From positions 1-64,000 of the forward strand of contig JANJTP010000043.1 of the NCBI GenBank assembly GCA_024711025.1: DNA of 64,000 nucleotides, in the 5' to 3' direction. Every line of letters starts with the position of its first letter. Within the stretch, counting starts at the first letter, position 1. The notes under the pieces were generated by a model that worked only from the letters and a program-made list of their open reading frames with translations, did no database searches and was not told the origin of the DNA. This DNA comes from Solirubrobacteraceae bacterium (GTDB lineage: Bacteria > Actinomycetota > Thermoleophilia > Solirubrobacterales > Solirubrobacteraceae). Positions 1-64,000 of this stretch are shown one piece after another. The position numbers and the translations under genes were made by a program.

Positions 1-171
1 CGCGCGCGGGAAGACGCGCGTCGGGACGCCGGCCGCCGCGGCTCGCTCGAGGGCGCGCGCGCCGGGCTTGTCGGACGCCACCGCGACGAGCCGCGCCTCA
101 CGCCCGTGGACGGTGTCGAGCAGCGCCTGGAGGTTCGTGCCCTGGCCGGATGCGAGGACCGCGACCCTCAC
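1..171 (-). CDS. purN: Phosphoribosylglycinamide formyltransferase, N-terminal part (cut by the window edge)
   Basis: Not in the ORF track. Reverse strand from GTG at 171 reads VRVAVLASGQGTNLQALLDTVHGREARLVAVASDKPGARALERAAAAGVPTRVF, a typical PurN N-terminus; the start overlaps the recQ stop (GTGA). Confidence 0.85.
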   Translation of the reverse strand, partial: MRVAVLASGQGTNLQALLDTVHGREARLVAVASDKPGARALERAAAAGVPTRVFPRA

Positions 172-2033
172 GCCGCCGCGCTCCGCGGCTCGCCGGCCAC
201 GGCCTCGAGCTTCGGGAAGCGCCCGCCGGTCGAGACGAGCCTTCCGCAGCCGAGCAGCTCGTCGACCCGTTCGAGCACTTCGCCGGCCGACATCCCGGCG
301 AACGCGCCGTACTCGGGCAGCGCGTCGTAGCCGTGCTGCGCGATCGCCTTCGAGCGCCCGCCGCGCAGGATCTCGACGGCGCGCGTTCGGCCGACCGACG
401 GGCGGGCCTCGCCGACGACCGAGAGGATGGCCGCGTCGAGCGCGGCGGGATCGAAGCTCGCCGCGACGAGGGCCCGGCGAGCGCCGCCGCGACGAGCGCC
501 GCGCGAGGCGCCGCTCCCGGCGCCGCTCCCGCTCCCCCCGCTCCCGCGCCCGCCGAGCACCGTGCCGGCCAGCGCCCCCGGCACGACGTCGGGCGCGCAG
601 GCGTCGCAGCACGGCACGCGCGGCGCCGGGGCCATCCTGTCGCCGAAGTGGCGAAGCACCGCGGCGCGACGGCATCCGTCCTCCTCGAGGAAGGCCCAGA
701 TCGCGCGGTACTGGCGCCAGCGCGAGCGGACGCCCTCGGCCGCCGACGCGCGGCAGGCGGTGCGCGCCCGCTCGTCGTAGGGCGCGAGCACCCGGCCGCG
801 CACACGACCGACAGGCGCAGGGCTCGGCTGCAGGACCCCGGCGCGCACGAGATGGCCGACGATCGCGCGGACGCGATCCTCGTCACGGTCGAGCTGCGCC
901 GCGGCGACGTCCACCCGCCCCCCCGAGGCGGCGCCGACGACGCCCTGCGCGATGCGGTCGAGGTCGCCGTCCGAGACCTCGGAGCGCCGGATGAAGTGCA
1001 CGTGGAGCGCCTTGTCGCGCGGCTCGGCGAGCAGCAGCGCGCGGGCCGGTCGGCCGTCGCGGCCGGCGCGGCCGGCCTCCTGGTACCAGGCCTCGAGCGA
1101 CGGCGGCGCGCTGACGTGGATGACCGAGCGGACGTCCGGCTTGTCGACGCCCATCCCGAACGCGTTCGTCGCGACCACGACGTCCACCTCGCCGGCCAGG
1201 AAGCGTCGCTGGGTGTCGGCTCGGACCGGCGCCGACAGGCCGGCGTGGTAGGGCAGGACCGCGCAGCCGAGCTCCCGGCGGAGCGCCGAGGCCAGCTCGT
1301 CGGTCCGACGCCGGGTGCCGGCGTAGACGATCGCCGGACGGCTCGCGGGATCCTCGAGCGCCCCGAGCAGCCGCCCCTCGACCTCGACCGCGCCGGCGCA
1401 GCAGCGGGCGGCGAACGTCAGGCCGGGCCGGTCGAAGCCCGTCGCCACGCGAACCGGGTCGCGCAGGTCGAGCCGCCGGACGATGTCGGCGGCGACCTCG
1501 GGCGTCGCGGTCGCGGTCGAGGCGACGATCGCCGTGGCGCCCAGCCAACGGGCGGCGTCCGCCAGCCGGAAATAGTCGGGCCGGAAGTCGTGCCCCCATT
1601 GGGAGACGCAGTGCGCCTCGTCGACGACGAACAGCCCGATCGGCACCTCGCGCAGCGCCTCGAGGAAGCCGGGCGAGGCGAAGCGCTCCGGCGCGACGTA
1701 GAGCAGCGCCAGCTCACCGGCGGCCGCGCGTGCCAGCACGCGCTCGTTGGCCTCGCCATCCTGCTGGCTGTTGACCAGCGCGACGCGACCCGGGGCGCGG
1801 CGCGCAAGCGCTTCGACCTGGTCCTGCATGAGCGAGACGAGCGGCGAGACGACGATCGCCAGGTCCTCGCGCAGCAGCGCGGGAAGCTGGTAGCAGAGCG
1901 ACTTGCCGGCGCCCGTCGGCATGACGACCAGCACGTCGCGCCCGGCGAGCGCGCCGTGGACCGCCTCCTCCTGGCCGGGGCGGAAGTCGTCGAAGCCGAA
2001 GATGTCGCGCAGCGCGGCGCGCGGATCGCTCAT
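168..2033 (-). CDS. recQ: ATP-dependent DNA helicase RecQ
   Basis: MSDPRAALRDIFGFDDFRPGQEEAVHGALAGRDVLVVMPTGAGKSLCYQLPALL; VVDEAHCVSQWGHDFRPDY; zinc-binding Cys cluster (PCCDACAP). Start placed at the ATG at 2033 rather than at the ORF start 2171. Confidence 0.93.
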   Translation of the reverse strand: MSDPRAALRDIFGFDDFRPGQEEAVHGALAGRDVLVVMPTGAGKSLCYQLPALLREDLAIVVSPLVSLMQDQVEALARRAPGRVALVNSQQDGEANERVLARAAAGELALLYVAPERFASPGFLEALREVPIGLFVVDEAHCVSQWGHDFRPDYFRLADAARWLGATAIVASTATATPEVAADIVRRLDLRDPVRVATGFDRPGLTFAARCCAGAVEVEGRLLGALEDPASRPAIVYAGTRRRTDELASALRRELGCAVLPYHAGLSAPVRADTQRRFLAGEVDVVVATNAFGMGVDKPDVRSVIHVSAPPSLEAWYQEAGRAGRDGRPARALLLAEPRDKALHVHFIRRSEVSDGDLDRIAQGVVGAASGGRVDVAAAQLDRDEDRVRAIVGHLVRAGVLQPSPAPVGRVRGRVLAPYDERARTACRASAAEGVRSRWRQYRAIWAFLEEDGCRRAAVLRHFGDRMAPAPRVPCCDACAPDVVPGALAGTVLGGRGSGGSGSGAGSGASRGARRGGARRALVAASFDPAALDAAILSVVGEARPSVGRTRAVEILRGGRSKAIAQHGYDALPEYGAFAGMSAGEVLERVDELLGCGRLVSTGGRFPKLEAVAGEPRSAAA

Positions 2034-2080
2034 GGGCCCGGCCACGGTACCGGCCGGGTCGGCGAGCCCTCGCTCCGGGC

Positions 2081-3544
2081 TCAGGCCGAGGCCATCGGAA
2101 GCGAGGCCTCGAGCGCCAGCTTGCTCTGGGTCTCGTCGGTCCCCTCGAGCGGGTATTCGCCGGAGAAGCACGCGTCGCAGTGGCGGCTGCGCTCGCCGCC
2201 GATCGCCTCGTAGACGCCGGCGAGCGACAGGTAGGCGAGCGAGTCGGCGCCGAGGTGCTCCGAGACCTCCTGGACGGTGCGCCCGTGGGCGACCATCTCC
2301 TCGCGCGTGTGCATGTCGATCCCGTAGAAGCAGGGATGGCGGATCGGCGGCGCCGAGATCCGCAGGTGGACCTCCAGCGCGCCGGCGTCGCGCAGCATCC
2401 CGACGATCTGCCGCGTCGTGTTGCCGCGCACGATCGAGTCGTCGACGACGACCAGCCGCTTGCCGCCGACGATCTCCGGCAGCGGGTTGAACTTCAGCCG
2501 CAGGCCCTGCTTGCGCAGCTCCTGGCCGGGCTGGATGAACGTGCGTGCGACATAGCGGTTCTTGACGAACCCGTCGTCCTGCGGCAGCCCGCTGGCGCGC
2601 GCGAAGCCCCGCGCGGCGGCGTTGCCCGAGTCCGGCACGGCGATCACGAGGTCGGCGGTCGGCGCCGGGCTCTCGCGCGCGAGCAGCTCGCCCATCCGCC
2701 CGCGCGCCGCCTGCAGGGAGACCCCGCCGATCCGCGAGTCGGGGCGGGCGAAGTAGATGTGCTCGAAGACGCAGAGCGCCTCGCGGGAGCTCTCGGCGAC
2801 CATCCGCGTGCGGATGCCGTCATCGTCGATCGAGACCAGCTCGCCGGGGAGCACGTCGCGGATCAGCTCCGCGCCGATGATGTCGAACGCGCAGGACTCG
2901 CTCGCCAGGCAGTAGCGGTCGCCGAGGCGGCCGAGCGCGAGCGGCCGAATGCCGGCCGGGTCGCGGAAGCCGCAGATCCGGTCCTTCGTCATGACGACGA
3001 TCGAGAAGGCGCCCTGCAGGCGCGGCACGACGTCGGCGATCGCGTCCTCGATGCTCGCCGCGGGGTGCGCGGCGAGCATCGCCGCGATGATCTCCGAGTC
3101 GGAGGTCGAGGAGAAGCCCACACCCTGCTCACGCAGCTCGGAGTGCAGCTCGACGGCGTTGATCAGGTTGCCGTTGTGCGCCAGCGCCAGCTCGCGCCGA
3201 TTGCCGGCCGCGCCCGCCGAGCGGTGGACCGGCTGCGAGTTCTCCCACTGGTTCGATCCGGTGGTCGAGTAGCGCACGTGGCCGATCGCCAGCTCGCCGC
3301 CGAGCGCCCGCAGGTCGTGCTCCTTGAAGACCTGCGAGACGAGGCCCAGGGCCCGCTGGGTGATGATGTAGCCGTCGCGGTCGGCGGCGGCGATGCCCGC
3401 GGACTCCTGGCCACGGTGCTGCAACGCGTAGAGCGCGAAGTACGCCAATCGGGCGACGTCGTGGCCGGGAGCGAATATCCCGAAGACGCCGCACTCATCG
3501 CGCGGACCGTCGCGCAGGTCAAGCGTTGGCTGATGTGCCGTCAT
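2081..3544 (-). CDS. purF: Amidophosphoribosyltransferase
   Basis: DECGVFGIFAPGHDVARLAYFALYALQHRGQESAGIA; PRPP motif VVVDDSIVRGNTTRQIV. Confidence 0.96.
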   Translation of the reverse strand: MTAHQPTLDLRDGPRDECGVFGIFAPGHDVARLAYFALYALQHRGQESAGIAAADRDGYIITQRALGLVSQVFKEHDLRALGGELAIGHVRYSTTGSNQWENSQPVHRSAGAAGNRRELALAHNGNLINAVELHSELREQGVGFSSTSDSEIIAAMLAAHPAASIEDAIADVVPRLQGAFSIVVMTKDRICGFRDPAGIRPLALGRLGDRYCLASESCAFDIIGAELIRDVLPGELVSIDDDGIRTRMVAESSREALCVFEHIYFARPDSRIGGVSLQAARGRMGELLARESPAPTADLVIAVPDSGNAAARGFARASGLPQDDGFVKNRYVARTFIQPGQELRKQGLRLKFNPLPEIVGGKRLVVVDDSIVRGNTTRQIVGMLRDAGALEVHLRISAPPIRHPCFYGIDMHTREEMVAHGRTVQEVSEHLGADSLAYLSLAGVYEAIGGERSRHCDACFSGEYPLEGTDETQSKLALEASLPMASA

Positions 3545-3663
3545 GCGGAGCCCCTGCGGCGGGAGCGGGGCGAAAAGCGAGCGTAGCATCGCGGCCGGCC
3601 GGTCGACCGTCGGCCCTCGTGGCGCCGGAGCGCGCGCGTGCGTCTCACCCCCGACCCGGCCCG

Positions 3664-5871
3664 CTACGGGAAGAAGCGGCGCAGCGAGTCGTGGGCCGCA
3701 TGCAGCTCGGCGAGCGACGAATCGATCCCCGCCGCGCCGCAGATCACGTGCAGGGACTCGCCGCCGACCTCACCGACGATGTCGAGGTGGACGCGCTCGG
3801 CGAGCTGCGCGAGCGCAGTCGGGTGGCCGGAGACGACGAACGCGCCTGGGTTCTCGCCGAACAGCGCGACCGACGGCGCGACCGGCGGCTCGCCCGCCTG
3901 CGGGAGCTCCGCCCGCGCGCCGATCCCGCCCGCGAGGCAGCACTCGGCCAGCGCGACGGCCAGGCCGCCCTCGGCGACGTCGTGCACGCTCGACAGGAGC
4001 CCGTCGCGGACCGCGTCGCGGATCGCCTCCTGCGTCGCTCGCACGTCCGCGACGTCCACGTCGTCGAGCCGGTCGGGCAGCGGCTCGCCGCGCAGGCGGC
4101 TCAGCTCGCTCGCGGCGAGCGACGGCTCGCGGCGCCCGACGATCGCGACCGCGTCGCCCTCCTGGACGAAGCCCGTCCGCCCGGCGCGGGAGGCGTCCGG
4201 CAGCCGGCCGACCATGCCGACGACCGGGGTCGGGTAGATCGGGCCGGAGGCGCCCTCGTTGTAGAGCGAGACGTTTCCGCCGACGATCGGCGCGTCGAGC
4301 GCGCGGCAGGCGTCGCCGAGGCCGCGGACCGCCTCGACGAGCTGCCAGGCGATGTGCGGCTTCTCGGGGTTGCCGAAGTTGAGGCAGTTCGTCGTGCCGA
4401 GCGGCTCGGCGCCTGCGCAGGCCAGGTTCGAGGCGCACTCGAGCACCGCGCCGATCGTCCCCCGGTAGGGGTCGGCGGCGACGCGCCGGCCGTTGCCGTC
4501 GATCGACGCGGCGATCGCGCCGCCGTCCGGGAGCAGCAGCACGGCGGCGTCGCACTCCTCCGGCCGGCGCACGGTGCGCGACTGGACGATCGCGTCGTAC
4601 TGCTCGAACAGCGGCCGGCGCGAGGCGACGTTCGGCGAGGCGAGCAGCGCGAGCAGCGCCTCCTGTGCCGTCGCGTCCGCGGCGAGCGTCGCCGGCGCCG
4701 GCGCGTAGAGCGGCTTCTCCGGCCGGGCCGGAGCGAGGTCGTACAGCGGGCAGTCGTCGACGAGCGCGGCGACCGGCATGTCGCCGACGACCCGCTCGCC
4801 GTGCAGCACGCGCAGCCGGCCGCTGCCGGTGACCTCGCCGATCGCCGTGCCGTGCACCTCCCAGCGCTCGCAGACCGCGAGCACGTCGGGGACGTTCGAG
4901 GGCTCGACGACGCAGAGCATCCGCTCCTGCGACTCGCTGACCATGATCTCGAACGGCTCCATGTCCGCCTCGCGCAACGGCACTCGCGCGACGTCGAGGT
5001 CGATGCCGACCGCGCCCTTCGACGCCATCTCGCTGGCGCTCGACGACAGGCCGGCCGCCCCGAGATCCTGGAGCGCGACGATCAGCCCCCGCTCGAGCAG
5101 CTCGAGCGAGCACTCCAGCAGCTTGCTCTCCTCGAACGGGTCGCCGACCTGCACCGTGGGACGCTTGTCCTCGTCGGCCTCGCCGAGCTCGGCCGAGGCG
5201 AGCACCGAGGCCCCGCCGATCCCGTCGCGGCCGGTCGAGGCGCCGTACAGCACGACGACGTTGCCGACCCCGGCCGCCGCGCTGCGCACGAGCTTGTCGC
5301 GCTCGCCGAGGCCGATCGCCATCGCGTTGACGAGGCAGTTGTGCTCGTAGGGCTCCTCGAAGTAGACCTCGCCGCCGACGGTCGGGACGCCGATCGAGTT
5401 GCCGTAGTGGCCGATGCCGCGGACGGCGCCGTCGAGCAGGTAGCGCGAGCGCTCGCTGCGCTCCGGATCGCCGAAACGCAGCGAGTCGAGGACGGCGATC
5501 GGGCGCGCGCCGAGCGCGAAGATGTCGCGCAGGATCCCGCCGACGCCGGTCGCCGCTCCCTGGAACGGCTCGACGGCGCTCGGGTGGTTGTGCGACTCGA
5601 CCTTGAAGACGCACGCCAGCCCGCCGCCGACATCGACCGCGCCGGCGTTCTCGCCCGGGCCCATGATCACCTGCGGGCCCTCGGTCGGCAGCGTGCGCAG
5701 CAGCTTCTTGGAGTGCTTGTACGCGCAGTGCTCGCTCCACAGCAGCGAGAAGACCGCGAGCTCGACCTGGTTCGGCGCGCGCCCCAGCTTCTCGCTGATC
5801 AGAGCGTGCTCGTCCGACGTCAGCCCGAGGGCGATCGCCTCGTCGACGGTCGGCGTAGGCGGGCTAGGCAC
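3664..5871 (-). CDS. purL: Phosphoribosylformylglycinamidine synthase subunit PurL
   Basis: 735 aa; [50 protein letters not shown]. Confidence 0.96.
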
Positions 5872-6538
5872 GCGCGCCCTCCACGGCCAGGCGCAGCGAC
5901 TCGAAGATCCGCAGCCCGTCGGTCGAGCCGGTCCGCGCGTCGACGGCGTGCTCCGGATGCGGCATCAGGCCGAAGACGTTTCCGGCGGCGTTCATCACGC
6001 CGGCGATGTCGCGCAGCGAGCCGTTGAAGTTGTGCGCGCTGTCGTAGCGGAGCAGCACCTGCCCGCCGGCCTCCAGCGCGTCGAGCGTCTCTTCGGGCGC
6101 GTAGTAGCGCCCCCACGAGTGCTTCGCCGGCACGCTCAGCCGCTCGCCGGGCTCGCACGCGCTCGTGAACGCCGTGTCCGTGCGCACGACCTCGAGATCG
6201 ACCTGGCGGAAGGTGAAGCGCCGGCCTGCGTTGGGAAGGAGCGCCCCGGGAAGCAGCCCGGCCTCGCACAGCACCTGGAAGCCGTTGCAGATCCCGAGCA
6301 CGAGACCGCCTTCGCCGGCGAGCTCGACGACCGACTCCATCGCCGGCGAGAATCGCGCGATGGCACCGGCGCGCAGGTAGTCGCCGTACGAGAAGCCGCC
6401 GGGAACGACGACCACGTCGGCGCCGCGCAGGTCGCGGTCGCGGTGCCAGTGCAGGTCGGCGTCGCCGACGAGGCGCGCCGCCGCGAGCGCGTCGCGCTCG
6501 TCGCACGAGCCGGGAAACTGCAGGACCGCGGTCCTCAC
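5864..6538 (-). CDS. purQ: Phosphoribosylformylglycinamidine synthase subunit PurQ
   Basis: [48 protein letters not shown] start at 6538. Confidence 0.94.
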
Positions 6539-6768
6539 GGCGCGTCGTCGAGCAGCTGGATCTCGTAGTCCTCGACGAGCGGGTTGGCGAGCAGCCGGCG
6601 GCACATCTCATCGAGCGAGGCGGGGTCGTCGACGTCGAGCTCGACGAGCCGGCCCACGTGGACGTTCGCCACGCCGCCGAAGCCGAGCGCCGGCAGCGCC
6701 TGCTCGACGGCGACGCCCTGCGGGTCGAGGATGCCGGCCTTCGGGCGGACGAGCACGCGGGCACGCAT
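6535..6768 (-). CDS. purS: Phosphoribosylformylglycinamidine synthase subunit PurS
   Basis: 77 aa MRARVLVRPKAGILDPQGVAVEQALPALGF...; sits between purQ and purC with overlapping starts and stops. Confidence 0.92.
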   Translation of the reverse strand: MRARVLVRPKAGILDPQGVAVEQALPALGFGGVANVHVGRLVELDVDDPASLDEMCRRLLANPLVEDYEIQLLDDAP

Positions 6769-7655
6769 CAGCCACTCACCTCCACGCGATCGAGCCATGC
6801 CTGGAACGGCTCGCCGACGATCCGCTGGTAGGCCTCGACGTAGCGCGCACGGGTGCCGGTCACGACGTCCTCGGGGAGCGCCGGCGCCGGCGGGCTCTTG
6901 TCCCAGCCGCTGCCCGAGGCCCAGTCGCGCACGTATTGCTTGTCGAAGCTCGGCTGGCCGCGTCCGACCTCGTAGTCCTCGGCCGGCCAGTAGCGCGAGG
7001 AGTCGGGCGTCAGCACCTCGTCGCCGAGAACGAGCGTCCCGTCCTCGTCGAGGCCCAGCTCGAACTTCGTGTCGGCGAGGATGACGCCGCTCTCGCGGGC
7101 GTGGTCCGCGGCAGCCGAGTAGAGCGCGAGCGAGACGTCGCGCACGCGCTCCATCAGCGCCCGGTCGCCGACGAGCTCGGCGGCGCGCTCGAAGTCGATC
7201 GCCTCGTCGTGGCCGACCTCCGCCTTGGTGCTGGGCGTGAAGATCGGCTCGGGCAGCCGCTCGGACTCGCGCAGGCCCTCGGGCAGGCGCAGGCCGGAGA
7301 CGGCGCCGGTCGCCTCGTAGTCGCTCCAGCCGGAGCCGGCGAGGTACCCGCGCACGACGCACTCGACCGGCAGCATCTCCAGCCGACGGACCACCAGCGC
7401 GCGGCCGCGCGCCTCGTCGGGGACCCCGTCCGCGTACGAGATCAGGTGGTTGGGGACGATCTCGGCAAGCCGCTCGAACCAGAAGACCGAGAGGCCCGTC
7501 AGGACGCGCCCCTTGTCGGGGATCGGCGTCGGGTGGACGACGTCGTAGGTCGAGATCCGGTCGCTGGCGACCATCAGCAGGCCGCGCTTGCCGAGGTCGT
7601 ACATCTCGCGGACCTTCCCGCTGGCGAGGAGGGGCAGGTCGGCGAGCGACGTCAC
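6768..7655 (-). CDS. purC: SAICAR synthase
   Basis: GKVREMYDLGKRGLLMVASDRISTYDVVHPTPIPDKGRVLTGLSVFWFE. Confidence 0.96.
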   Translation of the reverse strand: MTSLADLPLLASGKVREMYDLGKRGLLMVASDRISTYDVVHPTPIPDKGRVLTGLSVFWFERLAEIVPNHLISYADGVPDEARGRALVVRRLEMLPVECVVRGYLAGSGWSDYEATGAVSGLRLPEGLRESERLPEPIFTPSTKAEVGHDEAIDFERAAELVGDRALMERVRDVSLALYSAAADHARESGVILADTKFELGLDEDGTLVLGDEVLTPDSSRYWPAEDYEVGRGQPSFDKQYVRDWASGSGWDKSPPAPALPEDVVTGTRARYVEAYQRIVGEPFQAWLDRVEVSG

Positions 7656-7687
7656 GCCCGCAACCTAGCATCGGAGTCGGCGGTCGG

Positions 7688-8068
7688 TCAGCTCAGCAGA
7701 CGGGTGCGGACGAGCGGCAGGGAGGCCTGTGCCGCGTCGCGCGTCAGCAGCGTCAGGTCGTGCGCCATGGCCGTCGCGGCGATCCACAGATCGTTCGTCG
7801 GGCGCCGGCCGCTCGCGGCCCGAAGCTGCCCGTAGCGGATGGCGACGTCGAGATCGAGCGCGAGTGCACGGGTCGCCGCGAGCACGGCGCTGAGCCGGCG
7901 CAGCCGCGCGGCGCGTGCCGCGTCGTCCCGGGCGAGCAGCACACCGGCCTCGAGCTCTCCGATGGTGACGACGCTGACGTGCCAGGCATCATCCGCCTCT
8001 CCCGCCCGGCTCTCGATCCCACCCCCGCCCGTGGCGACGAGCACGCTCGTGTCGAGCAGCAGCGTCAC
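7688..8068 (-). CDS. PIN-domain toxin, VapC family
   Basis: VTLLLDTSVLVATGG...VSVVTIGELEAGV...RPTNDLWIAATAMAHDLTLLTRD; overlaps the antitoxin stop by 4 nt. Confidence 0.88.
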   Translation of the reverse strand: MTLLLDTSVLVATGGGGIESRAGEADDAWHVSVVTIGELEAGVLLARDDAARAARLRRLSAVLAATRALALDLDVAIRYGQLRAASGRRPTNDLWIAATAMAHDLTLLTRDAAQASLPLVRTRLLS

Positions 8069-8325
8069 GCCCAGGGATCCGGGGCCTCGTCCCTGACGGT
8101 GCGGCGCTCGACCTCGAGCTCGGCGCCCCACTCCGCGTCGACCGGAGCGTCGCGCAGGATCGCCAGCAGATCGCGCAACGGCGTCGGACGGTCAGCGGAG
8201 GCCAGAGGCCCGAGCTCCGCGACCGGCCGACCGTCGACGGTGATCGTGAGCCGCTCACCCGCCTCGGCACGGCGCAGCACCTCGCTGACGTGATTGCGGA
8301 GCTCACGCTGTGGGATCGTTGCCAT
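8065..8325 (-). CDS. Phd/YefM-type antitoxin (VapB partner)
   Basis: MATIPQRELRNHVSEVLRRAEAGERLTITVDGRPVAELGPL. Confidence 0.87.
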   Translation of the reverse strand: MATIPQRELRNHVSEVLRRAEAGERLTITVDGRPVAELGPLASADRPTPLRDLLAILRDAPVDAEWGAELEVERRTVRDEAPDPWA

Positions 8326-8335
8326 CGATCACACC

Positions 8336-8351
8336 GTAGCATATTTACTAC
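8336..8351 (-). promoter_or_regulatory. Inverted repeat overlapping a TATGCT -10-like box upstream of the antitoxin; candidate autoregulatory operator
   Basis: GTAGTAAATATGCTAC on the minus strand, GTAG...CTAC arms, about 10 bp before the antitoxin ATG. Confidence 0.45.
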
Positions 8352-8409
8352 GCGTTGGCGCCCACGCGGTGGCGCCCCTGCACCTTCCCGCGACCCTGAG
8401 CGCGACGCG

Positions 8410-8970
8410 CTACTGGCGCGGCTGGGTGCCGATCGGCTTGATCGGCGGCGGGTCGGTCGCGTAGAGGCGGCGCAGGCCGTCGACCAGCCGGCGTCGCTCC
8501 GCGTCCGAGAGCCGGGCGTCCGCGTGGTTGGGCAGCAGCCGGTACTTGAGCGGCGGCATCTCGCCTTCGAGCACGGCCTCCTCGACCTTGCGCAGCGCGG
8601 GCTGGGGAAGGTCCCAGCGGGAGAAGTTGAGGATCTGACGTCCCCCGTCGACGTCTGACTGGGCGAGCCAGGAGGCGGGCGCCACATGCGTGTACCACGG
8701 CCAGCGCGTCAGGTTGCTGTGGCAGTCCGCGCAGGCGACGGCGACTATCTGCCGCGTCGCCGGATCGAGCGCGGCGGCCTTCGTGACGGGCGGATTGCCG
8801 TGATCGCGGCCGTACGGCACGAGCTGCGCGACGAGCAGCAGCCCGACGAGCCCCAACGCGCCCCAGCCGAGAGCCCGGCCGACGTCCGGGCGCGCCCGCC
8901 GCGGCCCGCCCGGCCCTTTCCGGGTCGAGCCCGGTGCGGGGCCCGGCTGAGCGCGTGGCGTGTCGGTCAT
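8410..8970 (-). CDS. Membrane-anchored haem-binding domain protein (single CxxCH)
   Basis: One TM segment (ALGLVGLLLVAQLVPYGRDHGNPPV) then VACADCHSNLTRWPWYTHVAPASWL; Haem_bd-like. Confidence 0.75.
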   Translation of the reverse strand: MTDTPRAQPGPAPGSTRKGPGGPRRARPDVGRALGWGALGLVGLLLVAQLVPYGRDHGNPPVTKAAALDPATRQIVAVACADCHSNLTRWPWYTHVAPASWLAQSDVDGGRQILNFSRWDLPQPALRKVEEAVLEGEMPPLKYRLLPNHADARLSDAERRRLVDGLRRLYATDPPPIKPIGTQPRQ

Positions 8971-9025
8971 CGCGGGGACCGTACGGTCGGCCGGGTCAAG
9001 AGCCGGCAAAGGCCCTCTGCGCCGC

Positions 9026-10297
9026 TCAGAGGACTTCGTCGAGCCGGCCGACGATCTCGCCGGCGTAGCGCGTGTAGTGGTCCAGGTCGAAGATCGCCTC
9101 GAGGTCGAGGCCCAGGTGCCGCGCGGCGAGCAGCTCGCGCAGGTGGACGCCCTCGTCCCAGGCGCGCTGGGCGTCCTGCTGGACGATGCGGTAGGCTTCG
9201 TCGCGGCTCATGCCGGAGGAGACGAGCGCGAGCAGCGCGCGCTGGCTGAACAGCGCGCCGTGCGTCAGGTCGAGGTTCGCGCGCATCCGCCCCGCGTCGA
9301 CGACGAGCCCGAGGACGACGCGGATCGCGAGGTGCTGCACGTAGTCGAGGAGGATCAGCGAGTCCGGGATGACGATGCGCTCGGCACCCGAGTGGCTGAT
9401 GTCCCGCTCGTGCCAGAGCGCGACGTTCTCGAGCGCGGCCTGCGCATTGCCGCGCAGCACGCGCGCCAGGCCCGTGATCCGCTCGGTCGTGATCGGGTTG
9501 CGCTTGTGCGGCATCGCCGACGAGCCCTTCTGCTGCCCGGAGCGGAACGGCTCGCGCGCCTCGAGGACCTCCGTGCGCTGCAGATGGCGCACCTCCGTCG
9601 CCAATCGCTCCAGGCCGGCGCCGGCGAGTGCGACGGCCTGCAGGAGCTGCGCGTGGCGATCACGCGGGACGACCTGGGTCGAGACCGGCTCGGGCCGCAG
9701 GTCGAGCCGCGCGAGCACGCCGCGCTCGAAGCCCGGACCGGTCGCCGAGTACGTCCCGACGGCGCCGCTGATCGCGCCGAACGCCGCTTCGTCGAAGGCG
9801 CGCGCGAGCCGTTCCCGGTTGCGCGCGGCCTCCATCGCGAAGCCCGCGAGCTTGATGCCGAACGTCGTCGGCTCGGCGTGGATCCCGTGGGTGCGCCCGA
9901 CGCAGATCGTCCCCACGTGCGCGCGCGCCTGCTCGGCGAGCGCGAGGGCGAGCTCGCTCGCCCCTGCGAGCACGATCTCGCCGGCGCGGCGGAGCTGCAC
10001 GGCGAGCGCCGTGTCGAGCACGTCGCTCGACGTCAGCCCGAAGTGGATCCAGCGGCCGGCCGGCCCGGCCGACTCCGCCAGCACGTCGACGAACGCCGCG
10101 ACGTCGTGGTCGGTGACGCGCTCGCGCTCCTGCACCGCCTCGACGGTGAACGTGGCGCGACGGATCGCCTCGAGCTCCTGTGCCGTCGGGCCGTCCATCT
10201 CCTCGCACGCCGCGACCTCGACGACGCGCCAGGCCTCCATCCGCGCCTGGTCGGTCCACAGCGCGCCCATCTCGGGGCGGGTGTAGCGGTCGATCAC
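9026..10297 (-). CDS. purB: Adenylosuccinate lyase
   Basis: VIDRYTRPEMGALWTDQARMEAW; signature GSSAMPHKRNPITTERI. Confidence 0.95.
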   Translation of the reverse strand: MIDRYTRPEMGALWTDQARMEAWRVVEVAACEEMDGPTAQELEAIRRATFTVEAVQERERVTDHDVAAFVDVLAESAGPAGRWIHFGLTSSDVLDTALAVQLRRAGEIVLAGASELALALAEQARAHVGTICVGRTHGIHAEPTTFGIKLAGFAMEAARNRERLARAFDEAAFGAISGAVGTYSATGPGFERGVLARLDLRPEPVSTQVVPRDRHAQLLQAVALAGAGLERLATEVRHLQRTEVLEAREPFRSGQQKGSSAMPHKRNPITTERITGLARVLRGNAQAALENVALWHERDISHSGAERIVIPDSLILLDYVQHLAIRVVLGLVVDAGRMRANLDLTHGALFSQRALLALVSSGMSRDEAYRIVQQDAQRAWDEGVHLRELLAARHLGLDLEAIFDLDHYTRYAGEIVGRLDEVL

Positions 10298-10313
10298 GGG
10301 CGGGCCACCGACC

Positions 10314-10784
10314 TCACGCGTTGAGCAGCCGCAGCGCCAGATGACCGGCGTTCTTGGCGTTGTCCAGGCCGACGCAGGCGACCGGCACACCCGGCGGCAT
10401 CTGGACGACCGACAGGATCGCGTCGAGCCCGCCGGCCGCGCTGAGCCGGCTCGACAGCGGAACGCCGATCACCGGCAGGTCGGTGTGGGCGGCGGCGACG
10501 CCCGGGAGCGCCGCCGACAGCCCGGCGCCGGCGATGATCACCTTGAGCCCGCGCAGCCGCGCGTTGCGGCAGTAGTCGGCGACCGTCTCGGGATCGCGGT
10601 GCGCCGACATCACCCGGACCTCGAAGCCGATCCCCTGCTCGGCGAGCACCTCGCCGGCCTGCTCCATGAGCTCCAAGTCGGACTTCGAGCCCATGATGAT
10701 CCCGACGCGCGGAGCGTCCACGTCGAGCCCGGCGAACGAGGTCTCGGTCTCGGCCTGCGTGATATCGGTCGGCTGATCGGTCAT
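10314..10784 (-). CDS. purE: 5-(carboxyamino)imidazole ribonucleotide mutase
   Basis: [57 protein letters not shown]. Real start at ATG 10784 inside a longer spurious ORF. Confidence 0.95.
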
Positions 10785-12049
10785 GTCGTGAGGCGCTCCT
10801 TCGCGCGCAGCGCGATGTCGCGCCTGAGCTGGCGGCCGTCGAAGTCGACGAGCTCGGCGGCAGCATAGGCCGCGGCCCGGGCGGCGGCGGCGCTCTCGCC
10901 GAGCGCCGTGAGCCCCAGGACGCGCCCGCCGGCGGTCACGAGCCGGCCCTCGTCGTCGAGCCTCGTGCCCGCGTGGGTCACCTCGGCCCTGGCGGGCACC
11001 GCATCCAGGCCACGGATCTCGTCGCCGCCGCGAGGCGACTCCGGGTACCCGGCCGCGGCGAGCACGAGCGTCACGGCGGTGCGCGGGTCCCACTCGAGCC
11101 GTGCGCCCTCCAGTCCGCCGGGCCGCGTCGCGGCGAGCAGCAGATCGGCAAGGTCCCCGCGCAGCCGCGGCAGCACCGCCTGCGTCTCGGGGTCGCCGAA
11201 GCGCACGTTGTACTCGAGCACGCGCGGGCCGTCGGCGGTCAGCATGATCCCGGCGTACAGGACTCCGTGGAACGGGGTGCCGCGCCGTGCGAGCTCGTCG
11301 ACGATCGGCTGGTGGACCGCCGCGGCGATCTGGGCCGCGCGCTCCTCGTCGACCTCGGCGACCGGCGAGTACGAGCCCATCCCGCCGGTGTTCGGCCCTT
11401 CGTCGCCGTCGCCGATCCGCTTGTAGTCGCGGGCCGAGGCGAGCGGCACCGCGCGCACGCCGTCGCACAGGGCGAGCAGCGACAGCTCCTCGCCCTCGAG
11501 GTGCTCCTCGACGACGACCGGCCCCTCGCCGAAGCGCCGCTCGACGAGGAACGCGTCGAGCGCGGCACGCGCCTGCGCCTCGTCCTGCGCGATCACGACG
11601 CCCTTCCCCGCCGCGAGCCCGTCGAACTTGAGCACCACCGGATATCGGTCGATCGCCGCCATGCCGTCGTCGGGCGCCTCGACCGCGCGCCAGGCCGCCG
11701 TCGGGACGCCGGCCGCCGCCATGATCTCCTTCGCGTACGCCTTGGATCCCTCGAGGCGCGCCGCCGCGCGCCCGGGGCCGAACGCCGCGATCCCCTCCGC
11801 GGCGAGCGCGTCGACCAGACCCGCGACGAGCGGCGCCTCCGGCCCGACGACGACCAGGTCGACGCTCTCGGCGCGGGCCAGCGCGACGAGCCCGGGGACG
11901 TCGGCGACGGCCACGTCGTGCACCCGCGCGTCGCGGCCGATCCCGGGGTTGCCGGGGGCGCACAGGAGCTCGTGTGCCCGCGGCGAGCGCTTCAGCGCCC
12001 GCACGATCGCGTGCTCGCGACCGCCCGAGCCGACGACGAGGATCCGCAC
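10781..12049 (-). CDS. purD: Phosphoribosylamine-glycine ligase
   Basis: [23 protein letters not shown]...[17 protein letters not shown]-grasp. Confidence 0.96.
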
Positions 12050-12331
12050 CTAGAGGGAGGCGATGAAGTCGTCGACCGGGAAGGCCGCGAGCGTCTCGTA
12101 CATCACGGTGCCGCGCGAGCCGAGCTCGAGCGAGACGCGCGCCATCGTCACGTCATCGGGGGCCTCGACGACGTTGACGAAGTCGAACCGACCGAGCGTC
12201 GCCCACTGCGCCTTGACGACCGCGCCGAGCTGCTCGACCTCCCTGTTGACCTCACGAATGCGCTGCGGGTTGTTCTTGATCGTCGAGACACCCTCGGGCG
12301 TGAGCTTCGAGAGCATGATGTAGGTGGGCAA
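12050..12331 (-). CDS. GYD-domain protein
   Basis: MPTYIMLSKLTPEGVSTIKNNPQRIREVNREVEQLGAVVKAQWATLGRFDFVNVVEAPDD. Confidence 0.85.
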   Translation of the reverse strand: MPTYIMLSKLTPEGVSTIKNNPQRIREVNREVEQLGAVVKAQWATLGRFDFVNVVEAPDDVTMARVSLELGSRGTVMYETLAAFPVDDFIASL

Positions 12332-12427
12332 GTCGCCTCCCTTGATCGCTTGCCCTGTGTTCTATCCGACCGGGCGCGCGGGCGTCGCTCACCCGCCCGG
12401 TGCCGCGGTCCGGCCGCGATCCGCGGG

Positions 12428-15004
<2,577 letters not shown>

Positions 15005-15006
15005 GG

Positions 15007-15029
15007 ATCTAAGTGTAGTCGACTGAGAT
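15007..15029 (-). promoter_or_regulatory. HAIR-like inverted repeat upstream of clpB; candidate HspR operator
   Basis: + strand ATCTAAGT-gtagtcg-ACTGAGAT; lies within a promoter-like TTGACG-N16-TACACT (15039-15012). Confidence 0.7.
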
Positions 15030-15190
15030 TTTGCGTCAAGCACGGGTGCCGACGGCGTCGGCGGGCGGGGGGGCGGGGGACGCGCCGGGGACGGCGGGGT
15101 GGGCGGGCGCGGCGGGGACGGGGCGGCAGGCCTTGCCAGACCGGTACACACCGACGACGCGTCGCGTCTTCGTCTTGGGGCTACCGGAGC

Positions 15191-15304
15191 GTGGGAAACG
15201 TCGATCTCGCGTGCTTCGAGTCTCACCGCCTTACGTTTGCCACGTTCTGGCGTGGGCAAGGTCGAGCGGTGCCGACGAGCGCTCGCGAAGTCGACGTTCA
15301 CCAC
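15191..15304. repeat. 114-bp imperfect palindrome, copy 1 (54-bp arms, 6-bp loop TTCTGG)
   Basis: GTGGGAAACGTCGATCTCGCG...CACCGC...CCACG-TTCTGG-CGTGG...GCGGTG...CGCGAAGTCGACGTTCACCAC; 34 of 54 arm positions pair by hand alignment. Confidence 0.75.
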
Positions 15305-15341
15305 ACGTAGACCCCACCCCACCACACGTAGACCCCACCCC

Positions 15342-15550
15342 CGCGACCCTGCCAATGACGACCCGCCCCGCGAGCCCCCACGACCTGCCAACGACGACCC
15401 CGGCGAGCCCCCGCGACCTGCCAACGACGACCCCGGCGAGCCCGCCCCGCGACCCGGCCAACGACGACCGGGTCCACGGCTCCCGCGCGATGCGCCGGTT
15501 CGTCCCGCAACCTGCCCCGCGACCCTGCCAATGACGACCCGCCCCGCGAC
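15342..15550. repeat. Degenerate short tandem/direct repeats, unit about CGACC(C)TGCCAAYGACGACCC
   Basis: CGACCCTGCCAATGACGACCCGCCCCGCGA occurs twice, with intermediate variants CGACCTGCCAACGACGACCCCGGCGAGCCC (x2) and CGACCCGGCCAACGACGACCGGG. Confidence 0.8.
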
Positions 15551-15625
15551 GACGCGACGCGTGATGCGCCGCAATCGCCGCAGCCCACGACTGCGACGAA
15601 GCGCTCCGGGGCGGTGGATCCGCGC

Positions 15626-16114
15626 TCAGCGTTCCCGCTCGACCGGGATCCGCCGCGCCGAGCGCGGGGGCGTGCGCACGTCGGACGCGCGGACGATCGC
15701 GGTCGAGTGGCGGATCGGCACGAGCTCGCCGCGCATCGAGCGGCGCACGCTGTCGAGCTCGGCCTCGAGCTCCTCGCGCATCCGCCGGCTGCGCGCCTCG
15801 AGCTGCTCGAGCCGGCGCCGGGCGCCCTCGAGCTGCGCCTCCAGCTCCAGCACGCGCTCGACCCCGGCGAGGTTGAGGCCCAGCTCGGTCGTCATCTCCT
15901 GGATGCGCCGCAGCCGCTCGACGTCGGCCTGCGAGTAGAGCCGCGTCCCCTTCGGCGAGCGCTGGGGCTCGATCAGCCCGCGCGCCTCGTACATCCGCAG
16001 GGTCTGCGGGTGCATGTCGGCCAGCTCGGCGGCGACCGAGATCATGAAGACGCCGCGCTCGACGTCGACCGAGATCCGGGTGCGCGTGCGCGGCGGGCGG
16101 CCGGGATGCGCCAT
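15626..16114 (-). CDS. hspR: MerR-family heat-shock repressor HspR
   Basis: VFMISVAAELADMHPQTLRMYEARGLIEPQRSPKGTRLYSQADVERLRRIQ; follows dnaK-grpE-dnaJ. Confidence 0.92.
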   Translation of the reverse strand: MAHPGRPPRTRTRISVDVERGVFMISVAAELADMHPQTLRMYEARGLIEPQRSPKGTRLYSQADVERLRRIQEMTTELGLNLAGVERVLELEAQLEGARRRLEQLEARSRRMREELEAELDSVRRSMRGELVPIRHSTAIVRASDVRTPPRSARRIPVERER

Positions 16115-17223
16115 CAGGCCTGCTCCCCGACCCCGACGAAGAGGCGCTCGCGGGGGTTCGAGCCGTTCATGGTCTCGGACAGCTTGTCGATCAGCTCGGA
16201 CTGCTCGGCGCTGAGCGTGCTCGGCACGTCGATCACGAAGCGGTAGTGGATGTCGCCCGCGCCCTTTCCGCCGAGCCGCGGCGGCCCCTCGCCGCGCAGG
16301 CGCTGGACGGTGCCGTGACGGGTGCCGGCCGGCACCCGCAGCGTCTTGCGGCCGCTCAGCGTCGGCACGTCCACCTGGGCGCCGCGCAGCGCCTCCGGGA
16401 TCGTCAGCGGCACCTCGACCTCCACGTGGTCGCCCTTGCGGCGGAAGATCGGCGACGGGCGAACGCGCGTGACGACGTAGAGGTCCCCGTTAGGGCCGCC
16501 GTTGCGACCCTCCTCGCCCTTGCCGGCGATCCGCACCCGCGAGCCCTCGCGCACTCCGGCCGGGATGTTGACCCGCAGGCGGCGCGCCTGCTGGGTCTGA
16601 CCGGACCCGCCGCACGTCGGGCACGGGTCGTCGATGATCGTTCCCGTGCCGTGGCAGCGCGAGCACGGCTGCGAGATCGAGAACAGCCCCTGCCCCTGCG
16701 ACTCGATCCCGCGTCCCTGGCAGCGCGGGCAGACGTTCGGCGACGAGGGCGGCTTGGCGCCGGTGCCATGGCAGGTCGGACAGGGCGCCGACATCGTCAG
16801 GGTCAGCGGCACCTGAGTGCCCGATATCGCCTGGTCGAAGCTCAGCGACACCTCCGCCTCGAGGTCGCGGCCGCGATCGGGGCGCGGCCTCCCGCGACGC
16901 CCGGCGCCCGGAGCACCGCCCGGACCGCCCCCGAACAGGTTCGAGAGGATGTCGCCGAAGCTCGACTGGTCGAATCCGGGGCCTCCCGGAGCGCCGCCGA
17001 ACGCGCCGATCCCGCCGCGGTCGTACTCCTTGCGCTTGTCCGCGTCGCCGAGCACGTCGTAGGCCGCGGAGATCTCCTTGAAGCGCTCCTCGGCTCGTGC
17101 GTCGTCCGGGTTGCGGTCGGGGTGGTACTCGCGGGCGAGCTTGCGATAGGCCTTCTTGACCTCGTCCTGCGAGGCCTTCCGGTCGACTCCGAGGACCTTG
17201 TAGAGATCAGCCTGCCGCGCCAT
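16114..17223 (-). CDS. dnaJ: Chaperone DnaJ
   Basis: [36 protein letters not shown]; four CxxCxGxG-type zinc repeats ([32 protein letters not shown]). Confidence 0.95.
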
Positions 17224-17234
17224 GCCGTTCGCCC

Positions 17235-17915
17235 CTAGGCCGCGACGACGACCTTGGCGGCGCGCAGCACGTCGTCGCCGATCCGATAGCCCGGCTGGAC
17301 GACCTCGACGATCGCGCCGCTTGCGAGTCCCGGGGCCGGCGCCTGGGCGATCGCCTCGTGGACGTGCGGATCGAACGGCTCGCCGGCGGGAGCGTCCTGG
17401 CTGATGCCGACCCGGCCGAGCGCCGCGAGCAGCTCGCTCTGCACGAGGCGGATGCCGTCGGTCAGGTGATGGTCGGCGTTCTCGGGCTGGCCCTCGGCCG
17501 CGGCCAGCGCGCGATCGAGGTTGTCCAGGCTCGGCAGCAGCTCGCGAGCCAGCCGGGCGATGCCGCGGCCCTCGGCCGCGGCCACGTCGCGCCGGGCGCG
17601 CCGGCGGACGTTCTCCAGGTCGGCGGCCGTGCGCAGCCACTGGTCCTTGTAGTCAGGCTCGGCCTCGACCGCCACCTCGGGCGCGAGCCCGACGTCCGCG
17701 GGGGAACCCGGGTCCGGCACAGGCTCCGAGCCCGGCACGGCCTCGGCGGGGTCGCCCGCGGAGGCCGACGAGGCCGCGGACCCGTCGTCCGCGGCTCCCG
17801 CTCCGGCCGCCGCTCCCGCTCCGGCCGCGGCTCCCGCTCCGGCTCCGGCTCCGTCATGCGGCAGACCCACCTCGGCCTCGGCCGGCGGGTCGCCTTCGTG
17901 AGCGCCGGTCATCAC
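17235..17915 (-). CDS. grpE: Nucleotide exchange factor GrpE with Ala/Gly-rich N-terminus
   Basis: [28 protein letters not shown]...[18 protein letters not shown]-terminal AGAGAAAGAGAAAGAGA. Confidence 0.93.
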
Positions 17916-19813
17916 CGCTCCTCGTCGACGACCTCGGCGTCGACGACCTCCTCCTCGGAGGCCGCGCCACCGTCGGCGCCGGCGCCGTCACCGGATGCTC
18001 CCGCCTGCTGCTGGGCGCGCTCGTACATCGCCTCGGAGACCTTGTGGAACGAGGCTTGCAGGCCCTCGGCCCTGGCGTTGATCGCCGCGGGGTCATCACT
18101 TTCGAGGCTCTCGCGGACCTCCTTGATCGAACGCTCGATCTCCTCCTTGGAGGAGGCGTCGATCGCGTCGCCCATCTCCTTGATCTGACGCTCGGCCTGG
18201 TAGGCCGCGTTCTCGGCGTTGTTGCGCGCCTCGGCAAGCTCGCGCGCCCGACGGTCCTCCTCGGCGTGCGACTCGGCGTCCGAGACCATCCGCTTGATCT
18301 CGTCGTCGGACAGACCGGCACCGGCCTTGATCTCGATCTTCTGCTCCTTGCCGGTCCCGAGGTCCTTCGCCGAGACCGCGAGGATGCCGTTCGCGTCGAT
18401 GTCGAACGTGACCTCGACCTGCGGGATGCCGCGCGGCGCCGGGGGGATGCCGGTGAGCTGGAACTTGCCCAGCGACTTGTTGCTGGTCGCCATCTCGCGC
18501 TCGCCCTGCAGCACGTGGATCTCGACCGACGGCTGGTTGTCCTCGGCGGTCGAGAAGACCTCCGACTTCTTCGTCGGGATCGTCGTGTTGCGCTCGATGA
18601 GCCTGGTCATGACACCGCCCTTCGTCTCGATGCCGAGCGTCAGCGGGGTCACGTCGAGCAGCAGCACGTCCTTGACGTCGCCGGCGAGCACCCCGGCCTG
18701 GATCGCCGCGCCGACGGCGACGACCTCGTCCGGGTTGACGCCGCGGTGCGGCTCCTTGCCGGTGAGCTGCTTGACCTTCTCCTGGACTGCGGGCATGCGC
18801 GTCATGCCACCGACGAGCACGACGTGGTCGACGTCCTTGACGCCCTTGTCCCTGGCGTCGTCGAGCGCCTGGCGGACCGGGACGACGACGCGGTCGAGCA
18901 GGTTGCTCGTCAGCTCGCCGAGCTTGCTGCGCGTCAGGCGCATGTCGAGGTGCTTGGGCCCGGAGGCGTCGGCCGTGATGAACGGCAGGTTGATCTGCGT
19001 CTCCTGCGCCGTCGAGAGCTCGATCTTCGCCTTCTCGGCCGCCTCGTAGAGCCGCTGCAGCGCCATCGGGTCGGCGGTCAGGTCGATCGCCTGCGTCTTC
19101 TTGAACTCGCCCGCGAGCCAGTCGACGACCGCCTTGTCGAAGTTGTCGCCGCCGAGGTGGTTGTCGCCGGCGGTCGACTTGACCTCGAAGACGCCGTCGC
19201 CGATCTCGAGCACCGACACGTCGAACGTGCCGCCGCCGAGGTCGAAGACGAGGATCGTCTGGTCGGTGTCCTTGTCGAGCCCGTAGGCGAGCGAGGCCGC
19301 GGTCGGCTCGTTGATGATCCGCTTGACCTCGAGCCCGGCGATCTGGCCGGCGTCCTTCGTCGCCTGGCGCTGGTCGTCGTTGAAGTAGGCCGGCACGGTG
19401 ATGACGGCGCCGTCGACGGTGTCGCCGAGATAGGCCTCGGCGTCGGCCTTGAGCTTGGCGAGGATCATCGCGCTGATCTCCGGCGGGCTGGACTGCTTGC
19501 CGCCCGCGTCGACGCGGGCGTCGCCGTTGGGTCCCGCGACCACCTTGTACGGGACGATCGACTCCTCCTCCTTGACCTCGGCCTCCTTGCGCCCCATGAA
19601 GCGCTTGATCGAGAAGACGGTGTTGGTCGGGTTGGTGACGGCCTGGCGCTTGGCGACGGTGCCGACAAGTCGCTCGCCGGAGGGCGAGAAGGCGACGACC
19701 GAGGGGGTCGTGCGGGCGCCCTCGGCGTTCTCGATCACGGTCGGCTCGCCGCCTTCGAGGACGGCCATGCACGAGTTCGTCGTGCCTAGGTCGATGCCGA
19801 TGATCTTGCCCAT
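17912..19813 (-). CDS. dnaK: Molecular chaperone DnaK
   Basis: [42 protein letters not shown]. Confidence 0.97.
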
Positions 19814-19881
19814 GGATGCTCCTTGCGTGGTTGGGGCGACGAGCGCGCGACGGCCGGGCCGGTGACCGGGGGACGCGAGAA

Positions 19882-19904
19882 ATCTAAGTCAGGGAAAGGC
19901 AGAT
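19882..19904 (-). promoter_or_regulatory. HAIR-like inverted repeat upstream of dnaK; candidate HspR operator
   Basis: + strand ATCTAAGT-cagggaa-AGGCAGAT; same left arm and same ATCT-N15-AGAT spacing as at clpB; abuts minus-strand TTGGGC-N17-TAAGAT (19931-19903). Confidence 0.65.
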
Positions 19905-19940
19905 CTTATCACGCGGGGCGCGACCGCCCAACCGCGGCGC

Positions 19941-20621
19941 TCATGCCTGGCGCCCCGGGCACATCCGCCGCAGCCCGCAGGAGCGGCAGGCGGGGTGGCG
20001 GGCGTGGCACGTGCGCCGCCCGTGGCGCAGCAGATTCACGTGCAGCTCGAGCTCGGCCCCCGGCGGCGTCAGCGCCAGCATCTCGTCGTGCTGCTCGGCA
20101 GACGGCGCGCCGGGGCGCAGCAGGCCCAGGCGCGTCGCGACGCGCGACACGTGCGTGTCGACCGGCACGTCGCGCAGCCCGTAGGAGAACAGCAGCACGC
20201 AGGCCGCCGTCTTGCGCCCCACGCCGGGCAGCGAGCAGAGCATCGCCCGCGATCGGTCGACCGGCGCCTCGCGCATCCACGACAGGTCGAGATCGTCCGG
20301 CAGCGCGGCGAGGATGTCGGCGATCCGCCGCGACTTCTGCACATGCAGGCCGCCCGGCTGGATCGCCGCCTCGATCTCGGCCACCGGCGCGGCGCGCACC
20401 GCCTCCCAGGTCGGCAGGCGCTCGCGCAGCCGAAGGAACGCCACGTCGCGATTGCGGTCGTTCGTCGACTGCGAGAGCACCGTCAGCACGAGCTCCGCGA
20501 GCGGGTCGCCGTGGGGCTCCATCACCGGCACCCCGTACAGCTCCCGCAGCCGCTCGCGCAGCGCGCGCACCCGCCTCGCGGAAGGGCGTTTCCAGGCTGA
20601 GCGAGGGATCGTTGCCGGCAC
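19941..20621 (-). CDS. nth: Endonuclease III-type DNA glycosylase
   Basis: LVLTVLSQSTNDRNRD; LPGVGRKTAACVLLFSYG; 4Fe-4S motif C-x6-C-x2-C-x5-C (CHARHPACRSCGLRRMC). Confidence 0.92.
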   Translation of the reverse strand: MPATIPRSAWKRPSARRVRALRERLRELYGVPVMEPHGDPLAELVLTVLSQSTNDRNRDVAFLRLRERLPTWEAVRAAPVAEIEAAIQPGGLHVQKSRRIADILAALPDDLDLSWMREAPVDRSRAMLCSLPGVGRKTAACVLLFSYGLRDVPVDTHVSRVATRLGLLRPGAPSAEQHDEMLALTPPGAELELHVNLLRHGRRTCHARHPACRSCGLRRMCPGRQA

Positions 20622-20650
20622 GACGGCGGACGGTATCGTGCGGCCGGACC

Positions 20651-21481
20651 GTGGCCACGATCGCCGAGCACACCGAGGAGCTGGGCGGCCGACCGGTGTT
20701 CTGGCGACAGGCGCCGCCCTCTCGGCCCGGCGCCGCGCCCGTGTTGTACCTCCACGGCGTCCCGACCAGCGGCGACGACTGGCTTCCGTTCCTGGAGCGC
20801 ACCGGCGGCCTGGCGCCGGATCTGCCGGGGTTCGGGCGCAGCGGCAAGCGCGCCGACGGCGACTACACGATGGGCGGCTACGCCGCGTTCGTCGACGAGC
20901 TCCTGGCCCACGTCGGCGTCGACCGCGTACGGCTGGTCGTGCACGACTGGGGCGCCGCGGGTCTGCTGTGGGCCGCCGCCCGGCCGGAGCGCGTCGAGCG
21001 CCTCGTGATCGTCAACGCGGTGCCGCTGCTGCCCGGCTACCGCTGGCACCTGATCGCCCGTCTCTGGCGCCGGCGCGGCGTCGGCGAGCTGCTGATGGGA
21101 GCCACGAGCCGCTTCGGCCTGCGCCAGCTCTCGCGCGCCGCCAACGCCGCGCCCGGGCCACTGCCGGACGCGTTCGTCGACCGGGTCCTCGCCCAGCTCG
21201 ACCACGGCACGCAGCGCGCGATCCTGCGCCTGTACCGCACGAGCCCCGAGGAGCGCCTGGCCGAGGCCGGCACGGCCCTCGCCGACCTGCGCTGCCCGAC
21301 GCTCGTCTGCTGGGGCGACCGTGATCCCTACATCCCGCCGCGCTTCGCCGACGCGTACGCCGCCGCGCTCGGCGGCGAGGCGGAGGTGCTGCACCTGCCC
21401 GACGCCGGCCACTGGCCGTGGCTCGACCGGCCCGACCTCGTCGAGCGGCTCGCCCGGTTCCTCGACGAGACGGCCGGCTGA
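20651..21481 (+). CDS. Alpha/beta-fold hydrolase
   Basis: VLYLHGVPTSGDDWLPFLERTGGLAPDLPGFGRSGK; nucleophile-elbow region VVHDWGAAGLL; DAGHWPWLDRPD. Confidence 0.87.
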   Translation: MATIAEHTEELGGRPVFWRQAPPSRPGAAPVLYLHGVPTSGDDWLPFLERTGGLAPDLPGFGRSGKRADGDYTMGGYAAFVDELLAHVGVDRVRLVVHDWGAAGLLWAAARPERVERLVIVNAVPLLPGYRWHLIARLWRRRGVGELLMGATSRFGLRQLSRAANAAPGPLPDAFVDRVLAQLDHGTQRAILRLYRTSPEERLAEAGTALADLRCPTLVCWGDRDPYIPPRFADAYAAALGGEAEVLHLPDAGHWPWLDRPDLVERLARFLDETAG

Positions 21482-21487
21482 CGACAC

Positions 21488-23038
21488 GTGTCGCGCCGCC
21501 TGCCGCCCTGGGCGGTCACCGCCGTCGGCGCCGTCGCCTGGCTGATCGCGGACCCGCCGACGCCCGACCTGGTCGCGCACCTCTACCGCGCCGAGATCGT
21601 CCGCGAGGCCGGGCTCGGAGTCTGGGAGCAGGGCTGGTACGCCGGCCACCACCTGCCGGGCTACAGCGTGCTGATGCCGCCGCTGGCGGCGCTGACGACG
21701 CCGCAGCTCGTCGCCGCGCTCGCCGCCGTCGCCTCCACCTGGTGCTTCACCGCCCTGGCGCGCTCGCACTGGGGCGCGCAGGCGGCCGGTGCCGCCGCGC
21801 TTTGGTTCGCGCTCGCGGCGCTCTCGCCGCTCGTCGGCGGTCAGCTCGCATTCGCCGCCGGGATGGCGCCCGCCCTCGGCGCGCTGCTCGCCGGCGCCCG
21901 CGACCGGCGAGCGCTCGCCGGCGGCCTCGCGGCGGCGACGACGCTGACGAGCCCGGTCGCCGCCGCCTTCCTGCTCCTCGCGGTCGCCGCCTGGTGGCTC
22001 GCGGCGCGCCCTCGCGCCGCGGTCTGGGTCGCGGCCGGGGCGATCGCGCCCGGGGCGCTGATCCTGGTCGCGTTCCCGCAGGGCGGTACGCAGCCGTTCG
22101 CGTTCAGCTCGTTCGCCTGGTCGCTCGCCGTCGCCCTCGTGCTGCTCGTCGTCGCGGGCCGTCGCGAGGCGGCGCTGCGCTGGGGCGCTGCGCTGTACGC
22201 GCTCGTCCTGGTCACCGGCGTGACACTCGACACCCCGCTCGGCGGCAACCTGGTGCGCCTCGCAGCGGTCTTCGCCGGCCCGCTCGCCGCGGGAGCGCTG
22301 TGGCCCGAGCGCCGGCTGCTCCTCGCGCTGCTCGCCGTGCCGCTGCTCTACTGGCAGTGGCTCGCCCCGGTGCGCTCGGTGATCCGCGCGAGCGGCGACC
22401 CGGCGGCGCACGCGGCATTCCATGCCCCGCTGATCGCCGAGCTCGACCGCCGCGCCACGCGCGAGGGCCCGATGCGCATCGAGGTCCCGTTCACCGCGAA
22501 CCACTGGGAGACCCGCTACCTCCCGCTGCGCCATCCGATCGCACGCGGCTGGGAGCGCCAGCTCGACGTGCGGGACAACCCGATCTTCTACGACGCCGGC
22601 GCGCTCACGCCCACCCGCTACCGGCGCTGGCTCGACGACCTCGCGGTCCGCTACGTCGCGCTGGCCGCGACGCGCCCCGATCCCGCGGGGCGCGACGAGG
22701 CGCGCCTCGTCCGCTCCGGCGCCGTGCCCGGGCTGCGTGAGGTCTGGCACGGCGGAGCCTGGCGGCTGTTCGAGGTCCAGCGCGCGCGCCCGCTGGCGAG
22801 CGCGCCCCTGCGCGTCACCCGCCTCGGCGTCGACGAGGTGGCCCTGAGCGGCAGCCGAGCCGGGACCGTGCGCGTGCGGTTCACCCCGTACTGGAAGCTG
22901 GTCGAGGGGGCGGGCTGCGTCTCGCGCGCGCCGGACGGCTGGACGCGGGTGCGCCTCGACCGCCCCGGCGGCGCCCGGCTCGCGGTGCGCTTCAGCCTCG
23001 CGCGCATCGGCGCCGACGGCCCGCGCTGCACGCGCTGA
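21488..23038 (+). CDS. Polytopic integral membrane protein of unknown function
   Basis: 516 aa with multiple hydrophobic segments in the first about 320 aa and a soluble C-terminal region. Confidence 0.75.
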   Translation: MSRRLPPWAVTAVGAVAWLIADPPTPDLVAHLYRAEIVREAGLGVWEQGWYAGHHLPGYSVLMPPLAALTTPQLVAALAAVASTWCFTALARSHWGAQAAGAAALWFALAALSPLVGGQLAFAAGMAPALGALLAGARDRRALAGGLAAATTLTSPVAAAFLLLAVAAWWLAARPRAAVWVAAGAIAPGALILVAFPQGGTQPFAFSSFAWSLAVALVLLVVAGRREAALRWGAALYALVLVTGVTLDTPLGGNLVRLAAVFAGPLAAGALWPERRLLLALLAVPLLYWQWLAPVRSVIRASGDPAAHAAFHAPLIAELDRRATREGPMRIEVPFTANHWETRYLPLRHPIARGWERQLDVRDNPIFYDAGALTPTRYRRWLDDLAVRYVALAATRPDPAGRDEARLVRSGAVPGLREVWHGGAWRLFEVQRARPLASAPLRVTRLGVDEVALSGSRAGTVRVRFTPYWKLVEGAGCVSRAPDGWTRVRLDRPGGARLAVRFSLARIGADGPRCTR

Positions 23039-23093
23039 TCGTCGCGGCGGGCCTTCAACGCCCGCCCGCACGCGGGTAGGATCTGAGGTGCTC

Positions 23094-23867
23094 ATGCGCG
23101 CCCGCATTCAGACGCGCCTCGGGCGCCTCCTTCCCCACGGGCCTGTCGACGTGCTCGTCCAGGTGGCGCTGATGTGGGCCACGTACATGGCCTACCGCGT
23201 CGTGCGCGGCTGGATCGACGACCCCCAGGGGGCGGCCGCCGCGTTCCAGAACGCGCGCGCGATCATCGATATCGAGCGCTCGCTCGGGATCTTCGTCGAG
23301 CCCCACCTGCAGCGGCTGATCGGCCCGACCGGCATCGCCGCCGACGCCGCGTCGTGGATCTACCTCAACGCCCAGGTGACGGTGACGCTCGGCGCGTTCG
23401 CCTACCTCTACCTGCGCCACAACCACAGCTTCTACTTCGTTCGCAACATGTTCATCGTCTCGTGGCTGATCGCGCTCGTCGGCTATGCGCTGCTGCCGAC
23501 CGCCCCGCCGCGCTTCTTCCCCGAGTGGGGGTTCGTCGACAGCGTGGCCGACTTCACCGGCGTGCAGCCGGACAGCCTCGCGGCGACCGCGCTGTTCAAC
23601 CCCTACGCGGCGGTGCCATCGATGCACGTGGCGTTCGCGATGATGATCGGCGTGCCGCTGGCGATGCTCACGAGGCACCGGGTCGTGCGCCGGTTCTGGG
23701 CCTGCTATCCGGTGCTCGTCTCGCTCGTCATCGTCGTCACCGGCAACCACTTCATCATCGATGCCGTGCTGGGAGCGCTGACCGCGCTCGCCGCGGCATC
23801 GGCGGCCGTCTGGCTCGCCCGCGCCCATCCGGCGTGGGGCTTCCGCTCCGAGCTGGCGCGCGCCTGA
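23094..23867 (+). CDS. PAP2-superfamily membrane protein, AUR1/inositolphosphotransferase-like
   Basis: Motifs NPYAAVPSMHVAFAMM and VTGNHFIIDAVLG. Confidence 0.8.
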   Translation: MRARIQTRLGRLLPHGPVDVLVQVALMWATYMAYRVVRGWIDDPQGAAAAFQNARAIIDIERSLGIFVEPHLQRLIGPTGIAADAASWIYLNAQVTVTLGAFAYLYLRHNHSFYFVRNMFIVSWLIALVGYALLPTAPPRFFPEWGFVDSVADFTGVQPDSLAATALFNPYAAVPSMHVAFAMMIGVPLAMLTRHRVVRRFWACYPVLVSLVIVVTGNHFIIDAVLGALTALAAASAAVWLARAHPAWGFRSELARA

Positions 23868-24529
23868 TGGCCGATCGCGCAACCAGGCCGCGCCCGCCGG
23901 CGCGAGTCGCCGGCGAGCGCCGCGAGGCGGTGCGCAACGCGCTCATCGAGTCGCGCCTCACGCCGAACGCGATCTCGCTGACGGGCCTCGCGCTCGTCGT
24001 GCTCGGCGCCGCGCTCGTCTGGGCGGAGCTGCTCGTGGTCGGCGGCGCCGCGTTCGCCGTCGGCTCGATCTGCGACACGCTCGACGGCCGCTACTCGCGG
24101 ATGTCCGGCAAGGGCACCCAGTTCGGCGCGTTCCTCGACTCGACGCTCGACCGCGTCGGCGAGGGGCTGACGCTGTTCGCCGTCGCCTACCTGTTCGCGA
24201 GGAGCGACCAGCCGGTGAACGCGGCGCTGTGCACGTTCGCCGTGCTCGCCTCGCTCATGGTGAGCTACACGCGCGCGCGTGCGGAGGCGCTCGCGGCCAG
24301 CGCCGCGGTCGGCTTCGGCAGCCGCCCGACACGGGTCGTCATCCTCTCGGCCGGCCTGATCCTGGCGGGTATCCTGGGCTACGACGACCCCGTCAACGCG
24401 CTTTCGATCTCGGTCTGGCTATTGGCGGCGATCAGCACTCTGACCACGGTGCAGCGGATCCTCCACGTTCGCGCCGAGCTGCGCCGCGCATCGACCGAGG
24501 CGTCGACGGCGGCGCCCGCCGAGCTGTAA
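23867..24529 (+). CDS. CDP-alcohol phosphatidyltransferase
   Basis: Signature [26 protein letters not shown] (D-x2-DG-x2-[A->S]-R-x8-G-x3-D-x3-D); start overlaps the upstream stop. Confidence 0.9.
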
Positions 24530-24584
24530 CCGCGCCCATAGGGCGGGGTGTTCATCCCAACGATTGTTCGGAGAAGGGAACGAA

Positions 24585-25850
24585 TTGACAACGAACGGAA
24601 GCGGCGCGGCGCTCGCGAGCGGCGCATCTGCGAACGGAAGCGGCCGCTACCAGAACGACAAGGTGCGGGTCGCGATCATCGGCGTCGGCAACTGCGCGAG
24701 CTCGTTCGTCCAGGGCGTCGCCCACTACCGCGACGCCGACGCCGACGGCCAGGTGCCGGGGCTCATGCACGTGGACCTCGGCGGCTACCACGTGAGCGAC
24801 ATCGAGTTCACGTGCGCGTTCGACATCAACCGCACGAAGGTCGGCAAGGACCTCGGCCAGGCGATCTGGGCCGACCCCAACAACACGATCAAGTTCGCGA
24901 AGGTGCCGAAGAGCCTCGGCGCCCAGGTGCATCGCGGGATGACGCTGGACGGCATCGGCAAGTACGCCAAGGAGGTCATCACGAAGGCCCCGGGCGAGAC
25001 GGCCGACATCGTCTCGATCCTCCGTGAGACGCGCACCGACGTCGTCGTCTCCTACCTGCCGGTCGGCTCGGAGGACGCCACGCGCTGGTACGTCGAGCAG
25101 GTGCTCGAGGCCGGCTGCGCGTTCGTCAACTGCATCCCGGTGTTCATCGCCAGCGAGGACTACTGGGACAAGCGCTTCAAGAAGGCCGGGCTGCCGATCA
25201 TCGGCGACGACATCAAGAGCCAGGTCGGCGCGACGATCGTGCACCGCACGCTCGCCCGGCTGTTCCACGACCGCGGCGTGAAGATGCTGCGCACGTCGCA
25301 GCTCAACGTCGGCGGCAACATGGACTTCAAGAACATGCTCGAGCGCGAGCGGCTGGAGTCCAAGAAGATCTCCAAGACGCAGGCCGTGACCTCGATCATG
25401 GGCCACGAGCTGCCGCCGAACGACGTCTACATCGGCCCCTCCGACTACGTGCCGTGGCTCACCGACCGCAAGTGGGCTCACATCCGCGTCGAGGGCCAGG
25501 CGTTCGGCGACGTGCCGCTGAACCTCGAGATGAAGCTCGAGGTCTGGGACTCGCCGAACTCGGCCGGCATCGTCATCGACGCCGTCCGGCTCTGCAAGCT
25601 GGCGCTCAACAACGGGGTCGCCGGCCAGCTCGACGGCCCGAGCTCGTACCTCATGAAGTCGCCGAAGAACCAGCGTCCCGACGACCAGGCCCGTCAGGAC
25701 ACCGACAAGTTCATCGCGCGGTACGCCGGCAAGGCGGCCCCGCGGAGCACGTCGAAGGGGCGCAGCGCGCCGAAGAAGGCCGCAAGCGCCGCGAGGGCCA
25801 CGAGCGCCGCAAAGGCCACGAGCCCCGCAAAGGCCGCCAAGACCGACTGA
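24585..25850 (+). CDS. ino1: Myo-inositol-1-phosphate synthase with Lys/Ala-rich C-terminal tail
   Basis: [19 protein letters not shown]...[32 protein letters not shown] start at 24585 preceded by GGAGAAGGGA; tail [34 protein letters not shown]. Confidence 0.93.
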
Positions 25851-25852
25851 CC

Positions 25853-25888
25853 GCGGGCTTGCGCGGCCACGTGGCCGCACAAGCCCGC
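25853..25888 (+). terminator. Strong zero-loop palindrome just after ino1; candidate terminator
   Basis: GCGGGCTTGCGCGGCCAC/GTGGCCGCACAAGCCCGC, 18-bp arms with one mismatch; no obvious U-tract. Confidence 0.6.
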
Positions 25889-25935
25889 CTCCGGCGCGGC
25901 CCGCCCCGATGCGGGCCGCGCCTATCCTCTGCTCG

Positions 25936-27828
25936 ATGGCCGAGCGCCTCGCGATCGCCCAGGTGAGCCCCTACCCCTGGGAGCGCCCCCACGAGGTGAC
26001 CGACCTCGTCCGCGGCGTCAGCGACGAGCTGGCAGGCCGCGGGCACCGGGTGATCGTCGTCGCCCCGTCGTCGTCGCCGGCGCTCGTGCGCGACGGACGG
26101 CGCGCCGTCCGCGCGCTGGCGGTCGGTGAGCTGCCGCAGGACGGCGGCGAGCCGCTGCTGCTGGCGGTCGGCGAGGCCGTCGAGCCCCCGTTGCCGGGCC
26201 GGCGCCACGCGGCGGCGCTGCCGATCGCCGTGACCCGCACGCTCGGCGAGCTGTTCGCAAAGGCGCCGCTGGACATCGTGCACGTCCATGAGCCGTTCGC
26301 GCCGAGCATCGCAAGCGCCGCGCTGCGAGCATCGCGAGCGCTGAACGTCGGGTCGTTCCACGTTCCCCAGGAGCGCCTCGTCGCCACCCAGGTTGCGCGA
26401 CGCATGGTGCAGCTCGTCTTCGGCCGACTCGACGTGCGCACCGCGGCCTACCGGACGACGGCTGAGCTGATGGGGCGCCACTTCCCCGCCGCCTACCGCC
26501 TGCTGGCACCCGGTGCCCCGGCGCTCGAGCGCGTCGCGCGGGCGCCTGACGTCCCGCTGCGGATCGCGTTCCTCGACGAGGAGGAGCGCCCGGCGCTGCG
26601 ACTGCTGCTGAGGGCGCTGCGCCACCTCGAGACCGACCGGCCCTGGGAGCTCGTCGTGCGCAGCGCGCGCGGCCCGTCCTCGACGCCTCTGCGTGCCAGT
26701 CTGCGCGAGCGGGTCAGCTACGTCTCTCCGGACGCGCTCGGCGCCGACGAGCTGCTCGCCGGCGCCGACCTGCTCGTCGCCGCCTCGGCCGGCGCGGAGC
26801 CGCAGCCGGGCCTGCTGGCCCGCGCCTGCGCCGCCGGGGCGGTGCCGCTCGCCACGGCCCTGCCGGTCTACGAGGACGTCCTGGGCGAGGGCGAGCGCGG
26901 TTTGCTGTTCCAGCCGCGCGACGCCGACTCGCTCGCGGGTCAGCTCGCCCGGCTGATCGACGACGACGCGCTGCGCCGTCGGCTCGCCGCCGCGGCCCGG
27001 CCACGGCCGTGGAGCGTCGTCGCCGACGAGCTGGAGCTGATGTACGAGGAGGTCGCGGCCCGCCGAAAGGACCGCGGCACCGGCGACGGGACGCGTCGCC
27101 GGCTCGCAGGGCGGCGGATGATCGACGTCGACCTCCACATGCACACCGACCACAGCCACGACTGCGCCACGCCGGTCGAGGTGCTCCTGGCGACGGCGCG
27201 CGAGCGCGGCCTCGGAGCCGTCGCGATCACCGACCACAACGAGATCTCGGGCGCGCTGGAGGCCGCGGAGAAGGCCGCCGAGTACGGAGTGAAGGTGATC
27301 GTCGGCGAGGAGGTCAAGACGGCCAGCCAGGGCGAGGTGATCGGCCTCTTCCTGTCCGAGCTGATCCCCCGCGGACTGACGCTCGAGGAGACCCTCGCCG
27401 AGATCCGCAGGCAGGGCGGCCTCGTCTACGTGCCCCACCCGTTCGACCGGATGCACTCGGTACCCGACTACGAGCACCTCCTGCGGGTCATCGAGCAGAT
27501 CGACGCGATCGAGGTCTTCAACCCGCGCGTGGCGTTCAGCGCGTTCAACGAGGAGGCGGCGCGATTTGCCGCCAAGTACCGGATCGCCGCCGGGGCCGGC
27601 TCCGACGCTCACGTGGCGCAGGGGCTCGGCACCGCGCGCGTGCGAATGCGCGACTTCGACGGGCCGGAGGAGTTCCTCGCATCGCTGCGCGACGGCGAGA
27701 TCCGCTCGACGCCGACCAGCTACGCGTACGTGCAGGTGCTGAAGTTCCTGCAGACGAAGGCGACGCCTCCCGGCGCACGCCGAACTGTCCGCGAGCGCCG
27801 CGTTCGCCGCGTCTCGCGCAAGGGCTGA
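25936..27828 (+). CDS. GT4-like glycosyltransferase domain fused to a PHP-domain phosphoesterase
   Basis: N-terminal IAQVSPYPWERPHEVTDLVRGVSDELAGRGHRVIVVAPSSS; C-terminal IDVDLHMHTDHSHDCATP...ITDHNEIS...VGEEVKT...YVPHPFDR...GSDAH. One continuous frame. Confidence 0.87.
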   Translation: MAERLAIAQVSPYPWERPHEVTDLVRGVSDELAGRGHRVIVVAPSSSPALVRDGRRAVRALAVGELPQDGGEPLLLAVGEAVEPPLPGRRHAAALPIAVTRTLGELFAKAPLDIVHVHEPFAPSIASAALRASRALNVGSFHVPQERLVATQVARRMVQLVFGRLDVRTAAYRTTAELMGRHFPAAYRLLAPGAPALERVARAPDVPLRIAFLDEEERPALRLLLRALRHLETDRPWELVVRSARGPSSTPLRASLRERVSYVSPDALGADELLAGADLLVAASAGAEPQPGLLARACAAGAVPLATALPVYEDVLGEGERGLLFQPRDADSLAGQLARLIDDDALRRRLAAAARPRPWSVVADELELMYEEVAARRKDRGTGDGTRRRLAGRRMIDVDLHMHTDHSHDCATPVEVLLATARERGLGAVAITDHNEISGALEAAEKAAEYGVKVIVGEEVKTASQGEVIGLFLSELIPRGLTLEETLAEIRRQGGLVYVPHPFDRMHSVPDYEHLLRVIEQIDAIEVFNPRVAFSAFNEEAARFAAKYRIAAGAGSDAHVAQGLGTARVRMRDFDGPEEFLASLRDGEIRSTPTSYAYVQVLKFLQTKATPPGARRTVRERRVRRVSRKG

Positions 27829-27875
27829 TGCACGGCGAGGGAGACGCTCGGGGCCCGTCGAATCCCTGAGCACCC

Positions 27876-28484
27876 GTGCCCGTGACGACCGATGACGAGA
27901 TCCGCGAGAAGTACCTCGAGCGCGCGATCCGCGAGATGAACGCGCTGACCCGCGAGATCCAGGCCTGCAGGCGCTGCCCGCGCGGCAGCCTCATCCCGGT
28001 GCTCGGCTCCGGCCACCCGCAGGCCGACATATTCCTGCTCAAGCACGCGCCCGTCGCCTCGGAGATCGAGGAGGGAGTCGCCTTCTACGGACGCTCGGGG
28101 ACCGCGCTGCGCAAGTCGCTCGGGCGGCTCGGCATCGATCCGCTCGCGGTCTACGGGACGCTCTGCGTGAAGTGCCCGGTCGGCGACGGCTCGCTCGCCG
28201 ACCCCGCGTGCGTGGCGCGAGTCGCCGAGGAGCTCGCGATCGTGCAGCCGAGGCTCGTCGTTGCGATGGGCCGCGAGACGCTTGCCGTGCTCGAGGACCT
28301 CGAGCTGCCGCTGTCCGAGACGCTTCGCTGGGCGCCGGGCGAGATCCAGGGCTTCACGCCGTCGATCGACCTGCTCGCGACGCCGAACATCGACGAGGCG
28401 CTCGACGAGGAGGACGCCAAGCGCGCCTTCTGGACCGCCTTTCGCGCCCTCGGCGACTGGTGGGCCGACCTGCCGCCCTACTAG
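27876..28484 (+). CDS. Divergent family-4/5-like uracil-DNA glycosylase homologue (Fe-S Cys retained)
   Basis: QACRRCPRG...GTLCVKCPVGDGSLADPAC...QPRLVVAMGRETLAVL. Confidence 0.75.
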   Translation: MPVTTDDEIREKYLERAIREMNALTREIQACRRCPRGSLIPVLGSGHPQADIFLLKHAPVASEIEEGVAFYGRSGTALRKSLGRLGIDPLAVYGTLCVKCPVGDGSLADPACVARVAEELAIVQPRLVVAMGRETLAVLEDLELPLSETLRWAPGEIQGFTPSIDLLATPNIDEALDEEDAKRAFWTAFRALGDWWADLPPY

Positions 28485-28623
28485 CGAGCCCGGGCCGGCG
28501 CCGGCCGCCCCGTGAGCGACAGGCCCGTCGGGCCGGCACGGCACCGGGGCCGAGCGTTCGCTCCTCGATCGAGCTGTCCGTCGCGATTCGAGCGCCCGCT
28601 CGTTGCGCGCTATCGTCCGCCGC

Positions 28624-28812
28624 ATGGACGCCAGCGAGCACGAGCACCCCGACGTCGAGCCGGACGAGCTCGTCCAGGACGAGCTCGAGCTCGAGGACGT
28701 CGACCCCGAGGAGATGGTCCCGGTGCCGCCGGAGGGCGACGAGGCCGAGTACCTGCGCCGCCTCGAGGAGCACGAGGTCGTGCCGCTCGAGTCCGACGAC
28801 GCGGAGGAGTAG
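28624..28812 (+). CDS. Small, highly acidic protein
   Basis: 62 aa MDASEHEHPDVEPDELVQDELELEDVDPEEMVPVPPEGDEAEYLRRLEEHEVVPLESDDAEE. Confidence 0.55.
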   Translation: MDASEHEHPDVEPDELVQDELELEDVDPEEMVPVPPEGDEAEYLRRLEEHEVVPLESDDAEE

Positions 28813-28823
28813 GCGGAGCTCCC

Positions 28824-29186
28824 TCAGGCCCGCAGACGGACCATGCCCGAGCCGATGTCGCCGGCGGAGCCGGGCTTCACGTAGATCTCCTCGATCAGCT
28901 CGATCAGCCCTTCGCGCAGCTCGTAGAAGCCTGCGACCACGAGGTCGCCGCCCGGGCCGGCGAGGTGCGCGATGACGGCGAGCTCGGCGCTGCGCCCGGT
29001 GATCGACCGCACGGACTCGACCCGCCCGCTCTGGTGGACGAGCCGCAGGAACGCCAGGTAGTCGTCGCGCCCGGGATTGCTCGCCTGCGCCGGGAGAGAG
29101 ACGCGCAGGCGGGGGCGCAGCTGCGCCGCAAGCGATTCCCAGTCGCCCTCGCTGCGCGCTCGCCAGAAGCGGTCGACCGCGTTCAC
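28824..29186 (-). CDS. SnoaL/NTF2-like protein
   Basis: MNAVDRFWRARSEGDWESLAAQLRPRLRVSLPAQASNPGRDDYLAFLRLVHQ; overlaps the next gene's stop. Confidence 0.7.
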   Translation of the reverse strand: MNAVDRFWRARSEGDWESLAAQLRPRLRVSLPAQASNPGRDDYLAFLRLVHQSGRVESVRSITGRSAELAVIAHLAGPGGDLVVAGFYELREGLIELIEEIYVKPGSAGDIGSGMVRLRA

Positions 29187-30127
29187 CGCAGCTCCAGGAT
29201 CACCTTGCCGAGCTTCCCGCCGGCGGCGAAGCGCTCGTAAGCCGCGGCGACCTCGTCGACCGCGAACCGAGCGGCGACCGGTACCCGCAGCGCGCCGCGC
29301 TCGAACAGCGGCAGCACCTCGCGCTCCATCGCGCGCGCGGTCGCGGCCTTCTCCTCGAGCGGGCGGGCGCGCAGTGTCGAGCCGCCGATCGTCAGTCGCC
29401 GGCCCATCACCGAGAGCAGGCTCACCTGGGCCTTGAACCCCGCACCGACGCCGATCACGACGACCCGCCCGAATCGCCGCATCGCACGCACGTTCGCCTC
29501 CAGGTTCGGCGCGCCGACGAGCTCGAGCAGGACGTCGTAGGGGCCGGCCTCCGCCGTGTCGTCTGGGTCGAGCGCCTCGTGGGCGCCGAGCGCCCGGACG
29601 CCGTCGCGCAGAGCCGGGTCGCGAACCGAAGCGGTGACGTGGGCGCCGGCCGCGGCGGCGAGCTGGACGGCCGCGCTGCCGACGCCGCCGGCCGCGCCGC
29701 TGACGAGCAGGCGCTCCCCCATCCGCAGGCCGGCCTGGGCGAAGAGCGCGTCGTGCGCCGTCGTGAAGACCTCGGGCAGGCCGCCGGCCTCCACGACTCC
29801 GACGGCCACGGGCACCGGCATCGCCTGGCGCTCGTGGACCGCGCAGAGCTCCGCCTGGCCGCCGCCGCCGACGATCGCCATCGCCCGCTCGCCGACCGCG
29901 AAGCGCGTCGCGCCGGGGCCCAGCGCGACGACCTCCCCGGCGAGCTCGAGGCCGGGGACGTCGGCCGGCGCGCCGGGCGGCGCCGGATAGGCGCCGCGGC
30001 GCTGCAGCAGGTCGGCGCCGTTGATCCCCGCGGCATGCACGCGCAGGAGGATCTCGCCATGACCGGGCTCGGGATCGGGATGCTCGGCGACGTGCACCTC
30101 GCCGTCGCGGATCGTGGCGGCTCGCAT
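29183..30127 (-). CDS. Zinc-independent quinone oxidoreductase/alcohol dehydrogenase-like protein (MDR superfamily)
   Basis: MRAATIRDGEVHVAEHPDPEPGHGEILLRVHAAGINGADLLQRRGAYPAPPGAP; LLVSGAAGGVGSAAVQLA. Confidence 0.9.
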   Translation of the reverse strand: MRAATIRDGEVHVAEHPDPEPGHGEILLRVHAAGINGADLLQRRGAYPAPPGAPADVPGLELAGEVVALGPGATRFAVGERAMAIVGGGGQAELCAVHERQAMPVPVAVGVVEAGGLPEVFTTAHDALFAQAGLRMGERLLVSGAAGGVGSAAVQLAAAAGAHVTASVRDPALRDGVRALGAHEALDPDDTAEAGPYDVLLELVGAPNLEANVRAMRRFGRVVVIGVGAGFKAQVSLLSVMGRRLTIGGSTLRARPLEEKAATARAMEREVLPLFERGALRVPVAARFAVDEVAAAYERFAAGGKLGKVILELR

Positions 30128-30137
30128 CGAGCGGAGT

Positions 30138-31418
30138 CTAGGTCGGCGGACGCGGCCGGGCCGCCGCGATCTCCGCGCCGAGCACATCGCCCTCCAGCGC
30201 CTCGAGCTCCGTCGCGGCTTGCTCCTCGCCGTCGGCGTCGGCCGCCTCGCGGATCTCGGCGCGAGCGGTGTCCCTGCTGAGGCCGGTGGCACGCAGCACG
30301 TCGAAGGCGATCATCCGCGCCTGACCGACAACGAGGCTGACCGACAGGTTGCGCGTCTCGTCGAGCCCGGCGGTCGTCGCGGCGGCCGCGCGCAGCGCCG
30401 CCTCCCGCGCCGCCTCGCGATCCTCGCGGTCGGCGAAGGCGCCGGGCAGCAGCCGCAGCGACGTCGCGAGATCGCGCAGGCCCGCGACGACCGTATCTGG
30501 CACCCGGTCGCCATGACGGATGGCGCGCGCGCCCGAGCGCGCGAGGCTCATCGCGTCGCGCTGGGCGCGCAGGATCTCGTCGAGCGCCCGCGTGTAGCGC
30601 TCCACCTCGTCGCGCTGCCCGCGGCGGGCCAGCGCCAGGCGGGCCGTCTCACCGCTCGTCGCCAGCGCCGCGCGCATGTCTGCGCTGTGTGCGCCGAGCT
30701 GTCGGGCGCGCTCGGCCGCGCGCGCCGCCGCACCCGGGTCCGGGGTCCCCGCAAGCGCCTCGGCAACCGCGTCCACGACGTCGGCGATCCGCTCGGCCGC
30801 CGGGTCGAGCGCGCGGCGCGCCAGCTTGACCGGGTGGATCGGGAACAGCACCAGGCTCAGCGCGAGCGCGGTCGCAGCGCCGATCAGCGCGTCCTCGAAG
30901 CGCGCGACGCCGGTGGTGTCGCCGGGCAGCGCGAGGGTCGCGAGCAGCACACCGGTGCTCGCCGCCTGGTTGGCGGCGAGCGAGTCGCCCCCGGCGAAGA
31001 CGACGATGGCCATGCCGAAGAAGACGATCAGCGCGACCTGCCAGGTCCCGGTGCCGACCAGCGAGACGGCCAGGTCGGCGACGAGGATCCCGAGGGCGAC
31101 GCCGAGCGCGAGCTGGATCGCCCGCCTCGTCGGCTCGCCGAGCGTCACGCCGAGCACGATCACGCTGGAGATCGGGGCGAAGAACGGTCGCGGGTGGCCG
31201 AGCAGGCGGTCCGCGATCAGGTAGGAGGACGCGGCGGCGAGCGCGACGAGCGCGATCCGCGGCGCCATGCGCGCGGCCCGCAGCCAGCGCTCACGCAGCG
31301 AGATCCGGTCGGCGGCCGACTCGAGCAGCTCGCCGCCGCGGCGGGTGACGCGCCTGCGGCGTAGCGAGGCGCGCCGCCGCGGGGCGGGTTCGTGATCGTG
31401 CTGCGCGTCCTGCATCAC
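30138..31418 (-). CDS. FUSC/aromatic-acid-exporter-like membrane protein
   Basis: FFAPISSVIVLGVTLGEPTRRAIQLALGVALGILVADL; multiple TM segments and cytoplasmic C-terminal helices. Confidence 0.8.
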   Translation of the reverse strand: MMQDAQHDHEPAPRRRASLRRRRVTRRGGELLESAADRISLRERWLRAARMAPRIALVALAAASSYLIADRLLGHPRPFFAPISSVIVLGVTLGEPTRRAIQLALGVALGILVADLAVSLVGTGTWQVALIVFFGMAIVVFAGGDSLAANQAASTGVLLATLALPGDTTGVARFEDALIGAATALALSLVLFPIHPVKLARRALDPAAERIADVVDAVAEALAGTPDPGAAARAAERARQLGAHSADMRAALATSGETARLALARRGQRDEVERYTRALDEILRAQRDAMSLARSGARAIRHGDRVPDTVVAGLRDLATSLRLLPGAFADREDREAAREAALRAAAATTAGLDETRNLSVSLVVGQARMIAFDVLRATGLSRDTARAEIREAADADGEEQAATELEALEGDVLGAEIAAARPRPPT

Positions 31419-31467
31419 CATCGAGGATGACCGCACGAGCGGCGAGCGGCAAGACTACGCTGCACGC

Positions 31468-32157
31468 GTGGACCTCACCGCGCAAGAGCAGCGAGTGCTC
31501 GGCTGCCTGCTGGAGAAGCAGCGCACGACGCCCGACCAGTACCCGCTGACGCTCAACTCGCTGCGACTGGCCTGCAACCAGTCGACCAACCGAGACCCCG
31601 TCGTCGACTACGACGAGGAGCAGATCCGCACGGCGCTCGAGCGCCTGCGCCGCAGACGCTGGGTGCGCTTCACGAGCGGGCACGGCAGCCGCGCCGCGAA
31701 GTATCGCCACCTGCTCGCCGAAGAGCTCGCCATCGCTCCCGGCGAGCAGGCGCTGCTCGCCGTGCTGCTGCTGCGCGGCCCGCAGACGCCCGGCGAGCTG
31801 AAGACCCGCTCCGAGCGACTCGCGGGGTTCGCCGACCTTGCCGTGGTCGGCGAGACGCTCGAGCAGCTCGCCGCACGCGGCCTGGTGCGCGGCATCGGTC
31901 GGCGCCCGGGCCAGAAGGAGGAGCGCTGGCAGCACATGCTCGGCGACGACGAGCCGCTCGACCTCGCCGCGCTGCCGCCCTATCAGGAGCGCACGCCGGA
32001 GCCGTCGGCGGCGTACGCCGCCGCGGAGGCCGACGCCGAGGTCTCGCGGGCGGGAAGCCTCGCCGGGCGCATCGCCGCGGTCGAGGCCCAGGTTCGCGAG
32101 CTGCGCGGCGACCTCGACACGCTTCTCGCCCGGCTCGAGCGCGACGGAGGAGCGTGA
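31468..32157 (+). CDS. YceH/DUF480 family protein
   Basis: MDLTAQEQRVLGCLLEKQRTTPDQYPLTLNSLRLACNQSTNRDPV; LRGPQTPGELKTRSERL. Confidence 0.92.
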   Translation: MDLTAQEQRVLGCLLEKQRTTPDQYPLTLNSLRLACNQSTNRDPVVDYDEEQIRTALERLRRRRWVRFTSGHGSRAAKYRHLLAEELAIAPGEQALLAVLLLRGPQTPGELKTRSERLAGFADLAVVGETLEQLAARGLVRGIGRRPGQKEERWQHMLGDDEPLDLAALPPYQERTPEPSAAYAAAEADAEVSRAGSLAGRIAAVEAQVRELRGDLDTLLARLERDGGA

Positions 32158-32264
32158 AGCGGCGGACGGGCTCTGCGCCACCCGCTTGAGCAAGGCTCTC
32201 CTCGCCGTCTACAGTGCCCCCGCCCGTGGCACAGTCGCTCGCCCCCTTCGACCGTGAGGCCAAC

Positions 32265-32969
32265 ATGAAGAACCCTGCCGCTGCTCGCCGGGTCGCACCT
32301 GCGCTGATCGCCGCGCTCGGTCTGCTGCTGCCGGCCGGCGTGATCTCGGCCGACGCCGCGCGAGCAGCTACGCCGTCGAAGGCACGGCTGTACGCATGCG
32401 CCAAGAAGTCGGGGGGCTCGCTACGGCTCGTCGGCAGGAAGACCAAGTGCCGCAGGAGCGAGCGCAAGGTCTCGTGGAACGTGGCGGGCGATCAGGGCGC
32501 CCAAGGTCCACGGGGCGTCGCCGGTCTGCCCGGCACGACGGGCCCCACCGGACCACAGGGCCTGCCGGGGGTCACGAACATCGTCACCGGGGTCAAGGAC
32601 CTGACGCTCAACGCTCCGGGCCTCGCGAGCCTGTTCTCCATCTCGGTGCCGGCCATGGCGGCCGCGGGCGGCACCGTTGACTACACGATCGTGGCGACTG
32701 ACGCCGGCAGCCAGATCGCCACCGAGCACGGCAGGATCCAGTGGCTGGCGACCGCCAACAGCATCACCTGCAACGTCGATGCGACGGACAAGCTCCACCT
32801 GGGCACGGTGGGCTCGGGCTGCACGCCGGGGTTCTTCAACCCCGGCTCCCGGCCTGGGATCAGCATCTACGACAACGTGTCGTTCCCGTCGCCGGCGGCG
32901 ATCGCGACGAACAAGGTCTACTTCACGATCCAGAACGACTCGCCGTACACGATCAGGCTCGAGCCCTAG
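32265..32969 (+). CDS. Secreted protein with a short collagen-like (G-X-Y) segment
   Basis: Signal peptide MKNPAAARRVAPALIAALGLLLPAGVISADAARA; GDQGAQGPRGVAGLPGTTGPTGPQGLPG. Confidence 0.8.
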   Translation: MKNPAAARRVAPALIAALGLLLPAGVISADAARAATPSKARLYACAKKSGGSLRLVGRKTKCRRSERKVSWNVAGDQGAQGPRGVAGLPGTTGPTGPQGLPGVTNIVTGVKDLTLNAPGLASLFSISVPAMAAAGGTVDYTIVATDAGSQIATEHGRIQWLATANSITCNVDATDKLHLGTVGSGCTPGFFNPGSRPGISIYDNVSFPSPAAIATNKVYFTIQNDSPYTIRLEP

Positions 32970-34399
32970 CCGCGCTCGAGCAGCGCGACGCATTCGATGT
33001 GCGGCGTCTGCGGGAACATGTCGACCGGCCGGACCCGCGTCAGCCGATAGCCGGCCTCGACGAGCTGCGCCGCGTTCGGCGCGAGCGTCGTCGGGTTGCA
33101 GCTGACGTAGACGATGCGCGTCGGAGCCGCCTGCGCGATCCGCTCGACGACCTTCTTCGACAGCCCGGCTCGCGGCGGGTCGACGACGATGACGTTGGGA
33201 CGCTCGCCGCGCTCGCCGAGCTCCTTCAGCACCAGGCGCACGTCCCCCGCGACGAAGCGGGCGTTCGTGAGCTCGTTCGCGCGGGCGTTGTGCTCGGCGT
33301 CGCGGACCGCATCCTCGACGAGCTCGACGCCCACGACCTCGCCGGCACGGGGGGAGAGCACGAGGCCGATCGTGCCGATCCCGCAGCAGAGGTCGTAGAC
33401 GCGCTCCCAGCCGCGCAGGGCGGCGTACTCGGCGACGACGCCGTAGAGCCGCTCGGCCATCTCCGTGTTGACCTGGAAGAACGCCTCGGAGCTGAGCGCG
33501 AAGCGCAGACCGCAGAGCTCCTCCTCGATCCGCGCGGTTCCCGCGAGCAGCTCGTCGCGCCCGCCCTGGGTCGTCTCGGCCACGCCGGCGGCCTGCGTCC
33601 AGATGAGGCTGTCGACGTCGCCCATCGCGCTCGCGAAAGCGCCCGCGTCGAACGAGCCGGGCGAGGTGACGAGCCTCACCTGGGCCTGCCCGGTGCGCTG
33701 CGCCTCGCGCACGACGAGGTTGCGCAGGAAGCCGGTCTGCGAGCGGCGGTCGTAGGCGTCCAAACCGAGAGCGCGACACGCCTCGAGCGCCCGCCGACGA
33801 AGCTCGTCGCCCCGCTCGGAGGCCAGCAGGCAGCTCTCGAGCGGCTCGATGCGCTCCCACGAGCCCGGCGCGTGAAAGCCGCACACGAGCTCGCCGTCCG
33901 GGCCCGTGCCGAACGAGTACTCCAGCTTGTTGCGGTAGCGCCAGGTCTGCTCGGCCGGCACGATCGGCTCGAGCGCGAAGCCGTCGAGCCGACCGAGGCG
34001 TCTCAGCGCCTCGTCGACCTGCTCGGCCTTGACCTCGAGCTGACGCTCGTACGGGAGGATCTGCCAGGGCGCGCCGGGGTGGGCGCAGGTCGGCGCGATG
34101 CGGTCCGGCCCGGGCTCCAGGACCTCGATCAAGCGAGCCTCGGCGTAGTCGCGCTTGCGCTTCGTGACGACGGCGCGCACCCGGTCCCCCGGGATCGCGT
34201 CGCGGACGAAGACCACGTAGCCGCGATCGCCGAGCGGCAGCCGCGCCACCCCGTTGCCGCCGAACGCGAGCGCATCGACGCGCAGCTCCAGCTCGTCGCC
34301 ACGCTGCGGCTTGGCGGCCGGCGCGGCCGGCGCGGGCGATGCGGCCGGCGCGGCCGGGGTGGGCGGCGCGGCCGGCGGTGTCGTCTGCTCGATGCTCAC
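32966..34399 (-). CDS. 23S rRNA (uracil-5-)-methyltransferase, RlmD/TrmA family
   Basis: TRAM-like start; YDLCCGIGTIGLVLSPRAGEVVGVE; VIVVDPPRAGLSKKVVE; VYVSCNPTTLA. Pro/Ala-rich N-terminus. Confidence 0.92.
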   Translation of the reverse strand: MSIEQTTPPAAPPTPAAPAASPAPAAPAAKPQRGDELELRVDALAFGGNGVARLPLGDRGYVVFVRDAIPGDRVRAVVTKRKRDYAEARLIEVLEPGPDRIAPTCAHPGAPWQILPYERQLEVKAEQVDEALRRLGRLDGFALEPIVPAEQTWRYRNKLEYSFGTGPDGELVCGFHAPGSWERIEPLESCLLASERGDELRRRALEACRALGLDAYDRRSQTGFLRNLVVREAQRTGQAQVRLVTSPGSFDAGAFASAMGDVDSLIWTQAAGVAETTQGGRDELLAGTARIEEELCGLRFALSSEAFFQVNTEMAERLYGVVAEYAALRGWERVYDLCCGIGTIGLVLSPRAGEVVGVELVEDAVRDAEHNARANELTNARFVAGDVRLVLKELGERGERPNVIVVDPPRAGLSKKVVERIAQAAPTRIVYVSCNPTTLAPNAAQLVEAGYRLTRVRPVDMFPQTPHIECVALLERG

Positions 34400-34458
34400 C
34401 TCCCCAGGATTGCAGCACCCGCCGAAGGGAGGGCACCGATCCCGCCGAACATGTGAGG

Positions 34459-35802
34459 GTGAGTGATCGACCGCTTGCGCAGGCCCATGCGGCCCTGGAG
34501 CGCGAAAGCCGCGTGATCAGCGCCGTCATGATGTCCCGCTTCTACCCCTTCGTCTTCGCGGAGGGCCGCGGGGCAACCGCGTTCGACGTGGACGGGAACG
34601 CCTATCTCGACTTCGTCGCCGCGGCCTCGTCCCTGCCGCTGGGCTACCGACATCCGCGGGTCCGGGACGCCGTCGTCGACGCCCTCGACACGGCCTGGAG
34701 CCAGATGCACTCGGACTACCCGGCACTGGGAGCGATCGCTCTCGCCGAGCGGCTCTGCGAGCTGGTCGCGCCGGCGGGCGGAGACCCGCGAGCATGGTTC
34801 GGGCTCAGCGGATCGGACGCGAACGACTGCCTCGCCCGCCTCGTCACCGAAGCGCGGGGCGGCCGGATCATCTCCTTCGAGGGCAGCTACCACGGCCAGA
34901 CCTCGCTGTCGGCGGCGCTGTCGCACCACGGAGGCGAGGAGCTCGCCCCAGGGTCGGTGAAGGTCCCTTACCCGAACCCGTATCGCTGCCGCTTCGGGCC
35001 CTGCGAGCGATCCGGATGCTCGCTTCGGTGCCTGGAGCCCTTCGACGCCGCAGTCGCCGAGGCCGCGGATCAAAGCGGCCAGACCGCGGTGCTGATCGAG
35101 GTCGTGCAGTGCGATGGCGGCGTCGTCGTTCCGCCGCGGAACGTCCTTCCCGCGATCGAGCGCCGCTGCCGGGACAACGGCGTGCTCCTGCTGATCGACG
35201 AGGTCAAGACCGGCCTGGGCCGGACGGGGCGGATGTTCGCCCACGAGGAGTCGGGCGTGCACCCCGACGCCGTCTCCCTCGGGAAGGGGCTGGGCGGAGG
35301 ACTCCCGATCTCAGCGGTCGTCGGTCGCGCGGACGTCCTCGACGCGGACATGTCGATCCTCTACACGCTGGGCGCAGCGCCGCCGATGACAGCGGCGGCA
35401 CTCGCGACGCTCGACGTGATCGCAGCGGAGCGGCTCGCGGAGAACGCGGCGATCACCGGCCGGCGGCTGGCGGACGGCCTCGAGGAGCTGCAGCGCCGGC
35501 ACGAGACGATCGGCGACGTCCGTGGCAGCGGGCTCCTCGTCGGCGTCGAGCTCGTGAGCGATCGGGCGACGAAGACGCCGGCGGCCGACGACGCGGCCAA
35601 GGTGGTCTACCGGGCGTTCGAGCTCGGCCTGCTGGTCCGCTACATGGGTGTCGAGCGAAACGTCCTCGAGCTGACCCCGCCGCTCATCGTCGGCGGCGCC
35701 GAGGTCGACCAGGCGCTGGCGATCCTCGAGGAGGCCTTCGCGGACGTCGCGGCCGGGCGCGTCAGCGAGGCGTCCGTCGCCGCCTATCGCGGCTGGAGCT
35801 GA
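34459..35802 (+). CDS. Class-III (PLP) aminotransferase
   Basis: LLLIDEVKTGLGRTGRMFAHEESGVHPDAVSLGKGLGGGLPISAVVGR. Confidence 0.92.
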   Translation: MSDRPLAQAHAALERESRVISAVMMSRFYPFVFAEGRGATAFDVDGNAYLDFVAAASSLPLGYRHPRVRDAVVDALDTAWSQMHSDYPALGAIALAERLCELVAPAGGDPRAWFGLSGSDANDCLARLVTEARGGRIISFEGSYHGQTSLSAALSHHGGEELAPGSVKVPYPNPYRCRFGPCERSGCSLRCLEPFDAAVAEAADQSGQTAVLIEVVQCDGGVVVPPRNVLPAIERRCRDNGVLLLIDEVKTGLGRTGRMFAHEESGVHPDAVSLGKGLGGGLPISAVVGRADVLDADMSILYTLGAAPPMTAAALATLDVIAAERLAENAAITGRRLADGLEELQRRHETIGDVRGSGLLVGVELVSDRATKTPAADDAAKVVYRAFELGLLVRYMGVERNVLELTPPLIVGGAEVDQALAILEEAFADVAAGRVSEASVAAYRGWS

Positions 35803-35822
35803 GCCGACGGAGGCCCCTGACC

Positions 35823-36515
35823 ATGGGCGGGCTGCGCGTGCTGAGCTGGAATCTGTTCCACGGCCGCGCCCTGCCCGACGAGCCGCGTGAGCTGCTCGAC
35901 GAGTTCGCCGCGATGCTCGCCGGCTGGTCGTGGGACGTGGCGCTCCTGCAGGAGTGCCCGCCGTGGTGGCCGGCGCCGCTGGCCGGAGCGTGCGACGCGC
36001 GGGCCTTCGCGGCCCTCACCTCGCGCAACCAGCTACCGGCGGTGCGCCGCGCGCTCGCGAGGCGCCGGCCCGACGTGCTGCGCTCGAGCGGCGGCGGCTG
36101 CAACGCGATCCTCGTTCGCGGCTGCGCCGTGACGGCCCATGCCCGGCTACGGCTGCGGGCCTGGCCGGAGCGGCGGGTGCTGCACGCGGTACGGCTCGAC
36201 GACGGGCACGGGACGTGGCTGGCGAACCTCCACGCGAGCGCCCACGACGAGCGCCGTGCCCAGCGAGACCTCGACAGGGCGGCGACGACGGTGCTGCGCT
36301 GGGCGGCAGGCGCCCCCGCCGTGGTCGGCGGGGACATGAACACGAGGACCCCGGCGCTCGCCGGCTTCGAGCACGCCGGCGGCCACGTGCTCGACCACGT
36401 CTTCGCCCGCGGCCTGCCGGTCGTCGAGACCGCCCGCACGCTGTCGCGGCGCTGCGACGCGCTCGACGCGAACCTGTCCGACCACCGTCCGGTGATCGCG
36501 CGACTGCGGCGATGA
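35823..36515 (+). CDS. Endonuclease/exonuclease/phosphatase family protein
   Basis: LRVLSWNLFHG; VALLQECPP; VVGGDMNTR; LSDHRPVIARL. Confidence 0.87.
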   Translation: MGGLRVLSWNLFHGRALPDEPRELLDEFAAMLAGWSWDVALLQECPPWWPAPLAGACDARAFAALTSRNQLPAVRRALARRRPDVLRSSGGGCNAILVRGCAVTAHARLRLRAWPERRVLHAVRLDDGHGTWLANLHASAHDERRAQRDLDRAATTVLRWAAGAPAVVGGDMNTRTPALAGFEHAGGHVLDHVFARGLPVVETARTLSRRCDALDANLSDHRPVIARLRR

Positions 36516-36538
36516 TCGGAGCGCCTTGGCCGGGGCCG

Positions 36539-36634
36539 CGGGGTGACCGGGGTGCGACGACTCGGGCCGGCCGGCACGGGGCCGGGGGGTGACCGAGCGA
36601 GCGACGACCCGGGCCGACCGGCAACGCAGGGGCC
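36539..36634. repeat. Two degenerate direct repeats (GGGGTGACCG...GCGACGACYCGGGCCGRCCGGCA)
   Basis: ggggtgaccggggtgcgacgactcgggccggccggca and gggggtgaccgagcgagcgacgacccgggccgaccggca. Confidence 0.65.
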
Positions 36635-36636
36635 AT

Positions 36637-36750
36637 GTGGCCAACGTCGATCTCGACGTGCCGCCGCGCCACCGGTTGACGAAACACACGCTCGGGCGTG
36701 GCTTTTGCAGACGGGTGGCCGGCGCGGTCAACGAACCTGGCGAAACCCAC
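36637..36750. repeat. 114-bp imperfect palindrome, copy 2 (54-bp arms, 6-bp loop CTCGGG)
   Basis: GTGGCCAACGTCGATCTCG...CACCG...CACG-CTCGGG-CGTG...GGGTGG...CCCAC; ungapped alignment to copy 1 with shared blocks AACGTCGATCTCG, CACCG, CACG-N6-CGTGG, CCACACG. Confidence 0.75.
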
Positions 36751-36895
36751 ACGGATCGGCGCTGGAGGGCAGCGAAGCCGTGCGAGACCCTGCGCTGTCC
36801 GGCCCAGCCGCGCCACAGAGGCGACGCACGCCGCCTGCTCGTGCCGGCCCCCGCCCCACTCACCGCCGCTCAGCGCCGCGCCCGCCGCACACCAC

Positions 36896-37410
36896 TCAGC
36901 GCCGCGCCGGCGGCCCACCGCCGGCCTCGCCCGGGCCGGGGCGCCGCAGCCCGAAGCCGCGCAAGACGAGCAGGGCTCGCTCGCCGAGCGAGCCGCGGCG
37001 CGGAAGCAGGCCGACCTGCACGCCGGCGTCGTAGGCGTCGAGGAAGACGCGTACCCGCCAGAGGCTCTCACCTGGCGGGTCGAGCTCGCCGTAGAGCACG
37101 GCGTGCACCGCGACGAGGCGCCCGGAGGGAACGATCCCCTCGAGCTCGCCCAGGTGCGTGCCGGCGATCCTGAGCGGGGCGGCGACGAACCGCCCACCCG
37201 TCAGCCGCTCGCCGGCCGGCTCCACCTTCAGGTCCGGGAAGGCCGCCCACAGGCGCGCCGCGTGCTCACCGAGCTCGCCAGGGCCGCACAGCGGCTCGCG
37301 CAGGAACGGGTCCTCCCAGTGCAGGTCGACGGCGCACATCTCGCGGAAGGCGGCGCGGCGCCGCTCCATCCAGGCCCCGGCGAGCGCATCGACAAGCTCG
37401 CCGGGATCCA

Positions 37411-37411
<1 letters not shown>
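36896..37411 (-). CDS. SnoaL-like (NTF2 fold) protein
   Basis: MDPGELVDALAGAWMERRRAAFREMCAVDLHWEDPFLREPLCGPGELGEHAARLWAAFPDLKVEPAGERL; overlaps the thiG stop. Confidence 0.78.
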
Positions 37412-38524
<1,113 letters not shown>

Positions 38525-38528
<4 letters not shown>

Positions 38529-39703
38529 CGGCTGACCTCCGCGAAGCGCCCGGGCGAGAACGCCGCGGGAATGCCGTTCTCACCGCCGCCTCCGGCCGCC
38601 TGCCCGCCGGCGAGCACCTCGACGACCAGGTCGCCGGTGAGCGGCGACAGCAGGATGCCGTTGCGGTGGTGCCCGGTCGCCCAGACGAGGTCGCCGAGCA
38701 CCGGGCTCGGGCCGAGGATCGGTGCGTTGTCGGGCGTGCCGGGGCGCAGGCCGGCCCGCGTCTCGACGACGTCGAGCTCGAGCACCCCGGGCACCAGCTC
38801 GTGCGCGTCGCGCAGCAGCTCGTAGATCGCGAGAGCCGTGACGGACTTGTCGAAGCCGCGCTCCTCGACGGAGGCCCCGAGCACGTAGCGCCCGTCGCCG
38901 CGCGGCACGATGTAGCCGCCCTCGAAGCGCACGACGCGGTCGAGCAGCGGCGCCGACGCCTCGTGGCGCGGGTCGCGCAGTCCGATGACCTGGCCCTTGA
39001 CCGGGCGGACGGGGACTCGAGCCTCCGGCGGCAGGCCCTCGATCGCGCCGCTCCACGCGCCGGTCGCGAGCACGAGCTTCGCGCCTCCGACCCGCTCGCC
39101 CCCGATCAGCTCGACTCCGCTCGCACGCCCGTCCTCGACGAGGACGCGGGCCACCGCCGCGCCGGTGCGCAGCCCCACGCCGGCGCGCTCGACGGCGCGG
39201 GCGAGCGCGGCGCACAGAGCCCGCGGGTCGACGCAGTGATCGCCGGGGATCTCCAGCGCGGCGCGCAGCGACGGCACGAGCGACGGCTCCAGGGCGCGCG
39301 CCCGCGACGGCGGCAGCGCGAGGGCCTCGAGGCCGAGTCGCTCGCGCAGCGCGCGCTCGCGGTCGAGCGCCTGCGCCTCGTCGCGGTCGCGCGCCAGGAG
39401 CAGCGTCCCGACGTCGCGCAGGCCGACGTCGAGCCCGCTCGTCTCGCGCAGCTCGGCGGCGAACGCCGGCCAGCGCCGCACGCTCTCGAGCCCGAGGCGG
39501 GCGAGCGCGGGCTCGGCCGCCTCGGCCTCGCTGACCGGCGCAAGCATCCCCGCGGCCGCTGCCGAGGCCTCGGCGCCCAGCGTGCCACGCTCGAGCACGC
39601 AGACGCGCATGCCGTGCTGGGCCGCCCGCCAGGCGACCACCAGGCCGCAGACGCCGCCACCCACGACGACGACGTCGTAGGTGGTGTTATCGGTGGGTGT
39701 CAC
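38525..39703 (-). CDS. thiO: Glycine oxidase ThiO
   Basis: YDVVVVGGGVCGLVVAWRAAQHGMRVCVLERG; GLRPGTPDNAPILGPSP; thi operon context; GTG start. Confidence 0.92.
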
Positions 39704-39707
39704 TCAT

Positions 39708-39800
39708 CGCTCCTCGCTTCGCCGGCATGACCCGGATCAGCTGTTGACGGTCGGCGCCGTCGCGGCGCCCTCTCAGCCTTCGGTCCGAAGGCTCCCGTTG
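39708..39800 (-). ncRNA. TPP riboswitch (THI element)
   Basis: Minus strand CAACGGGAGCC-TTCGGACCGAAGG-CTGAGAGGGCGCC...GACCGTCAACAGCTGATCCGGGTCATGCCGGCGAAGCGAGGAGC: both conserved THI-box halves (GCTGAGAGG, CTGATC-GGGT-ATGCCGGCGAAG). Confidence 0.94.
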
Positions 39801-39840
39801 CCACCATGCTACCCCGATCGCGCGCTGGCACACTGGGCGG

Positions 39841-40533
39841 ATGAGGTCCACCGTCACACCGACGATCGTCGAGCGTCGAGCCCGGCTGCACGCCGCGCGC
39901 CTGTACCTCGTGACCGCGGCCGCGCCGGGCGGGAGATCGCTCGCCGACGTGCTCGGCCCGGCCCTCGCCGGCGGCGTCGACGTCGTCCAGCTCCGCGACA
40001 AGGCGCTCGACGACGAGGAGCTGCTCGGCGCCGCGGCGACGGCGCGCAGGCTCTGTCGGGAGGCGGGGGCGCTGCTGATCCTCAACGACAGGCCCGATCT
40101 CGTGGACCGGGCCGGCGCCGACGGCGCGCACGTCGGCCAGGACGACCCGCCGGTCGGCGAGGCACGAGCGCTGGCGGGGCCGCAAGCGCTGATCGGCGTC
40201 TCGACGCACGAGCCGGAGCAGCTCGCCGCCGCGTACGGGGCGGGCGCCGACTACGCCGGCGTCGGGCCGGTCCACGCGACGCCGACCAAGCCCGGCCGCC
40301 CCGCGGTCGGGCTCGCGTACGTCGAGCACGCCGCGCAGGCCGCCCGCCTGCCGTGGTTCGCGATCGGCGGAATCGACGAGGCGAACGTCGCAGCGGTCGT
40401 CGGCGCCGGCGCCGCGCGGGTCGCGGTCGTGCGCGCGATCGGCGACGCCGCGGATCCCGAGGCGGTCGCGCGGACGCTGCGCGCCGCGGTCGAGCGCCGC
40501 ACGCTGCCGGGGGACGGCGATGGGACGGCGTAG
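39841..40533 (+). CDS. thiE: Thiamine-phosphate synthase
   Basis: [74 protein letters not shown]. Confidence 0.94.
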
Positions 40534-40981
40534 CCGCGCCGGCGGGCGGGCGGCGAGACCGCCCGCGGCCGAGCGCGACGCGATCGCCCGCGGGCAGCTG
40601 ACCCCGCTCGCCCCCGGGGAGCGCCCGGCGGCCCTTGTCGTCGCGGCCGGCGTCTCGCTCGCCTTGGCCGTCGCGAATCTGGCGCTGCTCGTCGCCGGGG
40701 TCGAGGTCGAGGGGACCGACCCCGGCCCGGGCGGCGTGCTGCTGTTCGTCGGCCTGATGCTGCTGATGGCGTGGGGCATGTGGACCGCCCGCTACTGGGC
40801 GGTGCTCGGCTTCCAGGCGCTGCTCGCGACGAGCGCGGTGATCGCCGCGCTCTCGCTGCTGGTTGCCTCGAACCTCGCCGCTCTGGCTCTGTGTCTCGGG
40901 GTCCTCGGGCTCGGCGGCTGGCTGTTCTGGAAGCTCGTGCGAGTGCTCGGGCGGATGAAGGTCCCCCGTCCCGGGAGCTGA
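40520..40981 (+). CDS. Small integral membrane protein
   Basis: 153 aa with about four hydrophobic helices; start overlaps the thiE 3' end. Confidence 0.7.
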
Positions 40982-41075
40982 GCGGGGGTCCACCGACGAC
41001 GGTCCGAGTCTCGGCTTCGACGGCCGAGCCGGGCGGGCAGGGGTCGTCGCGCCTCAGTGCATAGACTCGGCCGCC

Positions 41076-42449
41076 ATGAGCTCCACCGCGTTCGACTGCA
41101 TCGTCATCGGCTCCGGCCCCGGCGGCTACGTTGCCGCGATCCGCTCCGCCCAGCTCGGGATGACCACGGCGGTGGTCGAGAAGGACGAGATCGGCGGGCG
41201 CTGTCTGAACGTCGCCTGCATCCCGGCCAAGGCCGTCCTGCGGTCGGCGGACATCGTCCAGGAGATCCGCGACGCGCAGGAGTTCGGCATCACGGTCGGC
41301 GAGCCGCAGATCGACTTCGCCAAGGTGATGGAGCGCCGCGGCGAGGTCGTCTCGACGCTCACCGGCGGCGTCGGGATGCTGCTCAAGAAGCACGGCGTCG
41401 AGGTCTTCGAGGGCGCGGCGTCGCTGACCGCGCAGGGAACGGTGCGCGTCGGCGAGCAGGAGCTCAGCGCCGCGAAGGCCATCGTCCTGGCGACCGGCTC
41501 GGTGAAGCGGCCGATCCCCGGCACCGAGTTCGGCGGCCGCGTGATCGGCACCGAGGAGGCGTGGGCGCTCGACGAGCTGCCGGCCAGCCTCGCCGTGGTC
41601 GGCGCGGGCGCGTCGGGTGCCGAGATCGCCAGCGCCTACGTGCGGCTCGGCTCCCAGGTCCAGCTCTTCGAGGGGCTCGACCGCGTGCTGCCGACCGAGG
41701 ACGCCGACGTCAGCAAGGTCGCCGCACGCGCGTTCAAGAAGCAGGGGATCGACGTCCACGTGAAGACGTTCGTCGGCGACGTCGCCTCGGGGGACGACGG
41801 CGTGACGTTCAGCTACGGCGACCAGCAGGGCTCGGCCGACTGGCTCGTGATCGCCGCCGGGCGCGGCCCTGACATCGAGGGCCTCGGGCTGGATGCAGCC
41901 GGCATCGAGCTCGACGAGCAGGGGCTCGTGAAGGTCGACGACGTCGGGCGCACTTCGCGCGCCGGCGTCTACGCGATCGGCGACATCGTGCGCGGCCCGG
42001 CGCTCGCCCACAAGGCGAGCGAGGAGGGCGTGATAGCGGTCGAGGTCGCCGCCGGCCACGAGCCCGAGCCGCTCGCCTACCCCGACATCCCGCGCGCGAC
42101 GTTCTGTCTGCCGAACGTCGGAAGCTTCGGGCTGACCGAGGAGCAGGCCAGGGAGCAGGGCCACGACGTCGCGATCGGCAAGGTGCCCTACGGGGTGGCC
42201 GGCGCGACGACCGTCTACGGCGACCGTCAGGGGATCGTCAAGATCGTCGGCGACAGGCGCTACGGCGAGATCCTCGGCGCGCACGTCGTCGGCTCGAAGG
42301 CAACCGACATGATCCAGGAGCTGGTGAACGCCAAGCTGCTCGAGGGCGGCTACCCGGAGGTCGCGCGCGCGATCCACGGACACCCGACGTTCTCCGAGGC
42401 GATCCTCGAGGCGGCCCGCGCCGCCGACGGCTGGCTGATCCACGGGTAG
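41076..42449 (+). CDS. lpd: Dihydrolipoyl dehydrogenase
   Basis: [24 protein letters not shown]; redox motif [29 protein letters not shown]. Confidence 0.94.
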
Positions 42450-42453
42450 CGCG

Positions 42454-43104
42454 GTGAGCGCGATCGAGGTCACCCGCCACGAGCCGGGCGAGCCGCCGCC
42501 CCCCGGCGCTCGCTTCTACTTCGATCTCGCGAGCCCCGAGGCGTACCTGGTCGCCGAGCGGATCCTCCAGGTGATGCCGATCGCGACCGAGTGGGTGCCG
42601 GTGCGCTCGGCGCAGCTGCCGGCGCCCGAGAGCTACGCGGCCTTCCGCTGCGAGCAGGAGCGCGAGTCGCTGCTGGCCTCGTTCGCGGACCGCATCCGCG
42701 ATCGCGGGCTTCAGCCGTTCCGCGCTCCGGACCCGTTTCCGTTCGACAGCGATCTGGCGCTGCGCGCCGCGACCTTCGCGAAGTTCACAGGCCGCATCGT
42801 GCCGTTCTCGCTGGCCGCGTTCCGCCAGGCGTTCGCCGGCGGTCACGCCCTCTCGCGCGAGGAGATCGTCCTGCTCGCGGGGTCGGCGTGCGAGCTGCAC
42901 CCGCGGGCGCTCCTCACCGGCGTCGAGACGATGGCGACGACGAAGGCGCTCGACGAGGCGACGCAGGAGGCGCTGGCCCACGGCGCGCAGGACGTGCCGG
43001 CGATCTGGGTCCCCGATCCCACAGGCGCCGGCGAGGGCCGTGTCTTCCACGGCGAGAGCGGACTCGACGAGGCGGCGGCCGCCGCCCGCCCGCCGGAGTC
43101 GTGA
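42454..43104 (+). CDS. DsbA-family/2-hydroxychromene-2-carboxylate isomerase-like protein
   Basis: [53 protein letters not shown]. Confidence 0.75.
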
Positions 43105-43358
43105 GGGCGAAGGACGCCTACCGGCTGATCGTCACGCGGACCGGCCGCGGACCGGCGTTCCTCGCCGCCGCGGACCGTGTCGACCACATCGAGCTCCAGA
43201 GCGTCGACGACCTCGAGGTCGCGCTCTTCTGGGACGTGCCCGCACGCTCGACCTCGAGGATGGAGGCGGAGCTGCGCGCGGATCTCGAGCGCCTCGACGC
43301 GAGCGCCTTCCTCTCGCGATGGAGGCGGATCGCCGGGCCGGAGGATTTGCGCGGCTGA
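43101..43358 (+). CDS. Small conserved-looking hypothetical protein
   Basis: 85 aa [47 protein letters not shown]...; GTG start overlaps the upstream stop (GTGA). Confidence 0.65.
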   Translation: MRAKDAYRLIVTRTGRGPAFLAAADRVDHIELQSVDDLEVALFWDVPARSTSRMEAELRADLERLDASAFLSRWRRIAGPEDLRG

Positions 43359-43431
43359 GGCGCCCGCCGCCGCGCGCCGGGCGGGCAGCGGGACCTGAGG
43401 CGCCGCGGGGGCTGCGGTAGTGTCCGGCGAG

Positions 43432-44478
43432 ATGGTCGAGCACCCGCTTCCCGGGACGGAGGCAGCGCGCGAGTGGCTCGCGACGATGCTGCTGATCCGC
43501 CGCTTCGAGGAGCGCGCCGGCGAGCAGTACGCGAGGGCGAAGATCGGCGGCTTCCTGCACCTGGCGATCGGCGAGGAGGCGACGATCGTGGGCGCGGTTC
43601 GCGCGCTGCGCGACACCGACCACCTCATCGGCACCTACCGCACGCACGGCCACGCGCTCGCCCGCGGCAGCGACCCGGGCGCCGTCATGGCCGAGCTGTT
43701 CGGGCGTGAGGACGGGCTGTGTCGCGGACGCGGCGGCTCGATGCACATGTTCGACGCGGAGCGGCGGTTCCACGGCGGCTACGGGATCGTCGGCGGCAAC
43801 CTGCCGATCGCGGCGGGGATGGCACTGGCGAGCGACTACCGCGGCGACGGCGACGTGACGCTCTGCCAGTTCGGCGACGGAGCGACCAACCAGGGCACGT
43901 TCGGCGAGACGATGAACCTCGCCGCGCTGTGGCACCTGCCGATCGTCTTCATGGTCACCAACAACCGCTTCGGTATGGGCACGTCGCTCGAGCGCCACTC
44001 GGCGGTGACCGATCTGCAGAAGAAGGGCGAGGGCTTCGGCGTGCCCGGCATGGAGTGCGACGGCATGGACGTGCTCGACACGTTCCACGTCACCTCGCAG
44101 GCCCTGCGAATCGCCAGGGAGGAGCGCCGACCGATCCTCGTCGAGGCGCTGACCTACCGCTTCCGAGGCCATTCCGCGGCCGACCCGGAGGAGTACCGCA
44201 CCAGGGAGGAGGTCGCGGAGTGGCGCGAGCGCGACCCTATCGCGACGTTCGGGGCGCGCCTGGAGGCTGAGGGCGTCGTCAGCGCGCAGGAGCGCGCCGA
44301 TCTGGACGCGGCGGCCGTCGCGCGCGTCGAGGAGGCAATCGCGTTCGCCGACGCCTCGCCGGCGCCGGACCCCGCCTCGCTCTACGACGACGTCTACGTG
44401 CTCGGCGGCGAGCTGCGCGGCTGGTACTCGGTCGACGAGCGCGGCGCCGGCGTGCGGCGCGGCGAGGAGATCGCCTGA
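43432..44478 (+). CDS. pdhA: Pyruvate (2-oxo acid) dehydrogenase E1 alpha
   Basis: MLLIRRFEERAGEQYARAKIGGFLHLAIGEEA; GRGGSMHMFDAERRFHGGYGIVGGNLPIAAG; ThDP motif GDGATNQGTFGETMNLAALWHLPIVFMVTNN. Confidence 0.93.
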   Translation: MVEHPLPGTEAAREWLATMLLIRRFEERAGEQYARAKIGGFLHLAIGEEATIVGAVRALRDTDHLIGTYRTHGHALARGSDPGAVMAELFGREDGLCRGRGGSMHMFDAERRFHGGYGIVGGNLPIAAGMALASDYRGDGDVTLCQFGDGATNQGTFGETMNLAALWHLPIVFMVTNNRFGMGTSLERHSAVTDLQKKGEGFGVPGMECDGMDVLDTFHVTSQALRIAREERRPILVEALTYRFRGHSAADPEEYRTREEVAEWRERDPIATFGARLEAEGVVSAQERADLDAAAVARVEEAIAFADASPAPDPASLYDDVYVLGGELRGWYSVDERGAGVRRGEEIA

Positions 44479-45464
44479 TGGCGACGATGCGCTACCGCGA
44501 GGCGCTCAACCAGGCGCTGCGCGAGGAGCTGGCGCGCGACGAGCGCGTCTTCCTGATGGGCGAGGACATCGGCGTCTTCCAAGGCGCCTACAAGGTCACG
44601 GCGGGGCTGCTGGACGAGTTCGGCGAGCGGCGCGTGCGCGACACGCCGATCTCCGAGAACACCATCGTCGGCATGGGCGTCGGCGCGGCGATGCTCGGCC
44701 TGCGCCCGGTCGTCGAGCTCATGACGATCAACTTCTCGCTGCTCGCGTTCGACCAGATCGTCAACCATGCCGCGCACATCCACTACATGTTCGGCGGGCA
44801 GGCGCGGGTTCCGCTGGTCGTGCGGATGCCGCAGGGCGCCGGCCACCAGCTCGGTCCGACGCACTCGCACTCGTGGGAGGCGCTCTACCTGCACGTGCCG
44901 GGTCTGCTGGTCGCCGTCCCGAGCACGCCGGCCGACGCGAAGGGCCTGCTGAAGGCGGCCATCCGCGACGAGAACCCGGTGATCTTCATCGAGCACGAGT
45001 ACCTCTACGGCCAGCGCGGCGAGGTGCCCGACGACGAGGACCACGTGACGCCGTTCGGCCAGGCGGCGATCCGCCGTGAGGGCGCCGACGTGACGATCGT
45101 CGGCATCTCGCGGATGGCGGTTACGGCGCAGCACGCCGCGGAGCAGCTCGCCGATCACCACGACGTCGACGCCGAGGTGATCGACCCGCGGACGCTGCGC
45201 CCGCTCGACCTCGACACGATCCTCGAGAGCGTGCGCAAGACGAGCCGCTGCGTGATCGTCGAGGAGGGCTGGCCGCACGGCGGCGTCGGCGCGAACCTCG
45301 CGGCGCTGATCCAGGAGCAGGCCTTCGACTTCCTCGACGCGCCGATCACGCGCGTCACCGGCGCCGACGTGCCGATGCCCTACGCGCGCAACCTCGAGCA
45401 GATCGCGTTCCCTCACGAGCCGCAGGTCGTCGAGGCGGCGCTCGCGACGCTGCGCCACCTCTAG
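44478..45464 (+). CDS. pdhB: Pyruvate (2-oxo acid) dehydrogenase E1 beta
   Basis: MRYREALNQALREELARDERVFLMGEDIGVFQGAYKVTAGL; PYARNLEQIAFP. Confidence 0.95.
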   Translation: MATMRYREALNQALREELARDERVFLMGEDIGVFQGAYKVTAGLLDEFGERRVRDTPISENTIVGMGVGAAMLGLRPVVELMTINFSLLAFDQIVNHAAHIHYMFGGQARVPLVVRMPQGAGHQLGPTHSHSWEALYLHVPGLLVAVPSTPADAKGLLKAAIRDENPVIFIEHEYLYGQRGEVPDDEDHVTPFGQAAIRREGADVTIVGISRMAVTAQHAAEQLADHHDVDAEVIDPRTLRPLDLDTILESVRKTSRCVIVEEGWPHGGVGANLAALIQEQAFDFLDAPITRVTGADVPMPYARNLEQIAFPHEPQVVEAALATLRHL

Positions 45465-45471
45465 GAGCCCG

Positions 45472-46881
45472 GTGACCGAGATCGTCATGCCGCGCCTGTC
45501 CGACTCGATGGAGGAGGGCACGATCGTCCGTTGGCTGAAGGCCCACGGCGACCGGGTGGAGCGCGGCGACGAGCTCGCGGAGATCGAGACCGACAAGGCG
45601 ACGATGGCCTACGAGTCCGACGCCGCCGGCGTGCTGGAGATCCTCGCGCACGAGGGCGACACGCTGCCGATCGGGACGGTCATCGCGCGACTCAGCGAGC
45701 CGGGCGCCGGGACGGGTGAGCCGGGCACCGTGGCGGGCGAGACGGGCGCCGTGGCGGGCAAGCCGGGCGCGGCGGAGCCGATCGCGGCCGTGCCCGAGGC
45801 GGGGCCCGCACCGGCGCCCGGCGCCGGCGTGCCCGCTGAGCCGCCGGTCGAGGAGCCCGTCGCGGGCGAGCGTCCGACGGCCGCGGCGGCGCCGGGCCCG
45901 ACCCCGCCCGACCTCTCGGCACGGGCGCCCGAGCGACTCAAGGCTTCGCCGCTTGCGCGTCGGTTGGCGCGTGAGCTGGGGGTGGAGCTGGCGGGGCTGG
46001 CGGGCAGCGGGCCGGGCGGACGGATCGTCAAGGCCGACGTGCAGCACGCCGCCGATGGCGCCCGGACGGCGCCCACGCCCACGACGGCAGCGGCGATCGC
46101 GGCCACACCCGCTCAGGCACCCACCCCGCCCGCAAAGGCTCCCCCACCCCCGCCCACGCCGGCGGCAGTGCCGGCACTCGACGCCGGCACCGCCAAGGGC
46201 CACGTGACGGTCACCGAGCCGACCCGCACCCAACAGCTCATCGCCCGGCGCATGGCCGAAAGCCGCGCCACGATCCCCGCCTTCACGCTGCGCACCAGCG
46301 TCGACATGACCGACGCCGCCGCGCTACGCGAACAGCTCAAGCAGACCGGCCACCAGCCGCTGCCCAGCTACAACGACCTGATCGTCAAAGCGACCGCCCT
46401 CGCGCTACGCCACCACCCCCTCGCCAACAGCAGCTACAAGGACGCCCGCTTCGAGACCTACTCGCGCGTCAACATCGGCATCGCCGTCGCGACCCAGGAC
46501 GCCCTCATCGTCCCCACGATCTTCGACGCCGACCAAAAGACGCTCACCCAGCTCACAACCGAAGCCCGCGAGCTCGCCCAACGCGTCCGCGAAGGCACCA
46601 TCACCCCACCCGAGCTCTCCGGCGCCACATTCACGATCAGCAACCTCGGCATGTACGCGATCGACGGCTTCGAAGCAGTCATCAACCCCCCACAAGCCGC
46701 GATCCTCGCCGCCGGCAGAATCCAACAACGACCGGCAAACCACAACGGCCAACTCACCCTACGCCACCAACTCGACCTCGCACTCTCCTGCGACCACCGC
46801 ATCCTCCACGGCGCCCCCGCAGCGGAGTTCCTCACACAGATCAAACAGACCCTCGAAAACCCCCTCGCACTCGCACTCTGA
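45472..46881 (+). CDS. pdhC: Dihydrolipoamide acetyltransferase E2
   Basis: MTEIVMPRLSDSMEEGTIVRWLKAHGDRVERGDELAEIETDKATMAYES (lipoyl domain), Pro/Ala linkers, peripheral-subunit-binding domain, catalytic HRILHGAPAAEFL. Confidence 0.95.
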   Translation: MTEIVMPRLSDSMEEGTIVRWLKAHGDRVERGDELAEIETDKATMAYESDAAGVLEILAHEGDTLPIGTVIARLSEPGAGTGEPGTVAGETGAVAGKPGAAEPIAAVPEAGPAPAPGAGVPAEPPVEEPVAGERPTAAAAPGPTPPDLSARAPERLKASPLARRLARELGVELAGLAGSGPGGRIVKADVQHAADGARTAPTPTTAAAIAATPAQAPTPPAKAPPPPPTPAAVPALDAGTAKGHVTVTEPTRTQQLIARRMAESRATIPAFTLRTSVDMTDAAALREQLKQTGHQPLPSYNDLIVKATALALRHHPLANSSYKDARFETYSRVNIGIAVATQDALIVPTIFDADQKTLTQLTTEARELAQRVREGTITPPELSGATFTISNLGMYAIDGFEAVINPPQAAILAAGRIQQRPANHNGQLTLRHQLDLALSCDHRILHGAPAAEFLTQIKQTLENPLALAL

Positions 46882-47033
46882 GCCTCAGGCCAGCCCGTCG
46901 CTCAACGCTCGTCACGCGGGAGCGACAGCGTCAGCGCGAGGCCGACCGGCGGCAGCGCCGCAAGCAACACGAGGACGGTCGTGGGCCACTGTGATCCTCA
47001 AACGCATGTCCTCTCCCTGCGCGGCGCGCCTGC

Positions 47034-47726
47034 CTACTCCCTGGCGCGTACGAGCGCCAGCCGTACCCTCGCCGAGAGCGATGCGTTCGCCGCCGCGACC
47101 GGGTAGGGCTCTGTCGAGCGGAGGCTCGCCACGAAGCCCTCCACGGTCTCCCCAACGGCGCGCTCACCGATGATGTACGACGACCGCGGCCGGCCGATCC
47201 CGGTAATCGTGTCACCCTTCAACGGCAGCACCGTCGTGTACGAGTACGGACCCCACGTGCCGTCGATCAGCACGAGCGGCGAGAGGAACCGCTCGCCGAC
47301 CTCCATGCGAGGGCCGTCGCCGCCCGCCATCGGGATCTTCTCTCCGTCCTTGACGGACCATCCCCACCCCTCGAACGTCGCCTCGGCCGGGAGCGGCGGC
47401 GCCTCGACCCGGCTCCAAAGCGCCTTCTCGAAGCGTACAGTCAGCACGCGCGACGCATACCCCTCGCCGACCGCCTGCTCCTCCGCGGACAACGGGCGCT
47501 CCCGCTCGCTGAGCACCGTGATGATCGCCGCATGATCGGCGAACGACACGACATCCCGGAGACTGCGAGCCGGAAACATCTCCTCGGCTTGGGCGAGGAC
47601 GAGCGACCGGTCATCGGACGATGGGCCCGCCATTCGGAGGGCGGTGACACCTGCGGCGACGAGCAGCGCAACAGCGACGACGAGACCACCCCGCCGCACA
47701 CCCCGGCTGCGCATCGCGCTGATCAT
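47034..47726 (-). CDS. Membrane-anchored/secreted hypothetical protein, paralogue A
   Basis: MISAMRSRGVRRGGLVVAVALLVAAGVTALRMAGPSSDDRSLVLAQAEEMFPARSLRDVVSFADHAAIITVLSERER...; near-duplicate at 48832-49566. Confidence 0.75.
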   Translation of the reverse strand: MISAMRSRGVRRGGLVVAVALLVAAGVTALRMAGPSSDDRSLVLAQAEEMFPARSLRDVVSFADHAAIITVLSERERPLSAEEQAVGEGYASRVLTVRFEKALWSRVEAPPLPAEATFEGWGWSVKDGEKIPMAGGDGPRMEVGERFLSPLVLIDGTWGPYSYTTVLPLKGDTITGIGRPRSSYIIGERAVGETVEGFVASLRSTEPYPVAAANASLSARVRLALVRARE

Positions 47727-47832
47727 CGGGCTCACGGGCCGCTTCTCCCAGGTACGGTTGCGCCCAGCGACGTTCTGCTGACCGTAACCGCCGTCTTGCG
47801 CAGGGGCAACCACCACCGTCGGGAGTGAACGG

Positions 47833-48741
47833 GTGCGATCATGCTTCACGGCGGGTACGATCGCCACGGGCGGCGCCGTAGCCCTCGCGATCGCCGCGGT
47901 CGCGGGCATCCTCATCGCGACGTCCGGCGCCGGGGGAGTCGTTGCTTCATCGGAGGCCGCGCTGCTCGACTCGTACGCCGGCGGCGCGATTCCCGGCGCA
48001 CGATCCACGCTCGTCACATCGAGCCGCTCCGGCGGCAAGGAGCTGGTGGTGACGCTTCCGGCCGACGCGGTCGGCGAGCCACCGGACCGACCGCAGGTCC
48101 AGGTCGCTCACCTGGGCTGGCTGACCGGGCTCATCGCGTCGAGCGCGGCGAGCGACCAGCCCGACCTGACCGATTTCGCGACCCGGGAGTCCGACGGCTC
48201 GACGCCCCCGGGGAGCGCGAACTTCTGGGAGGGAGCTGTCCGCCTCTCTCCGGGGTCCGATCTATCGAGCGAGTCCTCGTCGCTCGACGGCGTGACCACC
48301 GACGTCGCACTTCGCCAGACGGACGCAAATCTGGCGGTGCTCCGCAACGGGCTGGGCGAGCTCCTCGTGAGCGACCACGCCGGCATCGTGTCGATAGACC
48401 CGAAGGCGAACCGGTTCGCCGTCACGGTCGACCTGCAGGTCACGCGCATGAGCGACGTCACGCGGTTCTTCGGCGACATCTTCGACGGTCTCGCGACCGG
48501 GCTCGTCGGCGGGACGGACCCGTTGATCGAGGGCATGGCGATCCGCGTCACCGACGCCGACGGGCTGGCCGCCGGCGTTTGGCGGCTACCCCGGATCGGG
48601 CTGGGGTCGGGCGCGTTCGACCCGAGCATCGAAGTTCCCGACGTCAGGCCGCTGACGATGGACTTCACGAGCCTGACCGGTACGAACCCGCCAGCCGGAA
48701 GCGCGTCGGGCGGCGTCGGCCGGCTCCCCCATGGCGAGTGA
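47833..48741 (+). CDS. Secreted/membrane-anchored hypothetical protein
   Basis: N-terminal hydrophobic segment GTIATGGAVALAIAAVAGILIATSGAGGVVA; 302 aa; divergent from paralogue A. Confidence 0.68.
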   Translation: MRSCFTAGTIATGGAVALAIAAVAGILIATSGAGGVVASSEAALLDSYAGGAIPGARSTLVTSSRSGGKELVVTLPADAVGEPPDRPQVQVAHLGWLTGLIASSAASDQPDLTDFATRESDGSTPPGSANFWEGAVRLSPGSDLSSESSSLDGVTTDVALRQTDANLAVLRNGLGELLVSDHAGIVSIDPKANRFAVTVDLQVTRMSDVTRFFGDIFDGLATGLVGGTDPLIEGMAIRVTDADGLAAGVWRLPRIGLGSGAFDPSIEVPDVRPLTMDFTSLTGTNPPAGSASGGVGRLPHGE

Positions 48742-48831
48742 CGACGACGTACCGGAAGCGGGCGGGGCGTCGCGATGTACGGCGCAACCACCCGCGCTTC
48801 CAGTTGAAGCTGGCGCCGGAAGACCCGGCGG

Positions 48832-49566
48832 TCAGGGCTCCGTGTCGGTCTTGGCTTGGTTTGCTTCCTCGTCGGCGCGTACGAGCGCGAGCCGTTCTCT
48901 CGCCGAGAGCGATGCGTTCGCCGCCGCGACCGGGTAGGGCTCTGTCGAGCGGAGGCTCGTCACGAAATCCTCCACGGTCTCCCCAACGGCGCGCTCACCG
49001 ATGATGTACGACGACCGCGGCCGGCCGATCCCGGTGATCGTGTCACCCTTCAACGGCAGCACCGTCGTGTACGAGTACGGGCTCCACGTGCCGTCGATCA
49101 GAACGAGCGGAGAGAGGAACCGCGCACCGACCTCCAGTCGCGGCCCGTTGCCGCTCACAAGGGGTACCTTCTCGCTGCCCTTGACGGACCACCCCAAGGC
49201 GTCGATCGTCGCGTCGGCGGGAAGAGGTGGAGCCCCGGCCCTGCTCCACAGCGGCTTCTCAAAGCGCAGCGTAATCTCGCGCGGCGCGTATCCCTCGCCG
49301 GCCGCCTGCTCTTCGGCGGACATCGGGCGCTCCCGCTCGCTGAGCACCGTGATGATGGCTACGTGATCGGCGAACGACGCGACATCCCGGAGATCTCCCG
49401 ACGGGAACACCTCGTCGGCTTGGCCCAGCACGAGCGGCCGATCGTCGGACGATCGAACCAACGAGACAGCCACGGCGGTCGTTAACGTGAGCAGCACAGC
49501 GGCAGCGGTCGCCAGGTAGACCCGTCGCATGCGCGGCCCGTGGCGCGTGCCCATGTCTTGACTCAT
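48832..49566 (-). CDS. Membrane-anchored/secreted hypothetical protein, paralogue B
   Basis: MSQDMGTRHGPRMRRVYLATAAAVLLTLTTAVAVSLVRSSDDRPLVLGQADEVFPSGDLRDVASFADHVAIITVLSERER... Confidence 0.75.
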   Translation of the reverse strand: MSQDMGTRHGPRMRRVYLATAAAVLLTLTTAVAVSLVRSSDDRPLVLGQADEVFPSGDLRDVASFADHVAIITVLSERERPMSAEEQAAGEGYAPREITLRFEKPLWSRAGAPPLPADATIDALGWSVKGSEKVPLVSGNGPRLEVGARFLSPLVLIDGTWSPYSYTTVLPLKGDTITGIGRPRSSYIIGERAVGETVEDFVTSLRSTEPYPVAAANASLSARERLALVRADEEANQAKTDTEP

Positions 49567-49577
49567 CGCACCCCACC

Positions 49578-49702
49578 TCAATATGTCCGATTGATCTCGT
49601 AGACGTCGTGATCGCCGAGATAGTTGTTCGAGGCGTCGTTCATCATGCAGTAGTAGCGGCTGTCGCTGGCCGTGCTTGCAGGGTCCGCTTCCGTGTTGGA
49701 TG
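49578..49702 (-). pseudogene. C-terminal gene fragment upstream of paralogue B
   Basis: Minus-strand open frame without an early start: ...NTEADPASTASDSRYYCMMNDASNNYLGDHDVYEINRTY*; an in-frame TGA lies upstream. Confidence 0.4.
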
Positions 49703-49820
49703 AGCGAGGCCTACGGCGTGGCCAGTTTCATGACAGGCAAGCTGCCAAGTCGTGGTTGACGGGAGGCTCGAGGCGCCGAGGGCGCGCCCACCGGCAAATC
49801 CCTCTCACGACTCGCGAGCG

Positions 49821-50411
49821 TCAGTTCGGCTCCTGGCTGCGATCGAGCGTGACCGTCGGCGGCGAGCTGTCGGCCTCGACGATCACGCACAGGCTGCGGT
49901 TGGGATCCGGGCCGGGCAGGCAGGTGCGGTAGACGCCCGGGCCGATCTTCCACGTGACCAGCCGGCGCAGGTCGCCGCGTACGGACGTCGGCGCGCGCCG
50001 CGCGAAGAAGTCGCGCGCCGCGCGCGCCTGATCTCGCAGGGCACGCTGCTCGGCGACCAGCGCCGGACGATGGGCCAGACTGCCCGCGAAGAGGGCCGCC
50101 AGGACGGCGAGCAGCGCGATCACGCCGCCGCGATCGCGGGCGACGCCGCGGGGCAGCGAGGGGTCGCCACGTCGCAGCAGGCGTCCGAGGAGCGGCGCCG
50201 CGATCGCGACCGCGAGCAGGTTGAAGAACGTCGCGATCAGCAGTGCGCCGATCGGCTCCGGAGCGCGATCTCCGGCGAACGGCAACAGCGCGATGAGCAC
50301 GGCCTCCGCGGCCGTCAGCGCCGCGAACGCCGGTGGCTGCCACGAGCCGCGCAGGCGCCAGCGCAGGCGCCGCAGCCAGATGCGGCGGTCGGCTCGGTCC
50401 TCCACGCTCAC
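49821..50411 (-). CDS. Membrane protein of unknown function
   Basis: MSVEDRADRRIWLRRLRWRLRGSWQPPAFAALTAAEAVLIALLPFAG...; two to three TM segments and a soluble C-terminus with two Cys. Confidence 0.65.
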   Translation of the reverse strand: MSVEDRADRRIWLRRLRWRLRGSWQPPAFAALTAAEAVLIALLPFAGDRAPEPIGALLIATFFNLLAVAIAAPLLGRLLRRGDPSLPRGVARDRGGVIALLAVLAALFAGSLAHRPALVAEQRALRDQARAARDFFARRAPTSVRGDLRRLVTWKIGPGVYRTCLPGPDPNRSLCVIVEADSSPPTVTLDRSQEPN

Positions 50412-50563
50412 GAGGGTACGTGCGGCAGCCGATTTCCGTGCGGCTCAAGCGCCCGCCGCACGGTCAGTCGGCCGATCGCGCTCGCGGAGACGTGCGGCGT
50501 GCGCGCGGCGCGCGGCGCCCGGCGCGCGGCGCTTTCTGCTCACCGTGGATACCCTCGAAGGCG

Positions 50564-51277
50564 ATGCTCGCCGTACCGGAGCTGTGGATCGCACACCTCG
50601 GCCTGGTGCCCTACCGGGATGGCCTGGTGCTGCAGGAACGCGTGCGCGACGCACGCGAGGCGGGCCTCGTGCCCGACGCCCTGCTGCTGCTGGAGCACCC
50701 GCCCGTGTACACGCGCGGACGGCGGACGAGCGCCGGCGAGCTGCCGTTCGGCGAGGACTGGTACGCCGAGCGCGGCATCGAGATCGTCGACGTCCGGCGC
50801 GGCGGCAAGGTCACCTACCACGCTCCCGGCCAGCTCGTCGGCTACCCGATCGTCGCCGCCCCCGAGGTCGCCGCGCACGTGCGGGCAATGGAGCGCGCGA
50901 TCGCGTCGGCGCTCGCCGAGGAGGGCGTGCCGGCCGCCGGCCGCCCGGACGACGGCCCCGACTTCACCGGCGTCTGGGTCGAGCGAGAGCGCAAGATCGC
51001 CTCGATCGGCGTACACGTCCGCCGGGGCATCTCGACACACGGCTTCGCCGTCAACGTCGACATGGACCTCGAGCCGTGGACGTGGATCGTCCCATGCGGC
51101 CTGCAGGTGCCGATGACCTCGATCGCCGCCGAGACCGGTCGCGTGGGCTCGCTCGTGCCCGGCTTTGCCCGGCGGATGGCGAGCGCGTACACGCGCGAGC
51201 ACGGGGGGCGCGAGCGTGCGGTGTCACCCGCCGAGCTCGAGCGCGCGCTGGCGCGGCCCCCCGCCGCTGTAGCCTGA
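50564..51277 (+). CDS. lipB: Octanoyltransferase
   Basis: LLLEHPPVYTRGRR; VRRGGKVTYHAPGQLVGYPIV; KIASIGVHVRRGISTHGFAVNVDMDLEPW; PCGL. Confidence 0.94.
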   Translation: MLAVPELWIAHLGLVPYRDGLVLQERVRDAREAGLVPDALLLLEHPPVYTRGRRTSAGELPFGEDWYAERGIEIVDVRRGGKVTYHAPGQLVGYPIVAAPEVAAHVRAMERAIASALAEEGVPAAGRPDDGPDFTGVWVERERKIASIGVHVRRGISTHGFAVNVDMDLEPWTWIVPCGLQVPMTSIAAETGRVGSLVPGFARRMASAYTREHGGRERAVSPAELERALARPPAAVA

Positions 51278-51285
51278 GGGGCACG

Positions 51286-52275
51286 ATGAGCGAGCAGCCG
51301 GTAGAGCGCGAGCACAAGACGCGCTCACGCGCGAACCCTGGCGGCATGGACGTCCTGCAGGTGCTCGGCGCCGATGTGCAGCCGATCCGCGCACGCAAGC
51401 CGCCGTGGTTCAAGGTTCCCGCCCCGGGAGGGGCCAAGTACCGCGAGCTGAAGCGGATGCTGGAGGCCGAGAACCTCCACACCGTCTGCCAGGAGGCCGC
51501 CTGCCCGAACGTCGGCGACTGCTGGGAGCGCGGCACCGCGACGTTCATGATCCTCGGCGACACCTGCACCCGCCGCTGCGGCTTCTGCAACGTAAAGACC
51601 GGCAAGCCGACCTGGAACGACCCGCTCGAGCCGGCACGGGTCGCACGCTCGATCGCGCGGCTCGGCCTGCGCCACGCGGTGATCACGAGCGTCGACCGCG
51701 ACGACCTGCCGGACTACGGCTCGCGGATCTGGGCGGCAACGATCCGCCAGGTGCGCCGCCAGGCCCCCGACTGCCAGGTCGAGGTGCTGACGCCGGACTT
51801 CCGCGGCGAGGAGATGCCGCTCGCGACCGTGATCGCCGAGCGCCCGGACGTCTTCAACCACAACGTCGAGGTCGTGCCGCGGCTCTACCGGATCGCCCGC
51901 CGCGGCTCGCGCTGGGAGCGCTCGCTGCGCGTGCTGCGCAACGCGAAGCAGCTCGGCGGCGACGACGTGGTGACGAAGTCGGGGCTGATGGTCGGCCTCG
52001 GCGAGACGCACGACGAGATGGTCGCGGCGTTCGCCGACCTGCGCGCAGCGGGTGTGCAGGTGCTGACCGTCGGCCAGTACCTGCGCCCGACCGAGAACCA
52101 CCTGCCGATCGTGCGCTACTGGCACCCCGACGAGTTCAAGGCGCTCGAGGAGGCCGCGTACGAGCTCGGCTTCGACCACATCGCGGCCGGCCCGCTCGTG
52201 CGCAGCTCCTATCACGCCGACCAGCACGTGCCGCAGCGGCACGCCGGCGCCGGGCCGCTCGCCGCGGGCGCCTGA
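51286..52275 (+). CDS. lipA: Lipoyl synthase
   Basis: CQEAACPNVGDCWERGTATFMILGDTCTRRCGFCNVKTGKP (both Fe-S motifs). Confidence 0.96.
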   Translation: MSEQPVEREHKTRSRANPGGMDVLQVLGADVQPIRARKPPWFKVPAPGGAKYRELKRMLEAENLHTVCQEAACPNVGDCWERGTATFMILGDTCTRRCGFCNVKTGKPTWNDPLEPARVARSIARLGLRHAVITSVDRDDLPDYGSRIWAATIRQVRRQAPDCQVEVLTPDFRGEEMPLATVIAERPDVFNHNVEVVPRLYRIARRGSRWERSLRVLRNAKQLGGDDVVTKSGLMVGLGETHDEMVAAFADLRAAGVQVLTVGQYLRPTENHLPIVRYWHPDEFKALEEAAYELGFDHIAAGPLVRSSYHADQHVPQRHAGAGPLAAGA

Positions 52276-52311
52276 GCGGCGGGCGCTGCCGGTCGCACCC
52301 GCGAGCGCCCC

Positions 52312-52785
52312 GTGCTGATCCCCCTGCGCGACGACAGCGAGCGGCGACGGCGACCGGCCGCGGCGCTGCTTGGCGCCCTGCTCTGCGTGGCCGCCGCGGT
52401 CTGGGCGGCGCTCGGCGGCGGTGGCGTCGCGGCCGTGCTCGCCTGCCTCGTCAACGGGACCGCCGTCTGGGTTCTCGGGGCCGGGCTGGAGAGCGCCGTG
52501 AGTCGCACGTGGCTGGTCCTGTCGCTGCTGCTGGGAGCAGCCGGCGGCGTCGCGCTCGGCCTCGCAAGCTCTCGATCGGGCGCGCCGCTCGCCGCCTGGG
52601 GAACCACCGGCGCGGCGCTCGAAGCCGCCGTGCTCCACGCGCTGCGACTGCCGCGAGCGCACGTGCTGTCATTGGTCGCCGCACCGTGGCTGACCGGCCT
52701 GGTAGAGCTGCCGGGCCGTGCCTGGGCTGCGATCTGGGCAGGCCTGACGCTGCTGCTGGGACTGCTCGGAGCGTTCGGGGGCTGA
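52312..52785 (+). CDS. Membrane protein of unknown function
   Basis: 157 aa, several hydrophobic helices. Confidence 0.6.
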   Translation: MLIPLRDDSERRRRPAAALLGALLCVAAAVWAALGGGGVAAVLACLVNGTAVWVLGAGLESAVSRTWLVLSLLLGAAGGVALGLASSRSGAPLAAWGTTGAALEAAVLHALRLPRAHVLSLVAAPWLTGLVELPGRAWAAIWAGLTLLLGLLGAFGG

Positions 52786-52789
52786 ACGG

Positions 52790-52966
52790 GTGCGCGGCGT
52801 GATGCTCGCGGTGACGCTCCTCTTCCTCGTCGGGTTCACGACCCTGACGATCCATGCCGCGATCGACCGCGGCTTCACGATCCTCTCCGTCATCTCCCTG
52901 CTGGTCGTCGGCCTGCTCGCGATCGGCATCCTCGGCGCGATCTGGGGGCGCCGGCCGGGGGAGTAG
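52790..52966 (+). CDS. 58-aa membrane protein (not in the supplied ORF track)
   Basis: GTG at 52790: VRGVMLAVTLLFLVGFTTLTIHAAIDRGFTILSVISLLVVGLLAIGILGAIWGRRPGE*. Confidence 0.6.
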   Translation: MRGVMLAVTLLFLVGFTTLTIHAAIDRGFTILSVISLLVVGLLAIGILGAIWGRRPGE

Positions 52967-53001
52967 GAGGCGTCACGCCGATGCGATCGCCCGGCGGCGA
53001 G

Positions 53002-53041
53002 GTGGACTTCGTGGACTGACTTGCGGACGGGCCGGTGCCCG
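53002..53041 (+). repeat. Left copy of a 40-bp direct repeat; contains the 3' end of a lost vapC (..EVDFVD*)
   Basis: GTGGACTTCGTGGACTGACTTGCGGACGGGCCGGTGCCCG; 37/40 identical to 53722-53761. Confidence 0.85.
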
Positions 53042-53096
53042 CACATGGACGCGCGAGTGGCACATGAAATGGCATCGGCTCTGGTACGGTGGCGCC

Positions 53097-53348
53097 ATGA
53101 GGGTTTCGATCGACAAGGCGGGCCGCGTCGTGATCCCGAAGCGGGTGCGCGACGAGCTTGGACTGCTGCCGGGTCAGGACCTCGAGCTGAACACCCGGAG
53201 CGACGGGATACACATCTCCGTCCCTCCGCTGCGCGTGCGGATCATCGGCGAGGGGCGCGACTCGCGGCTCGTCGCTGACGACCAGGTGCCGCATCTGAGC
53301 GACGAGACGATCCGCGCGACGCTCGAGGCCGTGCGTGATCGTCGCTGA
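53097..53348 (+). CDS. AbrB/MazE-type antitoxin (VapB)
   Basis: MRVSIDKAGRVVIPKRVRDELGLLPGQDLELNTRSDGIHISVPPL. Confidence 0.88.
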   Translation: MRVSIDKAGRVVIPKRVRDELGLLPGQDLELNTRSDGIHISVPPLRVRIIGEGRDSRLVADDQVPHLSDETIRATLEAVRDRR

Positions 53349-53739
53349 CACAAGCGTCGTCGTTCCGGCGATCGCGACGTGGCACGAGGCTCACGAGGCG
53401 TGCCGCTCGGCCATCGCCGAGACCGAGGCGATCGTGGGCCACGTGGCGGTGGAGACGTTCAGCGTCCTCACTCGCCTTCCCGAGCAGAGCCGGCTGTCGC
53501 CGGAGATCACCGCGACGATGATCGCCCGGCTCTTCCCCGGAGCGCTCCTCGCGCTGTCGGCCGATGGAGTGCGCTCCTTCCTCTCGACGCTCTCGCGGAT
53601 GGGCCTCGTCGGCGGCGCCGTGTACGACGCGCTCGTGGCCTACACCGCACTGGACGCGGGCGCCTCTCTCATGACGCGTGATCGGCGCGCTCTGCCGACT
53701 TACGCGGCGATCGGCGTCGAAGTGGACTTCATGGACTGA
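53335..53739 (+). CDS. PIN-domain toxin, VapC family
   Basis: VIVADTSVVVPAIATWHEAHEAC...VGGAVYDALVAYTALDAGASLMTRDRRALPTYAAIGVEVDFMD. Confidence 0.88.
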   Translation: MIVADTSVVVPAIATWHEAHEACRSAIAETEAIVGHVAVETFSVLTRLPEQSRLSPEITATMIARLFPGALLALSADGVRSFLSTLSRMGLVGGAVYDALVAYTALDAGASLMTRDRRALPTYAAIGVEVDFMD

Positions 53740-53761
53740 CTTCCGGACGGGCCGGCGCCCG
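53722..53761 (+). repeat. Right copy of the 40-bp direct repeat (3' end of the intact vapC)
   Basis: GTGGACTTCATGGACTGACTTCCGGACGGGCCGGCGCCCG. Confidence 0.85.
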
Positions 53762-53818
53762 GCGCTCGATCACACGACCGCTCCAGCCCCCACAGACGGG
53801 CCCATATGATCCGGTGAG

Positions 53819-53841
53819 TTACCGACTGGCTGGTCAGTCAA
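53819..53841 (+). promoter_or_regulatory. Candidate TetR-like operator upstream of the acyl-CoA dehydrogenase pair
   Basis: TTACCGACTGGCTGGTCAGTCAA; palindrome AC-n-GAC-N6-GTC-n-GT just downstream of TATGAT (53805-53810). Confidence 0.4.
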
Positions 53842-53851
53842 AGGAGGCAGC

Positions 53852-55078
53852 GTGCACCTGAGCGACACCGCCGAGCAGGCCGAGCTGCGGGCGCGGGTCC
53901 GGGCCTGGCTCGACGAGCACCGCGACGAGGCCCCTGTGCTGGCCGGCGAGGGCGCGCTCAGCGACCCGGATGAGATCCTCGCCGCGCGGCGCGCCTGGCA
54001 GCGCCGGCTCGCGGAGGCCGGCCTCGCGGGGGCCACCTGGCCCAGCGAGTACGGGGGTCGGGGGCTCGGCCCGGTCGAGAACGTGATCATCGGCCAGGAG
54101 ATGCGCCGCGCGGGCGTGCCGGGGATCCTCGACGTGATCGGCGTCGGGATGCTCGGCCCGACGATCATCGCCCACGGCAGCGAGGAGCAGAAGGGCCGCT
54201 TCCTCGGTCCGATGCTCCACGGCGACGAGATCTGGTGCCAGCTGTTCTCCGAGCCCGCCGCGGGCTCGGACCTCGCGGCGGTCCAGACGCGCGCCCGCCG
54301 CGGCGACGGCGGGAGCTGGACGCTGAACGGGCAGAAGGTCTGGACGACCAACGCCCAGTTCGCCGCCTACGGCCTGCTGCTCGCCCGCACCGACCCTGAG
54401 GTTCCCAAGCACAAGGGGATGACGATGTTCATCGTGCCGATGGACGCGCCGGGGGTCACGGTGCGCGGCCTGCGCCAGATCTCCGGCGAGGCCGAGTTCA
54501 ACGAGGTCTTCTTCGACGACGTCGTGATCCCGGCCGACAGCGCCGTCGGCGGCGTCGACAACGGCTGGTCCGTCGGCCTGACGACGCTGATGTTCGAGCG
54601 CCTGACGATCGGCCTAGGCGGGGGCGAGTCGCTCGGCTACCGCGGTGAGCGCTTCGCGCGCGCGCTCGCGGACGACCGGTCGGCGCGGGCCGACTCGGCC
54701 GTACGTCACGAGCTCGGGGAGCTCGCCGCCGAGCTCGAGGCGGTCCGCTGGACCGGCTACCGCTCGATCAGCGCGCTGCAGGGCGGCCAGATCCCGGGGC
54801 CGGAGTTCGGGCTGGCGAAGGTGACGACCGTGAACTGCGCGGTGCGAGCGGTCGACCTGATCGTCGACGTCCTCGGTCCCGATGCGCTCGCCGACGATGG
54901 CGAGTGGGCGTACGTGACGTCGTTCCTGCCGGGGCTGAAGTCGGCCGGGGGGACGGAGGAGATCCTCCGCAACACCATCGGCGAGCGTGTCCTGGGCCTG
55001 CCGCCCGAGCCCCGGCTGGACAAGGGCGTGCCGTTCAGCGAGCTGCGCGCCGGCGAGCGACACGGGACCGCGGCATGA
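53852..55078 (+). CDS. Acyl-CoA dehydrogenase (large-subunit-like)
   Basis: WPSEYGGRGLGPVENVIIGQEM; FSEPAAGSDLAAVQTRA; LNGQKVWTTNAQFA; GGTEEILRNTIGERVLGLP. Confidence 0.93.
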   Translation: MHLSDTAEQAELRARVRAWLDEHRDEAPVLAGEGALSDPDEILAARRAWQRRLAEAGLAGATWPSEYGGRGLGPVENVIIGQEMRRAGVPGILDVIGVGMLGPTIIAHGSEEQKGRFLGPMLHGDEIWCQLFSEPAAGSDLAAVQTRARRGDGGSWTLNGQKVWTTNAQFAAYGLLLARTDPEVPKHKGMTMFIVPMDAPGVTVRGLRQISGEAEFNEVFFDDVVIPADSAVGGVDNGWSVGLTTLMFERLTIGLGGGESLGYRGERFARALADDRSARADSAVRHELGELAAELEAVRWTGYRSISALQGGQIPGPEFGLAKVTTVNCAVRAVDLIVDVLGPDALADDGEWAYVTSFLPGLKSAGGTEEILRNTIGERVLGLPPEPRLDKGVPFSELRAGERHGTAA

Positions 55079-56211
55079 ACCTCGAGCCGTCCGACGAGCA
55101 GCGGCTCCTGCGCGAGGCGGCGCGTGAAGCGCTGTCCCGCATCGACACCGTCTCGGCCGCGCGCGAGGCGCTCGAGGACCGCTCGACGCTGCCGGACCTG
55201 TGGCCGGTCGCCGTGCTCGCCGGCTGGACCGGGTTGCTGATCGGGGAGGAGCGCGGCGGCGCGGGGCTGGGCGCGTTCGACGCGATGCTCGTCGCCCAGG
55301 AGGCGGGCCGCGTGCTCGCCGGCGCGCCGCTGCTCGGCACGCTGCCGGCGTCGCTGCTGCTCGACCGCGCCGCCCACGAGAGCGTCGCCGATATCGCGAC
55401 CGGCGATCTGCGGGCGGCCTGGCTGCCGGCCCGTCCGCCGAGCGAGCGAGAGCCGCGGTGGACCGTCGATCCGCCGACCGGCTTCGCGCGGGCGGCGGCG
55501 CCTGCCGCGCGGGTCGACGGCGACTCCGTGACGCTCGACGGCTCGGTCGCCTGGGCGCCCGACGCGGACGCCGCCGACCTGCTGGTCGTCGTCGGGCAGG
55601 GCGTCGACGGCGGCGCCGTCGCCGCAGCCGTGGAGTCCCGCGCCGATGGTGTGCTCGTCGAGCCGACATGGCGTTACGACGCGACGCGCCGGCTCGCGAA
55701 CGTCACGCTCGACGGCGCGCGAGGCGTGCGGCTGGACCTCTCCGACGGCGATGTCGCGACGGCCTGGTACCTGGCGCACGCGCTGATCGCCGCGGAGTCG
55801 GTCGGCTCCGTCGAGACCGCGCTCGAGCGCTCGGTCGCCTATGCCAAGGAGCGGTACACGTTCGGTCGCGCGATCGGCAGCTACCAGGCCGTCAAGCACG
55901 CGCTCGTGGAGGTCCTGCGGCGGCTGGAGAACGGCCGCTCGCTGCTGCTGTACGCCGGCTTCGCATTCGGCGATCGCCCGGACGAGCTCGCCTACGCGGC
56001 GAGTGCCGCACGCTCGGTCGCCGGCGGCGCGCTCGAGCTGGCCGCGCGGCAGCAGATCGCGACGCACGGCGGCATCGGCGCGACCTGGGAGCACGACGCC
56101 CCCCTGTGGTTCCGCCGCGCGCAGCTCTCACGGCGGCTCGTCGGCGGGACCGCTGACGCGACGGACCGCGTGGCCGAGGAGCTGCTGGGGGGACGCTCGC
56201 CCACCGCCTGA
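55075..56211 (+). CDS. Acyl-CoA dehydrogenase (divergent partner subunit)
   Basis: MNLEPSDEQRLLREAAREALSR; YAKERYTFGRAIGSYQAVKHALVEVL; THGGIGATWEHDAPLWFRRA; start overlaps the upstream stop. Confidence 0.9.
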   Translation: MNLEPSDEQRLLREAAREALSRIDTVSAAREALEDRSTLPDLWPVAVLAGWTGLLIGEERGGAGLGAFDAMLVAQEAGRVLAGAPLLGTLPASLLLDRAAHESVADIATGDLRAAWLPARPPSEREPRWTVDPPTGFARAAAPAARVDGDSVTLDGSVAWAPDADAADLLVVVGQGVDGGAVAAAVESRADGVLVEPTWRYDATRRLANVTLDGARGVRLDLSDGDVATAWYLAHALIAAESVGSVETALERSVAYAKERYTFGRAIGSYQAVKHALVEVLRRLENGRSLLLYAGFAFGDRPDELAYAASAARSVAGGALELAARQQIATHGGIGATWEHDAPLWFRRAQLSRRLVGGTADATDRVAEELLGGRSPTA

Positions 56212-56279
56212 CCGCGGGGATCGGGGATCCCGGTCACACGAAGCGACCGAGTCCCCGTCCCGCCTCCTCGATCCTTCCG

Positions 56280-57335
56280 CTACTGGAAGTCGAAGAACTG
56301 CACGATGCCCTGCACGTAGACCGTTCCGGTCGTGCTGCTCGTGAAGTCGATCTCCGCCAGCGCGGGATCGCTCGCGTCCGGCTTGCCGCTCGACAGCGCG
56401 TATCCGGGGATGCGGCGCGTAAGCGTCGTGCCGGCCTCCGGGTCGGTGGTCGACGGCGTCCTGTCGTAGCCGAAGACGATCCCGGTTGCGGCTTCGGTGA
56501 CCGTCATGAACGCGCCGGCGTTACCCGCCACAGCGGCGTTGCCGGCCTCGGCCGTGCGCATCGCGGCGGTGATGAAGATCCTGTCCCCATCCGCGACATC
56601 CACGAGGATCCCGCCCGACGCCTGCGCAGCATTGTTTCCGTCGTCGGGCACGTTGCCGCTCCAGAGCGTGCCGAGGGCTTCAGGCGCTCCGCCGCCCGAC
56701 GGCTGCTTCCACAGCACGGCGACCCCGTACTCGAGGCCGTCGAGGTCGGTGCCGGGGCCGGCGGGCCCGACGAGGCCCTGCGGACCTTCCGGACCCACGT
56801 CGCCCTGCGGCCCTTGCGGGCCCGTGTCGCCCGTGTCGCCCTTCAGACCAGCGGGCCCCGCGTCACCCGTGTCACCCTTCGGACCGGCCGGCCCCGCGTC
56901 GCCCGTGTCGCCCTTCGCACCTGCCGGGCCCGCGTCGCCCGTGTCGCCCTTCGGACCGGCAGGGCCCGCGTCACCCTGCGGCCCCTGCGGCCCGGTGGCG
57001 CCCCTGGCCCCGGCATCGCCCTTCGGCCCCGCCGGCCCCGGCGCCTCCAGCAGGCTCTTCAGCGAAGGCGCCAGGTCGGCGACGGTGAGCGAGCCGTTCT
57101 TGACGTGAGCGCCGCTGAGCGACCCGCTCTTGAGATCGCTGCCCGTCAGCGACTTGTTCTTGATGTGGGCACCCGTGAGGGTCCCCTTCTTGACATCGGC
57201 GCCCGTGATCGTCGCCGCCGCCATCGCGGTACCCCCGCCCAGGACCGCAAATGCCAGCGCGGCCACGCCCAACGGCTCGCGCGCAATCCGCGCAAAGACT
57301 CGCTTGTGCAAGTCGCACACTCCTTTGTGAGACAT
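56280..57335 (-). CDS. Collagen-like secreted protein with N-terminal decapeptide repeats
   Basis: [43 protein letters not shown] followed by [12 protein letters not shown]-type G-X-Y repeats. Confidence 0.85.
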
Positions 57336-57647
57336 CGCGCTGACCTCGAGCTATGCCCAAGCACGCGCTCGCACGACCGTCAGCGACAGGAGGTGGCGAC
57401 GCTACCGTCGCCCTGGCGCCAAAACGGACGTCGGCGCGTTTCAGCTAATCAGCGCGAATAGTCCCGGTGGCGCATACGGTGACGTTACGATCAGACTTAT
57501 CGTTGCGCGCATGCCGCGCGGCGGCCGTCACTTCCACAGGCCGCAAGACGACGTCGCGCGCCACATGTGATGACCGGCCGTGCCACCGGGTACCAATCAG
57601 CATGAAGAGGCCACGGGGCGACACGTCCCACCCGGCCCGCGCCCGGC

Positions 57648-58382
57648 TCAGCGGAGCGCTAGCGGGACTAGGCCTTCACCCGCTATGGGCGGCGTGCAGG
57701 CGTGCGACGCTACGGCGATCCCGACGGCATGCGCGCGCGTTCGCGCACCGAGCTTCGTCGTCACGTTACGCGCGTGGACCCGCACGGTCTGCGTCGAGAT
57801 CCCGAGGTCGTCGGCGACCTCGTCGGTCGTCGCGCCGTGCGCCAGGAGCTCGATCACCTGCCGCTCGCGCTTCGTGAGGCGTCCGTTGGGAGCGCCCGCA
57901 CCGGGCTGTGGAGCGATGACGGTGGGGGTGGTGTGACCGGAAGTCGCTACGAAGCTCGGGGGCAGCACGACGATGAACAGATGGCGCTGAGGAAGCACTG
58001 CCGCGGTCGCGTTGAAGTCGGTCCACGTCGTGGTTCCGTCGCCTCGAAGAAGCTGCCAGCGGCCGACGGTGGCGCCGGCGGACATGAAGGCGGCCCACCA
58101 CGGGCCGATGTGGCCACGCTGCTCAGGGGGTGTCACGTCCTCGACGCGGAGTCCGAGCAGCGTCTCCCGAGGAATCCTGTAAAGGCGGGTGGCCGCGAGA
58201 TTCGCGTCGACGAATCGCCGGTCGTCGTCGGTGACGACGACGGGGTTCGCCGTTCTGGCGAAGACCGCAAGCAGGCGGCCACGGTCGGCGGCGGTGATCG
58301 CGCGCGACTTGCTCGTATGTCCAGTCGCAGCGTTCACGTGAATCTCTGGGGGTGGGCTCGGCGGGAGAGTGGACGATCGCAT
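57648..58382 (-). CDS. PAS-domain LuxR-family transcriptional regulator
   Basis: PAS: NPVVVTDDDRRFVDANLAATRLYRIPRETLLGLRVEDVTPPEQ; HTH: LTKRERQVIELLAHGATTDEVADDLGISTQTVRVHARNVTTKLGARTRAHAVGIA. Confidence 0.87.
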   Translation of the reverse strand: MRSSTLPPSPPPEIHVNAATGHTSKSRAITAADRGRLLAVFARTANPVVVTDDDRRFVDANLAATRLYRIPRETLLGLRVEDVTPPEQRGHIGPWWAAFMSAGATVGRWQLLRGDGTTTWTDFNATAAVLPQRHLFIVVLPPSFVATSGHTTPTVIAPQPGAGAPNGRLTKRERQVIELLAHGATTDEVADDLGISTQTVRVHARNVTTKLGARTRAHAVGIAVASHACTPPIAGEGLVPLALR

Positions 58383-58661
58383 TGACGACGCGGCATGGAC
58401 AACCGTTGCGGGAGAAGATATGCGTTTGCGTTACCCTTTTGTGTAGGTCGCTGATTGCGCTGCAATGAGCACCTGATGGGACGGCTACGTGCTTTACCGT
58501 AGGAGCTGACGCATTCGGGCCCCGGCGTGGGACGCGTCGATTCGACCGACTCATCAGGGCCCGCATGGGCGGGGAGACGCTCGGGCGTGCGCATCTGCCG
58601 CATTGGTCGGAGGGCCGGCGCATCTCTGACACGCGACATCGGGGCGACTGAGCACTTCTCG

Positions 58662-58686
58662 GGAAGGTTCTCGCGAAACGGGCGTC
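58662..58686 (+). promoter_or_regulatory. ECF-type promoter-like element upstream of the cupredoxin/ECF operon
   Basis: GGAAG (58662-58666)-N16-CGTC (58683-58686). Confidence 0.45.
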
Positions 58687-58744
58687 CTTCTTCCTAGATG
58701 ACCGGCTCCTCGACCAAGGGCCGGCGCCCCGAGAGGAGGGACCC

Positions 58745-59242
58745 ATGGACCTACCTGCCCCACGCATCGCGCTCGGCACCGCCGCGACGATCGCCACGCT
58801 GCTGCTCGCGGCCTGCGGAGGCTCGAACGGCGGCACGTCGGCGGAGACGACCGGCACCGGCTCGGCCGCCACGACGTCCGGCTCGACGTCGACGTCCACC
58901 TATGGCGGCTCGACGACGGCGACCACGACGACCACGCCGTCGGCCGACGGCAAGACGACGCTGTCGCTGTCCGCTGATCCGGGCGGCCAGCTCACGTTCG
59001 ACACGAAGACGCTGAAGGCAAAGGCCGGCACCGTGACGCTCGACATGAAGAACCCCTCGAGCAGCGGCATCCCTCACGCGATCGCCATCGAGGGCAACGG
59101 CGTCGACAAGGACGGAGCGACGGTCCAGCCGGGCGGCAGCTCGACGGTCACGGTGAAGCTGAGGCCCGGGACGTACACCTACTACTGCCCCGTGCCCGGC
59201 CACAAGCAGGCGGGGATGGAGGGCACGCTGACCGTGAGCTGA
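58745..59242 (+). CDS. Cupredoxin (plastocyanin/azurin-like) lipoprotein
   Basis: Lipobox LLAACGG; Ser/Thr linker; type-I Cu ligands GIPHAIAI and YYCPVPGHKQAGMEG. Confidence 0.9.
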   Translation: MDLPAPRIALGTAATIATLLLAACGGSNGGTSAETTGTGSAATTSGSTSTSTYGGSTTATTTTTPSADGKTTLSLSADPGGQLTFDTKTLKAKAGTVTLDMKNPSSSGIPHAIAIEGNGVDKDGATVQPGGSSTVTVKLRPGTYTYYCPVPGHKQAGMEGTLTVS

Positions 59243-59247
59243 CGCGC

Positions 59248-59811
59248 GTGGCCGTCGCTAGAGTCGCGGGAGTGGCCGAAGCCGGCCCGCCCACGCGGCG
59301 ACTGGACCCCGAGGATCTCGGCGATCACCTGGACCGCCTCTACCGGGCGGCCTGGGCGATGTGCGGCAACCGCGAGGATGCGGAGGACCTAGTGCAGGAC
59401 ACCTACGCCCGGGTGCTCGCGCGTCCTCGCTGGCTGCGCGGAGCCGACGATCTCGGATACCTGTTGAGGGCGCTGCGCAACACCCACGTCAGCGTTGTGC
59501 GCGCCCGGGCGCGGCGACCGGCTACGACGCCCCTGGAGCTCGAGCGCCGCGAGCCGGTTGCGCGGCGAACGGCGTGGCAGCCGGAGCCGGCGGCGGACGT
59601 CGGCGCGCTGTTCGCGGCGATCGCGGCTCTGCCGGAGCCCCTGCGGGACGCGCTCGTCTCCGTCGATCTGGTGGGGCTCTCCTACCGGGAGGCGGCGCGC
59701 GCCCTGCGCGTACGGGAGGCCACCCTGACGACGAGGCTCCATCGCGCCCGAGCGCGGGTTGCCGACGAGCCCGCGCTGCGGGAGGAGCGAAGCGAGATGG
59801 GCCCGACATGA
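59248..59811 (+). CDS. ECF-family RNA polymerase sigma factor
   Basis: LYRAAWAMCGNREDAEDLVQDTYARVLARPRWL; IAALPEPLRDALVSVDLVGLSYREAARALRVREATLTTRLHRARARV. Confidence 0.9.
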   Translation: MAVARVAGVAEAGPPTRRLDPEDLGDHLDRLYRAAWAMCGNREDAEDLVQDTYARVLARPRWLRGADDLGYLLRALRNTHVSVVRARARRPATTPLELERREPVARRTAWQPEPAADVGALFAAIAALPEPLRDALVSVDLVGLSYREAARALRVREATLTTRLHRARARVADEPALREERSEMGPT

Positions 59812-60449
59812 GCGCCGACGAGCTGACGCGGGAGGTGGGCGACCGCCTTGCCGAGATCGCCTCCGGCGTGCGGGCGCCGGCGTCGCTGCGCGCGGCGGTC
59901 GCCGAGGAGCGGCTGCGCGAGGGCGCCCGCGCGCGGCCCCGCTCGATCGGGGCGCGAGTGCTCGCGGGCGCTCTCGGGGCGGTCGCGCTCGCGACCATCG
60001 CGCTGGTCCTGCTGCTGCCCGGCGGCGAGGCCACGCCCACCATCGCCGACGCGGCGACGGTGGGGCTGCGCGCGCCGGCGCAGCCTCCGCCGCCGACCGG
60101 GGAGGACGGCTACCTCGCGCTCGACGTCGGCGGCGTGCGGTTCCCGGACACCCCGCGGACCGGGGGCTGGCGGCCGGTCGGCATGCGAACCGACCGCCTC
60201 GCCGGACGCAGGGCGCACACGATCACCTACGCCCGCGCGGCGCGGCGCATCGGCTACACGATCGTCGACGGAGGCCCTCTGCCCGTGCCGCGCGACGCCC
60301 GCCGAGCGGCATACGGCGGGACCGACGCGAGGCTCGTGCGCCGCGGCGACCTTGTGATCGTGACCTGGCGGCGCGGCGGGCTGACCTGCGTGCTCGCCGG
60401 CCGCGGCGCCGACGCGGCCGCGCTGCTCGAGCTGGCCGGCCGGAGCTGA
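59808..60449 (+). CDS. Putative membrane-anchored anti-sigma factor
   Basis: Start overlaps the sigma stop; one TM segment (VLAGALGAVALATIALVLLLPGG) and an extracytoplasmic domain. Confidence 0.7.
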   Translation: MSADELTREVGDRLAEIASGVRAPASLRAAVAEERLREGARARPRSIGARVLAGALGAVALATIALVLLLPGGEATPTIADAATVGLRAPAQPPPPTGEDGYLALDVGGVRFPDTPRTGGWRPVGMRTDRLAGRRAHTITYARAARRIGYTIVDGGPLPVPRDARRAAYGGTDARLVRRGDLVIVTWRRGGLTCVLAGRGADAAALLELAGRS

Positions 60450-60693
60450 CCCCTCTGGCCCTGCTCGGGGATCCAATACCGGCGCCTGCTCGGGATGTGC
60501 AGATCGAGTCCCACACAGACCGAGGAGTAGGGTTGCGCCCGTCACGGCTCCCGAGCGGCCAAGGGCGCCAGCGGGCGAGCGGGCGGATCTGAGAGGGTCG
60601 AGCGGCATGAAGCGGCTTCTCGTCGTGACGGCTCGTCGCGTATCGGTCAGTGAGAGCGGTCAGATTCCGCCGCCGCGCGGCGACCGATCACCG

Positions 60694-61785
60694 ATGAACG
60701 CGAATCACACCACTCTGCCAACACCCAGGCGACGCGGACGCGCCCGGCTGGTGATGGCCTTCACGGCGATCCTTTGTGCGGCGCTCGTCGCCGCGCCGGC
60801 CGCGCTCGCGGCGCCGCGCAGCGTCGAGCCGCTCGACCTCTCCGCCGTGCACGCCAAGGCGGAAGTCGTGGACAGGATCCTCCCGCCCGGCACGAGCGCC
60901 CGCGCAGCCGGTGCGCGAACGCAGCAGTTCACCGACGACCACGGCCACCTCTTCTCCATCTCGACCGATGCCCCGGGGGTCGACCTGCAGCCCTACGCGA
61001 GCGTCTTCGCGGGCCTCCTGCACGGCGACGAGATCGAGCAGCTCCGGATCGAGGCGGTCACGCTGAGCGAGATGGGCGTCATCTGCGGTGCCGCCGAGGC
61101 CGTGGCCTGCTACCGGCCCGACGATCCGGACCGCTCGTTCGCCGGTCAGATCTGGTTCGCACTGGACGATCCCGACGTGGTGCACACGATCGTTCACGAG
61201 TACGGGCACCACACGGACAACCAGCTCCTGAACCTGCGCCACCTGGGGCTTCTCGGGTGCAGCCTCGCGACCGACGGCTCGCGCAACTGGTTCTTCGAGC
61301 GTGAGATCGCGGACGACATCCTCGGGGCGGGCATCGGCTGCGACCCCGCCGGCGACTGGGAGCACCTGCTGGGCGAGGTCTACGCCGAGGACTTCGTGGT
61401 CCTCAACGGGATCCACGACTGGCAGCTCAGCAGCGTGCGCGCGCCGACGTCCGGTTCGCTCACCGCGCTCCTGAACGACATCGCGAACCCCTTCGAGCCC
61501 TACCGCTTCGAGCGCTCGCGCCGCGTGCCGCGCAGGCATGAGCGGCTCGTGCGCTTCGACCTCGACGACTGGTCGTTCGTGACGATCAGGATGCGCGGAC
61601 CGCGCCGGACCGACCTCGACCTCTACCTCTACCCCGCCGGCTCGACGAAGCGCCTGGAACGCAGCACCCGCCGCGGAAGCACCGAGCGGATCGCGCGTCG
61701 CCTGCTCGCGCCGGGTGGTTACCGCGTCGGCATCTACGCGTACAAGGGCAGCGGGCGTGCACGGGTACGTGTCGACGTCGAATAG
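60694..61785 (+). CDS. Secreted zinc metallopeptidase-like protein (HEYGHH)
   Basis: Signal peptide MAFTAILCAALVAAPAALAA; DPDVVHTIVHEYGHHTDNQLLNLRHLG; GEVYAEDF; C-terminal beta-domain. Confidence 0.75.
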   Translation: MNANHTTLPTPRRRGRARLVMAFTAILCAALVAAPAALAAPRSVEPLDLSAVHAKAEVVDRILPPGTSARAAGARTQQFTDDHGHLFSISTDAPGVDLQPYASVFAGLLHGDEIEQLRIEAVTLSEMGVICGAAEAVACYRPDDPDRSFAGQIWFALDDPDVVHTIVHEYGHHTDNQLLNLRHLGLLGCSLATDGSRNWFFEREIADDILGAGIGCDPAGDWEHLLGEVYAEDFVVLNGIHDWQLSSVRAPTSGSLTALLNDIANPFEPYRFERSRRVPRRHERLVRFDLDDWSFVTIRMRGPRRTDLDLYLYPAGSTKRLERSTRRGSTERIARRLLAPGGYRVGIYAYKGSGRARVRVDVE

Positions 61786-61828
61786 GCCCCGGAACGGGCG
61801 GCTCCGACGGGGGCGCTGGGGACAGATG

Positions 61829-62287
61829 CGGTCGATCAAGGAGCAGGCGGACGCCATGAGTGCGCAAGTCCAGCTAATGAGCGGGGACGCACAGGAAGCC
61901 CGAGCCCGTCAAGCCGTGGAAGACGCTAGGCGTGAGAGGGAGCAAGTCGCCCGCGACTCAGCCGTACGAGGCCAGATCGAGGCCGTCGCTAGCGTAACGA
62001 CGGCGACCCGAGACGCGGCCCGCGCCCATCTCCAGCCAGTCGTATTTGCGCATGCGATCGGGTCCCACATTCGAGGCCCCGACGACGATCTCGATCTCAA
62101 CGAAGGGATGGTCGCCTTCCCCTACTACCTCTCGAACGAGGGAACCGGTCTTGCGCTGAACATCCGGCACGGTGTGGAGATCGCCGGTAGCGACTTCGAG
62201 TTTGGCGACGGCATGGAGAGCAGGGTCCTGCGACCGAGGACCGCGGCCAAGGTCGTCGCTCGACGCCAAGTAACTCCCGAAGCCTGA
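61829..62287 (+). CDS. Hypothetical protein with N-terminal coiled coil
   Basis: MRSIKEQADAMSAQVQLMSGDAQEARARQAVEDARREREQVARDSAVRGQIEAVASVTTATRDAARAHLQPVVFAHAIG... Confidence 0.5.
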   Translation, partial: RSIKEQADAMSAQVQLMSGDAQEARARQAVEDARREREQVARDSAVRGQIEAVASVTTATRDAARAHLQPVVFAHAIGSHIRGPDDDLDLNEGMVAFPYYLSNEGTGLALNIRHGVEIAGSDFEFGDGMESRVLRPRTAAKVVARRQVTPEA

Positions 62288-62333
62288 AGTGTCGGCGCTA
62301 TAGGACTGCGCCCCGGTCGTGCCGTCGTTCAAC

Positions 62334-62636
62334 CTACGCGGCCGCGTCGGCTGGCACGAGGCGCACATCCACGCCGAGTGCCCGCGTGAGCGCTCCGAGC
62401 GTCGCTGTCGTCGGGTTCGCCTGACCTCGCTCGATCCGGCTGATCTCGGCCTGGTCGATGCCAGACCGGTCGGCGAGCTGCTTCTGCGTCAGGTGCTGCG
62501 CGCGCCGGCGCTCGGCCAGCTGGCGAGCGAGCGAGAAGTGCAGACGGAATGCCTCGAGCTCGGCGAGCGCCTCGGGACCCTCGGCCCGCGCCTCCACCTC
62601 GAGCTCCTGCAGGAAGGTGTCAAAGGACGTGCTCAT
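62334..62636 (-). CDS. HigA-like XRE-family antitoxin
   Basis: SLARQLAERRRAQHLTQKQLADRSGIDQAEISRIERGQANPTTATLGALTRALGVDVRLVPADAA. Confidence 0.87.
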   Translation of the reverse strand: MSTSFDTFLQELEVEARAEGPEALAELEAFRLHFSLARQLAERRRAQHLTQKQLADRSGIDQAEISRIERGQANPTTATLGALTRALGVDVRLVPADAAA

Positions 62637-62690
62637 CGTGGGGTTCGCATGACAGCGTGATATGGGTTATAGACCATACGAGTCCGATGG

Positions 62691-63120
62691 TCAACCGCGC
62701 TCGCGGCGTTTGAAGTCCGCGAGCCGCTTGCGTGCGGTCGCGATCTCACGCTGCTGGCGCTTTGCATTCGGGTCAGCGCCCTTGTCGTAGCCGCCGAGCA
62801 GCAGCACGAGCCGGTCCCCGTGCGCGTGACAGAAGACGCGTAGCAGGGATCCGTTCGCCGCCCGGCTCGGTGCGTACCGGCCTGCCGACGCTGCGCAGGA
62901 TCTCCGCGGCGTCGTGGCGCAGGCGGAACTCGAACAGGCCATCACCGAGCTGCTTGCCTTAGCCCGTGCGGCACACGCCGATCCCCTCGACCTGAAGGAT
63001 CTCGGCCATCGCCACACCGATCGCCCGGCGCTGGGTCGGCGTCAGCTCTTCGCGCAGCCATCGAAGCACCGGCTGACCACCATTGGCGTCCTCGTAGAAC
63101 TCAAGCTCATAGTGACCCAC
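62691..63120 (-). pseudogene. HigB/RelE-like toxin, inactivated by an in-frame stop and a frameshift
   Basis: GTG at 63120: MGHYELEFYEDANGGQPVLRWLREELTPTQRRAIGVAMAEILQVEGIGVCRTG*GKQLGDGLFEFRLRHDAAEILRSVGR, then a frameshift into LLRVFCHAHGDRLVLLLGGYDKGADPNAKRQQREIATARKRLADFKRRERG. Confidence 0.85.
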
Positions 63121-63434
63121 GGGCGCGCCACCCTACGCCAGCTCGCCGACACCGAGCCCTGCTGCCGCACCGGGCAATGCAAGCGCGGAGCACTTCTGTC
63201 GGGCCGCGCGAGCAGCGAGACCCAGAACGGCCGCACACAGTTTGCATTTCCAATGCGGCGCGTCCCCGTAGACGAGTCTCGGACCACGATCGGGCGGGCC
63301 CAGCGGTGCCAGCTGACGGTCTACGCGTGTACGCCGCACCAAGGGGTGCCACCGTGTGCCGGGTCGTTGCGCTTCGAATCTCGAGCACGATCGGGACGCC
63401 GTGACGGAGGGTCACCCTCTTGGGGTGCAGCGCG

Positions 63435-63950
63435 GTGCCCGATCCCTGGCGAGTGGTCCGGTACCGAGACGCGGGCCGCCGTAATCGCTCCCGCTCGTTC
63501 GTGCGCAAGGCCGACGCCGACCGCTTCGACGCCGAGGTCATCCGCCGCCGCCAGCTCGGGGTGCTGAGCACGCTCGACGCGGGCGCCGAAACCCTCGACG
63601 AGCTCGTCACCAGGACCTGGGCGCCGAATCACGCCGTCACGGTCGCGCCGAAGACGCGCAAGCTCTACACGAGCCTCTACGACCATCACCTCGCGCCGAC
63701 GCTCGGCGACATCGCGCTGCGCGACCTGCGTCCCGAGCTGATCGCACGCTGGCAGGCCGACCCTACGTGCTGCGCCACTCGTTCGCCAGCCTGCTCCTGC
63801 ACGAGGGCCGCAGCTGATCTACGTCGCCCGCCGGCTCGGACACGACGCTCGGCTCACCCTGACGCGCTTACGGGGAAGTCATCGACGAGTTCGAGGACCA
63901 GCCGCGCGTCGGCGCCGAGGAGACGATCCGGCAGGCGCGCGTTCCCCGGC
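63435..63950 (+). pseudogene. Degenerate phage-type tyrosine integrase (internal deletion and frameshifts)
   Basis: RSRSFVRKADADRFDAEVIRRRQLGVLS...ELVTRTWAPNHAVTVAPKTRKLYTSLYDHHLAPTLGDIALRDLRPELIARWQADP, then out of frame YVLRHSFASLLLHEGRS / LIYVARRLGHDARLTLTR / YGEVIDEFEDQPRVGAEETIRQAR. Confidence 0.85.
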
Positions 63951-64000
63951 GTGTTCCCTCAGTTCCCCCGGGCCCCTCTCACACCCGCTGGGCCGGAGGG

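What the first reader, a model, noticed from the sequence alone, without database searches (positions are those of the whole stretch)
15191..15304. 114-bp imperfect palindromic element, copy 1, between clpB and hspR
Seen: a 54-bp arm, 6-nt loop (TTCTGG) and 54-bp arm, with paired blocks at symmetric positions (GTGG/CCAC, AACGTCGA/TCGACGTT, TCGCG/CGCGA, CACCGC/GCGGTG, CCACG/CGTGG); the unpaired interior gaps also match in length (12 nt each side). It is intergenic, falls outside the real clpB start, and matches no feature I recognise. Inference: a structured repeat (REP/MITE-like), a structured RNA, or a multi-half-site protein-binding array. Its tie to copy 2 makes it the strongest candidate for something undescribed here.
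Basis: partly seen in the sequence, partly recalled or inferred. Interest (0 to 1): 0.82.

Follow-up and report, generated by a model that had tools for sequence, protein, structure and literature searches.

The report
Dispersed 118-bp four-half-site DNA element
The palindrome is one of about 15 scattered non-coding DNA elements in this Solirubrobacterales genome, nearly all exactly 118 bases long with the same four short sites at the same spacing, which looks like the docking array of an unknown DNA-binding, probably DNA-moving, protein rather than an RNA.

Summary
In detail: a 118-bp imperfect palindrome lies at 15189-15306 in the 621-bp hspR-clpB gap, with a second copy at 36635-36752. Self-pairing alone is unremarkable in this GC-rich window. 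Recurrence is what makes it real. A covariance model finds 15 strong copies (at least 77 bits; next hit 33) in the 3.14-Mb genome, 14 of them exactly 118 bp. None overlaps a predicted gene.

Each copy is an array of four half-sites, RYGKGGNNWWCGYCRANC, in → ← → ← order at positions 1, 42, 62 and 103 (period 61). Half-sites are conserved (66% pairwise identity against 26% expected). Spacers and flanks are near chance, and paired columns do not covary. This argues for a double-stranded protein-binding array and against a structured RNA.

Same-motif elements are absent from the relatives searched. Two other genera of the family carry analogous elements with different half-sites but the same 61-bp period. 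Relatives have a 50-58-bp hspR-clpB gap, so the copy sits in inserted DNA. Two near-identical copies bracket an inserted island of about 5.8 kb beside metK.

Best reading: a non-autonomous, BIME/MITE-like element recognised by an unidentified multimeric recombinase-type protein. Mobility is inferred. A chromosome-organising site is the main rival.

The parts
15189..15306 (.). 118-bp element, copy C14a (the finding)
   Evidence: CM R1 match 101.8 bits, E 6e-21, full length (C14a was also a training copy)
15189..15204 (+). half-site 1, GCGTGGGAAACGTCGA
   Evidence: leave-one-out PWM 18.7 bits at expected offset
15230..15245 (-). half-site 2, ACGTGGCAAACGTAAG on the - strand
   Evidence: leave-one-out PWM 12.5 bits at expected offset
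15250..15265 (+). half-site 3, GCGTGGGCAAGGTCGA
   Evidence: leave-one-out PWM 17.3 bits at expected offset
15291..15306 (-). half-site 4, GTGTGGTGAACGTCGA on the - strand
   Evidence: leave-one-out PWM 22.9 bits at expected offset
15005..15625 (.). 621-bp hspR-clpB gap; 50-58 bp in eight close relatives, so about 570 bp of lineage-specific inserted DNA holding the element and GC-rich tandem repeats
12428..15004 (-). clpB (flanking gene)
   Evidence: Pfam ClpB_D2-small, Clp_N, AAA_2
15626..16114 (-). hspR (MerR family, flanking gene)
   Evidence: Pfam MerR_1
36635..36752 (.). 118-bp element, copy C14b (copy 2), in the 380-bp convergent gap 36516-36895
   Evidence: CM R1 91.4 bits (also a training copy), gap
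36635..36650 (+). copy 2 half-site 1, ATGTGGCCAACGTCGA
36676..36691 (-). copy 2 half-site 2
36696..36711 (+). copy 2 half-site 3
36737..36752 (-). copy 2 half-site 4

Best explanation
A lineage-specific family of dispersed, non-coding 118-bp elements. Each is a rigid array of four half-sites (forward, inverted, forward, inverted; period 61 bp) for one unidentified oligomeric DNA-binding protein. Shown: the family, its fixed geometry, conservation concentrated in the half-sites, absence of pairing covariation, intergenic placement, insertion into ancestrally tight gene junctions, and two near-identical copies bracketing an inserted island. Inferred: the protein is a transposase- or recombinase-type enzyme that assembles as a tetramer or synaptic complex on the four half-sites, so the element is a non-autonomous mobile unit (MITE/BIME-like) moved in trans, and pairs of copies can move or capture DNA between them. 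The palindrome is then a by-product of inverted half-sites, not a hairpin selected as RNA.
For: 15 copies at 77-103 bits against 33 for the next hit; 14 exactly 118 bp, one 119. Four of the 15 (C62, C61b, C60, C21) were not in the model and are also exactly 118. Over 60 half-sites G12 is 60/60, G3 and G5 59/60, A16 57/60. Leave-one-out placement at the expected offset 56/56. Half-site identity 0.66 vs 0.26 expected, spacer1 0.29 vs 0.31, spacer2 0.38 vs 0.32, flanks 0.33-0.34 vs 0.33-0.34. No covariation. No copy overlaps a predicted gene. hspR-clpB gap 621 bp vs 50-58 bp in eight relatives. metK and its neighbour have convergent stops -4 to 42 bp apart in 14 relatives but 5.8 kb apart here, with copies C12a and C12b near the two edges, 90.5% identical over 137 bp and unrelated beyond. 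Same 61-bp period with different half-sites in two other genera.
Against: No target-site duplication. No autonomous element found with these ends, and no Y1/RAYT transposase. Apart from C12a/b the copies show no sign of recent copying: spacers are near chance similarity, so neutral mobile copies should have lost their half-sites too, which points to selection in place. The closest sampled congener (G005, metK 88% identical) has none, although it is only 73% complete.
Confidence: 0.5

Rival explanations
1. A chromosome-organising or topology site: a host protein (a gyrase-like enzyme, a nucleoid protein or an SMC-type loader) binds the four half-sites, and each copy is kept by selection in place.
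For: Half-sites conserved while spacers are near chance; fixed 118-bp geometry; no tail of decayed copies between 77 and 33 bits; flanking genes share no function; several junctions are convergent or codirectional, as for BIMEs. BIMEs bind gyrase and IHF (PMC2817692).
Against: No same-motif element in the sampled congeners, including a 99% complete one, and the motif differs between genera; a core host function should be more stable. C12a/b at the edges of an island suggest mobility.
Confidence: 0.27
2. An attachment or recombination site: islands or cassettes integrate at the element by site-specific recombination, leaving a copy at each edge.
For: An island of about 5.8 kb (PIN toxin, IS66 transposase, AraC-type regulator) sits between C12a and C12b at a junction that is closed in relatives.
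Against: One case only; no integrase gene was recognised among the island ORFs scanned; most other copies stand alone. An incoming site from another copy would be about 57% identical, not 90%.
Confidence: 0.1
3. Operators of a regulon.
For: Symmetric half-sites at fixed spacing, intergenic; one copy lies in a heat-shock gene cluster.
Against: Flanking genes are mixed housekeeping genes (metK, TypA/PGI, DUF1385/release factor, pyruvate kinase, glutamate dehydrogenase) and several copies lie between convergent genes, away from promoters.
Confidence: 0.06
4. A structured RNA or long hairpin acting in transcripts.
For: Some copies fold far better than shuffles (C13 z -8.2, C62 z -8.1).
Against: Other copies do not (C60 and C61b between -0.5 and -2.3); pairing and covariation equal to shuffles on 14 copies; no Rfam family.
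Confidence: 0.05

Closest known systems
BIMEs / REP clusters (bacterial interspersed mosaic elements; PMC2817692)
   Same: Extragenic short units, regularly spaced, in alternating orientation; several copies at convergent or codirectional junctions.
   Different: Unit is a 16-18-bp half-site, not a 20-40-bp stem-loop REP; copy number about 15, not over 100; strict 61/118-bp geometry with near-random spacers; no GT(A/G)G head.
REPINs with RAYT transposase (PMC3116915)
   Same: Two inverted conserved 16-mers with a length-constrained, poorly conserved spacer, scattered in extragenic DNA.
   Different: Four half-sites, no compensatory changes (common in REPINs), no Y1/RAYT gene, few and divergent copies.
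CGTC-tagged REPs (PMC3733652)
   Same: CGTC in the motif; that family also lacks a known transposase.
   Different: No 8-9-bp stem with 4-5-nt loop per half-site, and CGTC is inside a conserved half-site rather than an unpaired end tag.
MITEs and MITE-bounded composites (TIME-COMP, IMU; PMC13367494)
   Same: Short non-coding element with inverted ends; two copies bracket a several-kb segment containing foreign genes.
   Different: No target duplication, no matching autonomous transposon, inner half-site pairs besides the terminal ones.
Integron attC sites
   Same: 57-141-bp imperfect palindromes with variable centres (own knowledge).
   Different: R-box RYYYAAC not met: a position that must be a pyrimidine is G in 54/60 half-sites.

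Membership tests
REPIN/RAYT | two inverted conserved 16-mers per unit | tested here: met
   four, in two inverted pairs
REPIN/RAYT | compensatory changes that keep a hairpin | tested here: not met
   pairing and covariation equal to shuffles
REPIN/RAYT | Y1 (RAYT) transposase in the genome | tested here: not met
   PF01797 absent in own genome, 97% complete
BIME | regularly spaced units in alternating orientation | tested here: met
   forward, inverted, forward, inverted; period 61
BIME | each unit a 20-40-bp REP stem-loop with GT(A/G)G head | tested here: not met
   half-site consensus has no internal stem-loop and no such head
BIME | binding of gyrase / IHF | not testable with these tools
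   needs ChIP or a binding assay
CGTC REP | CGTC end tag, 8-9-bp stem, 4-5-nt loop, CCA tail | tested here: not met
   consensus set against the description in PMC3733652
MITE | terminal inverted repeats | tested here: met
   half-sites 1 and 4, plus an inner pair
MITE | target-site duplication | tested here: not met
   no consistent flanking direct repeat in 15 copies
MITE | cognate autonomous transposon with the same ends | tested here: inconclusive
   exact half-site scan of own genome: 8 of 9 matches are in 118-bp elements, 1 in coding DNA; 72-contig draft
MITE | element-bounded dispersal or empty sites | tested here: met
   C12a/b share 137 bp in unrelated flanks; element lies in DNA absent from relatives at two junctions
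Integron attC | RYYYAAC / GTTRRRY boxes | tested here: not met
   G at a pyrimidine position in 54/60 half-sites
Structured RNA (Rfam) | match to a family and covariation | tested here: not met

The most novel reading that the evidence does not exclude
A previously undescribed class of DNA element in the Solirubrobacterales, defined by geometry rather than sequence: a 61-bp-period lattice of alternating half-sites whose recognition sequence is rewritten from genus to genus together with an unknown multimeric DNA-binding enzyme that moves or captures DNA at gene junctions.
Probability: 0.3. Interest if true: 0.75.

Novelty: new variant of a known kind. Interest (0 to 1): 0.52.

Why it matters
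Dispersed bacterial repeats are usually recognised by sequence similarity. Here the sequence between sites is near chance, yet length and spacing are exact in 14 of 15 copies, and the same 61-bp lattice recurs in other genera with a different motif. Such families escape ordinary repeat searches (BLAST found only two other copies in the genome, one of them partial), and the pattern points to an unknown protein assembly that reads four sites at fixed distance. If it moves DNA, it is a new handle on how gene junctions and islands evolve in these little-studied actinobacteria.

Tried and rejected
Rfam scan: no family. Structured RNA: covariation counts on 11 and 14 copies no better than shuffles; RNAalifold consensus only -3.8 kcal/mol. 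BLAST of copy 1 against 100 relatives gave only short matches of 23-49 bp; the four loci read lack the palindrome and look like ordinary coding DNA. Consensus pattern over genome contigs and viral contigs: 0 hits, while the pattern does find its own copies. RAYT/Y1 transposase: none. Target-site duplication: none. Intrinsic orientation of the element: no clear asymmetry. Early idea that C28 is a single 57-bp unit: wrong, it is a full 118-bp copy. A sequence-free architecture scan of the hspR loci of relatives did not separate signal from GC-rich coding background. No close match in plasmids or phages; one 35-bp plasmid hit lies under an annotated PIN-domain gene.

Full report
WHAT IS THERE. 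The element at 15189-15306 is an imperfect palindrome of 118 bp in the 621-bp gap between hspR (15626-16114, -) and clpB (12428-15004, -). Its pairing alone (34/54 ungapped) is matched or exceeded elsewhere in the GC-rich window, for example in coding DNA at 21907-22015. Folding is better than dinucleotide shuffles (z -3.0 and -5.0).

A FAMILY IN THIS GENOME. BLAST of copy 1 in its own 3.14-Mb draft genome found only two other convincing copies, one of them over part of its length. A motif search for the terminal sequence exposed more. A covariance model from 11 copies then gave 15 strong copies (77-103 bits), a weak one at C68:1387-1497 (33 bits), then noise at 21 bits. Four of the 15 were not used for training. 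Fourteen are exactly 118 bp and one is 119 bp. None overlaps a predicted gene.

ANATOMY. Ungapped alignment shows four half-sites, RYGKGGNNWWCGYCRANC, at positions 1 (+), 42 (-), 62 (+) and 103 (-), so the same inverted pair occurs twice with a period of 61 bp. Over 60 half-sites G12 is invariant, G3 and G5 are 59/60 and A16 is 57/60. A leave-one-out weight matrix puts 56 of 56 half-sites of the fourteen 118-bp copies at the expected position within a +/-12-bp window. Half-site columns are 66% identical between copies against 26% expected from composition. Spacer columns 24-33 are at 29% against 31%, spacer columns 86-95 at 38% against 32%, and flanks at 33-34% against 33-34%. The few bases just inside each half-site (17-23, 34-41, 78-85, 96-102) are also partly conserved, at 50-61%.

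DNA SITE, NOT RNA. With the long-hairpin or two-hairpin structure imposed, the percentage of paired cells and the covariation score equal those of column shuffles. The symmetric positions are conserved independently, not as pairs. Fold z-scores per copy range from about -0.4 to -8. No Rfam family matches. A protein that reads double-stranded half-sites explains this better than RNA pairing does. This step is inference from the pattern of conservation.

WHO ELSE HAS IT. The model finds no significant same-motif element in 60 relatives including 16 congeners. The tool scores a limited number of candidates per genome, but 12 candidates were enough to recover 11 of the 15 own-genome copies. An exact consensus pattern finds nothing in 85,488 species genomes or in viral contigs, though records very near the window's genome may be left out there. 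In 299 genomes of the class, one weak hit (G246, genus g19; E 1.4e-4) proved to be an analogous element: 118 bp, period 61, half-site of AACGTCACTCA type, with a second copy on contig C87. In G020 (genus g5) two loci share one geometry (half-site cores at 0 on -, 23 on +, 61 on -, 84 on +) with a GGTGCN...GTCGACG half-site, and a third locus has one pair. So the lattice recurs while the recognised sequence changes. This rests on five loci in two genomes and needs a systematic scan.

INSERTION HISTORY. HspR relatives place the organism in the Solirubrobacterales. In eight close relatives hspR and clpB are 50-58 bp apart, with the clpB-proximal inverted repeat ATCTAAGTCTGCTAGACTTAGAT. In the window that proximal part is kept in altered form and about 570 bp is extra: the element plus GC-rich tandem repeats. 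A second junction is clearer. In 14 relatives metK and a bPH2-domain gene are convergent with stops -4 to 42 bp apart. Here they are separated by 5.8 kb holding a PIN-family toxin, an IS66 transposase and an AraC-type regulator. Element copies C12a and C12b sit near the two edges, 90.5% identical over 137 bp, with unrelated sequence beyond. This is one case, and the event could be composite transposition, duplication of the element on integration, or recombination at it.

MECHANISM. Shown: family, geometry, conservation pattern, intergenic insertion, bracketing of an island. Inferred: a multimeric protein binds all four half-sites. The best candidate is a transposase- or recombinase-type enzyme, because the elements are lineage-specific, lie in DNA absent from relatives and include an element-bounded duplicate pair. 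Against mobility: no target duplication, no autonomous partner found, no Y1 transposase, and spacers so diverged that selection in place is the simplest reason for the kept half-sites. A host chromosome-organising or topology protein is therefore a serious rival, and the two can be combined (an old mobile element put to use).

COMPARISON. BIMEs have regularly spaced REPs in alternating orientation and bind gyrase and IHF (PMC2817692). REPINs are inverted 16-mers with length-constrained spacers, compensatory changes and a RAYT (PMC3116915). CGTC-tagged REPs lack a known transposase (PMC3733652). MITE-bounded composites move segments between two copies (PMC13367494). The element works like these in layout but fails defining tests of each (see membership test), so it is not filed as a member. 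I rate it a new variant of the dispersed-palindromic-repeat kind.

Noticed in passing
window 15004-15040 and L158, L161-L165, L167, L208 upstream of clpB: Relatives share a near-perfect inverted repeat ATCTAAGTCTGCTAGACTTAGAT just before clpB (a likely HspR/HAIR-type operator); in the window it is altered to AATCTCAGTCGACTACACTTAGATC.
   Followed up: partly
L128 4882-10339 (G000:C12:81381-86838): Inserted island with PIN toxin, IS66 transposase and AraC-type gene between the ancestrally adjacent metK and bPH2-domain genes, bracketed by two element copies.
   Followed up: partly
L132, L128, L130, L129 just right of the element; window 15304-15345: Five copies (C61a, C12b, C13, C15, C14a) are followed by partial tandem repeats of their right end, at about 72-77 bp spacing in three of them.
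   Followed up: partly
window 15339-15549: Imperfect tandem repeats CCCCGCGACCCTGCCAAYGACGACC in the hspR-clpB insertion.
   Followed up: no
window 47031-47330 and 48862-49161: 300-nt direct repeat, 91% identical, near two long gene gaps.
   Followed up: no
window 56758-57045: 36-bp-period tandem repeat array.
   Followed up: no
L160, L161, L167: Public MAG records titled 'Bifidobacterium breve' encode an HspR 77-79% identical to this Solirubrobacterales one; the titles are probably wrong.
   Followed up: no
L139 1230-1311 and 1830-1911 (G246): 82-nt inverted repeats (82% complementary) on either side of the analogous element in G246.
   Followed up: no

What the first reader, a model, noticed from the sequence alone, without database searches (positions are those of the whole stretch)
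36637..36750. Second copy of the 114-bp palindromic element about 21 kb away, identical architecture
Seen: exactly 54+6+54 bp again (loop CTCGGG), intergenic between an EEP-family gene and a SnoaL-like gene. Aligned ungapped to copy 1 it keeps GTGG..AACGTCGATCTCG, CACCG, CACG-N6-CGTGG and CCACACG at the same offsets while most other positions differ. Preserved blocks and spacing amid heavy divergence suggest selection on structure or on binding half-sites rather than recent duplication. Centre pairing is kept with different sequence (CCACG-CCAGAA-CGTGG versus CACGC-CCGA-GCGTG on the reverse strand), which looks compensatory.
Basis: partly seen in the sequence, partly recalled or inferred. Interest (0 to 1): 0.82.

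Follow-up and report, generated by a model that had tools for sequence, protein, structure and literature searches.

The report
Sixteen-copy four-box palindromic intergenic DNA element
The sequence is one of about sixteen copies of a 120-base symmetric DNA element scattered between genes of one actinobacterial genome; it looks like a set of four protein-binding boxes held at fixed spacing, matches no named repeat family that I could find, and resembles known small mobile bacterial repeats in how it is spread.

Summary
The element is 120 bp (36634-36753; copy 1 at 15188-15307). The whole genome holds 15 full-length copies and one broken one. Fourteen score 71-84 bits with a covariance model, one scores 37, and nothing else comes close: in leave-one-out scoring copies get 40-102 bits and the best non-copy gets -20. 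All but one copy are exactly 120 bp, and all lie between genes.

No other genome searched has it: none of the other 231 genomes of the order, none of 398 sampled from the class, and none of about 85,000 GTDB species by exact pattern.

Symmetry within a copy is no better than between copies (p=0.17), and covariation is within shuffles. The palindrome is instead four related ~19-bp boxes (GTGGNNWWCGYCRANC-like; order right, left, right, left). Spacer sequence between copies is near random (34% against 31% expected) while the rest is 65% identical.

At three loci related genomes have 30-110-bp gaps where this genome has about 600 bp with the element. One pair of copies is a 91% duplicate ending at the element's edges.

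Best reading: a lineage-specific, REPIN/MITE-like dispersed element recognised as duplex DNA by an unidentified multimeric protein and kept by selection. No RAYT was found.

The parts
36634..36753 (+). Copy 2 of the 120-bp four-box element (the finding; 114 bp core at 36637-36750)
   Evidence: 78.0 bits
36637..36655 (+). Outer box 1 of copy 2 (GTGGCCAACGTCGATCTCG)
36671..36689 (-). Inner box 2 of copy 2, pointing away from the centre
   Evidence: position-wise consensus
36690..36697 (.). Central 8-bp dyad spacer of copy 2
36698..36716 (+). Inner box 3 of copy 2, pointing away from the centre
36732..36750 (-). Outer box 4 of copy 2 (GTGGGTTTCGCCAGGTTCG on the - strand)
15188..15307 (-). Copy 1 of the element, between clpB and hspR
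   Evidence: 78.2 bits
15191..15209 (+). Outer box of copy 1 (GTGGGAAACGTCGATCTCG)
15225..15243 (-). Inner box of copy 1
15252..15270 (+). Inner box of copy 1
15286..15304 (-). Outer box of copy 1 (GTGGTGAACGTCGACTTCG on the - strand)
35823..36515 (+). Left neighbour of copy 2: endonuclease/exonuclease/phosphatase-like gene (its 3' end faces the element)
   Evidence: gene call; relative near a SnoaL-like gene in Paraconexibacter
36896..37411 (-). Right neighbour of copy 2: SnoaL-like gene (its 3' end faces the element)
12428..15004 (-). Left neighbour of copy 1: clpB
15626..16114 (-). Right neighbour of copy 1: MerR-type regulator of the hspR kind

Best explanation
This is a lineage-specific family of dispersed, non-coding, intergenic 120-bp elements. 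Each holds four copies of a ~19-bp box (about GTGGNNWWCGYCRANC plus an outer TCG or inner GTG tail) in the order right, left, right, left at rigid spacing. Shown: copy number, intergenic location, exact length, box conservation against near-random spacers, absence from relatives, larger gaps at orthologous positions, and one duplicate whose similarity ends at the element's edges. Inferred: a multimeric protein (two dimers or a tetramer) recognises the four boxes in double-stranded DNA; the A/T-only positions 10-11 suggest minor-groove contacts between GTGG and CG major-groove contacts. The element spreads rarely in trans, as REPINs and MITEs do, and copies whose boxes or spacing break are lost, either because binding is useful to the host or because only intact copies can be copied again.
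For: Family: 14 copies at 71-84 bits, one at 37, one broken; leave-one-out scores 40-102 against at most -20 elsewhere in 451 kb. Rigid length: 13 seed copies align without a gap over 120 columns; the model search, which allows gaps, found no length class other than one 121-bp copy and the broken one. Boxes conserved, spacers near random. Symmetry is not pairing. Intergenic, with mostly tandem or convergent neighbours. Inserted on this lineage: gaps of 621, 673 and 579 bp here against about 49, 45 and 100 bp in congener G008 at clpB-hspR, DUF1385-prfA and pilM-prepilin peptidase. Copying: the two C12 copies are 91% identical over 137 bp, 5.3 kb apart, with unrelated flanks. No other genome has it.
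Against: No protein has been identified, and no target-site duplication is seen at the ends. No autonomous parent with matching ends and no Y1 transposase were found. The near-random spacers imply deep age, which fits poorly with a purely selfish element, while absence from all congeners fits poorly with an old essential site. The copy-bearing gaps are about 450-550 bp longer than one element accounts for.
Confidence: 0.55

Rival explanations
1. It is mainly a functional chromosomal site (nucleoid organisation, replication-fork control or a global regulator) that happens to be lineage-specific; the copies are kept in place by host selection and mobility is past or irrelevant.
For: Boxes and spacing kept while spacers are near random; almost no intermediate decayed copies; copies spread over 13 contigs. 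Tandem repeats are enriched in copy-bearing gaps (27% against 9% of bases; 10/13 against 18/44 gaps of at least 250 bp, p=0.03), as repeated fork stalling might cause.
Against: Absent from all congeners; neighbouring genes share no theme; the C12 pair shows copying; intergenic only, unlike short chromosome-organising motifs.
Confidence: 0.25
2. Ordinary MITE derived from an insertion sequence, mobilised by that sequence's transposase.
For: Inverted terminal repeats, small size, non-coding, intergenic, insertion relative to relatives.
Against: No target-site duplications. No insertion sequence with these ends was found; the IS3- and IS30-like genes on C24 have no matching boxes nearby. Strong internal boxes and rigid length are not expected of a MITE. 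Spacers are saturated but boxes are not.
Confidence: 0.12
3. RNA element: transcribed hairpin, small RNA, riboswitch or terminator.
For: Individual copies fold better than shuffles, some strongly (z down to -8.7).
Against: No covariation beyond shuffles and no common fold; no Rfam match; WW and NN positions of opposite arms do not pair; several copies fold barely better than shuffles.
Confidence: 0.05
4. Protein-coding palindrome, like Rickettsia palindromic elements.
For: Length is a multiple of 3 and one frame is open in 12 of 15 copies.
Against: Every frame has stops in at least 3 copies; invariant bases fall on all codon positions; copies lie between genes.
Confidence: 0.02

Closest known systems
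REPINs (REP doublets mobilised by RAYT; PMC3116915, PMC8049555)
   Same: Inverted conserved ends around diverse spacers, dispersed in intergenic DNA, long persistence, local tandem amplification at some copies
   Different: No RAYT (Y1_Tnp) detected; four boxes, not two; symmetry is not base pairing; one fixed length of 120 bp
ERIC/IRU/RU-1 (127-bp enterobacterial intergenic repeat; PMC2229807)
   Same: Size, inverted-repeat layout, intergenic, tens of copies
   Different: ERIC is listed with 7-bp terminal repeats, TA termini and target duplications; here ~22-bp ends without them, GC-rich, actinobacterial, rigid four-box layout
Bacterial MITEs such as RUP and Correia/NEMIS (PMC2229807, PMC10969869)
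   Same: Non-coding, 100-160 bp, terminal inverted repeats, insertion relative to relatives
   Different: No target-site duplication, no parent insertion sequence with matching ends, internal boxes conserved as well as the ends
CIR, Caulobacter CcrM-associated intergenic repeats (PMC2229807)
   Same: Intergenic; two halves that can each be read as an inverted repeat
   Different: No relation in sequence is claimed or tested; half-hairpin pairing here is below shuffles

Membership tests
REPIN/RAYT | Two inverted conserved REP sequences flanking a diverse spacer | tested here: met
   Outer ends conserved and inverted, spacers 23-36 and 85-98 diverse; but two further inner boxes exist
REPIN/RAYT | Cognate single-copy RAYT (Y1 transposase) in the genome | tested here: not met
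   PF01797 search of the own genome, 0 hits at E<=0.1; control genomes positive; assembly 97% complete
REPIN/RAYT | Conserved hairpin formation | tested here: not met
   No covariation beyond shuffles; own-arm match equals cross-copy match
MITE | Short, non-coding, terminal inverted repeats | tested here: met
MITE | Target-site duplication | tested here: not met
   No consistent direct repeat at the ends of 15 copies
MITE | Ends match those of an autonomous insertion sequence | tested here: inconclusive
   None found in a 72-contig draft; not every transposase family was searched
ERIC | Homology to the 127-bp ERIC consensus | not tested
   The ERIC consensus was not compared; filed only as an analogue in size and location
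Known structured RNA (Rfam) | Match to a covariance model | tested here: not met
   No match for the window at gathering thresholds or for four copies at E<=1

The most novel reading that the evidence does not exclude
A new class of chromosomal cis-site: a rigid 120-bp four-box duplex site, seeded across one lineage's chromosome by rare copying, then held by host selection as docking points for a lineage-specific DNA-bridging or fork-controlling protein, which would also explain the tandem-repeat growth around the sites.
Probability: 0.2. Interest if true: 0.75.

Novelty: new variant of a known kind. Interest (0 to 1): 0.5.

Why it matters
Small bacterial repeats are usually either decaying relics of mobile elements or elements whose hairpin is what matters (my summary of general knowledge). 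Here spacers are scrambled while four boxes and their exact distances persist, so each copy seems to have been kept individually for a long time in a lineage whose relatives lack it. That makes a clear test of whether small repeats can become host-maintained protein-docking sites, and it gives a specific bait sequence for finding the protein.

Tried and rejected
Base-pairing constraint on the full palindrome and on the two half-hairpins: rejected. Known RNA family: none. Protein coding: rejected. RAYT in the genome: none. IS3/IS30 genes on C24 as parent: no box-like ends. Occurrence elsewhere: none in 60 relatives, 231 other genomes of the order, 398 of the class, the GTDB pattern scan or IMG/VR; the one hit in G019 (31.9 bits) lies inside an argS-like reading frame and is taken as chance. 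Plasmid and phage similarity: only short weak matches. The empty-site test at the finding's own locus is uninformative: EEP and SnoaL-like genes are not adjacent, or have long gaps, in the relatives checked. Literature searches for a described element of this kind in these actinobacteria found nothing in the held library.

Full report
Observation. The sequence at 36637-36750 is as described: 54+6+54 with loop CTCGGG and the named blocks at the same offsets as in 15191-15304. By plain identity (60/114) the two copies barely exceed the best chance window (54/114), so the claim needed more copies to stand. Searching the window's own genome (3.14 Mb, 72 contigs) with the terminal motif found inverted pairs of ends exactly 120 bp apart at several sites. 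Thirteen copies were extracted and align over 120 columns without a gap. A sequence-only model of them (R1) finds 14 copies at 71-84 bits, one at 36.7 bits (C51), one broken (C68, 95 bp), and then noise. A leave-one-out symmetric weight matrix gives every full-length copy 40-102 bits against at most -20 for any other place in 451 kb.

Anatomy. Position counts over both arms show an outer box GTGTGGNNWWCG(T/C)C(G/A)ANCTCG and, facing outward from the centre, an inner box of the form GTGGNNNWCG(C/T)(C/A)GANC(G)GTG. The four boxes lie at model positions 4-22 (+), 38-56 (-), 65-83 (+) and 99-117 (-), with ~15-bp free spacers in each half and an 8-bp centre; like-oriented boxes are 61 bp apart. Positions 10-11 are A or T, and opposite arms often both carry A, so they do not pair.

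Pairing or sequence? On 13 copies, standard-pair counts and the covariation score for the full palindrome are within shuffles (34/500 and 33/500), the half-hairpins are below shuffles (487/500), and RNAalifold finds only -9.5 kcal/mol with no covariation bonus. The two arms of a copy resemble each other no more than arms of different copies (473 against 462.4, sd 10.9, p=0.17). Some copies fold very well and others barely better than shuffles. The symmetry is therefore conserved sequence in fourfold arrangement, as expected for a site read by a multimeric protein on duplex DNA. This last step is inference. With 13 copies, a weak pairing constraint cannot be excluded.

Age and selection. Between copies the spacers are 34% identical (31% expected from composition), the remaining columns 65%. 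Only the C12 pair is young: 91% identical over 137 bp, similarity starting about 3 bp before the element and ending about 14 bp after it, 5.3 kb apart, one copy 121 bp long. Decayed intermediates are almost lacking. A drifting repeat should not look like this; either individual copies are kept by selection, or copying passes on boxes while spacers change. The copies were partly found by their boxes, which biases toward box conservation, but the wide empty score range argues that this is not the main cause.

Location and origin. With a simple codon-usage gene finder the copies fall between genes, next to unrelated genes (clpB/hspR, prfA, typA, glutamate dehydrogenase, pilM, metK, cytochrome and ccdA-like genes, a LysR-type regulator; names judged from the translations), in tandem or convergent gaps; no clear divergent case was seen (two weak ORF calls overlap copies at C12 and C51). 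At three testable loci relatives have short gaps: clpB-hspR 49 bp in G008 against 621 here, DUF1385-prfA about 45 against 673, pilM-prepilin peptidase about 100 against 579. The element thus arrived on this lineage, with more added DNA than its own 120 bp. Copy-bearing gaps are rich in tandem repeats (27% of bases against 9% in other gaps; 10/13 against 18/44 gaps of at least 250 bp, p=0.03), and several copies have a piece of their own end repeated in the adjacent flank (C61, C13, C12; also C15 and the window's copy 1). The first comparison with window gaps alone looked stronger than the larger sample bears out.

Distribution. No copy in 60 relatives, in the other 231 genomes of the order or in 398 genomes of the class; no exact match of a degenerate full-length pattern in the GTDB species collection or IMG/VR (the pattern works on the window). 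The pattern was fitted to the 13 copies, so more distant versions would be missed. The closest genomes share only about 78% ClpB identity, so the branch is long. The nearest named relative found through the EEP-like gene is Paraconexibacter antarcticus.

Mechanism. Most likely a non-autonomous dispersed element in the manner of REPINs, ERIC and MITEs for its spread, but read as duplex DNA through four boxes. REPINs also combine conserved ends, highly diverse spacers and long persistence (PMC8049555), and they are the closest known thing. Membership fails on the RAYT (none by PF01797) and on hairpin conservation. MITE membership fails on target-site duplication. Host-maintained function is the strongest rival and may be combined with it. 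No protein is known, and the draft assembly may lack one.

Noticed in passing
15299-15341 and 15338-15469: Minisatellites in the clpB-hspR gap: a perfect 2 x 21 bp repeat that includes the end of copy 1, and a 33-bp unit repeated about 4 times.
   Followed up: partly
L021 (G000:C15, about 11110-11330): About six tandem ~32-bp units, most starting CGTGTGGCGAACG, directly outside one copy; the unit joins the element's end to its flank.
   Followed up: partly
L117 1636-1880 (G000:C12, after 86834): Two further direct repeats of the right end of a copy in its own flank.
   Followed up: partly
L244/L245 (G000:C24:15000-16000): IS3-like and IS30-like transposase genes lie next to each other in opposite orientation; no element boxes nearby.
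   Followed up: partly
7688-8325 and 53097-53739: Two small gene pairs whose translations look like VapBC-type toxin-antitoxin modules (PIN-like and antitoxin-like), from gene calls only.
   Followed up: no
L106 (G000:C60), gene at 1622-2641: A gene resembling AbiEi/DUF559 proteins (wHTH plus nuclease-like) starts 3 bp after one copy; the family was judged by eye, not by a profile.
   Followed up: no
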